Both the position numbers and the translations under genes were made by a program. A stretch of 64,000 nt of DNA, taken from the NCBI GenBank assembly GCA_016124585.1, contig WGNL01000004.1:1-64000 (forward strand). The letters run 5' to 3'. How positions within the stretch are numbered: position 1 is the first letter of the stretch; the number at the start of each line of letters is the position of its first letter. Origin of the DNA: Bacteroidota bacterium (GTDB lineage: Bacteria > Bacteroidota > Bacteroidia > Chitinophagales > Saprospiraceae). Of the stretch, positions 1 to 64,000 are shown one piece after another. A model generated the notes under the pieces. That model was not told the DNA's origin. It made no database searches and saw nothing but the letters and a program-made list of their open reading frames with translations.

Positions 1-117
1 AAACGATTCAGGATATTGTCCGATAGGTTGAGAATGCACGACATAAATCAATACCATGAAATAATCGGGCTTTGTGCTGGCCTTTGGAACCACAGCCTAA
101 TTTGTCCAAATGATTGA
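1..117 (+). CDS. 3' end of a probable DDE transposase (partial)
   Basis: The frame is open from base 1 to a TGA at 115-117 and gives 38 residues with no start in the window. The tail has a basic stretch (DRLRMHD) followed by EIIGLCAGLWN, the pattern with which many DDE-type insertion-sequence transposases end: a short basic segment, then a helix with a Cys-Ala/Gly-Leu-x-Asn motif. The rest of the gene lies to the left. It converges with the prolyl oligopeptidase gene with only three bases between the stop codons. The assignment rests on a short tail, so it is tentative. Confidence 0.35.
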   Translation, partial: KRFRILSDRLRMHDINQYHEIIGLCAGLWNHSLICPND

Positions 118-120
118 TTA

Positions 121-2265
121 TCATGTCAAAACAACTCTATTGTAAAAGAAAAAAGAGTACACATCTGCAATCTCATCAATCACCTTCGAGGTAGGTTTCC
201 CGGCACCATGACCAGCGTCTGTTTCAATGCGAATTAGGACAGGGTTATCTCCCTTGTTTGAAGCTTGTAAGGTAGCGGCGAACTTGAAAGAGTGAGCAGG
301 TACAACTCTGTCATCATGGTCACCAGTGGTGACGAGAGTCGCTGGATAACTTACCCCTGGCATGATATTATGGACAGGTGAGTACTCCCTTAAATAGTTA
401 AACATTTCAGCACTTTGTTCACTAGTGCCATATTCAGGGGCCCAGCCTTTTCCGACGGTAAATTTGTGATAGCGCAGCATGTCCATCACACCAACGGCAG
501 GAAGTGCTACTGCAAAAAGGTCAGGGCGTTGGGTCATACAAGCTCCTACGAGAAGACCGCCGTTTGAGCCACCGGCAATGCCGAGGTGTTCTTTGCTGGT
601 ATATTTTTCCGCAATCAAATACTCTGCTGCGGCGATAAAATCATCGAAAACATTTTGCTTTTTCATCAACATGCCGCCTTTGTGCCATGCCTCGCCGTAT
701 TCGCCTCCACCACGGAGGTTTGGCATTGCGAAGACACCACCATTTTCCAGCAACATGATTCGGGATGTGCTAAACCCAGGTGTCAAACTTATGTTGAATC
801 CTCCATATCCGTATAGATAACATGGGTTTGTGCCGTCCAATTTCAAGCCTTTTTTATGTACCACAAACATGGTAACTGGTGTGCCATCTTTGCTTTTATA
901 GGTCACTTGTTTTTCTTCGTAATCTGCTGGGTCGAATTTCAATTTTGTTTCCTGAAAAGTAGAGGATTGGCCAGTGGTGACATCATATTTAAAAATGGTA
1001 GGAGGGTAGAGGAAGGAAGTGAAAGTGTAAAACAATGTCTTGTGAGACTCCCGTCCCCCAGGTGTGCTGGCTGATCCGACACCTGGCAAAGTCAAGATTT
1101 TTTTGCCCGACCCATCATAGTTCATTTCATAAACCTGGTTAGTAGCTTTTTCCAAATAGCCAGCATAAAGTTTGCCACCACCTGTAGAACAATTTTCCAA
1201 AAGATTCTCGGATTCTGGAATAATGTCTTTCCAGTTTGCCTGATCTGGTTTTGCCAAATCCACTTCCACGAGTCTGTAGTTTGGTGCATCAATATCCGTT
1301 AGTGCAAATACTTTGTCACCAACATTGTGAATTACCGTCGTCTTATTTTTATAGCCTTCAAAAAGCGTAGTAATTGGCCCGTCGTTGCTCAGGTCTTTGT
1401 GTAAAACAGCAAAACCATCTGTACCTGGTGCAGCATAAATGAAAAGGTGTTTCTCATCTTCAGTCACTTGTGCATTGTGGTAATAGCTGGGGTTTTGTTC
1501 GTCTTTGTATATCAGTTTGTCACTTGACTGTGGGTCGCCTAGCTTGTGATAATACACCCAGTGGTTCATGTTATTTCCACTGAGCTCAGTGCCTTTCGCT
1601 GGTTCAGGGTAGCGTGAGTAAAAAAAGCCATTCTTCCACCAAGCACCACCACTGAATTTCACCCATTTTAACACGTCTGGCATTTGTTTCATGGTAGCTA
1701 CTTCGTAAACCATGAGTTCGCTCCAGTCCGAACCTGCATCAGATCTGCTGACGGTCATGTATTTATCGTCACCTGAAACACCAACAATGGCAATGGCGGC
1801 AGTTCCTTTTTCTGAGAGTTTGTTAGGGTCAATAAAAACCTCAGGTGTTCCTTCAAGTCCTTTTTGGCGGTATAGCACCGATTGGTTTTGAAGACCGTCG
1901 TTTTTTGAAAAAAAATAGTATTCACCAACTTGATAAGGCGCTCCATATTTTGGATAATTGAACAATTCCTCGAAGCGGTCACGCACTGCACTCCTGAAAG
2001 GGATTTTGCTAAGGTAGTCCTGCGTGACTTCATTTTCTGCTTTGACCCAAGCTTCAGTGTTAGCAGCAGTGTCATTTTCGAGCCAGCGATAGGGGTCTGT
2101 CACTGAAATGCCGAAATAGTCGTCTTTTACATCTTCCTTGACTGTTTGTGGGTAAGTGACAGGAATTTTTGGGTAATCCATATTTGAAGTTGTGTTTTGT
2201 TCACCATCTTGGTTGCAGGAGGCAAGGCCAATGATAGCAAGTGCTGAGAACATTATTTTTTTCAT
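121..2265 (-). CDS. Prolyl oligopeptidase family lipoprotein (S9A)
   Basis: A serine peptidase that cleaves after proline in short peptides, probably anchored in the cell envelope. I chose the ATG at 2265 (714 residues): it begins a lipoprotein signal peptide (MKKIMFSALAIIGLASC, lipidated Cys17). The open frame upstream adds 44 residues that look non-coding. An N-terminal beta-propeller (about residues 50-470) is followed by the alpha/beta hydrolase domain. The catalytic triad is visible: Ser567 in GGSNGG, Asp651/652 in GDHDDRVVP and His686 in DAGHGAGKP. Length matches the family. It is transcribed alone; a terminator of the upstream gene lies between it and its left-pointing neighbour. Confidence 0.93.
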   Translation of the reverse strand: MKKIMFSALAIIGLASCNQDGEQNTTSNMDYPKIPVTYPQTVKEDVKDDYFGISVTDPYRWLENDTAANTEAWVKAENEVTQDYLSKIPFRSAVRDRFEELFNYPKYGAPYQVGEYYFFSKNDGLQNQSVLYRQKGLEGTPEVFIDPNKLSEKGTAAIAIVGVSGDDKYMTVSRSDAGSDWSELMVYEVATMKQMPDVLKWVKFSGGAWWKNGFFYSRYPEPAKGTELSGNNMNHWVYYHKLGDPQSSDKLIYKDEQNPSYYHNAQVTEDEKHLFIYAAPGTDGFAVLHKDLSNDGPITTLFEGYKNKTTVIHNVGDKVFALTDIDAPNYRLVEVDLAKPDQANWKDIIPESENLLENCSTGGGKLYAGYLEKATNQVYEMNYDGSGKKILTLPGVGSASTPGGRESHKTLFYTFTSFLYPPTIFKYDVTTGQSSTFQETKLKFDPADYEEKQVTYKSKDGTPVTMFVVHKKGLKLDGTNPCYLYGYGGFNISLTPGFSTSRIMLLENGGVFAMPNLRGGGEYGEAWHKGGMLMKKQNVFDDFIAAAEYLIAEKYTSKEHLGIAGGSNGGLLVGACMTQRPDLFAVALPAVGVMDMLRYHKFTVGKGWAPEYGTSEQSAEMFNYLREYSPVHNIMPGVSYPATLVTTGDHDDRVVPAHSFKFAATLQASNKGDNPVLIRIETDAGHGAGKPTSKVIDEIADVYSFFFYNRVVLT

Positions 2266-2386
2266 GAAGAATGATTTTGGAATGCTTGCGAGGTGTGAAT
2301 TTAGTCGGGTGAAGGTAGGTAAATATCCAAAATTAGGTTGGATTTTGCAGCTCACCAACTCAATTTCAAAAAACTGTTGAAATGAA

Positions 2387-2425
2387 AAATGGAGCAAAGA
2401 AGTTACACTTCTGCTCCATTTATTT
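2387..2425 (-). terminator. Intrinsic terminator after the serine hydrolase gene
   Basis: Arms AATGGAGCA (2388-2396) and TGCTCCATT (2412-2420), with extra AGAAG/CTTCT pairing inside, are followed on the minus strand by a T-rich run. It lies just past the stop of the minus-strand gene at 2443. Confidence 0.75.
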
Positions 2426-2442
2426 TTTCATTTCAAAATGAA

Positions 2443-3534
2443 TCAGCAGCCCATACTATTGACATGGCCTGATAATTTTGCTATGCTCATTGGTTCTTTG
2501 GTAAGGCGGCGCACCACGAGTGCAGAGGTTTTCTGCAAAACGGTGGATAAAGTGTCCAAGTTTTTTCCACGAGTCATGACCGTCATTAAATAGGCCTTAC
2601 CATTGACAAAAACGACCCCAGACTCATGAAGCTCTACTTCGGCACTGTTCGGACGTGTCCACTCCCCGAACTTGTGCCAAATTTTAGTCCCTTCTGGGGT
2701 GCCCTTTGTAAAGCCATCTTTGAAACTACAGTTTGCCAGCATCTCCGCAGCATATTCTGAATATTCAGGGCTCAGAAATCCTGCATTGAAAATCGTTTCC
2801 ATGAAGCTAGAAAAATCTTTGGCATTAATCATGAAATCAGTGTTTTGCAGGTCAGGTTTTGGGAGCCCGATATCCTCAAAAAGGTTGATTACCTTGCTCA
2901 AATCTACATTTGTTTCTAGGGCGTGGGTTGCATTGTTGTCCGAATTTGCGGCGCAGTAAAAAACCAGGTCATGGATGGAGTATGTTTTACCTTCGGTAAT
3001 TGATGGCCCTTGAAAATGTTGGTCAAAAATTACTTTGCCTGGCTGTTTTTTGTAAACTATTTTTTTCTCTAACATACCTGGTGTGCCCTCAGCCTTCTTC
3101 AAAACTGCTAGCATCAAAGGCACTTTCATCAATGACGCAGGGTGGTACTGCTCTTTTCCGTTGATGGATATCCAGGTTCCCCGTTTGAAATTGCGGAGAT
3201 AAACAGAAACGTTGGATGCTAATCCAGCTGTTTTAAGGCTATCGATGAGCATTTCCAATTCATTTTTTAGCGGCTGCAATTTTGTAGACTCATCTTGAGG
3301 CCCAACACTTACCACTGGCTGGATATTCTGGAAGCCTTTTAAACGCTGGATGGTGTAGATGTTTACGTCATCTGGTGTCCCAACTTGTGGCTCTATTTTT
3401 CGATCGGAAGTTAAGATGCTTTTGATGGAAAAAATGGCGACCGAAGCAAAAATACCCATTGCGAAAAAACCTATTGCAATGGTTCGTTTTCGAAAAGTGC
3501 TTGTATTTGGTTTTGTCGTTTTGGTTGGACACAT
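2443..3534 (-). CDS. Membrane-anchored beta-lactamase-fold serine hydrolase
   Basis: A 363-residue protein of the class A beta-lactamase / penicillin-interacting hydrolase fold. A membrane helix at about residues 17-38 puts the catalytic domain outside the inner membrane. The active-site S134-x-x-K137 (HPASLMKVPL) and the S198-D-N200 motif are present. The third box, normally KTG or KSG, reads K288-F-G290. The class A Glu166 loop is not evident. This fits a peptidoglycan-related D,D-peptidase or esterase better than a resistance enzyme. No operon partner; it has its own terminator. The fold is clear, the substrate unknown. Confidence 0.8.
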   Translation of the reverse strand: MCPTKTTKPNTSTFRKRTIAIGFFAMGIFASVAIFSIKSILTSDRKIEPQVGTPDDVNIYTIQRLKGFQNIQPVVSVGPQDESTKLQPLKNELEMLIDSLKTAGLASNVSVYLRNFKRGTWISINGKEQYHPASLMKVPLMLAVLKKAEGTPGMLEKKIVYKKQPGKVIFDQHFQGPSITEGKTYSIHDLVFYCAANSDNNATHALETNVDLSKVINLFEDIGLPKPDLQNTDFMINAKDFSSFMETIFNAGFLSPEYSEYAAEMLANCSFKDGFTKGTPEGTKIWHKFGEWTRPNSAEVELHESGVVFVNGKAYLMTVMTRGKNLDTLSTVLQKTSALVVRRLTKEPMSIAKLSGHVNSMGC

Positions 3535-3888
3535 AATTCCCTATTTTATTAAGTGATGATATAGAGAATGGCTGTTTCCAAACAGGTACAACGGCAATGC
3601 ACTAAAAAGAGACAGGCATTTTTTGCTTTATGCAAGTTTTGTCGAAGGCATGACAATGTCGTTTTTTTTTTGCTGTGCAAAATGGAAAATTATATTGTGG
3701 AAATAACACATCTTATGCTTGATATTCTAACATTTAAATAGTGGAGTGCAACAAAATCACTTTTTTAAAAGCGAGGGTAAATATTAAAAAATGAAACAAA
3801 ATGTTTTTAAAATGCTTGACAATTAAAAACAAATACATTTACTTTGCAATTGTGTTTAAATTATCTCAAACAAAAACTTGATTGAATC
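3535..3888. other. Divergent intergenic region
   Basis: An AT-rich gap between divergent genes. Apart from the promoter-like boxes before the glucosaminidase gene I see no gene, repeat or RNA in it. Confidence 0.6.
3816..3846 (+). promoter_or_regulatory. Putative promoter of the glucosaminidase gene
   Basis: TTGACA at 3816 and TTACTTTG at 3839-3846, 17 bases apart, approximate the Bacteroidota -33/-7 pair (TTTG ... TAnnTTTG). They lie about 43 bases before the ATG at 3889. Confidence 0.45.
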
Positions 3889-4692
3889 ATGGCAGAGTAT
3901 CGGCTACATCAGGAACCCCTCCAAACCAGCCTCATAAAAGAACTCCTACAATGGGTAGGCAAATATTGGTTTCAAATCGTTATTGCATGTTTTGTATGGC
4001 AATTGTACACCAATCATTCAGTACAGACCTCCGTCAATTTTTATGATCCGCAGATGGAGGGGATGCCCCATAAAGTCAGTGCAGCCTTCATGGAAGATGA
4101 TGCTTTGCGTCCTACCGTGAAAGCAGAAAAAAAAGCAAATGATTTGCCTGTAAAAAAATGGCAGTCCTCGGATTTTAAAAATCTAAGTTTCGTGCTTGCC
4201 CCTGAAATGGCCGAGCAAAAGAAAGTTGACAAAGCCATCGTCAAAGAAAAACTAACAACCTGCCGCAAATACGTGGAACGATTCGCTGCAACGGCCATTT
4301 CTGAAATGAAACAGTTTGGCATCCCAGCCAGTATTACCTTGGCTCAAGGTCTAATTGAAACTGACGCAGGTGGCAGTTTGCTTGCAACTGAATCCAACAA
4401 CCATTTCGGAATAAAATGCCGCAGCAAATGCCGCCACTGTACCTGTCGAAACTACTCCGATGACGATGTGTACGACATGTTTAGGGTATTTGATACCTCT
4501 TGGGAGAGCTTTCGAGAACATTCAAAACTCTTGCAAATTGATAGATACAAACACTTGAAAAAACTGGGAACTTCTGACTATGCAAGTTGGGCGAAAGGCT
4601 TGAAAAAAGCGGGTTATGCAACAGATAAAAATTATGACAAGAAACTGGTTCAAATCATTGATGCCTTGGACTTGCATCAGTTTGATGAATAG
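3889..4692 (+). CDS. Glucosaminidase-domain protein (GH73 type)
   Basis: A probable peptidoglycan hydrolase that cuts beta-1,4 bonds at N-acetylglucosamine. It has a single membrane helix at about residues 27-41, a linker of about 80 residues, and a C-terminal glucosaminidase domain (about 125-265). The domain opens with ITLAQGLIETDAG, where Glu157 is the likely catalytic acid, then NNHFGIK and a conserved SWESFREHSKLL segment. A four-cysteine cluster (C-x3-C-x2-C-x-C within GIKCRSKCRHCTCRN) interrupts the domain, as is common in Bacteroidota members. It is monocistronic, with its own promoter. Confidence 0.85.
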   Translation: MAEYRLHQEPLQTSLIKELLQWVGKYWFQIVIACFVWQLYTNHSVQTSVNFYDPQMEGMPHKVSAAFMEDDALRPTVKAEKKANDLPVKKWQSSDFKNLSFVLAPEMAEQKKVDKAIVKEKLTTCRKYVERFAATAISEMKQFGIPASITLAQGLIETDAGGSLLATESNNHFGIKCRSKCRHCTCRNYSDDDVYDMFRVFDTSWESFREHSKLLQIDRYKHLKKLGTSDYASWAKGLKKAGYATDKNYDKKLVQIIDALDLHQFDE

Positions 4693-4722
4693 TCGTTTGC
4701 TCAATACATGCTAACTGAGGAA

Positions 4723-5169
4723 TTATTGATTTTCAGAAACTAATGAAATTGCATATTTCGTGGCTGCTGCAATATCCTCAAAGACAGGCACCCCTTTTTG
4801 TGTGGCAACCTCTCTAAGGTAGGCTCTGCCTCGGTTCATGTCCTTGCGTTCTTGCTCGCCAAGAGCTTGGCCTTCGAAAAGTATTTCAGCATCAATGTCC
4901 ATGACCGCCAATGCTATTTGACCGCCTTCGCCAATTCGGAAGGCAGCTTCAACCAGACTGGCCACACCTCTCGTTTCACCTAAAATCACAAAAAGCCAAA
5001 CGGCGGCCTCTTCCTTTTCTTTGGCCTCAAGCTGTTGGTGGGATGGTGTCCATTCGCCTACACCTAACTGCGGGTTGAAATAGGTCACCCCTGCAGCCTC
5101 TAATAGTGGTATGGCAATTTCTTTTCGCCAAGTTGAGTTTCCGGCTGTGCCGCCAAGAAAGATTTGCAT
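4723..5169 (-). CDS. Nucleoside 2-deoxyribosyltransferase-like protein
   Basis: A 148-residue Rossmann-like protein that starts MQIFLGGTAGNSTWR, the pattern of the nucleoside 2-deoxyribosyltransferase-like family (Nuc_deoxyri_tr2). Members of the wider superfamily cleave or exchange the N-glycosidic bond of nucleosides or nucleotides; the substrate here cannot be read from sequence. Conserved features include the early GGTAGNSTWR loop and the acidic SLVEAAFRIGEG segment. It lies 33 bases downstream of pepD in the same direction and may be co-transcribed with it. Confidence 0.7.
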   Translation of the reverse strand: MQIFLGGTAGNSTWRKEIAIPLLEAAGVTYFNPQLGVGEWTPSHQQLEAKEKEEAAVWLFVILGETRGVASLVEAAFRIGEGGQIALAVMDIDAEILFEGQALGEQERKDMNRGRAYLREVATQKGVPVFEDIAAATKYAISLVSENQ

Positions 5170-5202
5170 TTTTTAAAAGGATTGAAGGGTTGAATTCACA
5201 AT

Positions 5203-6654
5203 CTAAATTTCTTGCAAAGCCTTGAGCAAAAAGCCCCAATATTTCTGCACTGAGCTGATTTGCACTTTTTCATCGGGGGAATGTGGGCCTCTGATATTTG
5301 GGCCAAAAGAAATCATTTGCAAGTTAGGATAATTGGTGCCAACAATTCCACATTCAAGTCCCGCATGGCAAGCGTTTACGTGCGGCTTGCTCTTGAACAT
5401 TTCTTCATAAATTCCGCTCATCAGTGTAACCAGCCTTGAATCTGGCATGGGTGCCCAGCCGGGATAATCATTTCCAAAGGCTACTGAGGATCCAGCCAAT
5501 TCCAAGGTAGCCTTGATGGCATTGGCATGGTCATATTTTTCGCTGTCCACCGAGCCACGGGTAAGGCACTGGATATTGAATTTACCAGCTTTAACTTGGA
5601 CCTTGCTGAGATTGTTAGAGGTCTGTACCAAGTCCTTGATGTCTGGGCTCATGCGGTGGATTCCATTTGGACAAGCATAGAGTACCCTAAGCAGTTTTTT
5701 CTGAAAATCCAAATTCATAACGTGGCTTGGGAGGGCAGTAGCTTCGCAACTCACTACCAATTCAGGGTCAGTAATGCGGTATTCAATTTTTAAATCATGA
5801 AGTTCACTGTTGACAAACGCCTTGAATTCATTCACCTGATTGTCGGAAAGAGCAACAACGGAGAAGGACTCTCTCGGGATAGCATTGCGCAGGCTACCTC
5901 CTTCAATCGAATGGACCCGGAGGTCAAATTTTTCAGCGCCACCCCAAAGTATTCGATTCATGATTTTGTTGGCATTGCCACGTCCCAAGTGGATGTCGAC
6001 ACCAGAGTGGCCACCCATCAAACCTGTAACTCCCAATTTAAAAGCTTGAAAACCAGCAGGTGTGCTATCTTCTTTGTAATCGCCAGTGCCAGTTACATCA
6101 ATGCCGCCTGCGCAACCAATGGTCAGTTCCTGGTCATCTTCCGTATCAAGATTGAGCATGTACTCAGCAGTGAGCAGGCCACCTTTTAAACCTTTAGCTC
6201 CCGTAAGGCCGGTTTCTTCATCAATGGTAAAAAGCGCTTCAATTGGTGGGTGTTTGATAGTTTCTGATGCTAGTATGGTCATGATGCTGGCTACACCTAT
6301 GCCGTTATCGGCACCGAGGGTAGTGCCTTCTGCTTTTACCCAATCTCCTTCCACTTTCATTTTAATGCCCTCTGTATCAAAATCAAAATTGGTGTCGGCA
6401 TTCTTTTGGTGAACCATGTCCAGATGGCTCTGTAGCAACACGACAGGCTTGTTCTCCATTCCTTCACTCGCTGGTTTCTTGATGACAACATTGCCAACGG
6501 CGTCCACCTGGGTTGGTAAGCCCAGCTTTTTTCCAAAAGCTACGATGAATTGGATTACCTTCTCTTCTTTTTTTGAGGGACGTGGCACGGCGTTCAGGTC
6601 AGCGAAATTGTTCCATAGTTCTTTGGGCTCAAGGCTTCTAATTGCGTTTGACAT
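5203..6654 (-). CDS. pepD: Aminoacyl-histidine dipeptidase (M20C)
   Basis: A cytoplasmic zinc metallopeptidase of 483 residues that hydrolyses Xaa-His and other dipeptides. Metal-binding motifs of the M20 family are visible: QSHLDMVHQ near residue 78, LGADNGIGVA near 118, and IDEETGLTGAKG near 147, then the lid-domain GGHSGVDIHLGRGNA. The C-terminal NACHAGLECG supplies a further metal ligand. Length and order match PepD. It begins with ATG at 6654 and lies just upstream of the deoxyribosyltransferase-like gene. A TATCTTCG box (6676-6683, minus strand) is a near match to the -7 consensus. Confidence 0.93.
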   Translation of the reverse strand: MSNAIRSLEPKELWNNFADLNAVPRPSKKEEKVIQFIVAFGKKLGLPTQVDAVGNVVIKKPASEGMENKPVVLLQSHLDMVHQKNADTNFDFDTEGIKMKVEGDWVKAEGTTLGADNGIGVASIMTILASETIKHPPIEALFTIDEETGLTGAKGLKGGLLTAEYMLNLDTEDDQELTIGCAGGIDVTGTGDYKEDSTPAGFQAFKLGVTGLMGGHSGVDIHLGRGNANKIMNRILWGGAEKFDLRVHSIEGGSLRNAIPRESFSVVALSDNQVNEFKAFVNSELHDLKIEYRITDPELVVSCEATALPSHVMNLDFQKKLLRVLYACPNGIHRMSPDIKDLVQTSNNLSKVQVKAGKFNIQCLTRGSVDSEKYDHANAIKATLELAGSSVAFGNDYPGWAPMPDSRLVTLMSGIYEEMFKSKPHVNACHAGLECGIVGTNYPNLQMISFGPNIRGPHSPDEKVQISSVQKYWGFLLKALQEI

Positions 6655-6810
6655 AATGGTTTTATTTTATTGCGGCGAAGATAGGGAAAATCGGTTGGTG
6701 AAAAAGCTGACCTCTATCTTCTGTAGGCAGGCTGTTCCTTAATCAAATTGGTTGGAAGCAAGTATTTTTGTGCATTCAATGCTGGATTACTTTTTCCATT
6801 CTTCAATTCT

Positions 6811-7422
6811 ATGCAATTCAAATACTTCCTATACCCTGATGCATTTGCCATTTGGCACGATAACCCCATCGCCTGTGATTTTTGCCAAATTGATAAAAAA
6901 TGTTTCGACGGAAATGCTTTCAAAGGTGAGGATAAATTCACGGCTATCTGCCCGGAATGTTTGACTGAGAATAAACTTCAGGACATGGATGCTTATGCCT
7001 GCGAAGGTGACATTGTCTTACTTCAGCAACAGTTACAGTCTCGCAAACCCGAGAAATCAGAAAAAGCAGTCATGCAAAAAGCAGGTGAAATTACCGATGC
7101 CCTTGAGCGCTGTACGCCTCCGATTTTCACCCATCAAAATTGGTACTGGCCTTGTGACGGCAGTGACTATTGTTCATTTTTAGGATATGGCTCCAAGCCA
7201 TTGTACATTCAATTGGCCAATGATGGTGATGGTGAAGATTTGTTACTGAACTCCTTATACCATACTGTGGAAAACTATACGGATGTAGATGAAATATGGG
7301 AACATATTCTTCCTAAAGCCGCTATAACATCTTTGGCCGCTGCAAAACTTTTTAATACGCTTTTTTATGTTTTTGTGAGTCAAAAAACGGGTAGGGTAGT
7401 AACGCTATGGGATAAGCGATAG
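6811..7422 (+). CDS. CbrC family protein (UPF0167)
   Basis: A 203-residue protein of the CbrC/UPF0167 family, of unknown biochemical role; the E. coli namesake was linked to colicin tolerance. The N-terminus (MQFKYFLYPDAF) and the early cysteine pairs CDFC (near residue 21) and CPEC (near 48) are typical and could bind a metal. I chose the ATG at 6811; the longer open frame starts with TTG at 6748 and adds 21 residues that do not belong to the family. It stands alone, divergent from pepD. Confidence 0.75.
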   Translation: MQFKYFLYPDAFAIWHDNPIACDFCQIDKKCFDGNAFKGEDKFTAICPECLTENKLQDMDAYACEGDIVLLQQQLQSRKPEKSEKAVMQKAGEITDALERCTPPIFTHQNWYWPCDGSDYCSFLGYGSKPLYIQLANDGDGEDLLLNSLYHTVENYTDVDEIWEHILPKAAITSLAAAKLFNTLFYVFVSQKTGRVVTLWDKR

Positions 7423-7646
7423 CATCTTATATCCATTAGTTTTGGTTAAGTCTACCATTTTTAATACGAATACTCATGCAATCCTGCCGTTTGCTCAAAT
7501 ACCATACAGGGCAGCTATTTTCCTTCTCAATATTGTGGCATTAAATCGTTCACCAGAAACAAGGCAATGGAAAATTGAGAATTAATAAATCAACTATTAT
7601 TTGTCAATAATCCCTTTACACTATTGTTTCCAAATATTATTACCAC

Positions 7647-8639
7647 ATGAGAATGAAAGTACTGCCCGAGATTTTGATTTTGGTGGTTGGCCTTGGCATG
7701 GCTTCCTGTAATTCCTCCAACTATCAAGCTGGTAAATCATACCAAGTAAATACGTTGGTGCTACCCAGCGTGCGACTTGGCGATGGCGTCCCGCTGAACA
7801 TTGAAGTATGGGTTCGCTGGAAAATTGAGAAACCAGGAGCCTTCTTTGATGCATTTCCAAGTGCAAAAGAGTTCAACCAGTTGGTTTTGTATCCTCGTGC
7901 CTTGGAACTGAGCAATACCGTAGCCAATGATTACCCCAGCGTTGACTCTGTTTTTGCTTCGCAACGGGAAGTTTTCCTGACGGACATCAAGCAGACGCTA
8001 CGCAGCAAGCTCGGCGAAAACGGTATCTCTATCAAAGAAGTGACGGTGGGGAATTTGACATTTCCTAAAAGCTACACTGATGCGATGGAAGCTGCTGGTA
8101 TGAAACGGCAACATTTGGAAGGTATCCGCAACCAGAACGAAGTGGATTTGGAGCAAGCCACTGCTGCCAAAAAGAAGGCTGACGCTGATGCCCAAGTTGC
8201 TATTGCAAAAGCAGAAGCAGAAGCCAAGTTGGCACGGATAGAAGCCAAAACCGAAGAAGCGCACCGCTCCATCGAATTGGCACGTGCTGAAACGGCGGCT
8301 CAGGTTATCAGACGCCAAGCGGTAGCTTCAGCCGACAGTACCCGCTTATTGAACAAGGCGGCCCTCGACCATCTTGCTGACCTCAAAAACTTAGATGTGG
8401 AAAAGCGTCGTAATCTGGATGACCTTGACGTTGAAAAGAAACATAAGGAAAAGAAGTCCGACATGGAAAGCCAATTGGAACTGGCAGGCATGGTGCAGAA
8501 CAACCCCAATTTTGCCTCGTTCCTCATTAACCGTGAACTGGCCTCAAAAGTGGATATTGCTGTATTGCCGACTGGGGCTGATGCGAGCATGTTGGGTGGT
8601 TTTTGGCAAAACAAGAAAGAAGATAAAAAGGATAAATGA
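7647..8639 (+). CDS. SPFH/Band 7-like lipoprotein with long coiled coil
   Basis: A 330-residue protein with a lipoprotein signal (LGMASC, Cys21), an SPFH-like beta domain (about 30-150; VLPSVRLGDGVPLNIEVWVRW ... GISIKEVTVGN) and a long Ala/Glu/Lys/Arg-rich coiled coil (about 155-285) of the kind seen in prohibitin and flotillin proteins. The family forms membrane-bound rings that scaffold other proteins. Most bacterial members use a transmembrane anchor; a lipid anchor would place this one on the outer side of the inner membrane or in the outer membrane. It is followed by a terminator, so it is probably monocistronic. The fold is likely; the partner is unknown. Confidence 0.75.
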   Translation: MRMKVLPEILILVVGLGMASCNSSNYQAGKSYQVNTLVLPSVRLGDGVPLNIEVWVRWKIEKPGAFFDAFPSAKEFNQLVLYPRALELSNTVANDYPSVDSVFASQREVFLTDIKQTLRSKLGENGISIKEVTVGNLTFPKSYTDAMEAAGMKRQHLEGIRNQNEVDLEQATAAKKKADADAQVAIAKAEAEAKLARIEAKTEEAHRSIELARAETAAQVIRRQAVASADSTRLLNKAALDHLADLKNLDVEKRRNLDDLDVEKKHKEKKSDMESQLELAGMVQNNPNFASFLINRELASKVDIAVLPTGADASMLGGFWQNKKEDKKDK

Positions 8640-8679
8640 ATTGAAAGCGATAATAATTTTTGCATTAAGTCCATTTGTC

Positions 8680-8718
8680 AATCCTCGGTACACGAACTGT
8701 GCTGGGGATTTTTTATTT
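8680..8718 (+). terminator. Terminator after the SPFH lipoprotein gene
   Basis: AATCCTC (8680-8686) pairs with GGGGATT (8704-8710), with one G-U pair and inner CAC/GTG pairing, and is followed by a T-run. Confidence 0.7.
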
Positions 8719-8778
8719 TACTTAGTTATGGAATAAGCGATTATTTTTGACCCCATTAAAACATATCAATTACTGCTT

Positions 8779-9069
8779 ATGGCTGACATCAATACTTCCA
8801 ATTTCTGGACAAACCTTTTGAAAAAGATTCTTGGAATCGTTTTCAAGAATATGCGCAACAACATGACGGTGAAGACCAATAACCAACATGTGGTACCCCA
8901 CAATGGTGAATGGGCAGTAAAAGGGGAGGGCAACGAACGCTACACTGCTACCTATCATTATCAGCAGGATGCTATCGAACGTGCAAAAGATATTGCCAGT
9001 AAACACAACGCCGATGTGATTATTCACCGGGAAGATGGGAGTATTCGGGATAGGATTAGTTTTAAATAA
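8779..9069 (+). CDS. Small DUF2188-type protein
   Basis: A 96-residue protein. The C-terminal two thirds match the DUF2188 pattern: a short strand (NQHVVPHNGEWAVKGEG), a helix that turns sequence positions into repeated A-x-x-A contacts (QQDAIERAKDIASKHN), then the hallmark VIIHREDGSIRDRISF tail. The N-terminal 35 residues are a basic amphipathic segment. The role of DUF2188 is not established. No operon partner is evident. Confidence 0.75.
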   Translation: MADINTSNFWTNLLKKILGIVFKNMRNNMTVKTNNQHVVPHNGEWAVKGEGNERYTATYHYQQDAIERAKDIASKHNADVIIHREDGSIRDRISFK

Positions 9070-9158
9070 TCCTTTTGAACTAATGCTGTTTATTTTCCTT
9101 GATGAAAAGAAACTATAATCAAGGCTGTATTTCTTTTTTAATGCTGCATGTAAAGGGC

Positions 9159-10025
9159 CTATCTTTCAAATATTTCCTTCAAATTTCCCCTGATATTATT
9201 GCTGATTCGGTTCAGTGGCAAATCATTGGCATCCTGCCCGAATGGGTCTTCTATTTCCTCCGCAATGATTTCAATGCCTGCAAATGTATAGAATACCAAT
9301 GGTATGATAACCGTTGACCAATATCCAAATTCAGATACAAAACCAATTGGCATGGTGAATATATAGAGGAATATAACCTTCTTTAAAAATAAGCTATAGG
9401 CATAGGGTATGGGCGTTTTTTGTATGCGCTCACATGCGCCTATATTGTCGGTAAAGGATTGTAGCTCGGCATTTATATAGAGCAGTTGCTCTCCAGTTAT
9501 TTTATTCAAATGGTATAGCTCATTTACTTCTTTGTAAATAGCCTGCATTACGGCATTCGGCAAATGCGCTTTTTTCCGAAACTCGGCAATAGGGTAGCGG
9601 TCAGTGTCCTCAAAGTCATCGGGATTGAAGCCATTGCGGAGATGCCATTTCATTGCCATCACTTGGTTGTTGATCAATGCCTGAAACCGCTGACGGGTGG
9701 CTTCGTCTTCTACCAGATTGCTCAGTTTAAGGGCCAGATTCCGGGAATTATTAACCACGGCGCCCCAAATCTTACGGCCTTCCCACCAACGATCGTAGGC
9801 AGTATTGGTACGGAACACCAAAAGTAATGAAAGCACAAAACCGACCAAGGAATGCACGATGGTGGTATTCTTGAATTGGGCATGAAAAACATCCAGTTCC
9901 AAATAGGCAACCAGCGCTGTATAGGCTGCAACCCCTAGCATTGCTGGAAACAATTGTCGGAAAGTGTCGCTTTTATGGAATACAAAAATGAGCTTCCACC
10001 AGGATTTTGGATTGTAGTCTACCAT
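9159..10025 (-). CDS. Bestrophin-like chloride channel family protein
   Basis: A 288-residue integral membrane protein of the bestrophin/UPF0187 family, whose members form pentameric anion or cation channels. Family marks are the N-terminal KSWWKLIFVFHKSDT, the pore-region helix after it, and FRTNTAYDRWWEGRKIWG around residues 70-87. Four hydrophobic segments are visible (about 24-45, 52-72, 200-222, 225-250). The C-terminal PFGQDANDLPL is also conserved in the family. I chose the ATG at 10025; the open frame reaches 12 codons further without family similarity. It is monocistronic. Confidence 0.87.
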   Translation of the reverse strand: MVDYNPKSWWKLIFVFHKSDTFRQLFPAMLGVAAYTALVAYLELDVFHAQFKNTTIVHSLVGFVLSLLLVFRTNTAYDRWWEGRKIWGAVVNNSRNLALKLSNLVEDEATRQRFQALINNQVMAMKWHLRNGFNPDDFEDTDRYPIAEFRKKAHLPNAVMQAIYKEVNELYHLNKITGEQLLYINAELQSFTDNIGACERIQKTPIPYAYSLFLKKVIFLYIFTMPIGFVSEFGYWSTVIIPLVFYTFAGIEIIAEEIEDPFGQDANDLPLNRISNNIRGNLKEIFER

Positions 10026-10198
10026 GTTGCTACGGACGTTGATTTGGCGGCAAAGATGCAATCTTTGGTTAAAATTGACCGCTCTTTCATACCTGTTATT
10101 CTGTTTTATTAGGTGACATGCTCATGCTGCTTGTCGGTTAAAGGGTTTAGGAGTTTTGAGGAACTTAGTTTTATTCATGTTTTCTTTTGTTTGACATC

Positions 10199-10490
10199 CG
10201 CATACTAATACTTGCCGCTCCCGAAGCGATACTTTTTGGCTGCGAACCGATACTTTATGTTTGAGAAGACATGTTTTTTTAAAAACATGAAATACTTTTT
10301 GTTTGTTAATTCATCTTCTGCCAATGCGAACGCATGTTTTTTCAAAACTTGCGCATACTTTTTTCATGCGAACTCATGTTTCCCTTATGCGAACGCATCT
10401 TTTTACTATAAGATGAGATACTTCTTGTTTGTTAAGCTATGTTCCGCCGATGCGAACCAATACTTTCTGTTTTTTTTTATTAAAATTTAA
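10199..10490 (+). repeat. Degenerate 21-bp tandem repeat array
   Basis: About thirteen units of exactly 21 bases run from 10199 to about 10471, with a consensus near TGCGAACGCATACTTTTTGTT's first 20 bases. The core TGCGAAC occurs at 10241, 10325, 10367, 10388 and 10451, all separated by multiples of 21 (84, 42, 21, 63). The other units are diverged but keep the following 'ATACTTT' or T-tract. One plus-strand frame is open through the whole array (from an ATG at 10257 to a stop at 10490) and would encode a heptapeptide repeat of the type A-N-x-Y-F-L-F. The T-tracts recur every two helical turns, so the region may be curved. Confidence 0.75.
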
Positions 10491-10818
10491 ACAAAATTGA
10501 GCTCAAAATTTGTATGTTTATAGCAATGACTATACATTTGTCAAATGTTCCAAAAGTGAAGGTGGTAGCTAGTTCAGTTGGATATAGGAACTAATCTTTT
10601 AAGACAGCACATTGGCAAGAAATTAGGGTCTAAGAATCGTCATAAGCTTATGTTCGTATTGCCCTTATATTGCTAGGTCAATGTATTGCACTTAAAAAGA
10701 ACGATTTCAATGTATATAATCAAATATTTTTAACCAAGCCGCTCAATTTATAGCAATATAACCCGTGTAGAACCGAGTTGATGCCCTAAATCAAACGGCT
10801 CCTTAAATCAACACCCAT
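10491..10818. other. AT-rich gap without a recognisable gene
   Basis: Upstream region of the gene at 10819. A short phrase (TTTATAGCAAT) occurs twice, near 10518 and 10748. I see no gene or RNA fold in it. Confidence 0.5.
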
Positions 10819-11742
10819 ATGGATGCATTGACCAATGCCTACATCAAGATGATGACTGATGTAGAAAAACTCTATGATGCCAACCAGGCAATATTGGACA
10901 ACATACCAGCCTTTGCTGCCAAAATGGTTGTTTTCAAAAACCATAATGCCACTATTGGACTGCTATTGCCACTGGCCGAAGAAACCACCAAGCCTACGAC
11001 CAACGAACGGGACTTGATACTGGAGAATATGTGCTTAGCCGCCGAAAAGGTCTGCAAGCCTGTGCAGGCTTATGCTGCCAGTATCAATGACCTTTTGCTG
11101 GAAGGAAGCATGAATTGGACGGCGGATAGCCTTGGTAGGCAGGTGAAGGACGTGGTAGGCCCAACCTGTGTGAGCATCCATACAAAGGCTACCGAAGTAA
11201 AAACCCCTGCTGCCGATTTTGGCTTGAAGCAATCAGACCTTGACGACCTGGATACCAATAACACGGCATGGGCTGCCAAGCAATCGGCCATCCGTGCCAA
11301 ACAAGTGGCCAGCAGCCAAGCCAAGCGGCAAATACTGAAATCGGTGGCTGACAATAAGAACCTGCTCAACCGCATATTGGACCGCATGGTGGCTACTTTG
11401 TCGGATTCGAACCCCACGCTGGTCGGGCTTTGGAACCAGACCCGCCAAGTGATGGACCCCGGTACCACAGTCACTACCCAGCGTTTTAAAGTGGTGCACC
11501 GCTTAGAGGACAGCAATATGGAACCATTGTATCAAGCGACGGTCGTCATGGAAAAACAGGGCGTGCGACTGGAACTAAAGACTAATTCGCTCGGTGAGGT
11601 AGAGTTCAGGCCCATCAAGCAGGGCATTTATCGGGTGACGGTGAGCCTGGCTGGCTATCAGACCGTGACGTTTTTGGAATTCAGGGTGAAACAGGGGAAA
11701 ATCGGTAAGCAAGAGGTGGAGCTGCTACCTAATGAAGCTTAA
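10819..11742 (+). CDS. Unknown helical protein with C-terminal carboxypeptidase-regulatory-like domain
   Basis: A 307-residue protein without signal peptide or membrane segment. Residues 1-215 look all-helical and match nothing I recognise. Residues about 225-305 form a beta-sandwich of the carboxypeptidase-regulatory-like type, with the usual pattern: LKTNSLGEVEF followed by GIYRVTVSLAGYQTVTF. Such domains often carry or present another domain. Base composition is richer in G+C than the flanking repeats. It has its own strong terminator. No function can be assigned. Confidence 0.65.
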   Translation: MDALTNAYIKMMTDVEKLYDANQAILDNIPAFAAKMVVFKNHNATIGLLLPLAEETTKPTTNERDLILENMCLAAEKVCKPVQAYAASINDLLLEGSMNWTADSLGRQVKDVVGPTCVSIHTKATEVKTPAADFGLKQSDLDDLDTNNTAWAAKQSAIRAKQVASSQAKRQILKSVADNKNLLNRILDRMVATLSDSNPTLVGLWNQTRQVMDPGTTVTTQRFKVVHRLEDSNMEPLYQATVVMEKQGVRLELKTNSLGEVEFRPIKQGIYRVTVSLAGYQTVTFLEFRVKQGKIGKQEVELLPNEA

Positions 11743-11776
11743 GAATGTTATTTTGTTTGCAATTATTTTAAGGTGG

Positions 11777-11808
11777 ACGCCTGCCTCCGTGAGGAGGTAG
11801 GCGTTTTT
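11777..11808 (+). terminator. Strong terminator after the gene ending at 11742
   Basis: A 12-bp stem, ACGCCTGCCTCC (11777-11788) with GGAGGTAGGCGT (11793-11804), GTGA loop, one G-U pair, then TTTTT. Confidence 0.85.
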
Positions 11809-11809
11809 A

Positions 11810-11848
11810 GTAACTCGGTCTGCCAGACCGTGCTTCTCGCACTTGTGC
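11810..11848 (+). repeat. REP element, single copy
   Basis: GTAACTCGGTCTGCCAGACC and the following CGTGCTTCTCGCACTT match the REP family found around the RAYT gene at 61 kb. A decayed second arm may follow (CGGACTTCTCCTGTCC near 11858). It directly follows the terminator. Confidence 0.75.
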
Positions 11849-11888
11849 CAAGTCATCGGACTTCTCCTGTCCCATAAAATTTGCTAAC

Positions 11889-12056
11889 TACTGCCCCAGC
11901 GGGGCAAAATATTTGTAGAAATCCTGATTATCCCAGACCTCAGGCTCCAGCGGAGTGAAATCTATAGAGAATGCTTTCATATTGCTCCCCGCTGGGGCTG
12001 GACATAAAGGTTGCCGCCAATTCCTACAAAGATTACGCCCCGCTGGGGCTAAGGTC
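11889..12056. repeat. Second REP-like family, four palindromic copies
   Basis: Four short palindromes: GCCCCAGCGGGGC (11893-11905), GCTCCAGCGGAGT (11944-11956), GCTCCCCGCTGGGGC (11984-11998) and GCCCCGCTGGGGC (12037-12049). The first two are followed, and the last two preceded in reverse, by a related AT-rich tail (AATATTTGTAGAAAT-like). They therefore point inwards as two direct and two inverted units. The family differs from the CGGACT-type REP. Confidence 0.7.
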
Positions 12057-12340
12057 ATATATATATATTAATACTGAAATAGACGAAAGCTTGAACAAAA
12101 GCTTAGTCTTGAGGCACTTACTGAAACAGTGGGCATTATATTGAATGGTTTGTAGTTCTTGGCAATAGAAGTGATGAAAGTGAAGAGCTTGAGATAACGG
12201 GCTGTAGCTATGAGTTTTTATATGGAAACTAAATTGTAACTTTGATGGAAAACTTGTGTAAACAAAGAGGCCTAAACATAGACTCCCAACAGCAAAGGTT
12301 TTTCATTTTTACTAAGTTTTGTAAACTAAAATAATAAATC
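12057..12340. other. AT-rich gap without a recognisable gene
   Basis: Begins with an ATATATATAT run, otherwise plain. TAAGTTTTG near 12316 resembles a -7 box for the gene at 12341. Nothing else seen. Confidence 0.45.
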
Positions 12341-12931
12341 ATGAAAACCAAATTTTATCAATACTTATTTGCAATTATCTTTACAATCTATACTTTATCA
12401 CTCAATGCACAAATTGCATCAAATGGTAATAACCTTTGGTATGCTAAAGAATTTAGCAAAGAAGAGGCTCTATATCAGTCAAAGAATTTTCTTTTTGAAA
12501 AAATCTTAGGCGCTTCGACTGAAGTAGTACAATTTGAGGTAATTCCTTTAGCTGCATCAAGCTCTGGAGAATTAACTACTTTACTTTATAAGTGTGAAAG
12601 CAAACAAAAAGAAGGGTTAATTTTGGGATTTTATGGGAACTATTGGAATGATGCAGGAGTGATATATCAAGGCTTTGCTTTTAAAAATTTTGAAAAAAAC
12701 CAAGCAGTCGAATTTCTAAACAAAATTCAAGTTGCAATAAAACAAAATTCGAAGTTCTTAAATGATGAAAAGGATAATAACAATATTTATTTCAGATACG
12801 ATGATGTGGATGTGTTAATATGGTCTGCTGTCTCAGATTATTCTATTAGATTATTCTGGAATGGATTTGACAGCACTTGGGAAAGGGTGGCATTTGACCG
12901 CTCTAAGAAACGGTTTGAAAAGAAGATTTAG
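12341..12931 (+). CDS. Unknown secreted protein
   Basis: A 196-residue protein with a clear signal peptide (MKTKFYQYLFAIIF..., cleavage likely after SLNAQ near residue 24). The mature part is rich in Asn, Lys, Phe and aromatic residues and shows no motif I recognise; it could be a small beta-rich periplasmic protein. Its base composition is distinctly AT-richer than the gene at 10819, as is that of the convergent CoiA-like gene next to it, which suggests that both were acquired. Confidence 0.6.
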   Translation: MKTKFYQYLFAIIFTIYTLSLNAQIASNGNNLWYAKEFSKEEALYQSKNFLFEKILGASTEVVQFEVIPLAASSSGELTTLLYKCESKQKEGLILGFYGNYWNDAGVIYQGFAFKNFEKNQAVEFLNKIQVAIKQNSKFLNDEKDNNNIYFRYDDVDVLIWSAVSDYSIRLFWNGFDSTWERVAFDRSKKRFEKKI

Positions 12932-12950
12932 AAATGCATTGAAAATTGAT

Positions 12951-13733
12951 TCATTTGCTCTTTGAGGCTAATGCTCTTTCAATAAAATATTGCTTATCGA
13001 TTGCTTTGACGCATTTAAGCCCTCTATCATCATACATGTTTACCAATTTCCACAATACCTTACCTCCAAAATCAAATAAAACATCACATACCGCATTATA
13101 CCATACTTCTCTCGGCTTCTCCCAATCAAAAAAATGATGCCCAATATAATTTTCTTCAATTTCAGCTTCAATGTCAGAAATGCTATGAATTTCTACCATT
13201 CCAAATTCATTATCATTGTTATAGTAAGGATTTTCTGAAATTCTGAAAAAAACTCTTCCTTGCCATTTTATTTTTTGAGGAAAAAAACGTATGTCTTTTG
13301 CAAAATTTGACTTGGGGTTAGGTAATTTTCCTAAAATATGAAACCTATTCGCAAAACCCAAAGCATTGATAACCCAAACCATTTTTTGATAAAACTTCTC
13401 ACGAGACTCCATCTCTGGTATATCCATAGGTGAGTTTTGAAATTCGATAACTATTCCGCTTTCTGTTTTAATATCAGCAATGTGCTTTTCGCCAGTTTTT
13501 AAGTCAAAATGAACAACTTCCTGCCATTCTTTTGGAAAAAATGATTTCCATTGCCTATGCCATTCTGTTTCAGGTTCCCACCAATCATCACAGTGCTTCA
13601 ATGACTTGTGCGCCCAATGATGAATTTTTTGTGTTCCACATTTTGCAACTGTTTCTTGATTGCAACAATCACATAAACCTTTACCTCCTTGAAAGGCTTC
13701 TCTTTTTTCTCCATCCACATTTGCGTACTTCAT
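12951..13733 (-). CDS. CoiA-like competence-family nuclease
   Basis: A 260-residue protein resembling the CoiA family, putative nucleases linked with DNA uptake or recombination. The N-terminus has a cysteine pair and HHWAHKS (residues about 21-44), typical of CoiA-like zinc or DNA-contact regions. The PD-(D/E)xK-type core is seen as ADIKTESGIVIEFQNS (about 86-101). Low G+C compared with nearby housekeeping genes. It ends 20 bases from the stop of the convergent secreted protein gene and starts 30 bases from a mutS-tail relic. Its role here is inferred from fold only. Confidence 0.65.
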   Translation of the reverse strand: MKYANVDGEKREAFQGGKGLCDCCNQETVAKCGTQKIHHWAHKSLKHCDDWWEPETEWHRQWKSFFPKEWQEVVHFDLKTGEKHIADIKTESGIVIEFQNSPMDIPEMESREKFYQKMVWVINALGFANRFHILGKLPNPKSNFAKDIRFFPQKIKWQGRVFFRISENPYYNNDNEFGMVEIHSISDIEAEIEENYIGHHFFDWEKPREVWYNAVCDVLFDFGGKVLWKLVNMYDDRGLKCVKAIDKQYFIERALASKSK

Positions 13734-13766
13734 GATATTTAAGGCTTAAAACTAAAATTAACTTAC

Positions 13767-13850
13767 CCCTCCTCCGCCAACCGTTTCAACTCATTCAACC
13801 GCATTATACACTCCACCGGCGTCATCGTATTCACATCCATTTTCAAAACT
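13767..13850 (-). pseudogene. Relic copy of the mutS 3' end (copy A)
   Basis: On the minus strand this encodes MDVNTMTPVECIMRLNELK and then RLAEEG before a stop, against MDVNTMTPVECLMRLNELR and KLAEED at the end of the real MutS. By hand alignment 62 of 77 bases agree. It is in the same orientation as mutS, about 6.7 kb away, and the similarity stops shortly before the end of the peroxidase gene. Confidence 0.8.
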
Positions 13851-13877
13851 ATAACTATTAATTGACAATTACCCCAT

Positions 13878-15269
13878 TCACTCCACCGCCAACTTCTTTA
13901 CCCATTTCTCCCTCCGATTTTCTACTACCAACCAATACACCCCAGCAGCAGGCAGGTCAGATCTGTGAAGCTGAAAGCTGTTTGTGCCTTTGAGTGTAAA
14001 TTGTTGAATGGTTTTACCGTTCATGTCCATCAAATGCACTTGCACCTCGCCGACGATTGGTGCTTGGAGGTGAACATTGGTGGTTTGGTGGAAAGGATTT
14101 GGTGCAATGGTGATGCCTTTTTCCGTGAGCCTTTCCTGATTTGATGAAATTGGGTTGAAAGGGTCAGAAAACCGAATATCGGTGAGGAGGCTGGAATCCG
14201 TCAGCGTCAATAGGAAATGCTTCAGGTCTAATTTTTCCTGAGCCGTGAATCCAAAACCCGTGAAATCATTATTGTTGTAATAGCCAATGGATGAATGCGG
14301 ATTCGGCTGGATGCCCTCGCTGTAAAAATCGAGGACTTCATCCAAGGTAGCGAACCGACCGTCGTGCATATAGGGTGCGGTAAGGGCGATATTCCGAAGG
14401 CTAGGACTGCGGAAAAAGCCGTTTACGGAAGGGTTGCCGCTCCAGCCCTCCATCCCTACGTCAATGCTGACAGAATCGAGGCCGTTGTTAGAGGCGTGTT
14501 CGGTATTGAAGTTTGACATATTATGGCAGGTGCTGCAATGTGCCTGAAACGTTAGATAACCGTTCCGCTGTGCATTGGTGAAGCCAGCTTCGTCCGATTT
14601 TATCTTGTCATATTGGGAATTGAAGGTGTTGATAGAACGCACGAATTGGGCGATTGCTTGCGCAATGCGTGCAGCGGTGATTTCGGCGCTGCCAAACGCA
14701 TCGGCAAAAAGCTCAGGATAGAAAGCGGTGTTGGCCAGTTTTGACTCCAATACTTGTAGGTCTTTGCCCATTTCGCCTTCATGTTGGATGGGCAACAGCA
14801 CCATTTGCTCCAAGCTGAGGTTTTGGTAGTCCCAAAATAAATGTTCGTATGGGGCCCAACCCACATCATTCAAACAGGGTGTATTACGTGAGGCCATTGT
14901 GCCTCCAATTCCTTGGCTGAAAGCCCTATTGTCAGCAAAAGAATGCTGCTGTTGGTGGCAGGTCGCACAGGAAATATCATTGGAGGCGGATAATCTTTTG
15001 TCATAGAACAGCACCCGGCCCACTGTAGCAATTTTGTTGTCAATTTTGTTATTGATTGCATCAAAATCCACGTCAATCCAAGTGATGTAATTATTATTGA
15101 TGTATTCAGGAAAGTCAATCTTGTAATTATAAGGTGTTTCAGGAAGGATGGGCATCAAAGTATCCACCACCATCAGGCTAAATGGGGCTTCGGACTGGTT
15201 TTTTGTGGTCAAGGAAATGGAAAGGAAGAAGATGGCCATTAGGCAAATGGGAAGGTAAATTCGTTTCAT
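13878..15269 (-). CDS. Di-heme cytochrome c peroxidase with T9SS sorting domain
   Basis: A 463-residue exported protein of the CcpA/MauG family, which reduces hydrogen peroxide (or oxidises a substrate) using two c-type hemes. Two heme motifs are present: CATCH near residue 98 and CSTCH near 245, with the family segments SASNDISCAT, RNTPCLND and SPSLRNIALTAPYMHDG. An N-terminal signal helix is visible. The last 80 residues form a type IX secretion sorting domain (IAPNPF start, GVYWLVV and a basic end), so the enzyme is probably delivered to the cell surface. It ends 28 bases from the mutS-tail relic. It is monocistronic. Confidence 0.88.
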   Translation of the reverse strand: MKRIYLPICLMAIFFLSISLTTKNQSEAPFSLMVVDTLMPILPETPYNYKIDFPEYINNNYITWIDVDFDAINNKIDNKIATVGRVLFYDKRLSASNDISCATCHQQQHSFADNRAFSQGIGGTMASRNTPCLNDVGWAPYEHLFWDYQNLSLEQMVLLPIQHEGEMGKDLQVLESKLANTAFYPELFADAFGSAEITAARIAQAIAQFVRSINTFNSQYDKIKSDEAGFTNAQRNGYLTFQAHCSTCHNMSNFNTEHASNNGLDSVSIDVGMEGWSGNPSVNGFFRSPSLRNIALTAPYMHDGRFATLDEVLDFYSEGIQPNPHSSIGYYNNNDFTGFGFTAQEKLDLKHFLLTLTDSSLLTDIRFSDPFNPISSNQERLTEKGITIAPNPFHQTTNVHLQAPIVGEVQVHLMDMNGKTIQQFTLKGTNSFQLHRSDLPAAGVYWLVVENRREKWVKKLAVE

Positions 15270-15538
15270 GAGCGTACATTTATTTTAGTGATGAAAAAGG
15301 TAAAAATCCTAACCAAAGTTATAAGTTTTCAATTTGCCATTTTAGCCAGTTTGTGACAAAAGTCAGGTTTCAATAGTTTCCTAATATTTCCAACAAATTC
15401 CTCACTTTCTAATCAAAACAATTGCTATTGTTTAGGTGAACACAGTTTGTTCTATCCTGTTTCCTTAAAAGATTTTAATATTGAGAAATTTGTGGAATAA
15501 TTACCTTTCGGCCAGTTTTCACTTAACCTATTAATACC

Positions 15539-17074
15539 ATGAAAAATGATGTGTACAATGTCATTATTGTTGAGGATGTAGCAGACGAAGCTTTTCTTTT
15601 AGAAAGAGTTGTAAAAAAGGACAACCCAGAGTTCAAATGCACAATTGTTGAGTCATTTGAAGATTTCAAGGAGAAATTTTTAGAAATGGATTGGGATGCT
15701 GTGATTTCAGACTACTCCTTTCCAGAATTTAACGGACTTGACGTGCTCAAATTTGTCAGGGAAAGGAACCAATTGATTCCTTTTATTTTGGTGTCAGGTG
15801 TGATAGGGGAAGAGCATGCCGTTGAGATTATGAAGGGCGGTGCTTCTGATTATGTTATGAAAAGCAGCCTAATAAGATTGCCGGTGGCGCTCCGCAAGGA
15901 AATACTGGATGCAGAATTCAAGGCTAAATCATTAGGTGATCTAGCCTTGATGAAGCAATTGTCATTGATCGCAAAGCATACGACGAATCCAGTAGTAATT
16001 ACAAATGCTGAAAATGAAATTGAATGGGTAAACGAGGCTTTTGTAAAAGCTTATGAATATACGATAGAAGAGGTAACTGGTAAAACCTCAAGAAGTATCT
16101 TGGATGGGCCTGATACCAATTCTGACACCCTTGATTATATAAAGGAAATGGTGGCAAAGCATGTGTCGTTCAGTACAGAAGTGCTGAATTATTCTAAGTC
16201 AGGCAATAAGAAATGGGTAATTGTAAACATTGAACCATTATGGGATGAAAATGAGAATATCGAAAGATATTTTTCCATACATCATGATATTACAGAAAAG
16301 AAAGCCTATGAATCGCAACTGCTTAAGTTAAATAACACACTTGAAATAAGCGTAAAAGAAAGAACAAAGGAATTAGAAGACCTAAACGAAGACTTAAAGT
16401 CGTTTAACCATACGCTTGCAAATAATTTGCAGCATCCTGTTAGTATTATAGGTAGGTGGGTAGACGTATTGGTTAAAAATGAACTTTTGGATTTGCCAGA
16501 GCAAGTTGTTAGTGGTTTGCAAGAGATTAAAAAACATGCGGAAAAGGCCTCCATTGAAATTAACCAGTTGTTGTTGTATTCTTCTGCGGCTCAAAAAATA
16601 GTCAATAAATCAAAATGTGAGATTCAAGATTTGTTGACAGTAATGTCAAGGGAATTGTTTTATGCAGAAGGTAAGGAGGTGCAAAAAATTATTATAGAAG
16701 AGCCGCTTTACCCTTGTTATGCTGATTCAAGCATGATATATCATGTGCTTAAAAATTTACTGTCGAATGCGTTTAAATTTTCGAGCAAGGAAGATAAACC
16801 TGTTGTGAAAATTAGTTCAAGAAAACTGGAGGATACGATAGTCTATTCAGTTGAGGATAATGGTGTTGGCTTTGATATGCGGTATTATGAGCTTTTGTTT
16901 AATCCTTTTTCTCGATTGCACGCCGATTCAGAATTTGAAGGGAATGGAATTGGGTTGTCTATCACTAAAAGATTTGTTGAAAGGAATGGCGGGGAGTTGT
17001 GGGCAGAGAGTGAGGTAGGCAAAGGGTCCGTGTTCAGTTTTTCCATGCCTGCATGGGATGATGGTAAAAAATAG
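15539..17074 (+). CDS. Receiver-PAS-histidine-kinase hybrid lacking the phospho-His
   Basis: A soluble 511-residue signalling protein. Residues 1-125 form a receiver domain (E12/D13, phospho-acceptor D58 in VISDYS, K108). A PAS domain follows (about 133-255, with a PAC-like IHHDITEKK end), then a coiled coil and a kinase core. The ATP-binding domain is intact (NLLSNAFKFS, VEDNGVGFD, EGNGIGLSI). In the dimerisation helix the usual S/A-H-D-L is A294-N-N-L297, so the phospho-histidine position is Asn295. It may therefore not autophosphorylate. First gene of a probable three-gene operon with the kinase and receiver that follow; the next ATG is 16 bases after its stop. Confidence 0.85.
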   Translation: MKNDVYNVIIVEDVADEAFLLERVVKKDNPEFKCTIVESFEDFKEKFLEMDWDAVISDYSFPEFNGLDVLKFVRERNQLIPFILVSGVIGEEHAVEIMKGGASDYVMKSSLIRLPVALRKEILDAEFKAKSLGDLALMKQLSLIAKHTTNPVVITNAENEIEWVNEAFVKAYEYTIEEVTGKTSRSILDGPDTNSDTLDYIKEMVAKHVSFSTEVLNYSKSGNKKWVIVNIEPLWDENENIERYFSIHHDITEKKAYESQLLKLNNTLEISVKERTKELEDLNEDLKSFNHTLANNLQHPVSIIGRWVDVLVKNELLDLPEQVVSGLQEIKKHAEKASIEINQLLLYSSAAQKIVNKSKCEIQDLLTVMSRELFYAEGKEVQKIIIEEPLYPCYADSSMIYHVLKNLLSNAFKFSSKEDKPVVKISSRKLEDTIVYSVEDNGVGFDMRYYELLFNPFSRLHADSEFEGNGIGLSITKRFVERNGGELWAESEVGKGSVFSFSMPAWDDGKK

Positions 17075-17090
17075 ACTAACTTGCGTCATA

Positions 17091-19037
17091 ATGAAAATAG
17101 AATTCAAGCATACAAAATGGTCTAATTATCTATTTTTAATTGTAATAGCAATTTCAGTTACTAGTTTATTTGGTTGGTTATTTGATATAGAAGCCTTTAA
17201 GCGGATTTTTCCAGATTCTGTAGCTATGAATCCCTTAACAGCATCATGTTTTATCATGAGTGCTTTTTCTTTTTGGTTACTGACTTTGAAGAAAAACAAT
17301 AGTTTTTACAACTTGGGTGGACATGCTTTGGCATTGTTGATACTTTTTATTGGATTACTAGTGGTGTTAAGTAATTTAATTGGTTTTAATACCCGTATTG
17401 ACCAATTACTATTTTCATCAAAGATAAGTGATGAACCTACAAGCTATGCCTACAATCGAATGTCTCCAAATACAGCGTTCTGTTTTGTACTGACTGCTAT
17501 CGAATTATTTATGTTGCATTATGAAACCAAAAAGCGATTTGTCCCTTATCAATTCATTGCTATTTTGGTGAGTTTAGGCGCTTTGCTTACCATGATTGGG
17601 TATTTGTATGATTTTACCATACTTTCTGAAATGCCTTCTTATGTTCCAATGGCCATCCATACCTCAGCAAATTTTTTCTTAATGTCGGTTGCGCTGTTAT
17701 TTGCGTATCCAGACAAAGGAATTATGTCAACTTATACCAGCAGGTCATCTGGTGGTAAACTTTCAAGGACATTTCTATTGCCCCTTATCGCACTACCAGT
17801 CTTGATGGGGATGCTATATAATTTTGTCAGAAGTAAGGATTTGGTGTCGAGCAGCTTGACAACACTATTCTTGGTATATGGTATTGTGATTGGGTTCGCT
17901 GCCCTTATTTACCTTTATTCGTATTCATTGAACAAAAAAGAGAATCAGAAAAGAAAGGTTGAGGCCAATTTAAAAGAGAGTAATGAGCGGTTTAAGAGTA
18001 TTTTTGAATATGCGCCAGACCCAATGTGGTTGTTTGATATGAATTCACTTTTTTTTTTAGAAGTTAATCAGAAGGCAATAATTAGATATGGGTACACTTT
18101 GGATGAATTTAGAAAAATGCGAATTACAGATATTCGACCAAAGGATGAAGTGCCTAAGGTTCAGGAAAAAATCGAGATAATTAGAAAAAATGAAAAATTG
18201 ACGGGGTCGTGGAAACATCAATTGAGGAATGACAAACTGATTGATGTAGAGATAACCTATCACAAGCTCGAAATGGATGGACAAGAGCAGTGCCTTGAAA
18301 TTGCAAAGGATGTGACTGAGCGTATAAAAATTGAAAAACAAATAAAGGAGTTGAACAAAGAATTGGAGGCTTTTACTTTCTCTGTGGCACATGACCTCCG
18401 TGCTCCTCTTAGAGTTATCGATGGATACGCTGGTGTGTTGAAAGAGGATTTTACGCCTGTTTTGGATAAGGAAGGGATGCGATTAATATCAATCATAGCA
18501 AGCAATGCTAGGCAAATGGGGCAATTGATAGATGATTTGCTTAATTTATCACGTATAGGGAGGGCTTCCTTGAAATACTCCATGGTAGATATACAGACTT
18601 TGGTGAGCTCTATTGTTGATGAGCAAAAAATATTATTCAGCGAGTACAACACCGCTTTTTTTATTGGAAATATTATTTCTGTTTATTGCGATGGTGTTTT
18701 GATAAAATCAGTATTGACTAATCTGATTGCCAATGCTATTAAGTACTCAAGAAATGAGGAAAACCCAAAGGTGGAAATTGGTTCATATGTCCGAGAAAAT
18801 GAAGTTGTTTATTTTGTGAAAGACAATGGAGTAGGTTTTGATATGAATTATGCGGACAAACTTTTTGGCGTATTTCAGCGATTGCACAAGGCTACTGAAT
18901 TTGAAGGTACTGGTGTGGGCTTAGCAATTGTACAACGAATTGTTCTAAAACATGATGGCCATGTCTGGGCTAATGCAATAAAAGATGAAGGTGCTACTTT
19001 TTATTTTAGTTTGCCTATCAACTATAAGAATGATTAA
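17091..19037 (+). CDS. Eight-helix membrane sensor histidine kinase with PAS domain
   Basis: A 648-residue inner-membrane kinase. About eight hydrophobic helices fill residues 10-290, with no large extracytoplasmic loop. A PAS domain (about 305-420) follows, then the dimerisation helix FSVAHDLRAPL with phospho-acceptor His434, and the ATPase domain (NLIANAIKYS, DNGVGFD, EGTGVGLAI). It resembles the phytochrome-type/HWE-like group of Bacteroidota kinases. I chose the ATG at 17091; an open frame begins at 17058 inside the previous gene. It lies between the hybrid protein and a stand-alone receiver and probably phosphorylates both. Confidence 0.88.
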   Translation: MKIEFKHTKWSNYLFLIVIAISVTSLFGWLFDIEAFKRIFPDSVAMNPLTASCFIMSAFSFWLLTLKKNNSFYNLGGHALALLILFIGLLVVLSNLIGFNTRIDQLLFSSKISDEPTSYAYNRMSPNTAFCFVLTAIELFMLHYETKKRFVPYQFIAILVSLGALLTMIGYLYDFTILSEMPSYVPMAIHTSANFFLMSVALLFAYPDKGIMSTYTSRSSGGKLSRTFLLPLIALPVLMGMLYNFVRSKDLVSSSLTTLFLVYGIVIGFAALIYLYSYSLNKKENQKRKVEANLKESNERFKSIFEYAPDPMWLFDMNSLFFLEVNQKAIIRYGYTLDEFRKMRITDIRPKDEVPKVQEKIEIIRKNEKLTGSWKHQLRNDKLIDVEITYHKLEMDGQEQCLEIAKDVTERIKIEKQIKELNKELEAFTFSVAHDLRAPLRVIDGYAGVLKEDFTPVLDKEGMRLISIIASNARQMGQLIDDLLNLSRIGRASLKYSMVDIQTLVSSIVDEQKILFSEYNTAFFIGNIISVYCDGVLIKSVLTNLIANAIKYSRNEENPKVEIGSYVRENEVVYFVKDNGVGFDMNYADKLFGVFQRLHKATEFEGTGVGLAIVQRIVLKHDGHVWANAIKDEGATFYFSLPINYKND

Positions 19038-19054
19038 ATTTTAAAATAGAGACT

Positions 19055-19498
19055 ATGGATTTAGTAAATATTGAAATCGTTTTAATTGAGGACAATCCAC
19101 ATGAGGCTGAATTGACTATTAGGAGCCTAAAGAAACATAATCTAGCGAATAGGTTGGTTCATATTGATGATGGACAGGATGCAATGGAATTTTTGTTTTC
19201 CACAGGGAAATATGAAAACAATATTGGAATGCTAAATCCAAAAATTATTCTGCTTGACTTGAAATTGCCAAAGGTGAATGGATTAGAGATACTGAAAAAA
19301 ATAAGAGAAGATGAACGGACCAAACATTTTCCGGTCGTCGTCCTTACCTCTTCAAAGGAAGAATCTGATGTTTTTGAAAGCTATAAATTGGGTGTGAATA
19401 GTTACATCGTTAAGCCTGTCAATTTTGAGAGTTTTACAAACGCTGTTACAGAGATTGGGCTTTATTGGATGCTTCTGAATGAGCCGCCTGCGTTTTGA
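19055..19498 (+). CDS. Stand-alone response regulator receiver (Rcp1-like)
   Basis: A 147-residue single receiver domain, with no output domain. It has the acidic pair E12/D13, phospho-acceptor D68 (IILLDLKLPKVNG), the Thr/Ser in VVLTSS and Lys in IVKP. The extended loop before D68 (STGKYENNIGMLNPK) is the mark of Rcp1-type regulators, partners of phytochrome-like kinases. It follows the kinase gene by 17 bases, so the two are presumably a cognate pair and the regulator a phosphate shuttle. Confidence 0.9.
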   Translation: MDLVNIEIVLIEDNPHEAELTIRSLKKHNLANRLVHIDDGQDAMEFLFSTGKYENNIGMLNPKIILLDLKLPKVNGLEILKKIREDERTKHFPVVVLTSSKEESDVFESYKLGVNSYIVKPVNFESFTNAVTEIGLYWMLLNEPPAF

Positions 19499-19519
19499 GT
19501 CGTAGGTAGGTATTTTGAT

Positions 19520-19561
19520 AAATACGTTCCTAAAATAGCCATTCATTTCAGGAATGTATTT
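19520..19561. terminator. Hairpin between convergent operons
   Basis: AAATACGTTCCT (19520-19531) pairs with AGGAATGTATTT (19550-19561) with one G-U pair and an 18-base loop. It could end both the signalling operon and the doxX-like gene. Confidence 0.5.
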
Positions 19562-19986
19562 CATGAAGAGCTTAAGATACAGTCCAATTCCCAAGCTTTT
19601 TGTTTAAGTAAACTCAACGCAAATGCACCAGCAGAGGCAGTAAAAACTGAATAATCAAAAGCCCCTTTGATGCCAGTCGAAAACGTCATGGAAAGTGCAA
19701 AGACAAGCAAAAGGAACCCGCTTAATTTTGCAAAAAGCGAGGTCTTGAAACCAATAATAAGACAGATGGCAAAAAGGATTTCGGCAATGGTAGCGACAGT
19801 GCCTAAAAATGGAATGGCTGCGCTTGGAACCCAAGGATTGATAAGCGCCGTGTATTCCAGAAACGCATCCCAGTTGCCCCAAACCGAGTTTTCTTTGGGC
19901 CAGTACCCAAATCTGTCCGCTACTGCTGATAGAAATGAAAAGGAAATAGCCAATCGAAGGAATAGTTTAATGATGTTGTAAGTCAT
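19561..19986 (-). CDS. DoxX family membrane protein
   Basis: A 141-residue protein with four membrane helices (about 5-25, 55-72, 78-96, 100-125) of the DoxX type. The family includes subunits of thiosulfate:quinone oxidoreductase and many small inner-membrane proteins linked with redox stress; the exact role of this one is not determined. Typical traits are RLAISFSFLSAVADRFGYW at the N-terminus and a charged LFAKLSG loop. It is monocistronic and points towards the signalling operon. A REP pair lies just upstream of its start. Confidence 0.8.
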   Translation of the reverse strand: MTYNIIKLFLRLAISFSFLSAVADRFGYWPKENSVWGNWDAFLEYTALINPWVPSAAIPFLGTVATIAEILFAICLIIGFKTSLFAKLSGFLLLVFALSMTFSTGIKGAFDYSVFTASAGAFALSLLKQKAWELDCILSSS

Positions 19987-20035
19987 GATGATTTAACCTG
20001 AAGATTTTATGGTAAATATAGCTTATTGCTGTAAA

Positions 20036-20132
20036 GTAACACGTAACACGGTCTGCCAGACCGTGCTTTCACGCTTCCCAAATTGGTGCAAGTTTGTTCA
20101 TGCGAAAGCACGGACTAGCAGTCCGTGTTACG
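20036..20132. repeat. Paired REP (BIME-like) element
   Basis: Two inverted REP hairpins: CACGGTCTGCCAGACCGTG (20047-20065) and CACGGACTAGCAGTCCGTG (20109-20127), bounded outside by GTAAC and GTTAC. The internal side of each carries the family extension (GCTTTCacGCTTCCCA and its inverse GCGAAAGC). It lies upstream of the doxX-like gene and against a decayed mutS tail. Confidence 0.9.
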
Positions 20133-20133
20133 C

Positions 20134-20190
20134 CTGTGCGAGGTACCGTAACTCTGTCAACCGCTTTAAGCACTACACAGGTGTCATAAT
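20134..20190 (-). pseudogene. More decayed relic of the mutS 3' end (copy B)
   Basis: The minus strand reads MTPV, a stop, then CLKRLTELRYLAQA, against MTPVECLMRLNELRKLAEED in MutS. In the best part 31 of 41 bases agree by hand alignment. It lies about 290 bases beyond the real mutS stop, in the same orientation, with the paired REP next to it. Confidence 0.6.
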
Positions 20191-20456
20191 CAAATTAGTT
20201 TTTTGCTCCTTAAATAGATTCGCCACTTTCTATTAATCCAAATAATTGCATTCAATAACAATCCAAGTAATGCAAAACTCGCTAAGGTTATTATCCAAAA
20301 AAGGGAGCCAGCAACCAAACCGTATCTTAGTGCTTTTATGATAGATAAATGCTTAATCGTTATTCCACCTAATACCATCATGAAATAGCAGAGTGCTAAG
20401 TACCAGCCTAGCTTTTTTGCCCATACATTCAGTGATGAACCCCGATTTCTTTTCAT
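20190..20456 (-). CDS. Small two-helix membrane protein
   Basis: An 88-residue protein with two or three hydrophobic helices (about 17-34 and 42-72) between basic ends (MKRNRG..., RKWRIYLRSKK), so probably an inner-membrane protein. I do not recognise a family. It fills the gap between the true mutS 3' end (22 bases upstream) and the decayed copy B, and its stop codon touches that copy, so it may have arrived with the duplication. Confidence 0.5.
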   Translation of the reverse strand: MKRNRGSSLNVWAKKLGWYLALCYFMMVLGGITIKHLSIIKALRYGLVAGSLFWIITLASFALLGLLLNAIIWINRKWRIYLRSKKLI

Positions 20457-20478
20457 TGAAATAAACCTAAATATTTAG

Positions 20479-23166
20479 CTAATCTTCCTCCGCCAACTTC
20501 CGCAACTCATTCAAACGCATCAAGCACTCAACTGGGGTCATCGTGTTCACGTCCATTTCCAATAGTATTTCTTTAATGCGTCCCACCTTAGGGTCAAAGG
20601 TCTCAAAAATGCTCAATTGAAAAGCTGGTGCAGTAATATCATTCGTAGCCGCTTTCTTCGCTTTGGGTTGGCCACTGACCGTGTGACTGCCAGTTACCCG
20701 GTCAGTATTCCCTGCTTCTATGTGTTGCTGTTCCAATTGCACCAAAATATCGTTCGCCCGCTCCACGATGCTGCGGGGCATTCCAGCCATCTTCGCTACA
20801 TGGATACCGAAACTGTGCTGGCTGCCTCCAGGCAGAAGTTTCCGAAGAAAAATCACTTTGTTCCCGACCTCCTTCACGGCCACGTTGAAATTCTTAATGC
20901 GGGGAAATTTATTCGAAAGCTCGTTCAGTTCGTGATAGTGTGTGGCGAAGAGCGTCTTGGGTCGCAGGTCGTTGTGCGAGTGAAGGTACTCAGCGATGCT
21001 CCAGGCAATGCTGATGCCGTCGTAGGTGCTCGTTCCTCGCCCAATTTCATCAAGGATGATGAGGCTGCGCTCGCTGATATTGTTCATGATGCTAGCTGTC
21101 TCAGTCATTTCCACCATGAACGTGGACTCGCCGCCGCTGAGGTTGTCGCTGGCGCCCACACGGGTGAATACCTTGTCAATCATACCAAGGTGGGCACTCT
21201 GTGCAGGAACGAAACTGCCCATCTGAGCCATCAGACTGATGAGCGCTGTTTGACGCAGCAGGGCAGATTTTCCGCTCATGTTTGGGCCGGTGATGACGAT
21301 GATTTGCTGCTCCTCATTGTCAAGGTAAACATCGTTGGGAACAAAACTCTCGCCTAATGGCAAGTGCTGTTCTATGACCGGATGGCGGCCATTTCGGATG
21401 TCAATCACTTGGCTGTAGTCGAGCATGGGGCGGGTGTAGTTTTGTTTCTCAGCCACTTTTGCGAAGCTCAACAAGCAATCCAGCCGAGCGACGATGCTGG
21501 CGTTGTGCTGCACGGGCTGGATGTAGTCAGCGATGCCCAATACCAGTGCCTCGAAGATTTGGTTCTCCAGCACCTGCATCCGTTCCTCGGCCCCCAAAAT
21601 CTTGGTTTCCAGCCGTTTCAGTTCGTCGGTGATGTAGCGCTCGGCTCCGGTGAGCGTTTGTTTGCGCACCCATTCCGGCGGCACTAGACCCTTGTCCTTG
21701 TGCTTGTTGGTCACTTCAAGGTAGTAGCCGAAGACCGAATTGAAGCCGATTTTCAAGTTGTCAATGCCCGTGCGTTCAGCCTCTGTCTGCTGGATATCCA
21801 CTAGCAGCGACTGGCTGTTTCTAGCGGTATTCCGTAGGTCGTCCAGCTCCTCGTGGAAGCCATCGGCGATGCAGCCGCCTTTGGCAATTTGAGCGGTTGG
21901 TTCGTCCACCAGTTGTCGCTTGATTTCATTGATGAGCGTTTTGCAGGGGTTCAGTCCTTCCGCCAATTTTTCAAAAAACACATTGCCGGAGGCAGCCAAT
22001 AATACTTTGAGCGGCTCGGTCGCTTCGAGTGCTTTCCTCAACTGAACTACTTCCCTCGGCCCGATTTTCCCCAGCGGCACCCGTGAAATGAGCCGCTCCA
22101 AATCGCCCATCTGCCGGATGTAGCTGCTGACTTCATCGGCGATACTTTGGTTTTGGAGGAAAAACGAGACCACCTCGTGCCTTGCTTCGATTTCCTTGAG
22201 CGAGGTCAGGGGAAGCACTACCCATTTTTTCAGCAAACGCCCGCCCATCGGCGACACGGTCTGGTCCAAGACGTTGATGAGTGGCGTACCGCCCTCGTGC
22301 GGACTAAAAAGCAGTTCGAGGTTCCGCACCGTGAAGCGGTCCAACCAGACATATTTTTCCTGGTGAATCCGGCTGATGGCGGTGATATGCTTCAGATTCT
22401 TGTTCTCAGTAGTGGCGAGGTAATGGAGCGCTGCACCTGCGGCGATTTGCGCCAATTCCAGCGTATCAATACCGAAGCCTTTGAGCGAAGCGACCTCAAA
22501 ATGTTCCTTGATTTTTTCTTGCGTAAAATCATGCGTGTACGCCCAATCGTCGAGGGTGTAGGTGTAAAAACGGTCGCCGAACTGCTGCTCGAAGAGCTTG
22601 GCGGCGCTTTTGCAAAAAACGATTTCGGAAGGGTTGAAGCCTTGCAACAGCTTGTCCATGTAGGTCAAATCACCCTCGGAAACAAGGAACTCGCCCGTGC
22701 TGATGTCCAGAAATGCGATACCCGCCGTGTCTTTTTTTCCAAAAAAAATGGAAGCGAGGAAGTTGTTGGTCTTGTGGTCAAGGAGTTTTTCGTCGGTGGT
22801 CACGCCCGGCGTCACTACTTCGGTGATGCCTCGTTTCACAATTTTCTTTTCTGGGGAAGGTTTTTCCAATTGCTCGCAGACCGCCACCCGGTAGCCAGCC
22901 CGCACGAGCCGGGGCAGATAGGTATCCATGCTGTGGTAGGGGAATCCAGCCAGTTCAATGTCGGCGCCGCCATTGTTGCGGCTGGTGAGTGTGATGCCGA
23001 GTGCACGGGAAGCCTTCACGGCATCCTCCCCGAAAGTTTCATAAAAATCGCCGACCCGGAAGAGCATGATGGCCTCTGGATGCTTAGCCTTCATCTTGAA
23101 ATACTGCTCCATGAGCGGCGTCACCTTGCCCTTGCTTTCCTTTTTTTGTCCGCCCACGACGGTCAT
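20479..23166 (-). CDS. mutS: DNA mismatch repair ATPase MutS
   Basis: Recognises mismatched bases and small loops and recruits MutL. The protein has 895 residues from the ATG at 23166. The family mismatch-binding motif is present as FRVGDFYETFGEDA near residue 40 (Phe and Glu contact the mismatch), followed by connector, core and clamp domains. The ATPase core shows Walker A GPNMSGKSALLRQ, a signature loop DNLSGGESTFMVEM, Walker B LIILDEIGRGTST and the H-loop FATHYHEL. A longer frame starts with TTG at 23202, but that codon lies inside the promoter -7 box, so I rejected it. The C-terminal 25 residues recur as relics at 13.8 and 20.1 kb. Confidence 0.97.
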   Translation of the reverse strand: MTVVGGQKKESKGKVTPLMEQYFKMKAKHPEAIMLFRVGDFYETFGEDAVKASRALGITLTSRNNGGADIELAGFPYHSMDTYLPRLVRAGYRVAVCEQLEKPSPEKKIVKRGITEVVTPGVTTDEKLLDHKTNNFLASIFFGKKDTAGIAFLDISTGEFLVSEGDLTYMDKLLQGFNPSEIVFCKSAAKLFEQQFGDRFYTYTLDDWAYTHDFTQEKIKEHFEVASLKGFGIDTLELAQIAAGAALHYLATTENKNLKHITAISRIHQEKYVWLDRFTVRNLELLFSPHEGGTPLINVLDQTVSPMGGRLLKKWVVLPLTSLKEIEARHEVVSFFLQNQSIADEVSSYIRQMGDLERLISRVPLGKIGPREVVQLRKALEATEPLKVLLAASGNVFFEKLAEGLNPCKTLINEIKRQLVDEPTAQIAKGGCIADGFHEELDDLRNTARNSQSLLVDIQQTEAERTGIDNLKIGFNSVFGYYLEVTNKHKDKGLVPPEWVRKQTLTGAERYITDELKRLETKILGAEERMQVLENQIFEALVLGIADYIQPVQHNASIVARLDCLLSFAKVAEKQNYTRPMLDYSQVIDIRNGRHPVIEQHLPLGESFVPNDVYLDNEEQQIIVITGPNMSGKSALLRQTALISLMAQMGSFVPAQSAHLGMIDKVFTRVGASDNLSGGESTFMVEMTETASIMNNISERSLIILDEIGRGTSTYDGISIAWSIAEYLHSHNDLRPKTLFATHYHELNELSNKFPRIKNFNVAVKEVGNKVIFLRKLLPGGSQHSFGIHVAKMAGMPRSIVERANDILVQLEQQHIEAGNTDRVTGSHTVSGQPKAKKAATNDITAPAFQLSIFETFDPKVGRIKEILLEMDVNTMTPVECLMRLNELRKLAEED

Positions 23167-23199
23167 ACTGGTTCTTGCCACGTGCGTTTCTGTTTTGGG

Positions 23200-23207
23200 C
23201 AAAGATA
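23200..23207 (-). promoter_or_regulatory. Putative -7 box of mutS
   Basis: TATCTTTG on the minus strand matches TAnnTTTG. It would start transcription about 27 bases before the ATG at 23166. No clear -33 box. Confidence 0.45.
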
Positions 23208-23210
23208 AAC

Positions 23211-23255
23211 GGATTGCGGATTTGGGGTTGCGGATTGCGGATTTGGTAAGGATTG
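23211..23255. repeat. Short direct repeat upstream of mutS
   Basis: GGATTGCGGATTTGG occurs at 23211-23225 and again at 23232-23246, 21 bases apart; a third partial copy (GGATTGC) starts at 23250. Confidence 0.7.
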
Positions 23256-23258
23256 CAG

Positions 23259-24290
23259 CTAAAAATCCACCCCAAACAGCATCAACTCCTCCTCATCGCC
23301 TGGAGCGATGAATTTCCGCTCGAAACGCAAACCAATTTTCTCCACCACCCGCTGCGAGGGCTTGTTACTTTCAATGAGAATGGCGGCAAGGCGTGGTAGC
23401 GCTAGCTTTTGCTTCGCAAAATTCAAGACTGCGTCAGCGGCCTCCACAGCGTAACCTTTGCCATAAAATTCGGGCAGCAGCGCATAGCCCATGTCCACAT
23501 CATCCAGGAAATCCCGCTTCACCAAGCCAGCAACGCCAACTGGGACGCCATCCGTTTTCCGCTCCATCACCCAGAAGCCGAAGCCAAAGTTGCGGTAAGC
23601 CGAAAACAGGCGGTGGATGATGTACTTTCGTGCATCGTCCAAGTTGTAAACCTTGCGGTCGCCAATGTTCTCCAGCCAGCCGGGTGAGTTCAGCAAATTA
23701 TAGTAAAACTGGGCATCGTCGGGAGTGATTTCACGCAGTTTCAACCGTTCAGTTTCCAATACAAATTGGCCAAGCGGCGGTCTGCAAAGAGCGAGGATTT
23801 CGTATTTGTCCTCCTTCCCAATTTTTACAAATCCTTGTTTTTGGAGCAAATGAATGGACACATCATTTCCCGTCATGCAGCCAGCCTCAATAATATTGGC
23901 TTCCATCTTTTCAAATCCAAAATCAATGACCGCCTTCGCTGCCTCGCTTGCCAGGCCTTTTCCCCAAAAATCAGGATGTAAGGTGAAGCCGATTTCCGCC
24001 GTTTGTTTTTCAGGATTCAAATTCCAGAGGCAGATAGTGCCGATGAGTTTTTCTTCTCCCCTCTGGCAAATGGCCCACAGGATTGATTCGCCGCTTTCCA
24101 CATTGTTTTGAATCAATTGAATGAAGGCCGTGACATCGTCTAATTTCTCAGCTTTTTTGATTTCGGTGAAACGCAGGATGCGCTCATCCGAGCGCTGGAT
24201 GAGCATTTCCGGGGCATCCTCAAAGGTCAGCGAACGAAGTTCAAGACGGTCCGTTGTCAAAATTGGGAAAGGTGAAAAATGGGTCTTCAT
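23259..24290 (-). CDS. Tandem double GNAT acetyltransferase (RimJ/RimL type)
   Basis: A 343-residue fusion of two GNAT acyltransferase domains of the RimJ/RimL class, which transfer acetyl from acetyl-CoA to amino groups. The first domain (about 1-168) starts TDRLELRSLT and has the CoA-binding pattern LHPDFWGKGLASEAA; the second (about 175-343) starts TERLKLREIT and has LPEFYGKGYAVEAA. Both keep the key Q/R-x-x-G-x-G/A loop in the form W/Y-G-K-G. The two halves are clearly related to each other, so this is an internal duplication. It lies six bases from the peptidase gene upstream and is probably its operon partner. Substrate unknown. Confidence 0.85.
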   Translation of the reverse strand: MKTHFSPFPILTTDRLELRSLTFEDAPEMLIQRSDERILRFTEIKKAEKLDDVTAFIQLIQNNVESGESILWAICQRGEEKLIGTICLWNLNPEKQTAEIGFTLHPDFWGKGLASEAAKAVIDFGFEKMEANIIEAGCMTGNDVSIHLLQKQGFVKIGKEDKYEILALCRPPLGQFVLETERLKLREITPDDAQFYYNLLNSPGWLENIGDRKVYNLDDARKYIIHRLFSAYRNFGFGFWVMERKTDGVPVGVAGLVKRDFLDDVDMGYALLPEFYGKGYAVEAADAVLNFAKQKLALPRLAAILIESNKPSQRVVEKIGLRFERKFIAPGDEEELMLFGVDF

Positions 24291-24296
24291 TTTGCG

Positions 24297-26219
24297 TTAT
24301 TTTAGCCATTTGCCTAAAAAACCAAGCATCGCCTTATACACCTCGAAGCGGTTCTCTTCATTGTGAAAACCATGGCCCTCGTCGTATTTCACCATGTAAA
24401 GTACCTCCACACCCCGTTGGCGAAGCGCCGAAACGATTTGGTCGCTTTCGTCAATGTTCACCCGTGGGTCGTTGGCGCCCTGGATGACGAAAAGCGGGCA
24501 TTTGATTTTGTCGATATGAAAAACGGGGGAAGCTTCGTGCATGGCGTCCTTATCCTTTTCGGGGTTTCCCACCATCTCATACATCATATCAAGGTACGGT
24601 TTCCAGTACGGCGGGATGGTGTTCATGAAGGTGAAAAGGTTGGAAACACCCACGTAGTCAATGGCGCAAGCATACAAATCTGGGGTAAACGTGACTCCAG
24701 CCAAGGTGGCATAGCCCCCGTAGCTGCCGCCGTAAATTGCCACCCGCTTTGGGTCCGCAATTCCTTCGTCGATGAGCCATTTCACGCCATCGGTAATGTC
24801 ATCCTGCATTTTTTTGCCCCATTGCTTGAAGCTGCATTCCCAGAACTGGCGGCCATAGCCCGTGCTGCCTCGGTAGTTCATTTGCAAAACTGCATAGCCT
24901 CTACTGGCCAGCAATTGAATTTCAGGATTGAACCCCCACGTATCTCGTACCCAAGGCCCGCCGTGCGGATTGATGATGACGGGCAGGTTTTCCGAAGCTT
25001 TGCCTATTGGTAAAGTGAGGTAGCCGTGGATGGTGAGGCCGTCCTGAGTTTGGTATTTGATAGGTTTCATTGGCGCCATATCCGCTTCATCGAGCCATGG
25101 GCTTACGTCTACGATTTTGGTCAGGGAATCGGCTTTTTTATCGAAAAAATAATAGGCACCGAGTGAGCGGTCGCTGTAGGTGCGAATCATGAACTTGTCC
25201 TCCGCCTTGTTCATGGCAGTGATGACGATTTCGTATTTCCCCAAATCCTTCTCCAGTTGTTGGAACAGGCGTTTGGTTTCGTCATCCAAAAAATGGACAT
25301 GGCGCTTATCAGTGGTGTAGGCAATGGAAGTTAGCACCCTGCGCTTCCGGGAGTAACCTAGGTTAGAGACATCCACTTCGTTGTGGGCAAAGAGCGGTTC
25401 GCCCACCTCCTCACCTGTTAATAAGTCAAGTTTGGTAATGACGCTGCGGTCACGACCCCGATTGGAGGCAACATAAACGTGGTGTTCATTTTCAAAATCA
25501 AAGAACAACGGAGAAACACTTTCCCGAAAATCGGTAGTCAACACAGGTCGGAACGGTTCTTCCTCGGTTTGTCGGTAGAGTAGGGTGGAGTTGGTGCCCC
25601 CAGAGATCTGGTTGGCAATGCGGAGCTTTCCTTCGTGATCGGTCATCCATCCATCCATCGGTTCCATCGGATTGGGGTTGTCGGCCAGTTGATGAATTTC
25701 ACCTGTGGCGATATTCAGCCGGTACGGCTCAAAAAGCTGCGGATTGTTCTTGTTCATCGAAATGATGATTTCATGTTCGATGTCCTCCAAATCATCAATC
25801 AAATCAATGCGGACTCCAGCGAAAGGCGTCAAGTCCTGCAAGTGATTACCATCCGCACCAACTGAGTACAGGTGAAAATTCTCATCGCCGCCTTCATCTT
25901 TACCAAAAACAATGCGGTTGTCTTTCCAGAAAAACCAGGCAATGTCACGATCAATGACTTCTGTGATTCGTTTGGCTCGTTTGCCAATTGTTTTTTGAAC
26001 AAAAATATTCAGGCGCCGCTTGAAAGGACCTAGGTAGGCAAAGTATTCCCCATCAGAAGATAATTGATAACGGGATTTCTTGGGAAGCCGAAAGAAATCC
26101 TCGACTGCATATTTTTGTGAGTTTCCTAGGTTTTTGAAAAGTCTGGCAATGTCTGCTTTGGAGGAGGGTAGGGAGATGTCGCCTGGCAAATTGGGAGTTT
26201 CGATGTTCGGTTTTGACAT
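24297..26219 (-). CDS. S9 family peptidase (dipeptidyl/acylaminoacyl peptidase type)
   Basis: A 640-residue serine peptidase with an N-terminal beta-propeller (about 45-385) and an alpha/beta hydrolase domain. The catalytic residues are Ser499 in YGGSYGGYA, Asp584 in GANDPRV and His616 in DEGHGF. No signal peptide is visible, so it is likely cytoplasmic and acts on peptides taken up or made by turnover. I chose the ATG at 26219 (MSKPNIETP); eight more residues are open upstream. The double-GNAT gene follows closely. Confidence 0.9.
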   Translation of the reverse strand: MSKPNIETPNLPGDISLPSSKADIARLFKNLGNSQKYAVEDFFRLPKKSRYQLSSDGEYFAYLGPFKRRLNIFVQKTIGKRAKRITEVIDRDIAWFFWKDNRIVFGKDEGGDENFHLYSVGADGNHLQDLTPFAGVRIDLIDDLEDIEHEIIISMNKNNPQLFEPYRLNIATGEIHQLADNPNPMEPMDGWMTDHEGKLRIANQISGGTNSTLLYRQTEEEPFRPVLTTDFRESVSPLFFDFENEHHVYVASNRGRDRSVITKLDLLTGEEVGEPLFAHNEVDVSNLGYSRKRRVLTSIAYTTDKRHVHFLDDETKRLFQQLEKDLGKYEIVITAMNKAEDKFMIRTYSDRSLGAYYFFDKKADSLTKIVDVSPWLDEADMAPMKPIKYQTQDGLTIHGYLTLPIGKASENLPVIINPHGGPWVRDTWGFNPEIQLLASRGYAVLQMNYRGSTGYGRQFWECSFKQWGKKMQDDITDGVKWLIDEGIADPKRVAIYGGSYGGYATLAGVTFTPDLYACAIDYVGVSNLFTFMNTIPPYWKPYLDMMYEMVGNPEKDKDAMHEASPVFHIDKIKCPLFVIQGANDPRVNIDESDQIVSALRQRGVEVLYMVKYDEGHGFHNEENRFEVYKAMLGFLGKWLK

Positions 26220-26543
26220 GATGTTGAAATTTTTTGTGCGCAAAATTGTGGAATTCAGACAACTGGCGGGAGAATTACTAAATTTTTGCTGCGCAAAATC
26301 TTAAAATCCATGATTTTTGTCCATAAGAACTTGCTGCTAGTCAATTGGATTGGGGTGACTGAAACAAATCTGACAACTTTGGCCCTAGTCGGTGGTACTA
26401 AATTGGAAAGTGAATTTTGAGTTGTGCCAATGATTGGGTAAAAATTGCGTTTTTTCTGATAATCTTTTATTTAGTTGTGTTATTACACAACTTGTTGATT
26501 TACAGCTGGTTTCTTATAAGTTGTTTCACCATTTTTACCATCT
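26220..26543. other. Divergent intergenic region
   Basis: Promoter region between the S9 peptidase and the 2TM genes. It holds one perfect palindrome (see 26473) and otherwise nothing I can name. Confidence 0.5.
26473..26492. promoter_or_regulatory. Perfect 8-bp palindrome, possible operator
   Basis: AGTTGTGT, a TATT centre, then ACACAACT. It lies 51 bases before the first 2TM gene. Without a T-run it is more like a protein-binding site than a terminator. Confidence 0.4.
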
Positions 26544-26918
26544 ATGTACACAGAAGAAGAATTACAGAAAGCTAAAAAAAGAGTAAAAGCTAAAAAGTCC
26601 TTTTACCAACATTTGATGGCGTATGCCATTGTCAATCTTTTTTTGATGGCCTTGAATTTGGTAACTAGTCCTTCAGTCGCATGGTTTGTCTATCCATTGC
26701 TAGGGTGGGGGGTTGGTTTGGCTTTTCACTATGTGGAAGTCTTTGGAATTCCTGGTTTTGATATCCTCAGTAAAGAATGGGAGGAAAAGCAACTGGAACG
26801 TGAACTGAGGCAACAAAAACCTACATCCAGCCCCAAGGACAAGCCAACAAAACAACCGGATAAAAGCTTGGAATTGAGAGAGTTGCGAAAAAATTACGAC
26901 GAATCTGATTTCGTTTGA
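26544..26918 (+). CDS. 2TM domain protein (first of a pair)
   Basis: A 124-residue protein of the 2TM family: a basic amphipathic start (EEELQKAKKRVKAKKSFYQHL), two membrane helices (about 28-45 and 50-68) joined by a short turn, then FHYVEVFGIPG and a charged C-terminal tail. In this family the domain is found on sensor kinases, transcription factors or alone; its function is not settled. It shares the same layout, and the last residues KNYDESDFV, with the next gene, from which it is separated by 10 bases. The pair surely arose by tandem duplication. Confidence 0.82.
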   Translation: MYTEEELQKAKKRVKAKKSFYQHLMAYAIVNLFLMALNLVTSPSVAWFVYPLLGWGVGLAFHYVEVFGIPGFDILSKEWEEKQLERELRQQKPTSSPKDKPTKQPDKSLELRELRKNYDESDFV

Positions 26919-26928
26919 ATCCAATAAA

Positions 26929-27297
26929 ATGCACATGTACAAATTACCTGACATCCATGACGAAGCCCAACGTCGAGTTCGAAAAAAAGCTAAATTTTAC
27001 AAGCACCTTTTCATATTTGTAGTATTCAATGTCTTTTTTTTCAGTACTAGCCTGTTTCATGGACATCCATTCAAACCACTTGGGGTAACATTTTTTTGGG
27101 GTATTGGGCTTCTGTTCCACTACCTTAAAGTCTTCGGGTTGCCTGGGAGCGGAGTTTTAAGCAATGCCTGGGAAGAAAGGGAATACAAAAAAGAGTTGGA
27201 GCGTTTAAAAAAACGGGAACTTCCTAGTCATCAAATAGAGGAGCAATTAGAGCTTAAAGAGGTGGTCAAAAATTATCGTGATTCCGACCTTGTTTGA
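26929..27297 (+). CDS. 2TM domain protein (second of a pair)
   Basis: A 122-residue paralogue of the previous gene: RRVRKKAKFYKHL start, two membrane helices (about 27-43 and 50-66), FHYLKVFGLPG, and a charged tail ending KNYRDSDLV. The conserved end (KNY-x-x-SD-x-V) in both copies suggests a binding motif rather than a random tail. ATG at 26929 or 26935 are both possible. It is followed by a strong hairpin. Confidence 0.82.
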   Translation: MHMYKLPDIHDEAQRRVRKKAKFYKHLFIFVVFNVFFFSTSLFHGHPFKPLGVTFFWGIGLLFHYLKVFGLPGSGVLSNAWEEREYKKELERLKKRELPSHQIEEQLELKEVVKNYRDSDLV

Positions 27298-27462
27298 TTC
27301 AGAAAGCCTTTAAAACCAATAAGTTCTAACTTTATTGGAACTCATTTTTGACTATTAAAAAAAACTTGATTTTAAATTCCTAAGAATTTTGTTGAGTCGA
27401 ATTATTCGCCTTAAATTTGACTCACCTTTAAAAGTAGTTTTTGTGTTTATTTGTTTGGGTTA

Positions 27463-27491
27463 AAGACCCTCGACTCTCCGTCGAGGGTCTT
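27463..27491 (+). terminator. Perfect 12-bp hairpin after the 2TM pair
   Basis: AAGACCCTCGAC (27463-27474), loop TCTCC, GTCGAGGGTCTT (27480-27491). It is perfect in both arms. The T-run is short, so termination is likely but not certain; it lies 86 bases before the next gene. Confidence 0.65.
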
Positions 27492-27576
27492 ATTGTTTGA
27501 TACCATTCTTTGTTTTTGCAAATTCATTTTCAAGAAAAACGCTATTTTTGTGGCCGTTTTAAAAATCATTTTTGAC

Positions 27577-28152
27577 ATGAATAATCAGGTTAGTACACGT
27601 TGGGGCATAGTGGCCATTATAGTTTTGGTTTTGGCGATGAGCCGTTTGTTGCCACATACAGTTTCATTTAGTCTTTTTAATTTTTCTCCAATTGGAGGTA
27701 TTGCACTGTTCAGTGCTGCTTATTTCAACAAGAAGTATTTAGCATTTTTGCTACCAGTTGTGGCACTTTGGGTAAGTAACCTATTGATAAATAACATTTT
27801 TTACGCAAAATATTTTGATGGCTTTTCATGGTTTGCCAACCCTGAAGTTTATTTTGCCTTTTTGTTAATTGTATTGATGGGAACCTCACTTTTAAAGAAA
27901 ATCACTTTACCTAGATTAGCAATTGGTGCGGTCTCATCTTCCATTATTTTCTTTGTTGTCACCAATTTTTATGTTTGGCTGAACACTACATTATATGCCA
28001 AAACATCAACTGGCTTGATGGCCTGTTATGTAGCTGCCATTCCATTTTATTGGAACACTCTAGCTAGTGACTTGCTTTATACTGGCGTTCTATTTGGTAT
28101 TTTTGAATTTGCAAAGCGCCAGTATCCATCTTTAGTCCTCGAAAAGGCTTAA
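27577..28152 (+). CDS. Integral membrane protein, DUF6580-like (ECF S-component type)
   Basis: A 191-residue protein with about five or six membrane helices. The pattern MSRLLPHTVSFSLFNFSPIGGIALF near the start, and WYWNTL-like PFYWNTLASDLLYTGVLFGI near the end, match a Bacteroidota family resembling substrate-binding subunits of energy-coupling-factor transporters. The substrate is unknown. I chose the ATG at 27577; a 42-residue upstream extension is open but runs through the hairpin and a TATTTTTG box at 27543-27550 that fits a -7 promoter element. A strong terminator follows. Confidence 0.65.
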   Translation: MNNQVSTRWGIVAIIVLVLAMSRLLPHTVSFSLFNFSPIGGIALFSAAYFNKKYLAFLLPVVALWVSNLLINNIFYAKYFDGFSWFANPEVYFAFLLIVLMGTSLLKKITLPRLAIGAVSSSIIFFVVTNFYVWLNTTLYAKTSTGLMACYVAAIPFYWNTLASDLLYTGVLFGIFEFAKRQYPSLVLEKA

Positions 28153-28180
28153 ACTATTCAACATATTTTTTTGATAAAAT

Positions 28181-28217
28181 AAAAACCTGTTGGGCCATGT
28201 GCCAACAGGTTTTTTTC
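28181..28217 (+). terminator. Strong intrinsic terminator
   Basis: AAAAACCTGTTGG (28181-28193) with CCAACAGGTTTTT (28202-28214), 13-bp stem and a continuing T-run. Confidence 0.92.
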
Positions 28218-28232
28218 TTTTACACAAGTTTG

Positions 28233-28415
28233 ATGAATACACCACAAAAAGGAAACCCCCCACCAAAAAAATTAGTCGAAGGAATTGATTTCACGATTGA
28301 AAATGGTCTTTACGTGTTCACTGCCTACTACCTGAAAAAGCGTGGTTATTGCTGTGAAAACGGCTGTCGGAACTGTCCTTATGGATTCAGAAAACAAGGA
28401 ACTGTCAGGCCATAG
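28233..28415 (+). CDS. Small Cys-rich DUF5522-type protein
   Basis: A 60-residue protein that ends in the DUF5522 signature GYCCENGCRNCPYGF, where four or five cysteines could bind a metal. In other genomes the segment sits at the end of larger proteins. Start chosen at the ATG at 28233, 16 bases past the terminator, since the longer frame runs back into the hairpin. Its tail overlaps the convergent membrane-protein gene by 11 bases. Confidence 0.72.
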   Translation: MNTPQKGNPPPKKLVEGIDFTIENGLYVFTAYYLKKRGYCCENGCRNCPYGFRKQGTVRP

Positions 28416-28776
28416 TACTCGAATCTGTCTTTTCAAATAGTTTCCTTGCCAATGTGCCGGTCTGTGCACCTAGCCCACCCAAAAGCCCCCCGATCAAGCC
28501 TGTTGCTGGAATTAAATATCCCTGCCCAACTTTAAAAAGCTGCCCAATCTCACCTGATAATTGGCCAATGTTTGATGAATTCAGGATGCCAGCATAACTG
28601 CTCCAGAGCAGGGTGACAGCGGCAGTACCTGCCACAAAACTAGCTGCACTGTTTTCATACCTGAAGAAAAAGCCAACGATAGCAGCTACTATGGCAATGG
28701 ACCAAAATGGGAAAAAGTATTGAGTGATAAAGCCAAGCACCAAAATTAACAACGTCTGAAGGCCAAATTTTTTCAT
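28405..28776 (-). CDS. Unknown small membrane protein
   Basis: A 123-residue protein with a signal-like first helix and two or three more hydrophobic segments, rich in Gly and Ala near the C-terminus (ATGLIGGLLGGLGAQTG), which is suggestive of packed helices. I know no family for it. It lies downstream of the penicillin acylase gene in the same direction with a 38-base gap, so the two may be co-transcribed. Confidence 0.55.
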   Translation of the reverse strand: MKKFGLQTLLILVLGFITQYFFPFWSIAIVAAIVGFFFRYENSAASFVAGTAAVTLLWSSYAGILNSSNIGQLSGEIGQLFKVGQGYLIPATGLIGGLLGGLGAQTGTLARKLFEKTDSSTMA

Positions 28777-28814
28777 AGATATATTTATTGATGCGACTTG
28801 ACAGTCGCTAATTT

Positions 28815-31277
28815 TTAATTTATTTGGATGGAGTAGATAATTGGTTGGCGACTGTCCGTTGCATTTTTCATAAAAAACAGCTCATTGTACTCGCCAGCTA
28901 CCCATTTGTCGATGCCAGTCATATAAAACGGGCTGCCTGGATTGCCTGACTGTCCGCCGGGGAATACTCCCCATGCCTTTACAACATCTCCCAGTTCAAC
29001 TACCATCCTCCAAGAAGGTCCATTGCCGCTCGAAATGGCATTTGGAGCCTGCCCGTAACCACCAACTGGCAAGTCCATTTTGGAAAATGCAGGAATTCTG
29101 GCCACGTGCATGATGGAAGTTTTTTTGTAGGAAGACCAACTGAAATCTGGTTTCAATAAATTTTCAGCCAGCTCTTTTGTAGTGGCTTTGAAGGAGGCGG
29201 TCGATATGTTTTTTGCTGTTTCTCTTTCCGGAGTTTTTTTATCGTCAAAGATGATATCGTTAGGGTAGTTTTGGGCAAGGTCAATGACCCGCCACCTTTC
29301 TGGTTTCAGCATTGGGATGGAGTCTGGGTAGCCCAACACCTCTTCAAATGACATTTCATAAAATTTTTGCCACCAAGTCACGAAGACTACAGGCTCAACC
29401 TTGTCCTTGTCAAATCGAAAATCCCAGCTTCGCATCTTGTTCAAAACCTGCTTTTGGATATTGTCTAACTGTGTAGTATCCAATTGACTCAGCATAGCTT
29501 TCATCCCTTCTTCGGCGTGGATGCTGTAGTTATCGTTCTGCAATTTCATCATGTCCAATGCAGTTACACTATCCATTTCAGCAAGTCGCCGATTGATGTA
29601 ACGGCCCCGGTAATAATCAAAATGTGGGCTGTTGTAATAATAGGGGTAAGTCTCATCGGTGGATTTTTGGTTGGCAGAAGCCACAAAGCCTCGCTGGGGG
29701 TTTTTAGTGGCGGGTACTTGATTTTTGGGTACAAACCCAGCCCAGCCATTCTTGGAATTCGTTCCGTCTTGCACAAAACGCCCCTGTTCCTTATTCTTTA
29801 TTGGAAAAATACCGTTTGCTGTGATACCAATGTCACCATCTTTTGATGCAAACACAAAATTTTGAGCAGGGTAGTCGTAATTGGTAAGGGCTTGTCGATA
29901 GTCGTCATAATTTTTACCAGCCCCCAACCCAAAAAATGTCAACAGTTCCTTAGGGTTTGGCTTTTCATGCCCAACCCAATGCATGGCAAGGTCATGCCAG
30001 GCTTCATTGTTTGACTCGTAAACAACTGGCCCCCACTCAGTCCAGCGAACGGTGTCGTACACCAAGCTGTCACGACCTTTCACCCGGAAAGAATCCACCA
30101 CGATTTTTGCAGCTTTCACCCCACCATCATATTGGTATGATGTTTTTGCCTTGTCAGTCCATGAAATCTGGTACCAATCATTCATGTCATGGCCAACATT
30201 GGTTTCACCCCAAGCAATATTTTCGTTGAACCCAATCAAAACCCCAGGAATACCGGGCACAGATACGCCATAAAAATTTGCCGTGGGAGTCTGAATTTGA
30301 ACTTCAAACCAGATTGAGGGCAGTGTTAGTTTCAAGTGCGGATCGTTGGAAAGGATGGGCTTTCCTGAACGAGTTTTACTGCCCGAAACTGCCCAGTTGT
30401 TGCTCCCTAGAACAGCCCGCTCTTTTTCATAAACCTTGTGATGAATCAAGCCAATTGCTTCCTGAATTTCAGGTTTTTCATTGGGTTTTACTGGAGTAAA
30501 ATTCCACGGAGTACCTATCGGAATGACGGGAGATTCCTTAGGGTCAACTTCGGGATAAAGCCGTTGAAAAGTGTCATTGCCCAATATTTTCAAGGCATTT
30601 GAAGCCTCAAGGTCGTCTTCGCCAAAACACAAGGTTTGGTCCATGTATTTTTTTATCAGGGCAGATTTGTAAAAGCTCCAAGGTTCTGGCTTGTAGCCCA
30701 ACAATTTGAGTTCGATGGGATAGTCTTTTGGCTTCAGCTCGGAGACGTATTTATTTACGCCAGCGGTAAAAGCCTCCATCAATGCATTAACTTCAGGGTC
30801 TTGTTTCCAGCTTGCCACTGCCAATTCCGCCCCGTAGGCCATGCCTTGCCGACGTTTGAGTAGGTCATTTTCCAAGCCATCTGCTCCGACTATTTCGGCA
30901 AGCCTGCCTCCTGCTGCTCGGCTGATTAAATCCATTTGGAAATACCGCATTTTGGCCACCACATAGCCTTGAGCGAAGACTGCATCCTCCATGTTTTCGG
31001 CGAAAATATGTGGTACGAGCCGCTCATCAAAAGCTATGTTTACCTTGCCTTTCATTTCAGGAACCTCAATTTTGGTGGGTACCAAATCTTTCACTGATTC
31101 CGCATTTTGCCAAAAACCCGTAAAAGGACTAAAGAACGGGCCAATGGCTGGAACATTGACTTCTTTGAACTTTGTAGGGTCATCGGGCAATGGTTCCTTT
31201 AGTGAAATTGGCTTGTCCAAAAAATAAATTAATCCAAGCAACAAGCTGAGCGAAAGCAGGAATTTGAAGATTTTCAT
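28815..31277 (-). CDS. Penicillin acylase family N-terminal-nucleophile hydrolase
   Basis: An 820-residue periplasmic Ntn-hydrolase that cleaves amide bonds, in relatives of beta-lactams, acyl-homoserine lactones or lipopeptides. A signal/anchor helix occupies residues 4-21. The small subunit is about 50-290; the mature large subunit would start at Ser in LGSNNWAVSGSKTRSG (about 294), the catalytic nucleophile freed by self-cleavage. NDPHLKLTLPSIWFE and the His/Asn pairs after it are family marks. The natural substrate is not predictable; quorum quenching is one possibility only. Confidence 0.9.
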   Translation of the reverse strand: MKIFKFLLSLSLLLGLIYFLDKPISLKEPLPDDPTKFKEVNVPAIGPFFSPFTGFWQNAESVKDLVPTKIEVPEMKGKVNIAFDERLVPHIFAENMEDAVFAQGYVVAKMRYFQMDLISRAAGGRLAEIVGADGLENDLLKRRQGMAYGAELAVASWKQDPEVNALMEAFTAGVNKYVSELKPKDYPIELKLLGYKPEPWSFYKSALIKKYMDQTLCFGEDDLEASNALKILGNDTFQRLYPEVDPKESPVIPIGTPWNFTPVKPNEKPEIQEAIGLIHHKVYEKERAVLGSNNWAVSGSKTRSGKPILSNDPHLKLTLPSIWFEVQIQTPTANFYGVSVPGIPGVLIGFNENIAWGETNVGHDMNDWYQISWTDKAKTSYQYDGGVKAAKIVVDSFRVKGRDSLVYDTVRWTEWGPVVYESNNEAWHDLAMHWVGHEKPNPKELLTFFGLGAGKNYDDYRQALTNYDYPAQNFVFASKDGDIGITANGIFPIKNKEQGRFVQDGTNSKNGWAGFVPKNQVPATKNPQRGFVASANQKSTDETYPYYYNSPHFDYYRGRYINRRLAEMDSVTALDMMKLQNDNYSIHAEEGMKAMLSQLDTTQLDNIQKQVLNKMRSWDFRFDKDKVEPVVFVTWWQKFYEMSFEEVLGYPDSIPMLKPERWRVIDLAQNYPNDIIFDDKKTPERETAKNISTASFKATTKELAENLLKPDFSWSSYKKTSIMHVARIPAFSKMDLPVGGYGQAPNAISSGNGPSWRMVVELGDVVKAWGVFPGGQSGNPGSPFYMTGIDKWVAGEYNELFFMKNATDSRQPIIYSIQIN

Positions 31278-31337
31278 AAAAATTGACTTGAAATTTTGCG
31301 GTGCTAAGTCAGATTGGTTTAATGGATAGTTGAAAAA

Positions 31338-31766
31338 TCAATCGATGATTGGGTTTCCAAGAGAAATCCGAACTTCTGGCGAGATACGAACAGAAATTCG
31401 CACTGTCAGTGGGTTTACAGCTTCGATTCTGGCTTTTTCATGTAAAACCAAAGTAGTTTTTAATGCTGTGAAAACTATATTTACAGGACTTGATGAACCT
31501 TTGTTTTCAGCCAAAATAGCTTCCACCCTGCCAATTGGAAAAGCAGAATAATCGCTTTGCATTTCCACTTCCAATGTCGGGTTGATTGATACGGCGAGGG
31601 AAAAATAATTTGTTTTAAAACCATAGGCTTCCAGTTTGGGTAGGGTGGAAATCCAGGTATCAATAATCTGGTAGCCTTTCTCTTTTGCAGCTTCGCTCAA
31701 TGCTGAAGCCTGCTCCTTGATCGTTTCACCGGCTGTGCTTATCGTCTGTTTTATTTTCTCAAACAT
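31338..31766 (-). CDS. Unknown protein with amphipathic N-terminus
   Basis: A 142-residue protein. Residues 1-35 are an Ala/Glu/Lys-rich amphipathic helix (TISTAGETIKEQASALSEAA), followed by an alpha-beta part and an end with the repeated phrase RIS (VRISVRISPEVRISLG). No signal peptide. It lies 60 bases upstream of the acylase gene in the same direction. No family recognised. Confidence 0.5.
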   Translation of the reverse strand: MFEKIKQTISTAGETIKEQASALSEAAKEKGYQIIDTWISTLPKLEAYGFKTNYFSLAVSINPTLEVEMQSDYSAFPIGRVEAILAENKGSSSPVNIVFTALKTTLVLHEKARIEAVNPLTVRISVRISPEVRISLGNPIID

Positions 31767-31921
31767 GGTACGCCGAATTTGTATTCCTCAAAGGTAGAAA
31801 ATTAGTTTCAGACAAAATTCAAAGCCTTCTGGCAATGGCACGGGGGAGTTCGTCGAACAAAGGTGAGGCATTTTATGGGGCGAAGCTTACCTTTAACCAA
31901 TTCAAAACCTAAACCTCTTTT

Positions 31922-32812
31922 ATGGCGATTTTGCAGATAAACGGTTTGACAAAGCGATACGGGGGCATCACAGCTGTGAACAATTTGAACTTGGAGATTG
32001 GCGCAGGAGAAGTGTACGGCATACTTGGCCCAAATGGCAGCGGAAAGACCACTACACTAGGAGCTGTCCTCGGCATCATCAAGCCCAACAGTGGCAGTTT
32101 CACCTGGTTTGAGGGAAAATATGGAAACGAGGAGCGGATGCACATAGGGTCTTTGCTTGAAACCCCCAATTTTTACCCCTACCTATCACCAGTAAAAAAC
32201 CTGGAAATCACCGCTCACATTAAACGGATTGCAGCACCAAGGATTGACAAAGTGCTTGAAATCGTCAATCTCTCGCAGCGGCGAGATTCTGCCTTCAGCA
32301 CTTTTTCCTATGGAATGAAACAGCGCCTTGCCATCGCAGCTGCACTAATTGGCGACCCAGAAGTGCTGATTTTTGATGAGCCTACCAATGGCCTTGACCC
32401 GCAAGGCATTGCTGAGGTAAGGGAAATCATTCAACAGATAGCTGGCGAAGGGAAGACAATTATCATGGCTAGCCACATACTTGACGAAGTGGAAAAGGTG
32501 TGCAGCCATGTTGCCATCATCAAGCGAGGTAACCTACTGGCAAGCGGGGAAGTCGGAGCTATTCTCAGCAATGACCGCCAAGTAGACATTGCCGCTGAGA
32601 ATTTGGGGAAGCTTCGGGAGATTTTATCAAAATTCCCTGGCGTCAACAATATTTCTGACAAGGGTAAATTGTTGCAATTGCAAGTGAGTCAGGATATGAC
32701 TGCTACACAACTGAACAAGCTGGCTTTTGACAATGGTTTGATTATCAGTCACTTGGTGATGAAGCCGAAAAGCCTTGAATCTGAGTTTCTGGAAATTACC
32801 GCAGGAAAATAA
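31922..32812 (+). CDS. ABC transporter ATP-binding protein
   Basis: A 296-residue ATPase subunit of an ABC-2-type exporter. Walker A is GPNGSGKTT (about residues 37-45), the signature is FSYGMKQRLAIA, Walker B is VLIFDEPTNGLD, and the H-loop MASHIL is present. The tail after residue 220 is the extension usual in Gld/Bcr-type exporters. The permease gene starts 49 bases downstream and makes a two-gene exporter; its cargo is unknown. Confidence 0.92.
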   Translation: MAILQINGLTKRYGGITAVNNLNLEIGAGEVYGILGPNGSGKTTTLGAVLGIIKPNSGSFTWFEGKYGNEERMHIGSLLETPNFYPYLSPVKNLEITAHIKRIAAPRIDKVLEIVNLSQRRDSAFSTFSYGMKQRLAIAAALIGDPEVLIFDEPTNGLDPQGIAEVREIIQQIAGEGKTIIMASHILDEVEKVCSHVAIIKRGNLLASGEVGAILSNDRQVDIAAENLGKLREILSKFPGVNNISDKGKLLQLQVSQDMTATQLNKLAFDNGLIISHLVMKPKSLESEFLEITAGK

Positions 32813-32861
32813 TTCCTGAAATCTTGTGCGACACGATTTACATCTTTAAACATTGCCTATC

Positions 32862-33674
32862 ATGTTTCACCTACTAAAGCTGGAATGGCTTAAACAGAAA
32901 GATTATATTCTCTTCAAGATACTAGCAATCGCCTATCTGGTTTTCCTGCCAGCTGTCCTTTTTGTTGGAAAAAAAATGGATTTAGGGCCAGGTGCCCCTT
33001 TTAATCCCAAAGTTGATTTTTTTCAGTTTCCTTCCATTTGGGGCTGGTTAGGATATATTGGAAGTTGGTTAACTTTTTTTGTGCTTGGCTTTTTGGCCGT
33101 ACTTATGGTTACCAACGAATTTTCAAACAGGACACTTCGCCAAAACATCATTGTGGGCATGAGCCGCAGTGACTTTTTTAAAAGCAAGATGATTTTCATG
33201 ACAGTGATAGCTGCCTTTGCTACTGTTTACTATGCAATATGTGCCTTGATTATTGGCATACTAAATGTTAATGATACCCTCTATTTTTCTACTGTTTTCA
33301 AAGAGGTAGGCATGATACCCAGGTTTTGGTTGATGAGTATGGGATACATGAGCTTTGGGTTGCTGATAGGATTATTGGTGAGAAAAACTGGAATTGCGCT
33401 GTTTATTTATTTGGCTTATTCGCTTGCTTTGGAGACGATAATCAGGTGGTTGGCAATGTTTTATTTAATCAAAAGTACGGTGATGAGTTTTATGCCGTTG
33501 AATGCCATTGAAGATTTAGCCCCTGCTCCAACTAGCTTTTTTATCAATGAATTTACAAAACACCTTGGCTTCAGAATTTTGCTGACACCTTGGGAAGCGG
33601 TAATTTCTTCAAGCGTTTACATTGGTTTGTTTTTGTATTTAGGGCATAAAAAGCTTCAAAAAAGTGACTTGTAG
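32862..33674 (+). CDS. ABC-2-type permease
   Basis: A 270-residue inner-membrane protein with about six helices and the early amphipathic segment (MFHLLKLEWLKQKDY) seen in ABC-2 permeases. The phrase LVTNEFSNRTLRQNIIVGMSRSDFF (long conserved coupling region, about 86-110) is typical. I chose the ATG at 32862; a TTG nine bases upstream is possible. It pairs with the ATPase gene just before it. Confidence 0.88.
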   Translation: MFHLLKLEWLKQKDYILFKILAIAYLVFLPAVLFVGKKMDLGPGAPFNPKVDFFQFPSIWGWLGYIGSWLTFFVLGFLAVLMVTNEFSNRTLRQNIIVGMSRSDFFKSKMIFMTVIAAFATVYYAICALIIGILNVNDTLYFSTVFKEVGMIPRFWLMSMGYMSFGLLIGLLVRKTGIALFIYLAYSLALETIIRWLAMFYLIKSTVMSFMPLNAIEDLAPAPTSFFINEFTKHLGFRILLTPWEAVISSSVYIGLFLYLGHKKLQKSDL

Positions 33675-33683
33675 ATCAGTGGC

Positions 33684-34967
33684 TTAAAAAATAGCCAAGA
33701 ATTTTTCAAAAAGCTTGCCCACAAAAGTCCGGTCATCAGTTACAATTTCCGCCTTGCCGCTCATTTGCTGGTAAAAATCCAATTTGCGATTTAGGTTAGT
33801 TACAATTTCATCCCCTAACTGGATATCTGCATAGAATGCATTGTCCTTCGCCACTGGGTACACTTTGCCCATTTTGGAGCGCACTGTTCCATACTCACGA
33901 AAGGGGTATTTCACAAATTTTATGTTCACCGTTTGCCCTTCTTTGACCTTGCTGCTTTTGTCCACTGGCAGTTTCACTCTACCCACATACCCACCGCTCT
34001 CTTTGGGCATGATATTGAACAAAACATCGCCTGTCGCAACAAGTTGATTTGTTTTTAATTCCAAATAAAACTGAACGATACCATCAGCAGGTGCAACAAT
34101 CAGGTAATTGTCTTTCCAGTTTTGGACTTCTTTTTTTAGGTCATCCAATTTGCGGTTCAACTGAAAGATAGCTTGTCCAGCACCAGCCTCGGCCTGGGTT
34201 TGAGCCTGGAGTTTACGGACATTTGATTTTGACATTTCACCCTTGTACTCTTCAATTTTCGCCTCTGTTTTCTTGATTTCAGATAGCTTGTTTTTTATTT
34301 CTGATTCAATATTGAAAACAACCGCAGAAAGGCTAGTATCAACAGTTTTGCCATACAAATCGGCTGCATTTCTTTTTTCGGTTTCCAATGCCTTGGCTTC
34401 GTTACGAAGGCTTGGTAAAGTTGCCTCAAGGGCTTTCAATTGTCGCTGCAACTGTGCATTGTTATTGTCAACTGCCACTACGGTTGCCATGTCGATATTT
34501 CCCGCCTCTGTGAGCGGAACCAATTCAAAAGCAGTGATAAAGCTGGAATAAGCTTGTGATAATTCACTGATATTGAGATTTCGGTCAGGTTTATAATTTC
34601 TTAGTTTATCAATATCGAGCTGCCCAATAGTTTCAAGGTCTTTCTCAAGTTTAAGTACATCCTTATAATCTGATTTTGAAGGGAAAACGAGTAACAGGTC
34701 ACCTGTGCTTACGACAGAATTGTTGGTGACTTTTAATTCGGCTATGTAATCAGACTTTGGGGAAACAACGGCTACCGAAGGTGTTTGGGTTGAAACCAGA
34801 ACATCGCCTGTCACAATAACTGGGTAGTGAAAAATCAATCCAGCGAGCGTAATCAAACCAACGATGCTTACCAATCCAGCAATACCCCAAGTAGCTACCC
34901 ATGACGGTGGAGATGCCAAAATTTCCTTCACTTCTCCACTTAAATATTCGATGTTGTCATCCTGCAT
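33684..34967 (-). CDS. HlyD-family membrane fusion protein
   Basis: The adaptor of a type I secretion or peptidase-ABC export system. It has 427 residues with one membrane helix (about 27-48), a lipoyl-like half (VVSPKSDYIAELKVTNNSVV), a long alpha-hairpin coiled coil (about 140-290), the second lipoyl half (IVAPADGIVQFY), and a beta-barrel end (KLPVDKSSKVKEGQTVNIKF). The C39 ABC transporter gene ends 35 bases upstream, so the two form one operon. No TolC-like gene is in the window. Confidence 0.9.
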   Translation of the reverse strand: MQDDNIEYLSGEVKEILASPPSWVATWGIAGLVSIVGLITLAGLIFHYPVIVTGDVLVSTQTPSVAVVSPKSDYIAELKVTNNSVVSTGDLLLVFPSKSDYKDVLKLEKDLETIGQLDIDKLRNYKPDRNLNISELSQAYSSFITAFELVPLTEAGNIDMATVVAVDNNNAQLQRQLKALEATLPSLRNEAKALETEKRNAADLYGKTVDTSLSAVVFNIESEIKNKLSEIKKTEAKIEEYKGEMSKSNVRKLQAQTQAEAGAGQAIFQLNRKLDDLKKEVQNWKDNYLIVAPADGIVQFYLELKTNQLVATGDVLFNIMPKESGGYVGRVKLPVDKSSKVKEGQTVNIKFVKYPFREYGTVRSKMGKVYPVAKDNAFYADIQLGDEIVTNLNRKLDFYQQMSGKAEIVTDDRTFVGKLFEKFLAIF

Positions 34968-35002
34968 TTGCCTTTTGAGTTTAGGTGGTCACCAATTTTC
35001 TT

Positions 35003-37198
35003 TTAATTTATGAGAAGAACTTCTTCGAAGTTGTCAGGAAATTCACTGTTGTTCCCGCCTCTAGAATTAGACAGCAGCGAGCGGTTTTCGGATTTAAACC
35101 TTGCCGGTGCTAGCGGGACTACATTGTCGATTCTTATTGGCAAATTGATTCGGCTGGTAAAAATGACCACAGTTTTGCCCCTAAACGCTTCCTCTATCCG
35201 GTTTAATACCAATGCTTCATTTTGAGCATCCAGGTCGTTGGTGGCCTCATCCAATAGCAGGATTTCAGGTTGTTTGTAAATGGCTCTAGCTATTAAAATG
35301 CCTTGACGTTGTGCCTTGCTTAGCCCGACACCACCTTCACCGACCATGGTGTAAAACCCGTTCTGCATCCGTTCAAGAAATGGCAGGATGTTGGCGATTT
35401 TGGCAGCTTCGATCATTCGCTTGCTGTCAATGGACTCCTCGCCCAGCACGATATTTCTAGCTATCGTATCATAAAATAAATGACCGTCTTGCGTTACAAC
35501 GCCACACTGGCTCAACCAAGCCGCTGTCTGAAAATCGGACAGCCTTATTTGACCATATTTAAGAATGCCTTCCTGCGGTTGCAAAAAAGTAGTCATCAAG
35601 TTGAGTAAGGTTGACTTGCCGCTGCCATTTGGCCCGACAACAGCTGTTATTTTGCCTTTAGGCAACTGGAAATCCAAGTTGTTAATAACCCAAGGGGAAT
35701 GCTCCCCCTCATACCGGAAGGAAATATTTTCACCCTCTAGGATACCATCCTTGGGTAACACATCAATCTTTTCCCCCTTCAATTCCTTGTCGTAATGGAA
35801 CACTTCGTTCATGCGCTCCAACCCCAATTTTGCTTCTTGCCAGCTTAGGAAAAACTCAATTAGTTGTCGAATAGGGCCAGTCAGTTGTGTCAAAATGAAC
35901 AGGGTGGCGACCATTACCCCAATGGTCATATTACCTTCAATAACTGCAATGGCTGCAAAGTAGATGACTAGGATATTGCGAAGCTCACCCAATGAAAATG
36001 GGATTTGCAAAGAAAGCTCATCAGAAAGTGAGTAGGAGCGTCCAACTTTGTAAAGCTGGGCTTCGGAACGTTCCCAAGACCAACGTTGTGCTTGTTCTGC
36101 GTTTGCTAATTTAATATCTCTAATTCCCCGAATCAGGTCAGTTAATCGGCTGTATCTTTCAGCTCCAAACTTGTGGCGATTAAAATTCAATGCTTTCCGC
36201 TTTTTGACAAAATATCGTACAAAAAGCAATTGCACCGCTGCAAATATGGCGACTGTCAAAAATATTTTGAGGTTGAATGCCAAAAGCACCAACATGAAAA
36301 ATAGAATGGTCAAACTTGCATAAATCACAGAAACAGCATCCTTCGTAAAAAACCTTTGGACACGGGGATTGTCGTACAAAGTTTGCATCACATCATCTGT
36401 CATGCGGGATTGAAAAAATGAAGCTGGCAATTGCAATACCCGAATGATAAAATCAGTCAAGAGTTTAATGTTCAGCTTGGAGCCAATATGAAAAAGCAAG
36501 AACCTTCGTATGAAATCGAGACCAATCTGGCTTATGAAAAGTACAATCCATGCCAAGAGTACATAGGGTAACAGGTCTGAGTTTTGCTGTTCTATGCTTT
36601 CATCGACGATAAGCTGGATGATGAATGGAAAGGTGACAGTAAGCAAAGTGCCAACAATAATTGCTGTTGCGAGAAACGCTAACAATTGCTTGAACCCTTT
36701 CAGGTTTTCCCACAAAAAAAATGGATGGTTCCTATCGGCTGGCTTGTTTTCTTCTGTAAAAAAACTTGCTGTAGGCTCCATTAGCAAAATGACCCCTTCT
36801 TGGTCGTAGTTGGCATTATTACCTATCCAGCCTTCCAAAAATTCTTGGGTAGAAATGGTAGCAAGCTGTTCTGCACTAGGATCTCCAATTGTCACTTGGC
36901 GTTCATCAGCTTCGTAAACTACAACAAAATGGTTTTCTTTCCAGTGGGCTATCCCAGGCAATGGGATGTCATCTATGAGTCGCCGGTAGGTCATTTTAGC
37001 GCCAACAGTGTGCATTCCGATTTGCTCTGAGGCTTCACTTACATTTAAAAGACTAACTCCTTCTGCTTTCTGGTAGGCCAGTGGACGCAACTGTTCTGTA
37101 GTAAAGAACTTGCCGTAATACTGTGCTATCATCCTAATACAGACAATTCCGCAATCCCGGGAATGCAATTGTTTAAAATGAGGGTACTTTTTAGACAT
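35003..37198 (-). CDS. Peptidase C39-domain ABC transporter with altered NBD motifs
   Basis: A 731-residue fusion of a C39 peptidase, a six-helix membrane domain and an ATPase. It would cleave a double-glycine leader and export the peptide. The peptidase triad is intact: Cys16 (DCGIVC), His90 (ENHFVVV), Asp106 (GDPS). Walker A (GPNGSGKST) and Walker B (ILLLDEATNDLD) are normal, but the signature reads L626-S-K-A-Q (usually LSGGQ) and the H-loop His is Ser682 (IFTSR for usual I-A-H-R). A C-terminal extension of about 35 residues follows. No precursor peptide with a GG leader was found beside it. Confidence 0.9.
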   Translation of the reverse strand: MSKKYPHFKQLHSRDCGIVCIRMIAQYYGKFFTTEQLRPLAYQKAEGVSLLNVSEASEQIGMHTVGAKMTYRRLIDDIPLPGIAHWKENHFVVVYEADERQVTIGDPSAEQLATISTQEFLEGWIGNNANYDQEGVILLMEPTASFFTEENKPADRNHPFFLWENLKGFKQLLAFLATAIIVGTLLTVTFPFIIQLIVDESIEQQNSDLLPYVLLAWIVLFISQIGLDFIRRFLLFHIGSKLNIKLLTDFIIRVLQLPASFFQSRMTDDVMQTLYDNPRVQRFFTKDAVSVIYASLTILFFMLVLLAFNLKIFLTVAIFAAVQLLFVRYFVKKRKALNFNRHKFGAERYSRLTDLIRGIRDIKLANAEQAQRWSWERSEAQLYKVGRSYSLSDELSLQIPFSLGELRNILVIYFAAIAVIEGNMTIGVMVATLFILTQLTGPIRQLIEFFLSWQEAKLGLERMNEVFHYDKELKGEKIDVLPKDGILEGENISFRYEGEHSPWVINNLDFQLPKGKITAVVGPNGSGKSTLLNLMTTFLQPQEGILKYGQIRLSDFQTAAWLSQCGVVTQDGHLFYDTIARNIVLGEESIDSKRMIEAAKIANILPFLERMQNGFYTMVGEGGVGLSKAQRQGILIARAIYKQPEILLLDEATNDLDAQNEALVLNRIEEAFRGKTVVIFTSRINLPIRIDNVVPLAPARFKSENRSLLSNSRGGNNSEFPDNFEEVLLIN

Positions 37199-37576
37199 AG
37201 CTGTTCAAATACTTCAGGAATTTACTGGCATAGCTAAACAGCAGCCAGTCCGTTCATCTTTCCCGAAGGTAAAACGAGTAATAGTATTTTGCCTCCCCGT
37301 GTAGTATCTAGAAAATATTTATCTGATTATCAAGCGTAACAGCTTAGTAATCAGGCGCAATAACCGTACCGAATCCTGCAATTCGCAATTTTGGCGAACG
37401 CAAATTTTAGATGGGTGGAAAAATAGTTGTGAAAAATTGGAAGCTACAAATAGCGGATTTATCGGTAGGTGTCACAGGTGGCTGCAAATATAGGATTTGA
37501 AACTTATTTGTTTGAAAAATTGAACAAAATATCAATGAAAGCCTATGTGTATGAATCGGAATACTTGAACAAAAAG
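37199..37576. other. Intergenic region upstream of the C39 transporter
   Basis: Contains TACCTTCG-like boxes on the minus strand that may be the transporter promoter. A 64-codon minus-strand frame here shows no signal peptide or GG leader and is probably chance. Nothing else seen. Confidence 0.4.
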
Positions 37577-37616
37577 AAAAGGGCAGAAATGAAATCTTCA
37601 TTTCTGCCCTTTTCTA
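37577..37616 (-). terminator. Strong terminator of the TPR-protein gene
   Basis: AAAAGGGCAGAAATGAA (37577-37593), loop of three, TTCATTTCTGCCCTTTT (37597-37613): a perfect 17-bp stem with runs of T/A on both flanks, so it may work in both directions. Confidence 0.92.
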
Positions 37617-37634
37617 TTATGCAGGAAATCTCCC

Positions 37635-38960
37635 TTATTTCTTGAAATAGGAAGCTCCTACTTCCTGACCAGCTCTTGCTTTTTCCAAGCGTTTTTTGAA
37701 CTCTCCAGATTTCTCAAAATCGTTCATCCTAGCGTAAATCTCTGAAAGTGCAATCAAAGTGTTGATGTCATTTGGCTGCATGCTTTCCGTTTTCTGGAAA
37801 AAGGGCAGCGCTTTTGACATCAAGTCTTTTGCTTCAGCAGAAAGCGCATCATACTTTTTCTGGCCTTCTTTGCCGGGAGGGATATTATTAGCCACTTTGA
37901 TAAGTTCAACAGCTTTGTTGAAATACAAAGAACCGATTGAGTAGATGGCATCGAATTGATTTTCATCAATGCTAATGGCCTTGTTAAAATACTTCAAAGC
38001 CTCTTCGAAATAGCCTTTGGCTACTTCAGAATTGTTATCCTTGGCATACTCATCGTTGAAAAGACTCATGTAAACGTTACCCAGAGCAGAATAAATCGAT
38101 GGATTGTTGGGTTCCGCTTCAATAGCCTTGTTCAACATCTGCTTTAGCGATTCGTAGTCCTTTTCAGCGATTTTTGCATTGATACCTGAAAACAAGATTT
38201 CGGTACTAGCTGGAAATTTTGATTGGCCTTTTTCAAACACTTTCCAAGCTTCATCTTTGTTACCTGCTTGGTACAAATAATCGAAATATTGAGAATAAAC
38301 CGCGGCTTCTTCACTTCCAGCTTGGTAAAGCTCCTTGAAAAGTTGACCAGCAACCTCTTTATTTCCAGCAGCTGATGCACAAAAAGCTACAACGTATTTG
38401 TGATTTGGCATGTCAGTATCTGAAATGACTGGATCCCCACCGTTTTTCTTAACCATGTCGTTTACTTTCATCACCATTTCAAGTGATTTAAAAGCTCCGG
38501 CATAATCAGAACGTTTGATTTGGTTGTTGCCAAGGTTATTCAACTTTCCAGCAGCTTCTGTAGCACCTTTGACTGCATCTTTTGTCTCGTATTTTTTGCT
38601 GGCAATTTCGGCTGCCTTAATGAATGATTCAGCTGCTACGATTGGAGCTTCTGGATGCTGAGGTACAAAATCAGGGTTCTTGATCATACTGGTAAGGTCT
38701 CGGTCGGCAAGGGCATTGTAAATTTCTCCTTTAGTTTGCCAAGTCCTTACTTTCCCTTTGTTGACTTCGGCCCCTGAGGCAAGGTCTATTAGCTCAATGG
38801 CTTCTTTCAATTTGCCCTCATTGCTGTTAGGGTCAAGGTTTTGGGCATAAGCCGCTAAAGCCTTGTCTGCTTTACCTAAAGCTTTCTCAGGGTCTTCCTG
38901 AGCTGTAATAAAATTTGTGAAAAGAAACATGGCCAAGAGGCCGAATACAACTTTTTTCAT
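37635..38960 (-). CDS. Secreted TPR-repeat protein
   Basis: A 441-residue protein with a signal peptide (MKKVVFGLLAMFLFTNFITA), so probably periplasmic. The rest is helical with several tetratricopeptide repeats, clearest at about 205-245 (NKEVAGQLFKELYQAG...DEAWKVFEKGQSKFP), 285-365 (PNNPSIYSALGNVYMSLF, ENQFDAIYSIGSLYFNKA) and 395-430 (PNDINTLIALSEIYARMN). TPR scaffolds bind partner proteins; no partner is indicated. It lies downstream of gyrA with its own promoter. Confidence 0.85.
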   Translation of the reverse strand: MKKVVFGLLAMFLFTNFITAQEDPEKALGKADKALAAYAQNLDPNSNEGKLKEAIELIDLASGAEVNKGKVRTWQTKGEIYNALADRDLTSMIKNPDFVPQHPEAPIVAAESFIKAAEIASKKYETKDAVKGATEAAGKLNNLGNNQIKRSDYAGAFKSLEMVMKVNDMVKKNGGDPVISDTDMPNHKYVVAFCASAAGNKEVAGQLFKELYQAGSEEAAVYSQYFDYLYQAGNKDEAWKVFEKGQSKFPASTEILFSGINAKIAEKDYESLKQMLNKAIEAEPNNPSIYSALGNVYMSLFNDEYAKDNNSEVAKGYFEEALKYFNKAISIDENQFDAIYSIGSLYFNKAVELIKVANNIPPGKEGQKKYDALSAEAKDLMSKALPFFQKTESMQPNDINTLIALSEIYARMNDFEKSGEFKKRLEKARAGQEVGASYFKK

Positions 38961-38992
38961 GTTGATGTGAATTTAATTTAATGTTCTCGTTC

Positions 38993-39000
38993 CAAAAGTA
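38993..39000 (-). promoter_or_regulatory. Putative -7 box of the TPR-protein gene
   Basis: TACTTTTG on the minus strand is an exact TAnnTTTG match. A TTCG about 19 bases upstream could serve as -33. It gives a leader of about 26 bases. Confidence 0.5.
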
Positions 39001-39110
39001 TTCAAACATAAAAAATGTTCGAACACATCAAGGATGAGAAAATGCACTAAATGGCATGAACAGAACTGTTAAGATTCCAATAAAAGTCTTTATAAAACCA
39101 ATATACGGAC

Positions 39111-41654
39111 TCAATTTTCTCCTTCAACGTTGGTTGAGGGTGAATCTTTAGTATCTTCTGTTGAGTCTTCAATTTGCCCTTCCGCTTCATCCATATTTTC
39201 CACCTCTTCTTCATGTGGTACCACAGTAACATCGGCAATTTCATCATCGCCATCAACTCGAATAACACGGACCCCTTGTGTTGCACGCCCCATAACCCTA
39301 ATTTCATTCACAGGCATTCTAATTACGATGCCTGATTTGGTTGTAATCATCAAGTCTTCATCTTCGGCAACAGCTTTTATGGCGATAACATCTCCTGTTT
39401 TTTCAGTAATTTCCATTGTTTTCACACCCTTGCCACCGCGGTTCGTAAGTCGATAGTCACCAGCCATAGTCCGTTTTCCTGTACCTTTCTCCGAAATAGT
39501 CAAAATGGAGTGCGTCAGGTCATTTGGTTCAACAATGGCCATGCCTACTACTGCATCATTTTCGTCCTCCAAAGTAAGGCCGTTGACACCGGAGGTGTTT
39601 CTCCCCATAGGACGTACATTCTTTTCCATAAAGTGAATAGCGTTGCCTGCCTTAGAAGCTATGAAAATCTCATTGTTCCCATTGGTAAGCTTTGCTTCCA
39701 ACAATTGATCACCTTCGTTTATGCTAATGGCAATTATACCGCCTTCCCTCGGGCGAGAATAGGCTTCAACCAAAGTTTTCTTAACCTGACCTTGTTTAGT
39801 ACAGAAAAGAATGTAATTATTGTCCAAAAACTCTTGGTCGTTCAGATTTTGAACAATGATGTATGCCTTTACTTTGTCATCAGAAGAAATGGAAAGTACA
39901 TTTTGAATGAACCGCCCACCTGAACTTTTCGTACCCTCTGGAATTTCGAAAACTCGCAGCCAGTAGCATTTACCTCGCTCTGTAAAAAACATGAGGTAAT
40001 TATGGTTACTCGCAATAAACATGTGTTCAATGAAATCCTCATCTTTTGTCTTGCTTCCTCTTGCGCCTCTTCCACCTCGACTTTGAGTACGATATTCTGT
40101 AACTGCCGTCCTTTTGATATACCCAGCATGTGAAATCGTAATTACGACGTTTTCATCTGCAATGAAATCCTCCATGTTGATTTCACCTTCGTCGTAAGAG
40201 ATTTCAGTGCGGCGATCATCTCCAAAACGTTCCTTTATTTCTGTCAATTCATCTTTAATGATTTGACGTCGGATACCTTCATCTGCAAGGATTGCTTTAT
40301 ATTTTGCTATCAGTTCTAATGTCTCCTCATATTCTTTACGAACCTTATCCCGCTCAAGACCCGTAAGCCTTGAAAGTCGCATTTCAAGGATGGCCTTAGC
40401 TTGAATCTCTGAAAGTTCGAAGGTTGTCATCAATCCCTCCTTGGCATCTTCAACTGTAGGTGATTTACGAATCAGGGCTATCACTTCGTCCAAATGGTCT
40501 AGCGCAATAAGCAGGCCTTCCAAAATATGCGCCTTTTCTTCTGCTTTACGGAGGTCGTACTTTGTCCGGCGAACTATCACTTCCAGACGGAAAGTGATGA
40601 ATTCTTCAATCATGTCCTTGAGGTTCAAGGTCATCGGGCGACCATTTACCAACGCCACATTGTTGACACCAAATGAGGATTGCAGCGGGGTCAGTTTGTA
40701 AAGGAAATTGAGAACAATGCTAGCCATTGCATCACGTTTCACCTCAACCACAATGCGTAAACCAGTCCTGTCACTTTCATCACGAACGTCACTTATTCCT
40801 TCAATCTTTTTATCGTTGGCTAGCTCTGCGATTTTAGCAACTAGCATAGCCTTGTTTACTTGATAAGGAACTTCTGTGATAATGATTGATTCTTTACCAT
40901 TTGCTGCTGTCTCAATATCTGCCCGGCCACGTAGCACAACTCTGCCCCGGCCTGTTTCAAAAGCTTCTTTAACGCCTGAGTAACCGTGGATTATGCCCCC
41001 AGTAGGAAAGTCGGGTGCTTTGATATAGTTACAAAGTTCATCAATGCTAATTTCAGGGTTGTCAATGGTTGCCATTACACCATCCACGACCTCACTTAGA
41101 TTGTGAGGCATCATGTTTGTTGCCATACCCACGGCAATACCCGAAGCTCCGTTAATCAAGAGATTTGGAATTCGTGTAGGCATTACGGTTGGTTCCTCTA
41201 GGGTGTCGTCGAAATTCAGGGCAAAATCAACGGTCTCTTTTTCAATATCTGCAAGAATTTCGTCTGTAATCCTGCGCATTCTGGCTTCAGTGTAACGCAT
41301 TGCGGCAGGACTGTCGCCATCCATTGAACCGAAGTTACCTTGACCATCAACAAGTGGGTAACGAAGTGACCAATCTTGGGCCATCCTTACCATTGTATCA
41401 TAAACTGAAGAGTCGCCATGTGGGTGATACTTACCGAGTACTTCCCCAACGATACGGGCAGATTTTTTATGTGCTTTGTTATAGGAAAGGCCAAGTTCAT
41501 TCATCCCATACAAAACCCTGCGGTGCACTGGCTTCAATCCATCCCTCACATCTGGTAGCGCACGTGAAACAATTACCGACATTGAGTAATCAATGTATGC
41601 GGTTTTCATCTCATCCTCAATATTGATTGGGATAATTCTTTGTCCTGTATTCAT
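39111..41654 (-). CDS. gyrA: DNA gyrase subunit A
   Basis: The breakage-reunion subunit of gyrase, which introduces negative supercoils with GyrB. The protein has 847 residues. The catalytic tyrosine is Y121 ([10 protein letters not shown]). The quinolone-determining region reads [10 protein letters not shown]: Ser82 and Asp86, equivalent to E. coli Ser83 and Asp87, are wild type. The beta-pinwheel domain begins near 505 and carries a GyrA-box-like SRGGRGARG (about 531-539, E. coli form QRRGGKG), which separates GyrA from ParC. An acidic tail ends the protein. Own promoter upstream. Confidence 0.97.
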
Positions 41655-41704
41655 TAAAATCTTACTGGATTTGGTGTTTCAATAAGTTTGATTCAAAAGC
41701 GGTG

Positions 41705-41734
41705 CAAAAGTAGTAAAAATGAAGCGGCATCCAA
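41705..41734 (-). promoter_or_regulatory. Putative gyrA promoter
   Basis: Minus strand: TTGG (41731-41734), 18-base spacer, TACTTTTG (41705-41712), an exact -7 match. The leader would be about 45 bases. Confidence 0.55.
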
Positions 41735-41800
41735 CCTTTTAAGTTTAGATTTTCAAATCAAAAATGAGTGAAAAAGAGAGCAATTTTAGGTTGTTTACTT

Positions 41801-42667
41801 TTAGCTTAAAGCTGATATTTTTGCTTTGTTTTCAAACATGGCGAGTAAAACTGAAAGTCGCTGACGAAGGTCTTTTCTGTTCACTATGAAGTCAAGGAAC
41901 CCATGGTCCATCAAAAATTCAGAAGTTTGAAAACCTTCTGGAAGGTCTCTTTTGATAGTTTCTTTAATGACCCTTGGGCCAGCAAAGCCGATAAGGGCAT
42001 TTGGTTCTGCAAAATTCATATCCCCTAACATGGCGAATGACGCAGTGACTCCGCCAGTGGTAGGGTCAGTCATCAGTGAAAAATAGGGTAGGCCTGCTTT
42101 GGATAATTGGGTGAGTTTTGCTGAAGTTTTTCCCATTTGCATCAACGAGAATGCAGATTCCATCATTCTAGCACCTCCTGATTTCGAGATGATGAGCAAT
42201 GGGCATTGAAGTTCGATACTTTTGTCAATAGCTCTAGCGATTTTTTCTCCTACAACTGAACCCATTGAACCACCAATAAATGTAAAGTCCATTGCGGCCA
42301 CCACTAAGTACCTATCCTCAATCTTTCCAATTGACACAGCAATTGCGTCAGTAAGACCCGTTTTGACATGCTCTTCTTGAAGGCGTTTGGTGTATGGTTT
42401 AAGGTCCACAAAACTTAAGTGGTCTTTCGATATCAGGTCGTCAAAAACAACTTCATAGTTTTCTTCAAATATCAAATCAAAGTAATCATGTGAGCCGATT
42501 CTGATATGATAATCGCACTTTGGACACTTAAAGTAATTAGCCCGAACTTCTTTCATGGTACTCATTTCATTGCATTGTTTGCATTTGTACCAAAGTCCGT
42601 CTGGCGTTTCTTTTTTGTATTTCGTGGCAGTCTGGATGCCGTCTTTCAATCTTTTGAACCAACCCAT
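41801..42667 (-). CDS. accD: Acetyl-CoA carboxylase carboxyltransferase subunit beta
   Basis: With AccA it transfers the carboxyl group from biotin to acetyl-CoA to make malonyl-CoA, the first step in fatty-acid synthesis. The protein has 288 residues. The zinc ribbon is complete (Cys29, Cys32, Cys48, Cys51 in YKCKQC ... FKCPKC), then the crotonase-like core with GGSMGSVVGEKIARA and SGGARMMES, and TDPTTGGVTASFAMLGD. It is the usual length. It is not next to accA here. Confidence 0.96.
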   Translation of the reverse strand: MGWFKRLKDGIQTATKYKKETPDGLWYKCKQCNEMSTMKEVRANYFKCPKCDYHIRIGSHDYFDLIFEENYEVVFDDLISKDHLSFVDLKPYTKRLQEEHVKTGLTDAIAVSIGKIEDRYLVVAAMDFTFIGGSMGSVVGEKIARAIDKSIELQCPLLIISKSGGARMMESAFSLMQMGKTSAKLTQLSKAGLPYFSLMTDPTTGGVTASFAMLGDMNFAEPNALIGFAGPRVIKETIKRDLPEGFQTSEFLMDHGFLDFIVNRKDLRQRLSVLLAMFENKAKISALS

Positions 42668-42847
42668 TTGACGATATTAGTTAACAAGAATGTGGCGGTA
42701 TTTCAGCTGCAAAGAAAAGCAGGAAGGCTGAAATTCAGGTATTTTATTGCAGATTGAAGTTCAAAGTGACCGAATTTAAGCCAAAAAAAATTCCAACAAA
42801 ATATTTTCAATTATCCCAAATTACTAATTCCATTGATTAAATTCATA

Positions 42848-42885
42848 AACCAGCCTTGCCTCATATTGTTGAGGCAGGTTTTTTT
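42848..42885 (+). terminator. Orphan plus-strand terminator
   Basis: CCTTGCCTCA (42854-42863) pairs with TGAGGCAGG (42870-42878), followed by TTTTTTT on the plus strand. The genes on both sides are on the minus strand. Confidence 0.6.
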
Positions 42886-42930
42886 GATAATCAAGAACGA
42901 ATTGTAAAGAAGTGAGTTTTTAGACGGCAA

Positions 42931-43500
42931 CTAAGCAGTTACTTCTTCGAAAGTGCCATCACCCTTTGGACGCTTGATAATATTCAATTTTCCTGTGTCA
43001 CCATAAAATTCTTTTGACTTACGATTGTAAGCCAAAGCGGCTTCTTCAGGTGTGTCGAACATTCCTATATGCATGGATTTTCCGTTCAAAGAAATAACAG
43101 CACGATATCGATGGTTTTCCTGATAAACACCTGTATAACCAGTTTTGCTACTGGTCTTGCGTTTCCGGCTTGCAACTGCCCTTGAACGATAAACAATGTT
43201 TTCAAGTCTGCAGTCCAATTTGTTGTTATTCTTTGCCCCTACAAGATTTTCCGTTTTCGTTTTTGTGTCGATAAGGAATTTCTCTGCAATCACTTTGTGC
43301 AGGTACAAGGTTTCTGTTTTAAAACTACCGTCGCTTTTTTTCCAGGTTTTCTGGAAGACGGCACATCCACTCGAATGTTTTCGAAGGTTATTGATGAAGT
43401 CAACTTTTGCAAGGTAAGGGTCGGATGTCAACCATTCATATACCTCTGCGTCTAGCAGAACATTGTCGTCTGCATTTTTGAGTTTGATTTTGTAAAGCAC
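42931..43500 (-). CDS. AP2-domain protein with degenerate HNH region
   Basis: A 189-residue protein. Residues about 60-105 resemble the HNH region of AP2-type homing endonucleases (LHKVIAEKFL ... NNNKLDCRLENI), but the usual VDHINGN has become VGAKNNN, so the first catalytic His is lost. Residues about 115-170 form an AP2 DNA-binding domain (TGYTGVYQENHRYRAVI, the G-x-x-T/A-x-EEAALAYNRKS pattern). It is best read as a former mobile nuclease that survives as a DNA-binding protein. The start is GTG at 43500, as no upstream ATG is in frame. Confidence 0.78.
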   Translation of the reverse strand: MLYKIKLKNADDNVLLDAEVYEWLTSDPYLAKVDFINNLRKHSSGCAVFQKTWKKSDGSFKTETLYLHKVIAEKFLIDTKTKTENLVGAKNNNKLDCRLENIVYRSRAVASRKRKTSSKTGYTGVYQENHRYRAVISLNGKSMHIGMFDTPEEAALAYNRKSKEFYGDTGKLNIIKRPKGDGTFEEVTA

Positions 43501-43745
43501 GTTACTCTGATTTTGTTGTTGTTGTTACTATTCCAGCTCTAAACTTTTTCTAAAGAAACACCTAAAATACTATTGAGTTGTTTAGGAAACTTTAGGAGGG
43601 CAAATGTTGAAAATAATAATCATAAAGTGATAAGGCAAATAATATAATTTTTGTAATCTACTTGTTTGATTCTGAAATTGCAAGAAAACTAAATAAACAA
43701 AACACATACGAAACATTGCAAATTGTGTTGATAACAATTTTAATG

Positions 43746-44219
43746 TCAAACAACCTTGTCTGCACAGGAGGAACTTGCAAATGCATCGGGTTTTGCTTTG
43801 AAAACGAAACCCATGCTTAGTATGTAGCCCATGGCTTCCTTAAGCGCAGTATTTGATTGGAAAGAAGGGTCAGTATTTATGTCGGCGTGGACTTCTAGCT
43901 CCACGTTGTAGAAGTCCAATAAATTGCAAAGACTGTAAGCTATGTCCACTGACTTTGCTACTTCCATTATCATGCGCTCTTTCAAGCTCATTTCCCTAAA
44001 TGTTCTGGAATTGTGGATAAACATGAAGCCACCTTTTTTTTCACGAAGAAAAACAATGACCGTAGCAAACTCAACTACGCCGTTTCGAACTTGTGAGTCA
44101 GAACCAATACAAACTTTCAACCTATGGCCAGCCTCCCTTTCCCGAATTATTGTTGCCTCAACGGCTTCATTGATAGGAATATCAATCGATTGTCCATTTA
44201 ATTTTCTCCAATTTTCCAT
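43746..44219 (-). CDS. Ribonuclease H-like YkuK family protein (DUF458)
   Basis: A 157-residue cytoplasmic protein with the RNase H-like fold of the DUF458/YkuK family. Acidic residues in KVCIGSDSQV (about 36-45) and ELEVHADINTDP (about 107-118) mark the likely metal site, and SNTALKEAMGYILSMGF follows as in relatives. No experimentally known role. It stands alone, 245 bases from the AP2 gene. Confidence 0.78.
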   Translation of the reverse strand: MENWRKLNGQSIDIPINEAVEATIIREREAGHRLKVCIGSDSQVRNGVVEFATVIVFLREKKGGFMFIHNSRTFREMSLKERMIMEVAKSVDIAYSLCNLLDFYNVELEVHADINTDPSFQSNTALKEAMGYILSMGFVFKAKPDAFASSSCADKVV

Positions 44220-44359
44220 GGGAAGTGAATTTAACTAGAGTTTTGGCAAATCTAAAAAAAATTTGGCAATACCTTGTTTGGTGATAAATATTTAATACAA
44301 ATATCAAACCACGCAACCATTTAAATTTGGTATTTGTTCCGCAATACCGAAGTTTTTGC

Positions 44360-45658
44360 CTATTTGAAGCGGATGGCCTTTACTGGGCTGATACGAGTAA
44401 CCAGCCAGGAGGGGAGAATCAAAAAAAGAAGGATAACAAATAGTGAAGCAATATTTAGAGCAAGAACACTTATAAAATCCAATTCTATTGGAGCCACAGA
44501 CAAATAATAATTTTCTTCAGAGAGCTGAATTAGGCCATATTTTTCTTGTAAAATGCAAAAACTAATTCCAGCCAAATTGCCAAAAAACAAGCCCAATAAA
44601 ATAATGTATGCTGCATTGTACAAAAACACTTTGCGAATTCCCCAGTCTGTTTGTCCAAGGGATTTTAGGACTCCAATCATATTCGTTCTCTCCAAAATCA
44701 AGATCATGAGGGCAGTGACCATATTGATAAGACCAACTACAAGCATCAAAGCTAAAATGACCACTTCATTGATATCTTGTAAGGCGAGCCAGTCAAAAAT
44801 TGCAGGATATTTTTTACGAATACTTTCACAGTATAGTTCTGCGGGTAATACTTCCATGTAGATGTAGTCAGAAAAAACTTCCATGTCTGAAAGGTCATCT
44901 ACCGACACTTCAAAGCCTCCTACCATGTCTGGTGCCCAGTCCAATAATGCTTGCACATTCCGAATATCTACAAGGGCAAATTTACGATCGTACTCTTCCA
45001 ACCCAGTTTTGTAGATACCAGTTACCGTGAATCTTTTGGCTAGGGCTTCACCATCCCGCACATAGTAAAAAATGAATTTATCTCCGACACCAAGTTCTAA
45101 GCGAGTTGCAGTTTGCTTCGACAGCACTATGCCATCTTGAAGGCTGTCTGGTAATTCCAAGCGACTTCCTTCCACTAAGAATTTGTCAAAAAAGGACCAA
45201 TCAAAATCATTACCAATCCCTTTTAATACAATTCCTTCAATTTCCTTTTTAGTTTTGATAATTCCAGGCTTTAAAGCAAAAACCTGAATGTGGCGTATTC
45301 CACCCTTAGTTTTTCTATCTGCCTGCCAAGGCAACTCCCACCCAAATAATTCACTGCTTTCGGTATAGGTAATTTTGCCAAGTGTGTCAAGGCTTGGGTA
45401 AAACTGCTGATGAATACTGATTGGAACTGATTCGCCCGTCGTTCGGTTGATTTGAGTGCTAGTAATGTGAATGTGTCCCCAAAATCCAAAAATTTTTTCC
45501 CCAATTTGATGTTTGAACCCAGAAATCACAGCAGTGGAGACTATCATGACAGCCAAACTTAATGCAACTGCCACTATGGCTATCCGCACGATCAACCCTG
45601 TAAATGATTGGCGATTGCTGAATGCAACTTTTTTTGCAATGAAATAAGGCAAGTTCAT
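44360..45658 (-). CDS. LolC/LolE-type ABC permease (MacB/FtsX fold)
   Basis: A 432-residue inner-membrane protein with four helices: one at about 22-46, then three in the C-terminal 160 residues (about 300-325, 350-380, 395-420), around a large periplasmic MacB-like domain. This is the layout of the permease that extracts lipoproteins for transport to the outer membrane (LolCDE). The start matches the family (ISKKVAF...-like MNLPYFIAKKVAFSN). A TATCTTTG box ends five bases before the ATG (see findings). No partner ATPase is next to it. Confidence 0.85.
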   Translation of the reverse strand: MNLPYFIAKKVAFSNRQSFTGLIVRIAIVAVALSLAVMIVSTAVISGFKHQIGEKIFGFWGHIHITSTQINRTTGESVPISIHQQFYPSLDTLGKITYTESSELFGWELPWQADRKTKGGIRHIQVFALKPGIIKTKKEIEGIVLKGIGNDFDWSFFDKFLVEGSRLELPDSLQDGIVLSKQTATRLELGVGDKFIFYYVRDGEALAKRFTVTGIYKTGLEEYDRKFALVDIRNVQALLDWAPDMVGGFEVSVDDLSDMEVFSDYIYMEVLPAELYCESIRKKYPAIFDWLALQDINEVVILALMLVVGLINMVTALMILILERTNMIGVLKSLGQTDWGIRKVFLYNAAYIILLGLFFGNLAGISFCILQEKYGLIQLSEENYYLSVAPIELDFISVLALNIASLFVILLFLILPSWLVTRISPVKAIRFK

Positions 45659-45663
45659 GTCGG

Positions 45664-45671
45664 CAAAGATA
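45664..45671 (-). promoter_or_regulatory. -7 box very close to the LolC/E-type start codon
   Basis: TATCTTTG on the minus strand, exact consensus. Five bases separate it from the ATG, so a transcript from it would be nearly leaderless. Confidence 0.4.
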
Positions 45672-45758
45672 TTTGAATTGGTGATTGTTCCTTATTTTTT
45701 ACTTAAACCCCATTTGGCCATTATTTGCTCAACTGTCTAAATCTTAGTGTTACTTGGC

Positions 45759-45766
45759 TATTTTTG
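45759..45766 (+). promoter_or_regulatory. Putative -7 box of tyrS
   Basis: TATTTTTG, exact TAnnTTTG match; no -33 box at the normal distance. Confidence 0.4.
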
Positions 45767-45809
45767 CCGCCTCTAACGAAAAACTTAAAGAACTACAACT
45801 TTCAGCAAT

Positions 45810-47087
45810 ATGAATTTTATTGAAGAACTTCGCTGGCGCAACATGTTCCATCAATCGACTGAGTCAGCCGAAGCCCATCTTAATTCAGGGATGAGAACGG
45901 GTTACATTGGATTTGACCCAACAGCACCAGCTTTGGGCATTGGCAACTATGTCCAAATTATGATTTTGACCTTGTTCCAGCGTGCTGGACACCGGCCTAT
46001 CGTATTGATGGGAGGGGCAACGGGCAGGGTAGGAGACCCTTCTGGCAAGGATAAGGAACGGGAACTTAAGACTTTGGACGAATTGGACGCAAATCTAGCT
46101 CGCCAGAAAGAGCACATGATGAAACTCCTTGAATTTGGGGGCTCAGGCAATCAGGCTATTTTGCGCAATAACCTTGATTTCTATAAAAACATGGATGTGT
46201 TGGCTTTTTTACGGGATGTAGGTAAAACCCTCACCGTCAACTACATGCTATCAAAGGACAGTGTGCAGAATCGGTTGGAAAGTGGAATTTCTTTCACAGA
46301 GTTCAGCTATCAATTGCTTCAAGCTTACGACTTCCAGTGTCTTTTCAAAGAACACGGCTGTACCATTCAGATGGGTGGAAGCGACCAGTGGGGAAATATC
46401 ACATCAGGTACAGAATTCATTCGTAGAAATCTTTCTGAAAAAGCACATGCGATTACAACGCCTCTGCTCACTAAATCTGATGGAAAAAAATTCGGGAAAT
46501 CAGAGGACGGCAATATTTGGCTCGACCCAAATTATACTTCTCCCTATAAATTTTATCAGTTTTGGATAAATTCTGATGACAAGGATTTACCGAAATTGAT
46601 TCGCTATTTTACCTTAAAAACACGTGAAGAAGTTGAAGCATTGGAAGCTGAGCATTCTAACAACCCCTCAGCTTTGAAAAGGATTTTAGCGGAAGAGTTG
46701 ACCGTGAGGATACACTCTGAACCTGTATTCAAAGCCGTTTTGAATGTTTCTGAGCTGCTTTTCAATAATCGAGCAGGCAAAGAGACATTGTTTGAACTTG
46801 GTGAAAACGATTTGGAAACAGTTGCGGAGGAAATCCCAAGTTTTGAAGTGCCTAAATCAGTGTTTTCAAATGGCATCGGCATAATCGAACTGATGTCAGA
46901 AGTGACTAACATGCTGCCATCTAAAGCTGAGGCAAAAAGAGCTATCCAAGGACAGGCGGTTTCTGTAAATAAGGAAAAAATCACGAACCTAGAAGCTGTT
47001 ATCAATCACGAATCCTTGCTGCACGGTAAGTTTATTATGCTAGAAAACGGCAAGAAAAATAAAGTGATGTTGGTAGCTAAAAGTTAA
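45810..47087 (+). CDS. tyrS: Tyrosyl-tRNA synthetase
   Basis: Charges tRNA-Tyr. The protein has 425 residues in the usual order: Rossmann catalytic domain with the HIGH-like element degenerate in GIGNYVQ (after DPTAPALG), tyrosine-binding YQLLQAYD and QMGGSDQWGN, the KMSKS loop as KKFGKS (about 229-234), then an alpha-helical region and a C-terminal S4 RNA-binding domain (KAEAKRAIQGQAVSVN). TATTTTTG at 45759-45766 is an exact -7 box about 43 bases upstream. Confidence 0.96.
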   Translation: MNFIEELRWRNMFHQSTESAEAHLNSGMRTGYIGFDPTAPALGIGNYVQIMILTLFQRAGHRPIVLMGGATGRVGDPSGKDKERELKTLDELDANLARQKEHMMKLLEFGGSGNQAILRNNLDFYKNMDVLAFLRDVGKTLTVNYMLSKDSVQNRLESGISFTEFSYQLLQAYDFQCLFKEHGCTIQMGGSDQWGNITSGTEFIRRNLSEKAHAITTPLLTKSDGKKFGKSEDGNIWLDPNYTSPYKFYQFWINSDDKDLPKLIRYFTLKTREEVEALEAEHSNNPSALKRILAEELTVRIHSEPVFKAVLNVSELLFNNRAGKETLFELGENDLETVAEEIPSFEVPKSVFSNGIGIIELMSEVTNMLPSKAEAKRAIQGQAVSVNKEKITNLEAVINHESLLHGKFIMLENGKKNKVMLVAKS

Positions 47088-47101
47088 TGGGAAAAGGCTG
47101 G

Positions 47102-48307
47102 TTATGAATCTTTAAATGGGTTTCGTGCGACCCAATCGGTTGATGGTTTTAGGTATTCAACAATAGGGGGTAAAACCTTATTTGTCAGTCGATTACTAGC
47201 TCGGATATAGCAAAGCATCTGTTGAGCCTCTGCTCCCAAAGTACTTTTGATTTCCATTGCCGTCCGTGCGTAAACTATTTTTTTAACTCCGTAATCAATT
47301 CCCATTTTTAAGATGTCGAAAAGCATGTTGTGATAAATGTGGAAATCCCTATTTAATTCAGGTTCAAAACCTAAAAAATGGGCTTCTAATTCATGGTGGT
47401 TTTTGATGGTAGTAAAATAACCAATCAGTTTTTCCTCTAAGAAATAACCAAAAACTCGAAACTTGTCACCAAGTTTACGCTTTAAGTTAGGCATGTAGTT
47501 TTCATTCAGCGCCACCATATTGAAATCTTGGTTGTCAACAACAGATCTGTACAATTCAAATAACCTTCCTTGTTGACTAAATATCTGATTATCAGAAAGC
47601 TCTATTTTTTGAATACCCTCCAAAGATTTGAACGCCTTTCTTGCTCTAACCTTGTATTTGGAGGAAATATCATTCATGTAGTCGTCGAAAGAATGCCAAT
47701 TTTCACGCATTTTCAATACCATGTTGGGGTGAAAAGTGAATTCCCGAAACTTACGGTCAACTAGTACCTTGACGGGTGCCCGGTGTTCTTCGGCTATGTC
47801 CTTGATGAAAATGCCATCGATATTGATGTTTTTTGATTCGAGAACTGCCTGGGTGAGAATGAGTGCTTCTTCCAATATGTCGAAAGCGGTAATTTTATCG
47901 GTATCCTTTGAAAAATAAAACCCGTGTTCACCTGTAAGCAGAAGATTTCCACATACCAAAAGGTTCCTGTTTTTGCCGGCTACAAGATTTCTCACGATTC
48001 TTCCAAAAGCACGCACCAAGCAGGGGTATTTATCCTTTGCATCAACTGATTGGACACTTTCTCCGACACTGAATGGGGTAATTTGGCAATAGGCAACTCC
48101 AATCGGAGTATCATTTTTGTAAAAAATAAGATAAGAAAACCTCATACCACTGGGTGGGCTGGCTTCTAAGGCACTGAGGTAATGTTGGTGGAGGAAGCCA
48201 TTTTCTTTGGGTGCCGCTGATGCCCAATCATTTGGCAAATCATCCACATGGTGGAAAATTTCGAAATCGAATCCATTCTTGGAAAGTGGCTTTCTTCTAT
48301 TCACCAA
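47102..48307 (-). CDS. GNAT-fold acyltransferase, BioF2-like/peptidoglycan type
   Basis: A 401-residue protein of the PF13480-like GNAT group with a duplicated acyltransferase fold. The region KYKVRARKAFKSLEG (about 215-230) and GYFLEEKLIGYFTTIKNHHELEAHFLG (about 285-310) is the family core, and YARTAMEIKSTLGA near 345 is a further mark. Some relatives act in cell-wall or glycan modification; the substrate is not known. No ATG precedes the conserved region: TTG at 48307 or GTG at 48304 is the likely start. It converges on tyrS with 14 bases between stops. Confidence 0.72.
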   Translation of the reverse strand: MVNRRKPLSKNGFDFEIFHHVDDLPNDWASAAPKENGFLHQHYLSALEASPPSGMRFSYLIFYKNDTPIGVAYCQITPFSVGESVQSVDAKDKYPCLVRAFGRIVRNLVAGKNRNLLVCGNLLLTGEHGFYFSKDTDKITAFDILEEALILTQAVLESKNINIDGIFIKDIAEEHRAPVKVLVDRKFREFTFHPNMVLKMRENWHSFDDYMNDISSKYKVRARKAFKSLEGIQKIELSDNQIFSQQGRLFELYRSVVDNQDFNMVALNENYMPNLKRKLGDKFRVFGYFLEEKLIGYFTTIKNHHELEAHFLGFEPELNRDFHIYHNMLFDILKMGIDYGVKKIVYARTAMEIKSTLGAEAQQMLCYIRASNRLTNKVLPPIVEYLKPSTDWVARNPFKDS

Positions 48308-48545
48308 ATTTGAAGGATTGGGCAGTTTTATAATTTGTTTTCAAGAAAAACTTAATAAAAACAAAGTATGGTCGTAAGTTTTTTTGAAAAAATGGAAATT
48401 TTCAAAGATGAAAATCCCCCTCATTTAAGCATGAAACGCCTGTTAGTTCATGGTGTTTCAGCCTATTCCCGTAGAAAACATAGAATAGTTCCGATAGTTT
48501 TAACCTAATTAGCTGATGTTATGAAATGGGGCAGGTTTTGAGTTT

Positions 48546-50972
48546 TCAAAGCGCATTTTCAAAACGTTTTGGTGAAGCCTCAAGCATCATTTTCATGATA
48601 ACTTCATAAACATCTTCAGGATTTGGTTTTGAAAAATAATCACCGTCAGAACCAAAAGGTGGGCGATGTGCTTTTGCTGTCAATGTAATTGGAGGGCTGT
48701 CAAGATATTGGTAACCTCCTTGAACTTCCAAAACCTCCCTCATCATAAAACCAGTAGCGCCTCCAGGCAAGTCTTCATCCATAAAAACAATACGGTTCGT
48801 TTTTTTGAGAGAATCAACAATAAGGTGTTCTAAATCGAAAGGAATCAACGTTTGTACATCAATTAGCTCCACTGAAACTCCTGAAGATTCCAACAATTTC
48901 ATGCCATCCAAGGCAACTCTGATATTTGAGCCGTAAGTAACCAGTGTCACGTCGGTTCCAGGCTTCAAAATCTCTGGCACACCAAGGGGTACGGTGTATT
49001 CGCCAATATTGTCAGGCATTTTCTCTTTCAGACGATAGCCATTCAAACATTCAATAATTAATGCTGGATCATCTGAATGGAGCATTGTATTATACATACC
49101 TGCCGCTTGCACAAAGTTCCTTGGGGTAAGAATATACATTCCTCGCAAAGAATTGATTATCATACCAATAGGAGATCCGGAGTGCCAAATTCCTTCCAAT
49201 CTATGTCCACGTGTGCGGATTATGGCAGGAGCTTGTTGTAATCCATTGCTCCGGTAACGAAGCGTAGCCAAATCGTCAGAAAGTGGAGCAAGTCCGTAAA
49301 GTAAGTAATCAAGGTATTGGATTTCTGCAATTGGCCTTAAACCACGCATCGCCATACCAATAGCCTGTCCCATGATGGTCCATTCACGAATGCCAGTATC
49401 TGAAACCCGGACTTCTCCGTATTTGTCCTGCATTCCCATAAAACCTTGATTTACGCCACCTATTTTACCAACATCTTCGCCAAACGCAAAAAGGTCATTG
49501 TGCTTCTCCAGGGCAATGTCAAAGAAATGGTTCAATACCTCAAAGCCACTTTTGAGGGGAGAGTTTTCGCTGTAAACCGGCTGTATCACTGGGACATTGA
49601 GTGCAGAATATTTGCTGGAACTGTATAAGTGAGTATGATACCGCTTGTGTGCTAAGTTTCTTGATTTTTCCAACCAACTATTTAGTGCTTCATTTGACTT
49701 TTTTCTGTTTCTAATTAAATGAAATGAAAGTTGTCTGCCTACTTTAACCAATTCGGAATAATGGGGATTAAACAGTTCTTCCAATTCTTTCTGTAAATCT
49801 TCGATTTTGTTATCACCAGGATTTTCTTCAATCACTCGGTTGAAAATATCGTTCAATGTGATTCTTTCTACTTTGACTGGATCGTTATACGCCTTCCAAG
49901 CTCTATCCTTACATTCTTTGACGTATATTTTAGCCTTTATTTCTAGTTCTGCTACCTCGTCTTCAGTAGCAAAACCTGATTCTACTATCCAGCGAGCCAT
50001 TACTTTGTTGCAATCATGGTCTTTCTCCCAAGCAAGTCGTTCAGGTGTCTTGTAGCGCTCATGTGAACCTGATGTCGAGTGGCCAAGTTGTTGGGTACAA
50101 TCTTCGATATGTAAAATGGCCGGAATGTGAGTGGCTCGCATTTTTTCGGCTGCGAGCTCATAAAGCTCACAAAGTGCTGGGTAATTCCAGCATTTTTCAA
50201 CATAAATTTCGAAACCCTCACCTTTCTCATTCACTCTGAATCCCTCCAATACTGTTGATATATTTCCTTTTGTAGTTTGATACTCTTTCGGAACCGAAAT
50301 CCCATACCCATCATCCCAAATGGAAACCATCAGCGGAATTTTGAGTACCCCAGTCGCATTGATAGCCTCCCAAAACACACCCTCTGTTGTAGAGGCATCT
50401 CCAATGGTGCAAAAGCATATTTCATTACCATTTTCTGAAAAGCGAGTCGATTTTGAAAGTTCTGGTATTTGCCGGTAACGTTTTGACGCCAAGGCTAAGC
50501 CGACAGCTCTAGCCATTTGTCCGCCAGTGCTTGATATATCAGATGAAATATTGAATTGGGAACGCAAGTCAAGCCATTCACCGTTTTCTTCAACCGATTT
50601 TGAAGAAAAATGACTGTTCATTTGTCGACCACCTGACCATGGGTCGTTTTCGCTATCAGCATAAAGTTGGGAAAAAAAATCTTCAACGGTAGCAAGGCCC
50701 AAGGCAAACATCAATGTTTGATCCCGGTAGTACCCAGAACGCCAATCGCCTTTTTTAAAGGCTCTAGCCATTGCAACTTGTGGTACTTCCTTTCCATCAC
50801 CCATGATTCCAAATTTAGCCTTACCGCCCAGCACCTCTTTTCTTCCCAAGATGCTGGCCTCCCTGCTTACGCAACAAATCCAAAAATCATTGAGCACCTC
50901 GGTTTTGTATTTTTCATCTACTGAACTGCCTTGTGTTGTGTCAATAATTTCTGAAAATGGAGATTCAATCAT
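48546..50972 (-). CDS. Branched-chain 2-oxoacid dehydrogenase E1, fused alpha-beta
   Basis: The thiamine-diphosphate E1 of the 2-oxoisovalerate dehydrogenase complex, which decarboxylates the 2-oxoacids from Val, Leu and Ile. The protein has 808 residues with alpha (about 25-395) and beta (about 470-795) subunits in one chain, a common state in Bacteroidota. The cofactor motif is GDASTTEGVFWEAIN ... ISWDDGYGIS-like IWDDGYGIS. The beta part has FGEDVGKIGGVNQGF and a transketolase C-terminal domain. E2 and E3 genes are not in the window. TATTTTTG on the minus strand (51084-51091) is a possible -7 box. Confidence 0.93.
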   Translation of the reverse strand: MIESPFSEIIDTTQGSSVDEKYKTEVLNDFWICCVSREASILGRKEVLGGKAKFGIMGDGKEVPQVAMARAFKKGDWRSGYYRDQTLMFALGLATVEDFFSQLYADSENDPWSGGRQMNSHFSSKSVEENGEWLDLRSQFNISSDISSTGGQMARAVGLALASKRYRQIPELSKSTRFSENGNEICFCTIGDASTTEGVFWEAINATGVLKIPLMVSIWDDGYGISVPKEYQTTKGNISTVLEGFRVNEKGEGFEIYVEKCWNYPALCELYELAAEKMRATHIPAILHIEDCTQQLGHSTSGSHERYKTPERLAWEKDHDCNKVMARWIVESGFATEDEVAELEIKAKIYVKECKDRAWKAYNDPVKVERITLNDIFNRVIEENPGDNKIEDLQKELEELFNPHYSELVKVGRQLSFHLIRNRKKSNEALNSWLEKSRNLAHKRYHTHLYSSSKYSALNVPVIQPVYSENSPLKSGFEVLNHFFDIALEKHNDLFAFGEDVGKIGGVNQGFMGMQDKYGEVRVSDTGIREWTIMGQAIGMAMRGLRPIAEIQYLDYLLYGLAPLSDDLATLRYRSNGLQQAPAIIRTRGHRLEGIWHSGSPIGMIINSLRGMYILTPRNFVQAAGMYNTMLHSDDPALIIECLNGYRLKEKMPDNIGEYTVPLGVPEILKPGTDVTLVTYGSNIRVALDGMKLLESSGVSVELIDVQTLIPFDLEHLIVDSLKKTNRIVFMDEDLPGGATGFMMREVLEVQGGYQYLDSPPITLTAKAHRPPFGSDGDYFSKPNPEDVYEVIMKMMLEASPKRFENAL

Positions 50973-51277
50973 AGTGGAAGAATTTGGTAGTCTACTTAAT
51001 TGTGAAATTGGTCAGGTAAAATTTGGGCTTAAAAGCCAATGGATTAACAAAACAAAATTTTAATAGGGCTTGAAATCCTGCCGCAAAAATATAGAAAAGT
51101 TGGAGATTATAATGGGGCTTTTGTGAAGATTTTTTGGCGGAGCTTGTTAATAACAGCATGGGCACGCTTAACAAGTCGTTAACCGCCTAAAACAAGCCAC
51201 CCTGTTTCGCTTTAATCAAATTGAGGCTACTTTTGTACCGTCAATAAGACATCAACTAACATTAAAACTAATATTCA
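50973..51277. other. Divergent intergenic region
   Basis: Promoters for the E1 gene and for the DUF1573 gene; nothing else recognised. Confidence 0.5.
51204..51235 (+). promoter_or_regulatory. Putative promoter of the DUF1573 gene
   Basis: TACTTTTG at 51228-51235 is an exact -7 match; GTTTC about 20 bases upstream approximates -33. Leader about 36 bases. Confidence 0.55.
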
Positions 51278-51727
51278 ATGAAAAATTTTCTTTCAATTTT
51301 CGCATTCCTAGCAATGTTTGCTACAGTTTCAAAAGCGCAAGATGCACCTGCAACTGGCGGTCCTGAAATGAAATTTGATGTGACTGAAATCAATTATGGT
51401 GACATCCTTCAAGGCAAGCAAAGCGATCCTGAGGCAGTGCGTGTTTTCAAATTCACAAACACTGGTAACGAGCCACTCATCATCAGCAATGCAAAAGGTA
51501 GCTGCGGCTGTACTGTTCCTAGCTATCCAAAAGAGGCAATTCTTCCTGGCAAAACTGCTAATATCGAAGTTCGCTACGATATTGCACGCCTTGGCCCATT
51601 CCAAAAAACTGTTACTTTGACTACGAACGAAGCTAACCCAACACATACACTGACCATCAAAGGAAAAGTGAATCCTAAACCTTCTGAGGAAAGCGTTCCT
51701 GCTAGCTCAAGTGGTTTTGGCGGATAA
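51278..51727 (+). CDS. Secreted DUF1573 protein
   Basis: A 149-residue exported protein: signal peptide MKNFLSIFAFLAMFATVSKA and then an immunoglobulin-like domain of the DUF1573 family, with the family's EINYGDILQG, NTGNEPLIISNAKGSCGCT and PGKTANIEVRYD. The adjacent cysteines in GSCGCT are conserved. The family is abundant in Bacteroidota envelopes, but no function is fixed. Own promoter and terminator. Confidence 0.88.
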   Translation: MKNFLSIFAFLAMFATVSKAQDAPATGGPEMKFDVTEINYGDILQGKQSDPEAVRVFKFTNTGNEPLIISNAKGSCGCTVPSYPKEAILPGKTANIEVRYDIARLGPFQKTVTLTTNEANPTHTLTIKGKVNPKPSEESVPASSSGFGG

Positions 51728-51746
51728 TTTATCCTAAATACTTGTG

Positions 51747-51782
51747 AAAGCCCGTGAATTGCAAAGTTCACGGGCTTTTCTA
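51747..51782 (+). terminator. Terminator after the DUF1573 gene
   Basis: AAAGCCCGTGAA (51747-51758) with TTCACGGGCTTT (51767-51778), then T-rich sequence. Confidence 0.9.
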
Positions 51783-51803
51783 TTTTCACTTTAAAAAACT
51801 GAC

Positions 51804-52742
51804 ATGTTTTTACAAATTGCTAGGCAGGGAAAGAATGATTGGTGGCGCTATCTGATTAGCTTTTTTCTAATTATGATAGGAATTTTAGCAGGTCAAATGC
51901 CCATCTACATTTTGCTTTTGGCCAAGGGCTACTCAGAAATTGAAATTTCTGAAATGGCCCAGACTCTCAATTTTGAATCTGCTGGAATTGGTCAAAACGC
52001 TACTTTATTTTTCATGCTTTTGGCTTTTGTTGGAGGCTTGGTAGGACTTTGGATGAGCGTAGTGTTCATACACAAAAAGAAATTTCGATGGCTAATCACG
52101 CCTTTTGAAACCCTCAATTGGAGAAAGATTCTATTCAGTTTCGGTCTGTGGATGTTACTAACGATATGTGCTGAGCTTGTGATGTATGCGCTACACCCCA
52201 ACAACTATGTACTACATTTCCAACCCGATAAATTTCCTGGACTCCTGTTGATTTCATTGTTCATTTTTCCACTTCAAACATCTTGGGAAGAATTGACATT
52301 TAGGGGATATCTGATGCAAGGTATCAGCCTTATTGTACCAGTTCGTTGGATTCCCCTTGTGTTTACCAGCGCACTTTTTGGTTTGCTACACATCATGAAC
52401 GAAGAGGTCAGCGCCTTTGGAATTGCTCCAACGATGGTGTATTATATTGGGACAGGACTTTTTCTCGGGATTATCACATTGGTTGATGATAGTCTGGAAT
52501 TAGCGCTAGGGGTTCATGCAGCCACCAATATTTACAGTTCTTTATTCGTTACATTTGAAGCTTCTTCGTTAAGGACTGCGGCAATCTTTGAAATGAAATC
52601 CGTAGACATGACGGAAATGTTGTTGGCCTTTTTTGCAATTGCCGCTGCTTATTTCTGGATTGTAGCTGGCAAATTCAATTGGTCAAATTGGTTGAAACGG
52701 TGCCTTGGCCCTGTGCAATCACAGCAAATCGAACAAGTTTAA
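51804..52742 (+). CDS. CPBP family intramembrane metalloprotease
   Basis: A 312-residue protein with about eight membrane helices and the three CPBP/Abi motifs: EELTFRGYL (E-E-x-x-x-R), a FGLLH histidine in SALFGLLHIMN, and HAATNIY. Relatives cleave prenylated CAAX proteins or give immunity to bacteriocins. It might protect against such a peptide, but the sequence does not show this. A VWA lipoprotein gene follows after 83 bases. Confidence 0.88.
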   Translation: MFLQIARQGKNDWWRYLISFFLIMIGILAGQMPIYILLLAKGYSEIEISEMAQTLNFESAGIGQNATLFFMLLAFVGGLVGLWMSVVFIHKKKFRWLITPFETLNWRKILFSFGLWMLLTICAELVMYALHPNNYVLHFQPDKFPGLLLISLFIFPLQTSWEELTFRGYLMQGISLIVPVRWIPLVFTSALFGLLHIMNEEVSAFGIAPTMVYYIGTGLFLGIITLVDDSLELALGVHAATNIYSSLFVTFEASSLRTAAIFEMKSVDMTEMLLAFFAIAAAYFWIVAGKFNWSNWLKRCLGPVQSQQIEQV

Positions 52743-52825
52743 CGTTTGTTTTGAAAACATGGCTGCAATTCAGTCGTTTTTGGAATAACTTTGAACCTTT
52801 TCAACTTTCACCCAACTTTTTTACC

Positions 52826-53875
52826 ATGAAGAAACTAATTTTTTTGAGTGGATTAATTTCACTTTTATTCCTAAACCAAAGCTGCAAGAAAAACAAAAAT
52901 GAATTCAGCGATTGCTGGACTGCACCAAACAAGACGCAGTTAAAACTTACCCTGTTGGAAGGCCCAACCATCAGCCTTCCGTCGAAAGTTTCCATTTTCT
53001 TTAAAGTTACTGACACGAATAACAATCCCGTCGGCTATTTGAAGGAGGACAATTTTGTTATTTATGAGAGGGGCATCAACGACAGTTGCCCAAGGGTAAT
53101 CTCCGCATTTGAGGCAAAAAGAAAAATTTCCGGTAGGGAACAGGTGTTTAACCACACCACACTACTTGTACTGGACTTGAGTGGTAGTGTATTGCAGCAA
53201 TCGCTGCAACAGGTCAAAGATGCAGCCAATGCTTTCGTCCAACAAATTGTGCCGCCGCTTCCCGATCCTTCAGTTTCAATGGGCATCTACTGGTTTGATG
53301 GAGAGGATGTTCTGCATGAATTGGAGCCAGTTACCAATAGTTTGGTCGATTTGAAAGATGCTATCAATAACATCAACCAGAACATCAGCAATGACAATTC
53401 CACTGACCTTTATGGTGCAGTAATTAAGTCCAGTGCGAAAGCCAACAGCATTTTGGCCCAGTACCAAGCACTTGATGTGACGGCAGCCACCTCAGTTGTA
53501 CTTTTCACCGATGGTGAAGACCGTGCAAACCGTTATCCGAAGCAAACTGCTTACGATGCCGTTACAAATTCCCCTAAAGAAGTTTCTTGGTTTACACTCG
53601 GTGTTGGAAACGAAATCAACATTCCAGACTTGCAAAAAATTGGTCGCAATGGTTTTTTCCAAGCTGCATCCGTAGCCCAGTTGACGAATGTTTTCCAACA
53701 AATTGCACAAGTCGTAAACAATGAGGCAAACAGTTATTACTTGTTTGAATATTGCAGCCCGATCAGAAATGGCAGCAATAATGGGCTTATCATTGAGGCA
53801 TACGATGGCAATGAAGTTGGCTTCTTGCAGGAAAGCTTTGATGCCACAGGGTTTACAGGTGGATGTCAATTGTAA
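52826..53875 (+). CDS. VWA-domain lipoprotein
   Basis: A 349-residue exported protein with a lipobox (LFLNQSC, about Cys19). A short immunoglobulin-like part (about 45-100) precedes a von Willebrand factor A domain (about 105-300) with a complete metal-ion site: DLSGS (D-x-S-x-S), the Thr in STDLYGAV and the Asp in FTDGEDR. Such domains bind protein ligands. I chose the ATG at 52826; the open frame begins 49 codons upstream inside the protease gene. Followed by a strong terminator. Confidence 0.87.
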   Translation: MKKLIFLSGLISLLFLNQSCKKNKNEFSDCWTAPNKTQLKLTLLEGPTISLPSKVSIFFKVTDTNNNPVGYLKEDNFVIYERGINDSCPRVISAFEAKRKISGREQVFNHTTLLVLDLSGSVLQQSLQQVKDAANAFVQQIVPPLPDPSVSMGIYWFDGEDVLHELEPVTNSLVDLKDAINNINQNISNDNSTDLYGAVIKSSAKANSILAQYQALDVTAATSVVLFTDGEDRANRYPKQTAYDAVTNSPKEVSWFTLGVGNEINIPDLQKIGRNGFFQAASVAQLTNVFQQIAQVVNNEANSYYLFEYCSPIRNGSNNGLIIEAYDGNEVGFLQESFDATGFTGGCQL

Positions 53876-53896
53876 TTCTAATTTGTTAAGTCATCG

Positions 53897-53932
53897 AAAA
53901 CGGGAGGTTGTGGTCACAGCCTCCCGTTTTTG
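53897..53932 (+). terminator. Terminator after the VWA gene
   Basis: AAAACGGGAGG (53897-53907) with CCTCCCGTTTT (53920-53930), inner GTG/CAC pairs, then T-run. Confidence 0.92.
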
Positions 53933-54010
53933 TTTCATACCAATCAAACATTTTTCAAAAAATGAGGTATGCTCCTTACCTTGTCCCGGCATTTTTTCAA
54001 AATTGAATTC

Positions 54011-55213
54011 ATGAATTTTACGACTCGCATTCAGCTTTCAACCATGATGTTCCTCAATTTCTTCATTTGGGGTGCATGGTTTGTCACGATGGGAACCTAT
54101 CTGGGAAAGGAACTCAACTCATCCGGCACCGAAATTGGCATCGCCTACGGCACGCAATCTTGGGGGGCCATTCTTGCCCCTTTCATCATTGGCCTCATTG
54201 CCGACCGTTTTTTCGCTGCGCAAAAAATACTTGGCGTGCTGCATCTTGCTGGTGCTGCGCTGATGTGGTACATTTCGAGCGCACCCGGTTTTGGGCAGTT
54301 CTTCCCAGCTTTGCTGGTTTACATGATTTGCTACATGCCTACGCTGGCTTTGGTTAATTCCATTTCATTCCGCCAAATGACCACTCCTGAGAAAGAGTTT
54401 CCCAGCATTCGGGTACTCGGGACGATTGGATGGATTGTGGCTGGTCTCATTATTGGCTGGTTATCTTGGGAGCAAACCGGTTCGCTGGAACTGACTTTCA
54501 AAATGACCTCCATCGCCTCGCTCGTACTTGGCATTTTCTCATTCACATTGCCGAATACGCCACCTCCGAAAGCTGGACAAACCGTCACATTCGGCGACAT
54601 TGTAGGGCTGGACTCACTTTCCATGTTGAAAAACAAGTCATACCTTACTTTTTTCATAGCATCCGTGGCTATTTGTATTCCGTTGGCATTTTATTATTCC
54701 TTCGCAAATCCATTCCTCAACGAATTGGGCGTGGAAGCAGCTGCCTCAAAACAAAGCCTCGGTCAAGTTTCGGAAGTGCTTTTCATGCTCATCATGCCTG
54801 TTCTTTTTGTGCGCTGGGGTGTGAAAAAAATGCTGCTTTTCGGAATGGCGGCTTGGGTGCTTCGCTACATCATGTTTGCGATGGGCAACAATGACAGCAA
54901 TTACTGGATGCTCCTGTTTGGCATTCTGCTCCACGGCATTTGCTACGACTTTTTCTTCGTAACAGGCCAGATTTACACCGATACTTTCGCCGGAGAAAAA
55001 TTCAAAAGTGCGGCGCAGGGCCTCATAACATTGGCCACTTACGGCATCGGGATGTTGATTGGGTATTCAATTTCAGGGGTTGTAGCTGACACCTTCAAAA
55101 CTGGAGAGAACACCCACGACTGGTTAAGCATTTGGATGGTTCCAGCAGCAATTGCTGGGGCAGTGCTTTTGTTTTTCGCCTTACTTTTCAGGGAAAACAA
55201 AGCAAAAAATTAA
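54011..55213 (+). CDS. Nucleoside:H+ symporter-like MFS transporter
   Basis: A 400-residue transporter with twelve helices, of the NupG/XapB-like branch of the major facilitator superfamily that imports nucleosides with protons. Family traits are the N-terminal LSTMMFLNFFIWGAWFVTMGTYL, PFIIGLIADRFFAAQK in the loop between helices 2 and 3, and FGDIVGLDSLSMLKNKSYL before helix 7. I chose the ATG at 54011 (MNFTTRIQLS). It is monocistronic between two terminators. Confidence 0.88.
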   Translation: MNFTTRIQLSTMMFLNFFIWGAWFVTMGTYLGKELNSSGTEIGIAYGTQSWGAILAPFIIGLIADRFFAAQKILGVLHLAGAALMWYISSAPGFGQFFPALLVYMICYMPTLALVNSISFRQMTTPEKEFPSIRVLGTIGWIVAGLIIGWLSWEQTGSLELTFKMTSIASLVLGIFSFTLPNTPPPKAGQTVTFGDIVGLDSLSMLKNKSYLTFFIASVAICIPLAFYYSFANPFLNELGVEAAASKQSLGQVSEVLFMLIMPVLFVRWGVKKMLLFGMAAWVLRYIMFAMGNNDSNYWMLLFGILLHGICYDFFFVTGQIYTDTFAGEKFKSAAQGLITLATYGIGMLIGYSISGVVADTFKTGENTHDWLSIWMVPAAIAGAVLLFFALLFRENKAKN

Positions 55214-55230
55214 ATCAAGCATAATCTTGA

Positions 55231-55272
55231 AGCGGTGGGTTGGCCTTTCAGTCAGCCCACCGCTTTGTTTTT
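55231..55272 (+). terminator. Terminator after the nucleoside transporter
   Basis: AGCGGTGGGT (55231-55240) with GCCCACCGCT (55255-55264, one G-U pair), then TTTGTTTTTT. Confidence 0.88.
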
Positions 55273-55288
55273 TCATAAAAATTAGTTC

Positions 55289-56467
55289 ATGGTCAAAGTC
55301 TATCTCAAACCCAAAAAAGATGAGTTCGTCCGCAGATTTCACCCTTGGATTTTCTCAGGTGCCATCCTGAAAATGGACGGGCAGCCTGCCGATGGCGACA
55401 CGGTGGAGGTGCTTGGCCCAAAGGGAGACTATCTAGCCACGGGCCATTTTTCCGCTGGGAACAGCATAGCGGTGCGCCTTTTTTCCTTCGAAAAAACGGA
55501 TGGCGGCTTGGATTTTTGGAAAAAACGCTTGGAGAAAGCCTTTACCTATCGCTCAAAAATTGGGTTGATTGGGAAACCTGAAACCACTTGTTTTCGGCTG
55601 GTACATGCCGAAGGAGATGGGCTGCCCGGTCTCATCGTTGATGTTTACGGCAAAACAGCAGTCGTGCAATGCCACTCGGTCGGGATGCACCGCCAGCGGC
55701 AATTGATAGCAGAAGCAATTCTAGAAACCGGGGCAGGAGTTGTAACTTCCGTTTTTGACAAAAGCAAAGAAACGCTCCCACCGAACTATGCAGCTACCAT
55801 GAGCAATGGCTACCTAGCTGGAAATGCTGCTGGAAACGAAGTCAATGAAAATGGCCACAAATTTTTCGTGGATTGGGAAACAGGTCAAAAAACCGGATTC
55901 TTCTTGGACCAACGGGACAATCGCCAACTGCTGGGTCGATATGTTGAAGGCAAATCGGTGCTGAACAGTTTTTGTTATTCCGGTGGCTTTTCGGTGTATG
56001 CCTTAGCCGCTAGTGCCAATTTAGTGCATTCAGTGGATGTCTCCGAAAAAGCCATTGATTGGACGAAGCGCAATCTTCTACTGAATAATTTTGACCCAAT
56101 GAAACATACATGCTATGCCGAAGACGTACTGAAATACCTTCAAGAATGCCCAGTTTACGAAGTCATGGTCGTTGACCCGCCAGCTTTTGCGAAGAATATC
56201 AGCAAGCGGCACAATGCCGTGCAGGGCTACAAGCGGTTGAATGTGGCAGCTATCAAAAAATTGGCACCGGGCGGAATACTTTTCACTTTTTCCTGCTCTC
56301 AAGTAGTGGATAGGGAGCTTTTTTACAACACAATTGTCGCTGCAGCTATCGAAGCCAGGCGTCAGGTTCGGGTCATGCATCATCTTTCACAACCTGCTGA
56401 CCATCCGGTAAGTCTTTTTCATCCAGAAGGTGCTTACTTGAAAGGCCTGGTGCTCTACGTTGAGTAG
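55289..56467 (+). CDS. rlmI: Class I rRNA m5C methyltransferase (RlmI type)
   Basis: A 392-residue methyltransferase of the RlmI/YccW family, which makes 5-methylcytidine at 23S rRNA position 1962 (E. coli numbering). An N-terminal PUA-like domain (about 1-75) precedes the SAM-binding core: NSFCYSGGFSVYAL near 230, DVSEKAIDWTKRN, and the DPPAFAK motif IV near 293, followed by CSQVVDRE. The order and length match. It is convergent with queA, separated by a terminator hairpin. Confidence 0.9.
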   Translation: MVKVYLKPKKDEFVRRFHPWIFSGAILKMDGQPADGDTVEVLGPKGDYLATGHFSAGNSIAVRLFSFEKTDGGLDFWKKRLEKAFTYRSKIGLIGKPETTCFRLVHAEGDGLPGLIVDVYGKTAVVQCHSVGMHRQRQLIAEAILETGAGVVTSVFDKSKETLPPNYAATMSNGYLAGNAAGNEVNENGHKFFVDWETGQKTGFFLDQRDNRQLLGRYVEGKSVLNSFCYSGGFSVYALAASANLVHSVDVSEKAIDWTKRNLLLNNFDPMKHTCYAEDVLKYLQECPVYEVMVVDPPAFAKNISKRHNAVQGYKRLNVAAIKKLAPGGILFTFSCSQVVDRELFYNTIVAAAIEARRQVRVMHHLSQPADHPVSLFHPEGAYLKGLVLYVE

Positions 56468-56479
56468 TTTTTACCGAAA

Positions 56480-56517
56480 AAAAGAGCGGCCTTGCCACTT
56501 CACGTGACAAGGCCGCA
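56480..56517 (-). terminator. Terminator of queA
   Basis: GCGGCCTTG (56486-56494) pairs with CAAGGCCGC (56508-56516), with inner CAC/GTG pairs. On the minus strand it is followed by a T-run (the A-run at 56477-56483). Confidence 0.85.
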
Positions 56518-56542
56518 TTGCTAATGGGAGTAAAGTTGTTAT

Positions 56543-57607
56543 TTACAGAATCAGCATGGCGTCGCCGTAGCTGAAAAAACGGTATTTTTCTTTGACCGCT
56601 TGCTCGTAGGCCTCCATCACCAATTCGTAGCCGCCAAATGCAGAAATCATGATGAGCAGGCTGGATTTTGGCAAATGGAAATTCGTAATCATGGAATTGG
56701 CGATGCTGAAATCGTAAGGTGGGTAAACGAAAAGGTTCGTCCAACCTTCCGCTGGTTTCAACAGAGATTCAGCAGAGACAGCCGTCTCAATCGTCCGCAT
56801 GGAAGTCGTTCCAACGGCGCAAATTCTCTTTCCTGCCAGTTTCCCTTTATTTACCGTTTCAGCGGCCTTGGCATCAATGCGGAAATACTCTGCATCCATC
56901 TTATGTTTGGAAAGGTCCTCCACATCAATCGTTCGGAAAGTTCCAAGACCAATGTGTAGCGTCACTTCTGCAAAATTCACACCCTTGATTTCAAGGCGTT
57001 TCATCAGCTCTTGGCTGAAGTGAAGCCCAGCAGTTGGGGCAGCCACAGCGCCAAGTTCTTTGGCGTAAACCGTTTGGTAGCGGTCACGGTCAACTTGCTC
57101 CTCTGTGCGGGTGATGTATTTTGGAAGTGGTGTGTTCCCAAGGAAATCAAGGTTTTTGCGGAACTCTTCCTCCGAGCCATCAAATAGGAAACGGATGGTG
57201 CGGCCACGGGAAGTGGTGTTGTCAACGACTTCGGCAACGAGAATTTCATTGCCTTTTTCATCCATAAAATACAGCTTGTTGCCGACCCGGATTTTACGGG
57301 CGGGGTCAACGAGCACGTCCCAAAGTCTTTGGTCAGCATTCAGTTCACGAAGGAGGAAAACTTCAATCTTGGCACCTGTCTTCTCCTTTTTGCCGTACAA
57401 CCTTGCAGCGAAAACCTTCGTGTTGTTGAAAATCATCACATCGTCTTCGTCGAAGTAGTTGAGCACATCCTTGAAAATCTTGTGTTCGATTTTGCCAGTG
57501 TCCCGGTGAAGCACCATGAGCCGAGACTCGTCACGGTTTGGGGCTGGATGTTGGGCAATCAGGTTCTTGTCAAGTTCGTAATTAAATTGCGACAGTTTAG
57601 TCCTCAT
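56543..57607 (-). CDS. queA: S-adenosylmethionine:tRNA ribosyltransferase-isomerase
   Basis: Builds the epoxycyclopentane side chain of queuosine by moving the ribosyl part of SAM onto preQ1-tRNA. The protein has 354 residues with the whole-family layout: [15 protein letters not shown] at the start, [14 protein letters not shown], then [13 protein letters not shown] and [12 protein letters not shown]. The C-terminal [19 protein letters not shown] is conserved. No other queuosine gene is near. It starts with ATG at 57607 and is monocistronic. Confidence 0.96.
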
Positions 57608-57774
57608 TGAACTTTCAGGTATTTTAATTTAAGAAAAATGGCCATTTTTAAAAAGCCCGCAAAAGTAACAATATTTGGCAATCTATCACCAAGGGCTTCA
57701 AAATGAACTTCTATTTTTTTGATGATTTTTCAAATAAGACCAAATGGCAATTATTATTTCAGAAATGAAATAAA

Positions 57775-57790
57775 TGTGATGATTGTCACC
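57775..57790 (+). promoter_or_regulatory. Crp/Fnr-family-like site upstream of the sulfur genes
   Basis: TGTGA-N6-TCACC, one base short of a perfect TGTGA-N6-TCACA palindrome, 66 bases upstream of the Fe-S/NrfD start. It suggests control by a Crp/Fnr-type (for example HcpR-like) regulator, known from sequence pattern alone. Confidence 0.4.
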
Positions 57791-57856
57791 CGCACATCCC
57801 GATTTGATCCGCAGCTTTACGGCCTCAGACTAGAATACGATTAACCAATCATTCGC

Positions 57857-59494
57857 ATGAAATACGGCTTTATCATAGACAACCGCAAATGCATCGGCTG
57901 CCACGCCTGTACCACCGCCTGCAAATCCGAGCATGATGTCCCTGTGGGCGTGTTCAGGACTTGGGTGAAACAGGTGGAAAAAGGCGAATTCCCGCATACC
58001 CGACGCCTGTTTTCGGTGATGCGCTGCAACCACTGCACCGACGCACCCTGTGTCGAGATTTGCCCAGTCGAAGCCCTGTACTTTCGCCCAGATGGCATCG
58101 TGGATTTTGATAAAAACCGCTGCATTGGCTGTAAATCCTGTATGCAAGCCTGCCCCTATGATGCGCTTTACATAGACCCAGACTCCCACACCGCTGCCAA
58201 GTGTAATTACTGTGCCCATCGGGTGGACATCGGTCTTGAACCCGCCTGTGTAAACATCTGCCCAGAACATGCCATCATCTCAGGTGACATGGACAATCCC
58301 GATTCTGAAATTTCACAACTGCTTGGCCGTGAGACGGTTACGGTGCGGAGAGAAGCAAAAGGAACTAAGCCCAATCTGTTTTACATTGACGGGGATGAGG
58401 TTTCACTGAACCCAATTGCTACCGAGCGGCCTTCCAACACACTTTGGGGTGCCCAAACCCGTGGCGTTGGCCATTTTGCGAAGAAAACAGAGAAACTGGC
58501 TTTCGATGGGGAAGACCTCATCACCGCTTTGGCAGATGGAAACGCCACCAAAGTCAGTGATGTACAAGCTGCTGGCCCACAAAAATCGGTGGATGTGCTG
58601 ATGAATGGCGGCGCTCGCCGGGTGTATGATGCGCCTAACAAAGGGCTGCTATGGGGCTGGGAAGTGAGTGGGTATGTGTTTACGAAGGCGATTTCAACTG
58701 GGGCGTTTTTGGTGCCGTTGTTAGCTATTTTCTTGCTGGATAGGTTGAAAATACAGACTGGTTTCCTTGAAACTATCGGAATGTTCTATTTTGGAATCAT
58801 AGTATCCTTGGTTTTCTTGGTAATCACTACCATTTTATTGGTGAAAGACCTCGACCAGCCCATGCGGTTTTTCTACGTCATCCTACGACCACAGTGGAAG
58901 AGTTGGCTCGTTAGAGGGGGCTATGCCTTAACCATTTTTGGTGGCTCTTTGACGCTTCTCCTGATTTCCTATATCATGGATTGGGATGTGTTGAGTTCAA
59001 TTTCATTGGTAATTGCTGCCTTGTCTGGAATCGTGACGGCTGTTTACACTGCATACTTATTTGCGCAAGCGAAAGGTCGTGATTTTTGGCAAAGTCCCGT
59101 TTTAGCGCTGCACATGTTGATTCACAGCATTATTGCAGGGGGTGCGTTCTTCGCAATCTTGGCTTTTTTCGATTTGCCTTCTGAAGGTTGGTTCAGCTAC
59201 CTGAAATGGTTGATAGCAATTGGCATCGGGACAAATTTGGTCATCATGTTCGTCGAGCTGACAACATCACACATGACCCAAGAAGCCAAGCTCACCGCAA
59301 AACTCATCACCAAAGGCCGCTACAAACAGCTTTTCTGGTGGGGCGTGGTCATCATGGGCAACCTGCTGCCGCTCATACTGATGCTCTCAGGCATGGAATA
59401 CGGCATACAAATCGGAGGCCTGCTGGCGCTCTTCGGCATTTATTTTACGGAAAAAATATGGGTGGAAGCACCCCAGCAAATACAGCTATCCTAA
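57857..59494 (+). CDS. Fe-S electron-transfer / NrfD membrane fusion (PsrB-PsrC or SoeB-SoeC type)
   Basis: A 545-residue fusion of two subunits that are usually separate. Residues 1-175 form a ferredoxin-type subunit with four cysteine groups for 4Fe-4S clusters: 12/15/18/22, 57/60/65/69, 89/92/95/99 and 116/119/131/135. A linker of about 85 residues leads to eight or nine membrane helices (about 270-535) of the NrfD/PsrC type, which exchange electrons with quinones; PMRFFYVILRPQWKSWLVRGGY is the family region. No signal peptide precedes the Fe-S part, which should face the cytoplasm. First gene of the sulfur cluster, 54 bases before the SQR gene. Confidence 0.88.
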   Translation: MKYGFIIDNRKCIGCHACTTACKSEHDVPVGVFRTWVKQVEKGEFPHTRRLFSVMRCNHCTDAPCVEICPVEALYFRPDGIVDFDKNRCIGCKSCMQACPYDALYIDPDSHTAAKCNYCAHRVDIGLEPACVNICPEHAIISGDMDNPDSEISQLLGRETVTVRREAKGTKPNLFYIDGDEVSLNPIATERPSNTLWGAQTRGVGHFAKKTEKLAFDGEDLITALADGNATKVSDVQAAGPQKSVDVLMNGGARRVYDAPNKGLLWGWEVSGYVFTKAISTGAFLVPLLAIFLLDRLKIQTGFLETIGMFYFGIIVSLVFLVITTILLVKDLDQPMRFFYVILRPQWKSWLVRGGYALTIFGGSLTLLLISYIMDWDVLSSISLVIAALSGIVTAVYTAYLFAQAKGRDFWQSPVLALHMLIHSIIAGGAFFAILAFFDLPSEGWFSYLKWLIAIGIGTNLVIMFVELTTSHMTQEAKLTAKLITKGRYKQLFWWGVVIMGNLLPLILMLSGMEYGIQIGGLLALFGIYFTEKIWVEAPQQIQLS

Positions 59495-59548
59495 CCTGAC
59501 GTACTGACCAACAACCTTGCGAATTTCAACAATCAAAAAAACTCAGTC

Positions 59549-60739
59549 ATGGCACATCATCAAGTCCTCATCATAGGCGGCGGCAACGCAGGGCTTTCCA
59601 TCGCCTCCAAACTGCTCATTCAAAACAGCTCCCTAAAAATCGGCATCATTGAACCATCCGAAAAGCATTACTACCAGCCCGCTTGGACATTGGTTGGCGG
59701 TGGTGCTTTCGATGTGAACGATACCATCAAAAATGAAAAAGATTATATCCCCAAAGGGACTACCTGGATTAAAGACGCTGTAGCCACCTTCGAGCCGGAG
59801 CAAAACCAAGTCACTTGTAAGAGTGGCGATAAGCACACCTACGATTACATGGTCGTCGTGCCTGGCATCCAGTTGGATTGGCACAAGGTGAAGGGATTGA
59901 AGGAAACCCTCGGCAAGAATGGTGTGACTTCCAACTACCTCGTAGAATACGCACCCTACACCTGGGAGTTGCTCCGAAATTTCAAAGGGGGGAACGCCAT
60001 TTTCACGAACCCAAACACCCCAATCAAATGCGGTGGTGCGCCACAAAAAATCATGTACCTCGCTGGGGATTACATCCTGAAAAATGGGTTGCAACCTAAG
60101 ACGAACATCCATTTCTACTCCGGTGGTGGTATCATCTTTGGGGTGAAAAAATACGCTGACGTACTGAATCAAGTCATCGCACGCTACAAGATTAAAACGC
60201 ATTTCAAACACAACCTCGTCGAAATCAACGGACCCAACAAGAAAGCATTCTTCGAGGATGAAAACGGAAACCGGATTGAGCAGGCATTTGATTTCATCCA
60301 CGTGACGCCACCACAGAGCGCCCCGGATTTCATCAAAAACTCCCCACTTGCCGTGCCCGGCAATGCCTTCGGTTGGGTGGACGTGGACAAATTCACAACC
60401 CAGCATAACCGCTACCCGAACATCTTTAGTTGCGGCGATGCCTCCAGTTTGCCTAATGCCAAAACAGGTGCCGCCATTCGCAAACAGGCACCTGTTTTGG
60501 TGGAGAACCTGCTCCATATAATGAAAGGTGGCAAGCTCGACGCTAAGTACACAGGCTACGGCTCCTGTCCACTCGTGACTGGCTACGGCAAGCTAGTGCT
60601 TGCTGAGTTTGACTATGACAATAATCCAATGGAAACCTTCCCATTTAATCAGGGCAAAGAACGCTGGAGCATGTGGATGCTGAAAACCAAGGTTTTGCCT
60701 TGGATGTACTGGAACCGGATTTTACAGGGCAGAGCGTAA
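59549..60739 (+). CDS. sqr: Sulfide:quinone oxidoreductase (SQOR-like type)
   Basis: A 396-residue flavoprotein that oxidises sulfide to a protein-bound sulfane and passes electrons to quinone. The N-terminal FAD loop is IIGGGNAGLSIASKL. The redox cysteines expected for the mitochondrial-like (human SQOR) group are here: Cys161 in IKCGGAPQK and Cys340 in GYGSCPLVTGYGK. The third cysteine of classical bacterial SQR is absent, as in that group. CGDASSLPNAKTGAAIRKQ is the second FAD motif. Its TAA stop lies within the GTAAC end of a REP element, so the native C-terminus may be slightly altered. It follows the Fe-S/NrfD gene. Confidence 0.88.
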   Translation: MAHHQVLIIGGGNAGLSIASKLLIQNSSLKIGIIEPSEKHYYQPAWTLVGGGAFDVNDTIKNEKDYIPKGTTWIKDAVATFEPEQNQVTCKSGDKHTYDYMVVVPGIQLDWHKVKGLKETLGKNGVTSNYLVEYAPYTWELLRNFKGGNAIFTNPNTPIKCGGAPQKIMYLAGDYILKNGLQPKTNIHFYSGGGIIFGVKKYADVLNQVIARYKIKTHFKHNLVEINGPNKKAFFEDENGNRIEQAFDFIHVTPPQSAPDFIKNSPLAVPGNAFGWVDVDKFTTQHNRYPNIFSCGDASSLPNAKTGAAIRKQAPVLVENLLHIMKGGKLDAKYTGYGSCPLVTGYGKLVLAEFDYDNNPMETFPFNQGKERWSMWMLKTKVLPWMYWNRILQGRA

Positions 60740-60825
60740 CACGGACTGCCAGTCCGTGCTTTCGCACTTCCCAAGTTGCCAGATATTTATTTTCGCAAAT
60801 GCACGGACTAACAGTCCGTGTTACG
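60736..60825. repeat. Paired REP element downstream of the SQR gene
   Basis: Hairpins CACGGACTGCCAGTCCGTG (60740-60758) and CACGGACTAACAGTCCGTG (60802-60820), bounded by GTAAC and GTTACG, with the extension CTTTCGCACTTCCCA on the inner side of the first. The left GTAAC contains the SQR stop (60737-60739) and the right TTAC contains the RAYT stop on the minus strand (60821-60823). Confidence 0.92.
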
Positions 60826-61462
60826 GGGCGTAATGCAAGAACTCGGAATGAATGAAACTAAACTGCCATTCAGACCAGTGCTGGCAAAGGCCAGGTTTGA
60901 CAGGATTGTTCAGGTTGTATTTAATCCAATGACCAAGTTCATCACGGTTCCGAATCAGGTGGTCATAAGATTCTTGCATCCAGAATTTTTCACCAACCCT
61001 GTTCAGAATGAGATTGGCCTCCGTGCTTGTATAGGTCTTAATGGATTGAAGAATCCTAAACAAAGGTTTCTGGATTTTGTAAAGGATAGCATGAACATGG
61101 TTGGCCATGACAGTGACATTGATGAGTTTATAACGCTGTGCTTCATGCCAATAAAGAAAGGAGTCAAAAACCAGCTTAGCGATTTCAGGTTGCTTTAAAT
61201 AACTTGGGCCATGGGAACAAGCATCGAGGAGGTCATCAAACTTTCCAAAGTACAATTGCTTTTCCTGGCACAAAGCCTCATGAAGCAGTTTTTCGTCCTT
61301 GATGGTTAGTGAAAGTTCCTTCTTTCGTAGTTCATGAGCAGTTTTGAGTTGGATGACAATCTCTTTTGGCAGACTGCCCGCTAGCCTAAAGCTAATGTTG
61401 AAAACACCATTTTCTGGCTGCACGTGGGGCAAGTTTCTTCGGTAGTGGGTTGGTTCGTTCAT
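60821..61462 (-). CDS. REP-associated tyrosine transposase (RAYT)
   Basis: A 213-residue single-strand DNA transposase of the Y1/IS200-like RAYT family, which binds and cuts REP sequences and is thought to spread them. The start (HYRRNLPHVQPENGVFNISF) is typical. The HUH pair is H122-V-H124 in VMANHVHAIL, the probable nucleophile is Tyr166 in FWMQESYDHLIRN, and NNPVKPGL closes the domain. It is flanked by paired REPs on both sides (60736-60825 and 61483-61569), as in other RAYT loci. It interrupts the sulfur operon on the opposite strand. Confidence 0.92.
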   Translation of the reverse strand: MNEPTHYRRNLPHVQPENGVFNISFRLAGSLPKEIVIQLKTAHELRKKELSLTIKDEKLLHEALCQEKQLYFGKFDDLLDACSHGPSYLKQPEIAKLVFDSFLYWHEAQRYKLINVTVMANHVHAILYKIQKPLFRILQSIKTYTSTEANLILNRVGEKFWMQESYDHLIRNRDELGHWIKYNLNNPVKPGLCQHWSEWQFSFIHSEFLHYAP

Positions 61463-61482
61463 AGAGCATTCGTTTTAGCCAA

Positions 61483-61569
61483 GTAACACGGTCTGCCAGA
61501 CCGTGCCTTCACATTGAAAAGTATCAGTGCATTTTAAAGTAAAAGCACGGACTAGCAGTCCGTGTTACG
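61483..61569. repeat. Paired REP element upstream of the RAYT gene
   Basis: CACGGTCTGCCAGACCGTG (61487-61505) and CACGGACTAGCAGTCCGTG (61546-61564), bounded by GTAAC and GTTACG. The first arm has the T-variant also seen at 11.8 and 20.0 kb. Confidence 0.92.
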
Positions 61570-61626
61570 TAAGGCAAACATAATTTTGGCGATTTTGCCA
61601 GTCAAATAGAAATAAATAATGGATAA

Positions 61627-61667
61627 GCTGGGAAGTGCGAAAGCACGGACTGGCAGTCCGTGATACG
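61627..61667 (-). repeat. Single REP element before the molybdoenzyme gene
   Basis: CACGGACTGGCAGTCCGTG (61644-61662), in inverted orientation with the whole GGGAAGTGCGAAAG extension (61630-61643). It ends two bases before the ATG of the next gene, where a leader and ribosome-binding region would be expected. Confidence 0.88.
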
Positions 61668-61669
61668 TT

Positions 61670-64000
61670 ATGGGCTACAAGCACAAACCAAGTTTCATCG
61701 AAAAAATGGCCGAAGGCATCGGCCTCATTCCCAATCTCCACAAGGACGAGGACTACGCCCCGCAAATGGGCAGCCTCACCGAGCCGGGGGATTTGACCAA
61801 GTTCCCACCACCGGACAAGTGGGACGACTGGACGGAGTACGAAGCCAAAAAATGGCCAAAAAAGGAGAAGAAAAGCTACTCTATTGTGCCGACGACTTGT
61901 TTCAACTGCGAGAGTGCTTGTGGACTCTTGGCCTACATCGACAAGGAAACGAACGAGGTCCGCAAGTTCGAAGGGAACCCGTGGCACCCTGGCAGTCGGG
62001 GACGCAACTGTGCGAAAGGCCCGGCCACCATCAACCAAATCACGGACCCTGACCGGGTGCTGTATCCGATGAAAAGGGTAGGGGAACGGGGCAGTGGCCA
62101 ATGGGAGCGGGTGACTTGGGATTCCGTATTGGATGACATCGCCGGGCGGATGCGCAAGGCCCTGCTCGAAGGCCGGAACAATGAAATCGCCTACCACGTC
62201 GGCAGGCCGGGACACGAGGGCTACATGGACAGGGTGCTCAAGGCCTGGGGCGTGGACGGCCATAATTCCCATACGAATATCTGCTCATCGGGGGCAAGGT
62301 TCGGCTATGCCATTTGGTACGGCCACGACCGCCCATCGCCCGACCATGCCAACGCCAAGGCCATTCTCCTCATCTCGGCGCACCTCGAATCGGGACACTA
62401 CTTCAACCCCCACGCACAGCGCATCATGGAGGGGAAAATGAACGGGGCGAAGCTCATCGTGCTCGACCCTCGACTCAGCAACACTGCCAGCATGGCCGAT
62501 GAATGGCTGCCCACTTACCCCGGTACCGAGGCGGCGCTGTTATTGGCTATCGCAAGACTGCTTTTGCAAAATGGCTGGTACAATCGCCCCTACATGGAGC
62601 AGTGGACGAACTGGGAGGAATACATGAAATCGGAGCATTCCACGAAGCCGCAAACTTTTGAGGCGTTCATCGAAACACTGATTGAGGTATATGCTGAATA
62701 CACCCCTGAGTTCGCCGAAAAAGAAACAGGTGTAAAAGCGGCACAGACCATCGAAGTCGCAAGAATCATTGGTGAGGCAGGCACTCGCTTTGCGCAGCAC
62801 AACTGGCGGAGCGCCGGAAGTGGCAACCTCGGCGGCTGGGCCGTGGCGAGGGCGCTGCATTTCATCTCCGTCATCACAGGGTCGGTGGGCACAGTCGGCG
62901 GCACTTCGCCGAATACTTGGAACAAGTTTCACCCCCATTTCTTCGATAACCCGCCTGCGCACAAGTTCTGGAACGAACTTCATTTTCCGAAGGAATACCC
63001 GTTGGCATACTTTGAAATGAGCTTCTTGCTGCCCCACTTTCTGAAAGAAGGCCGAGGCTTCATGGACGTGTATTTCAGTCGGGTCTTCAACCCGGTTTGG
63101 ACTTACCCCGACGGCTTCATGTGGATGGACGCCTTCAAGGATGAAAAATGCTTCGGCCTCCATGCTGCCCTGACGCCCGTTTGGAGCGAGACTGCCTATT
63201 TTGCCGACTACGTGCTGCCAATGGGATTGGCCAGCGAGCGCCACGACCTCAACAGTTACGAGACACACAGCGGCATTTGGATTGCCTTCCGGCAGCCTGT
63301 CCTTCGGGAAAAAGCACGGCGGGATGGCAAGGATTTCCAATTCACTTACGAAGTAAACCCGGGAGAGGTGTGGGAAGAGGACGAGTTTTGGATTCAACTC
63401 TCATGGCGGGTGGACCCCGATGGCTCGCTCGGCATCCGCAAGCATTTCGAAAGCCCGTACCGCCCCGGCAAGTGCATCACTGTGGACGAGTACTACCAGT
63501 ATATTTTTGAAGAAACAAAGGGTCTGCCCGAAGCAGCAGCCAAGGAGGGCCTCACTGCGCTCGATTATATGCGGAAGTACGGGGCATTCGTGGTGGAACC
63601 TTCCGTTTATGAAGTAAACAAACGCCAACTTTCTTCAAAGGAACTGGACGGCACAGAAGTCGCCACCGATGGCCGTGTTTTGAAAAAAGGAAAAACCGTG
63701 GGCGTGATGCACGAAGGAAAAGCTGTCGAAGGCTTCCCGACGCCGAGCGGCAAGAACGAATTTTTTAGCCAGACGATGGTGGACTGGAAATGGCCGGAGT
63801 ACAGCATTCCGCAGTATATCAAAAGTCATATCCATGAGGATGAAATGGATAGGAGCAAGGGCGATTTCCCACTCGTGCCGACCTTCCGGCTACCGACACT
63901 TATCCACTCCCGCAGCGGCAATGCCAAGTGGCTCTACGAAATCGCCAACCGCAACCCCCTTTGGATGCACCCACAGGATGCCAAGCGTTTTGGGGTGAAA
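61670..64000 (+). CDS. Molybdopterin oxidoreductase, PsrA/SoeA-like (runs off the window)
   Basis: The catalytic subunit of a DMSO-reductase-family enzyme; 777 residues are present and the frame is open to the end. The N-terminal 4Fe-4S site is complete: Cys77, Cys80, Cys84 and Cys114 (TTCFNCESACG ... GRNCAKG). Cys205 in HTNICSSGA is the likely molybdenum ligand. NWRSAGSGNLGGW and the LPMGLASERHDLNSYE segments bind the cofactor. No twin-arginine signal precedes the Fe-S site, so the enzyme should be cytoplasmic, as in SoeA sulfite dehydrogenase. It is separated from the SQR gene by a transposase and REPs, so operon expression may be interrupted. Confidence 0.88.
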   Translation, partial: MGYKHKPSFIEKMAEGIGLIPNLHKDEDYAPQMGSLTEPGDLTKFPPPDKWDDWTEYEAKKWPKKEKKSYSIVPTTCFNCESACGLLAYIDKETNEVRKFEGNPWHPGSRGRNCAKGPATINQITDPDRVLYPMKRVGERGSGQWERVTWDSVLDDIAGRMRKALLEGRNNEIAYHVGRPGHEGYMDRVLKAWGVDGHNSHTNICSSGARFGYAIWYGHDRPSPDHANAKAILLISAHLESGHYFNPHAQRIMEGKMNGAKLIVLDPRLSNTASMADEWLPTYPGTEAALLLAIARLLLQNGWYNRPYMEQWTNWEEYMKSEHSTKPQTFEAFIETLIEVYAEYTPEFAEKETGVKAAQTIEVARIIGEAGTRFAQHNWRSAGSGNLGGWAVARALHFISVITGSVGTVGGTSPNTWNKFHPHFFDNPPAHKFWNELHFPKEYPLAYFEMSFLLPHFLKEGRGFMDVYFSRVFNPVWTYPDGFMWMDAFKDEKCFGLHAALTPVWSETAYFADYVLPMGLASERHDLNSYETHSGIWIAFRQPVLREKARRDGKDFQFTYEVNPGEVWEEDEFWIQLSWRVDPDGSLGIRKHFESPYRPGKCITVDEYYQYIFEETKGLPEAAAKEGLTALDYMRKYGAFVVEPSVYEVNKRQLSSKELDGTEVATDGRVLKKGKTVGVMHEGKAVEGFPTPSGKNEFFSQTMVDWKWPEYSIPQYIKSHIHEDEMDRSKGDFPLVPTFRLPTLIHSRSGNAKWLYEIANRNPLWMHPQDAKRFGVK

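Follow-up and report, generated by a model that had tools for sequence, protein, structure and literature searches.

The window, i.e. the whole stretch of 64,000 nucleotides that was analysed, contains a 21-bp array at positions 10199..10471, which consists of 13 rows in one register with a 63-bp higher order. It was delimited by means of Tandem Repeats Finder, lag identity, and a row layout; no strand is assigned to it. The array sits between two divergent genes and lies in their shared upstream region. On the reverse strand, a gene for a bestrophin-type channel (Bestrophin_2; 9159..10025) starts at 10025; on the forward strand follows an ORF at 10819..11742, which we name gene X. A sigma54-like element, TTGGCAAGAAATTAGGG (GG-N10-G), is located at 10612..10628 of the forward strand, 207 bp before the ATG of X.

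Gene X encodes a protein of 307 aa with a CarboxypepD_reg domain at its C-terminus and an N-terminal domain for which no Pfam family scored over the cut-off (DUF720, with an E-value of 0.0056, stayed below it). Comparisons of the X protein with NCBIfam, PHROGs, and PDB sequences gave nothing convincing. The single-sequence structure prediction was poor (mean pLDDT 47); in this low-confidence model the N-terminal domain is helical. X is a multicopy gene: at an E-value of 1e-8 it was found in 8 of the 14 genomes of the genus and in two further genomes (G092, G181), among the 398 searched genomes of the bacterial family. A looser profile (A1) gave a match in all 14 genus genomes, mostly to the C-terminal domain. 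The 31 X genes considered below exclude four fragments (G001:C74, G001:C44, G000:C34, G011:C157) and many matches restricted to the C-terminal domain. Inspection by eye of the region 3' of X (11760-12000) revealed GC-rich inverted repeats, a possible terminator, and the pair CAGCGGGGC / CCCCGCTGGGG. A Por_Secre_tail domain is encoded next door to the array region, and gene content of this kind suggests that the DNA comes from a member of the Bacteroidota.

Period and register of the array

An earlier note on this DNA had described a diverged array with a strict 21-bp period, and the row layout places the core TGCGAAC at 10241, 10325, 10367, 10388, and 10451, exactly as claimed there. For 10199-10490, the identity at lag 21 is 0.476, whereas dinucleotide-preserving shuffles average 0.282 and never exceed 0.369; as 0 of 2000 shuffles reach 0.476, the excess of 21-base autocorrelation, on which the note had staked its claim, is present. 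When the 64-kb window was cut into tiles of 292 bases, the ten top-scoring ones all fell on the array (best value 0.498), the best value elsewhere being 0.406. The identities at lag 42 (0.496) and lag 63 (0.541) are both above that of lag 21, which indicates the 63-bp higher order. Tandem Repeats Finder, run as the note had proposed, likewise gives a period of 63 for 10270-10457 (score 167); its own alignment of this segment contains 7% indels.

Adjacent rows have about half of their letters in common (approximately 50% divergence), and still the phase is kept in 13 rows. In the ungapped layout, A10, T11, and T14 are unchanged in 13/13 rows; because these three columns are invariant, the register is kept. 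The statement that about thirteen diverged rows share one phase thus holds, with T at column 14 in every row. The best-scoring block, 10208-10465, comprises about 12 rows. The unit contains a near-perfect dyad of 12 bp, ATGCGAACGCAT, at 10324..10335, and a second copy is found at 10387..10398 (both without assigned strand). The shape of such a dyad is typical of dimer sites.

Arrays of the same period with other units

The unit of the window array appears to be private to this locus. Pattern and sequence searches found no second array of it in its own genome. Among the matches listed for the single-unit pattern, exact ones occur only at the window array; if up to 2 mismatches are allowed, the counts (68/51) are close to those of the control (56/43). 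A two-unit pattern (up to 2 mismatches) has matches in 3 of the 398 genomes of the bacterial family, namely its own and one match each in two others, and in its own genome it hits the window array and one position inside another 21-bp array (C36, family Y). The control, i.e. the same pattern read backwards, gave single matches in four genomes. With counts close to the control and few matches, we rejected the idea that the unit is a dispersed or mobile repeat. No plasmid match to the unit was found; one match in a genome collection and two in viral contigs score only locally on the array profile (the best, L064, over two rows). The BLAST matches in relatives look like chance matches of low complexity, as judged from two that were inspected (L029, L055). 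A locus of the own genome (L022, E-value 8e-5) is without a 21-bp array, and L024 has an unrelated one elsewhere in the locus.

The search of related genomes suggested in the note had a twofold outcome: the unit itself gave few matches, but the 21-bp period recurs with other units in several genomes of the genus. A sequence-blind period scan of loci around homologous genes detected intergenic 21-bp arrays with differing units in G000, G005, G006, G007, and G008, often showing a higher order of 42 or 63 bp. The own genome, scanned over 884 kb, has three arrays of period 21 and one of period 44 bp outside ORFs; inside ORFs, periods of 33 bp and further multiples of three prevail. Of the arrays in 569 kb of G008, 4 of 10 outside ORFs and 5 of 7 inside have periods of 21 or 42 bp, the array density being biased here, as the contigs were partly picked for holding X genes. 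Note that ORFs were called by length alone and that some "genic" arrays lie in ORFs opened by the array; for G008 this holds for several arrays inside ORFs. A scan of 200 kb of G007 gave one array each of period 16, 41, and 42 bp, and in 200 kb of G019, which belongs to another genus, arrays of 16 and 26 bp were found (L157, L160, L162, L164), so that the favoured period may be lineage-specific. For 200 kb of G055, from another family of the order, there was no array at that threshold; another scan detected two, with periods of 26 and 59 bp. One array (L143) lies between convergent genes. In the array L147:15606-15941 the units change strand halfway along without loss of the 21-bp register, and two family Y arrays contain units in both orientations. 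In the literature searched, which was mostly judged from listings, we recognised no account of this class of arrays.

Arrays and promoter elements upstream of X genes

An X gene was assigned an upstream array if a score over 17 was reached within 650 bp upstream; as controls we used 379 other genes whose upstream gap measures 200 bp or more. By this definition, 13 of 31 X genes but only 10 of 379 controls have a 21-bp array at most 650 bp upstream (Fisher p=1.2e-10 with all ten controls counted, a guide value, since related genes are not independent). All 13 arrays have period 21, none 20, 22, or 24 bp. The ten scoring controls comprise four X arrays seen from the neighbouring gene, three arrays of 14 or 17 bp, and three independent cases. 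Among genes outside the families X, Y, and Z with a gap of at least 600 bp, 8 of 71 score, six of them through an X array viewed from its neighbour or through a 17-bp array; this is why long gaps alone fail to explain the bias towards X. The link to X was first noticed in loci of earlier period scans, and ten further members were examined afterwards. Seven of these have an array (G008:C13, C34, and C39, G000:C43, G012:C275, G001:C56, G092:C100), although the score of G001:C56 is marginal (17.8); the three G181 members have none.

The remaining 18 of the 31 X genes are without an upstream 21-bp array, some of them with a good sigma54-like element (e.g. G008:C47, G005:C593). At G000:C12 and G000:C45 the array lies downstream instead of upstream, and at G007:C3 about 1.2 kb upstream. 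An X gene of G011 (L106, around 1088) has a 30-bp array in place of a 21-bp one at the same upstream position. In the own genome, strong 21/42-bp arrays follow shortly 3' of two X genes (L112:2271-2501, L113:2612-2863).

Two more gene families, Y and Z, came to attention through their arrays, which are located upstream of 4 of 5 Y members and 1 of 2 Z members. For Y members found later, the count is 2 of 3, the third being a fragment; the second Z gene has about 180 bp of upstream sequence up to the end of its contig, too little for a verdict. The start of the Y gene at G000:C5 is a guess, as the codon is not ATG. For the bestrophin gene, five orthologues of the genus were compared. A clear upstream array exists in G000 and G005, with different units; in G006 a score of 25.8 is reached over a short 7-bp-like repeat, and the orthologues of G001 and G008 have no upstream array. 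The G005 array (L069:911-1325, score 117) extends from -590 to -176, its unit is unlike that of the window, and among the ORFs listed beside it there is no obvious X gene. Arrays upstream of some bestrophin orthologues suggest that the window array could serve the bestrophin gene too.

Most X genes of the genus have TTGGCAT-N4-TTnG or a close relative before the start codon. The pattern TTGG[CT]A[TC] picks 19 of 27 X genes; in these, column 12 is T in 19/19 and column 14 is G in 17/19, i.e. the G at -12 is frequent although it was not a picking criterion, in genes that are related and thus not independent. The strict form of the element occurs in 13/27 X genes versus 1/379 controls, and a relaxed form, which was tuned on the X set, in 24/27 versus 7/379; on the reverse strand the latter gives 0/27 and 7/379. 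The classic TGGCA N6 TTGC matches 3/27 X genes and 2/379 controls. The window element TTGGCAAGAAATTAGGG ends with GG rather than GC; it is missed by the strict pattern and matched by looser ones. The -24/-12 elements of sigma54 promoters have a GG-N10-GC spacing, and an excerpt of PMC12316311 gives their consensus as TGGCAC N5-7 TTGCT; the picked X elements have GG-N10-G. Since most of them lack the C of the -12 GC, we call the element sigma54-like. With 2 matches found and 2.8 expected, the sigma70-type match at 10692-10720 does not exceed chance.

An excerpt of PMC7057263 places enhancers upstream of the promoter, at a distance of some 100-150 bp. Of 13 cases compared (12 X genes, one Z gene), 10 have an array that reaches into the zone 100-150 bp ahead of the element; the nearest ends are 4-291 bp apart (median 130), and three arrays are farther off. 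The 19 upstream regions used for scoring elements and blocks were chosen mostly for a seen array and hence are no measure of frequency. In the window, the array block lies 147-404 bp before TTGGCAAGAAATTAGGG. The own genome encodes enhancer-binding proteins, with 7 matches to PF00158 (sigma54 activator). These are few for one activator per unit type, which argues against an enhancer, and with only 2-7 matches per genome in 15 genomes, a separate activator for each array is unlikely. Family Y has arrays without a clear sigma54 element, and the three control genes that match the strict or the TT.G pattern all lack an array (few cases).

Interpretation of the array

The preferred reading, to which we assign a probability of roughly 0.4, is that the array regulates in cis from an upstream position and belongs to a class of such arrays in the genus. 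We infer an upstream activating array of helically phased, putative protein sites. Each unit would be occupied by a DNA-binding protein, which might be a nucleoid protein or an activator of the enhancer-binding type. The spacing of 21 bp would align the sites along one face of the helix, such that the proteins could assemble side by side, and the array might then loop to RNA polymerase at the X promoter and possibly act on the divergent bestrophin gene as well. Whole 21-bp units may be gained or lost, which would keep the phase while the sequence drifts. The fixed period of the 13 upstream arrays, their bias towards X genes, and the sigma54-like elements speak for this reading; against it speak the 18 X genes that lack an upstream array, the arrays placed downstream, 1.2 kb away, or replaced by a 30-bp one, the family Y arrays with no clear element, the control genes with an element but no array, and the array between convergent genes. 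The note had left it undecided whether the locus is a bend, a protein-binding array, or a coding repeat. Among these three, a putative binding array fits best, because the period is common to arrays of other sequence, many arrays lie in promoter regions, and the unit contains the 12-bp dyad ATGCGAACGCAT.

Nearly as likely is a neutral intergenic minisatellite, in which a lineage-specific slippage or recombination process favours 21-bp steps and long intergenic regions accumulate arrays devoid of function. It would account for units that differ from locus to locus, for the additional periods of 16, 17, 22, 26, and 30 bp, and for the X tree, on which arrays must have been gained or lost about 7 times (the array label is somewhat clustered on the tree, 18 of 500 shuffles being as low). 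Arrays are also not clearly better kept than their flanks in related pairs, the values being 0.49 versus 0.57 and 0.53; 0.41 versus 0.39 and 0.59; and 0.73 versus 0.57, 0.66, and 0.75. The bias towards positions upstream of X, which goes beyond the effect of long gaps, and the phase kept over 13 rows despite the divergence speak against neutrality. Curved DNA from phased T-tracts, which would act as a bend in the promoter region, is improbable. The AA/TT signal at 10.5 bp is indeed high at the window array (97th percentile of the window and above 1000 of 1000 plain shuffles), and the T of column 14 occurs in all rows; however, 13% of column-permuted copies reach the same signal, as determined by a simple phase sum rather than a full predictor, and AT modulation with a 10.5-bp period shows no clear excess across 27 arrays (z 0.96). 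Predicted curvature may add something at the window array, but it does not appear to be a property of the class.

An element acting at the RNA level, i.e. hairpins of a transcribed array in the X leader, is highly improbable: an inverted repeat is visible by eye near 10268-10288 and some arrays have units in both orientations (L147, Y arrays), but the window array shows no unusual folding (z -1.27, matched by 16 of 200 shuffles), no Rfam family scores above its gathering threshold (two chance-level matches), and a transcript begun at the element at 10612 would exclude the array. We give hardly any credence to a repeat coding for heptapeptides. One frame is open through the array, as had been noted (92 aa, 10212..10490, forward strand), yet this ORF is not supported as a gene: it has no Pfam match, and the suggested test for codon-position bias of substitutions gave p=0.555 here and a combined p of 0.97 over 27 arrays. 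These 27 arrays have 51 open frames compared with 32.9 in column-permuted copies, an excess that we set aside because this null breaks the dinucleotide make-up; moreover, the frames are spread over both strands (27 and 24). The least credible of all readings is an iteron- or centromere-like site of replication or partition. Such sites typically have repeats about two turns long, but there are several arrays per genome with different units, and 0 of 9 ORFs tested around the array match a replication or partition family.

Known systems share single traits with the arrays. Sigma54 upstream activating sequences consist of a few sites of one activator; like the arrays, they lie upstream of a -24/-12-like element with the sites, putative in the arrays, on one helical face, whereas here there are up to about 13 rows, a different unit for each paralogue, and an element that mostly lacks the C at -12. 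In plasmid iterons, direct repeats also are about two turns apart; in contrast to these, the arrays occur at several loci with different units and, at the window array, no replication family was found in the nine ORFs tested. Repeats reportedly occur in the promoter regions of H. pylori sabA and the Mannheimia leukotoxin; the likeness is the location in promoter regions, the difference that the arrays mostly keep a 21-bp period and are free in sequence. The TAACTGA direct repeats of Beggiatoaceae and some Bacteroidetes, as described in excerpts of PMC4679880, form many intergenic arrays, often upstream of genes; they have one fixed 7-bp sequence, whereas here the sequence varies from locus to locus and the period is shared.

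A more specific form of the regulatory reading, which we consider rather unlikely, holds that spacing, not sequence, is the conserved signal. A freely drifting unit, one for each X paralogue and copied in register, would seat a DNA-binding protein that reads the phase (possibly X itself, as a paralogue-specific partner) and would loop to the sigma54-like promoter. Arrays that keep a period while their sequence is free would offer a clean test of whether helical phase alone carries regulatory information; they also provide a handle on the unnamed, repeatedly duplicated X family and on how arrays arise. As for the regulatory reading in general, the dyad symmetry of units counts against it, exceeding chance only weakly (11.04 versus 10.38, with an sd of 1.9 per array). 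Four related pairs of arrays were compared with respect to the gain or loss of whole units. Gaps of this kind are not clear in three of the pairs, and arrays are still recognisable in related pairs; in the fourth, the family Y arrays G000:C36 and G008:C24, each sequence has one gap of 21 columns.
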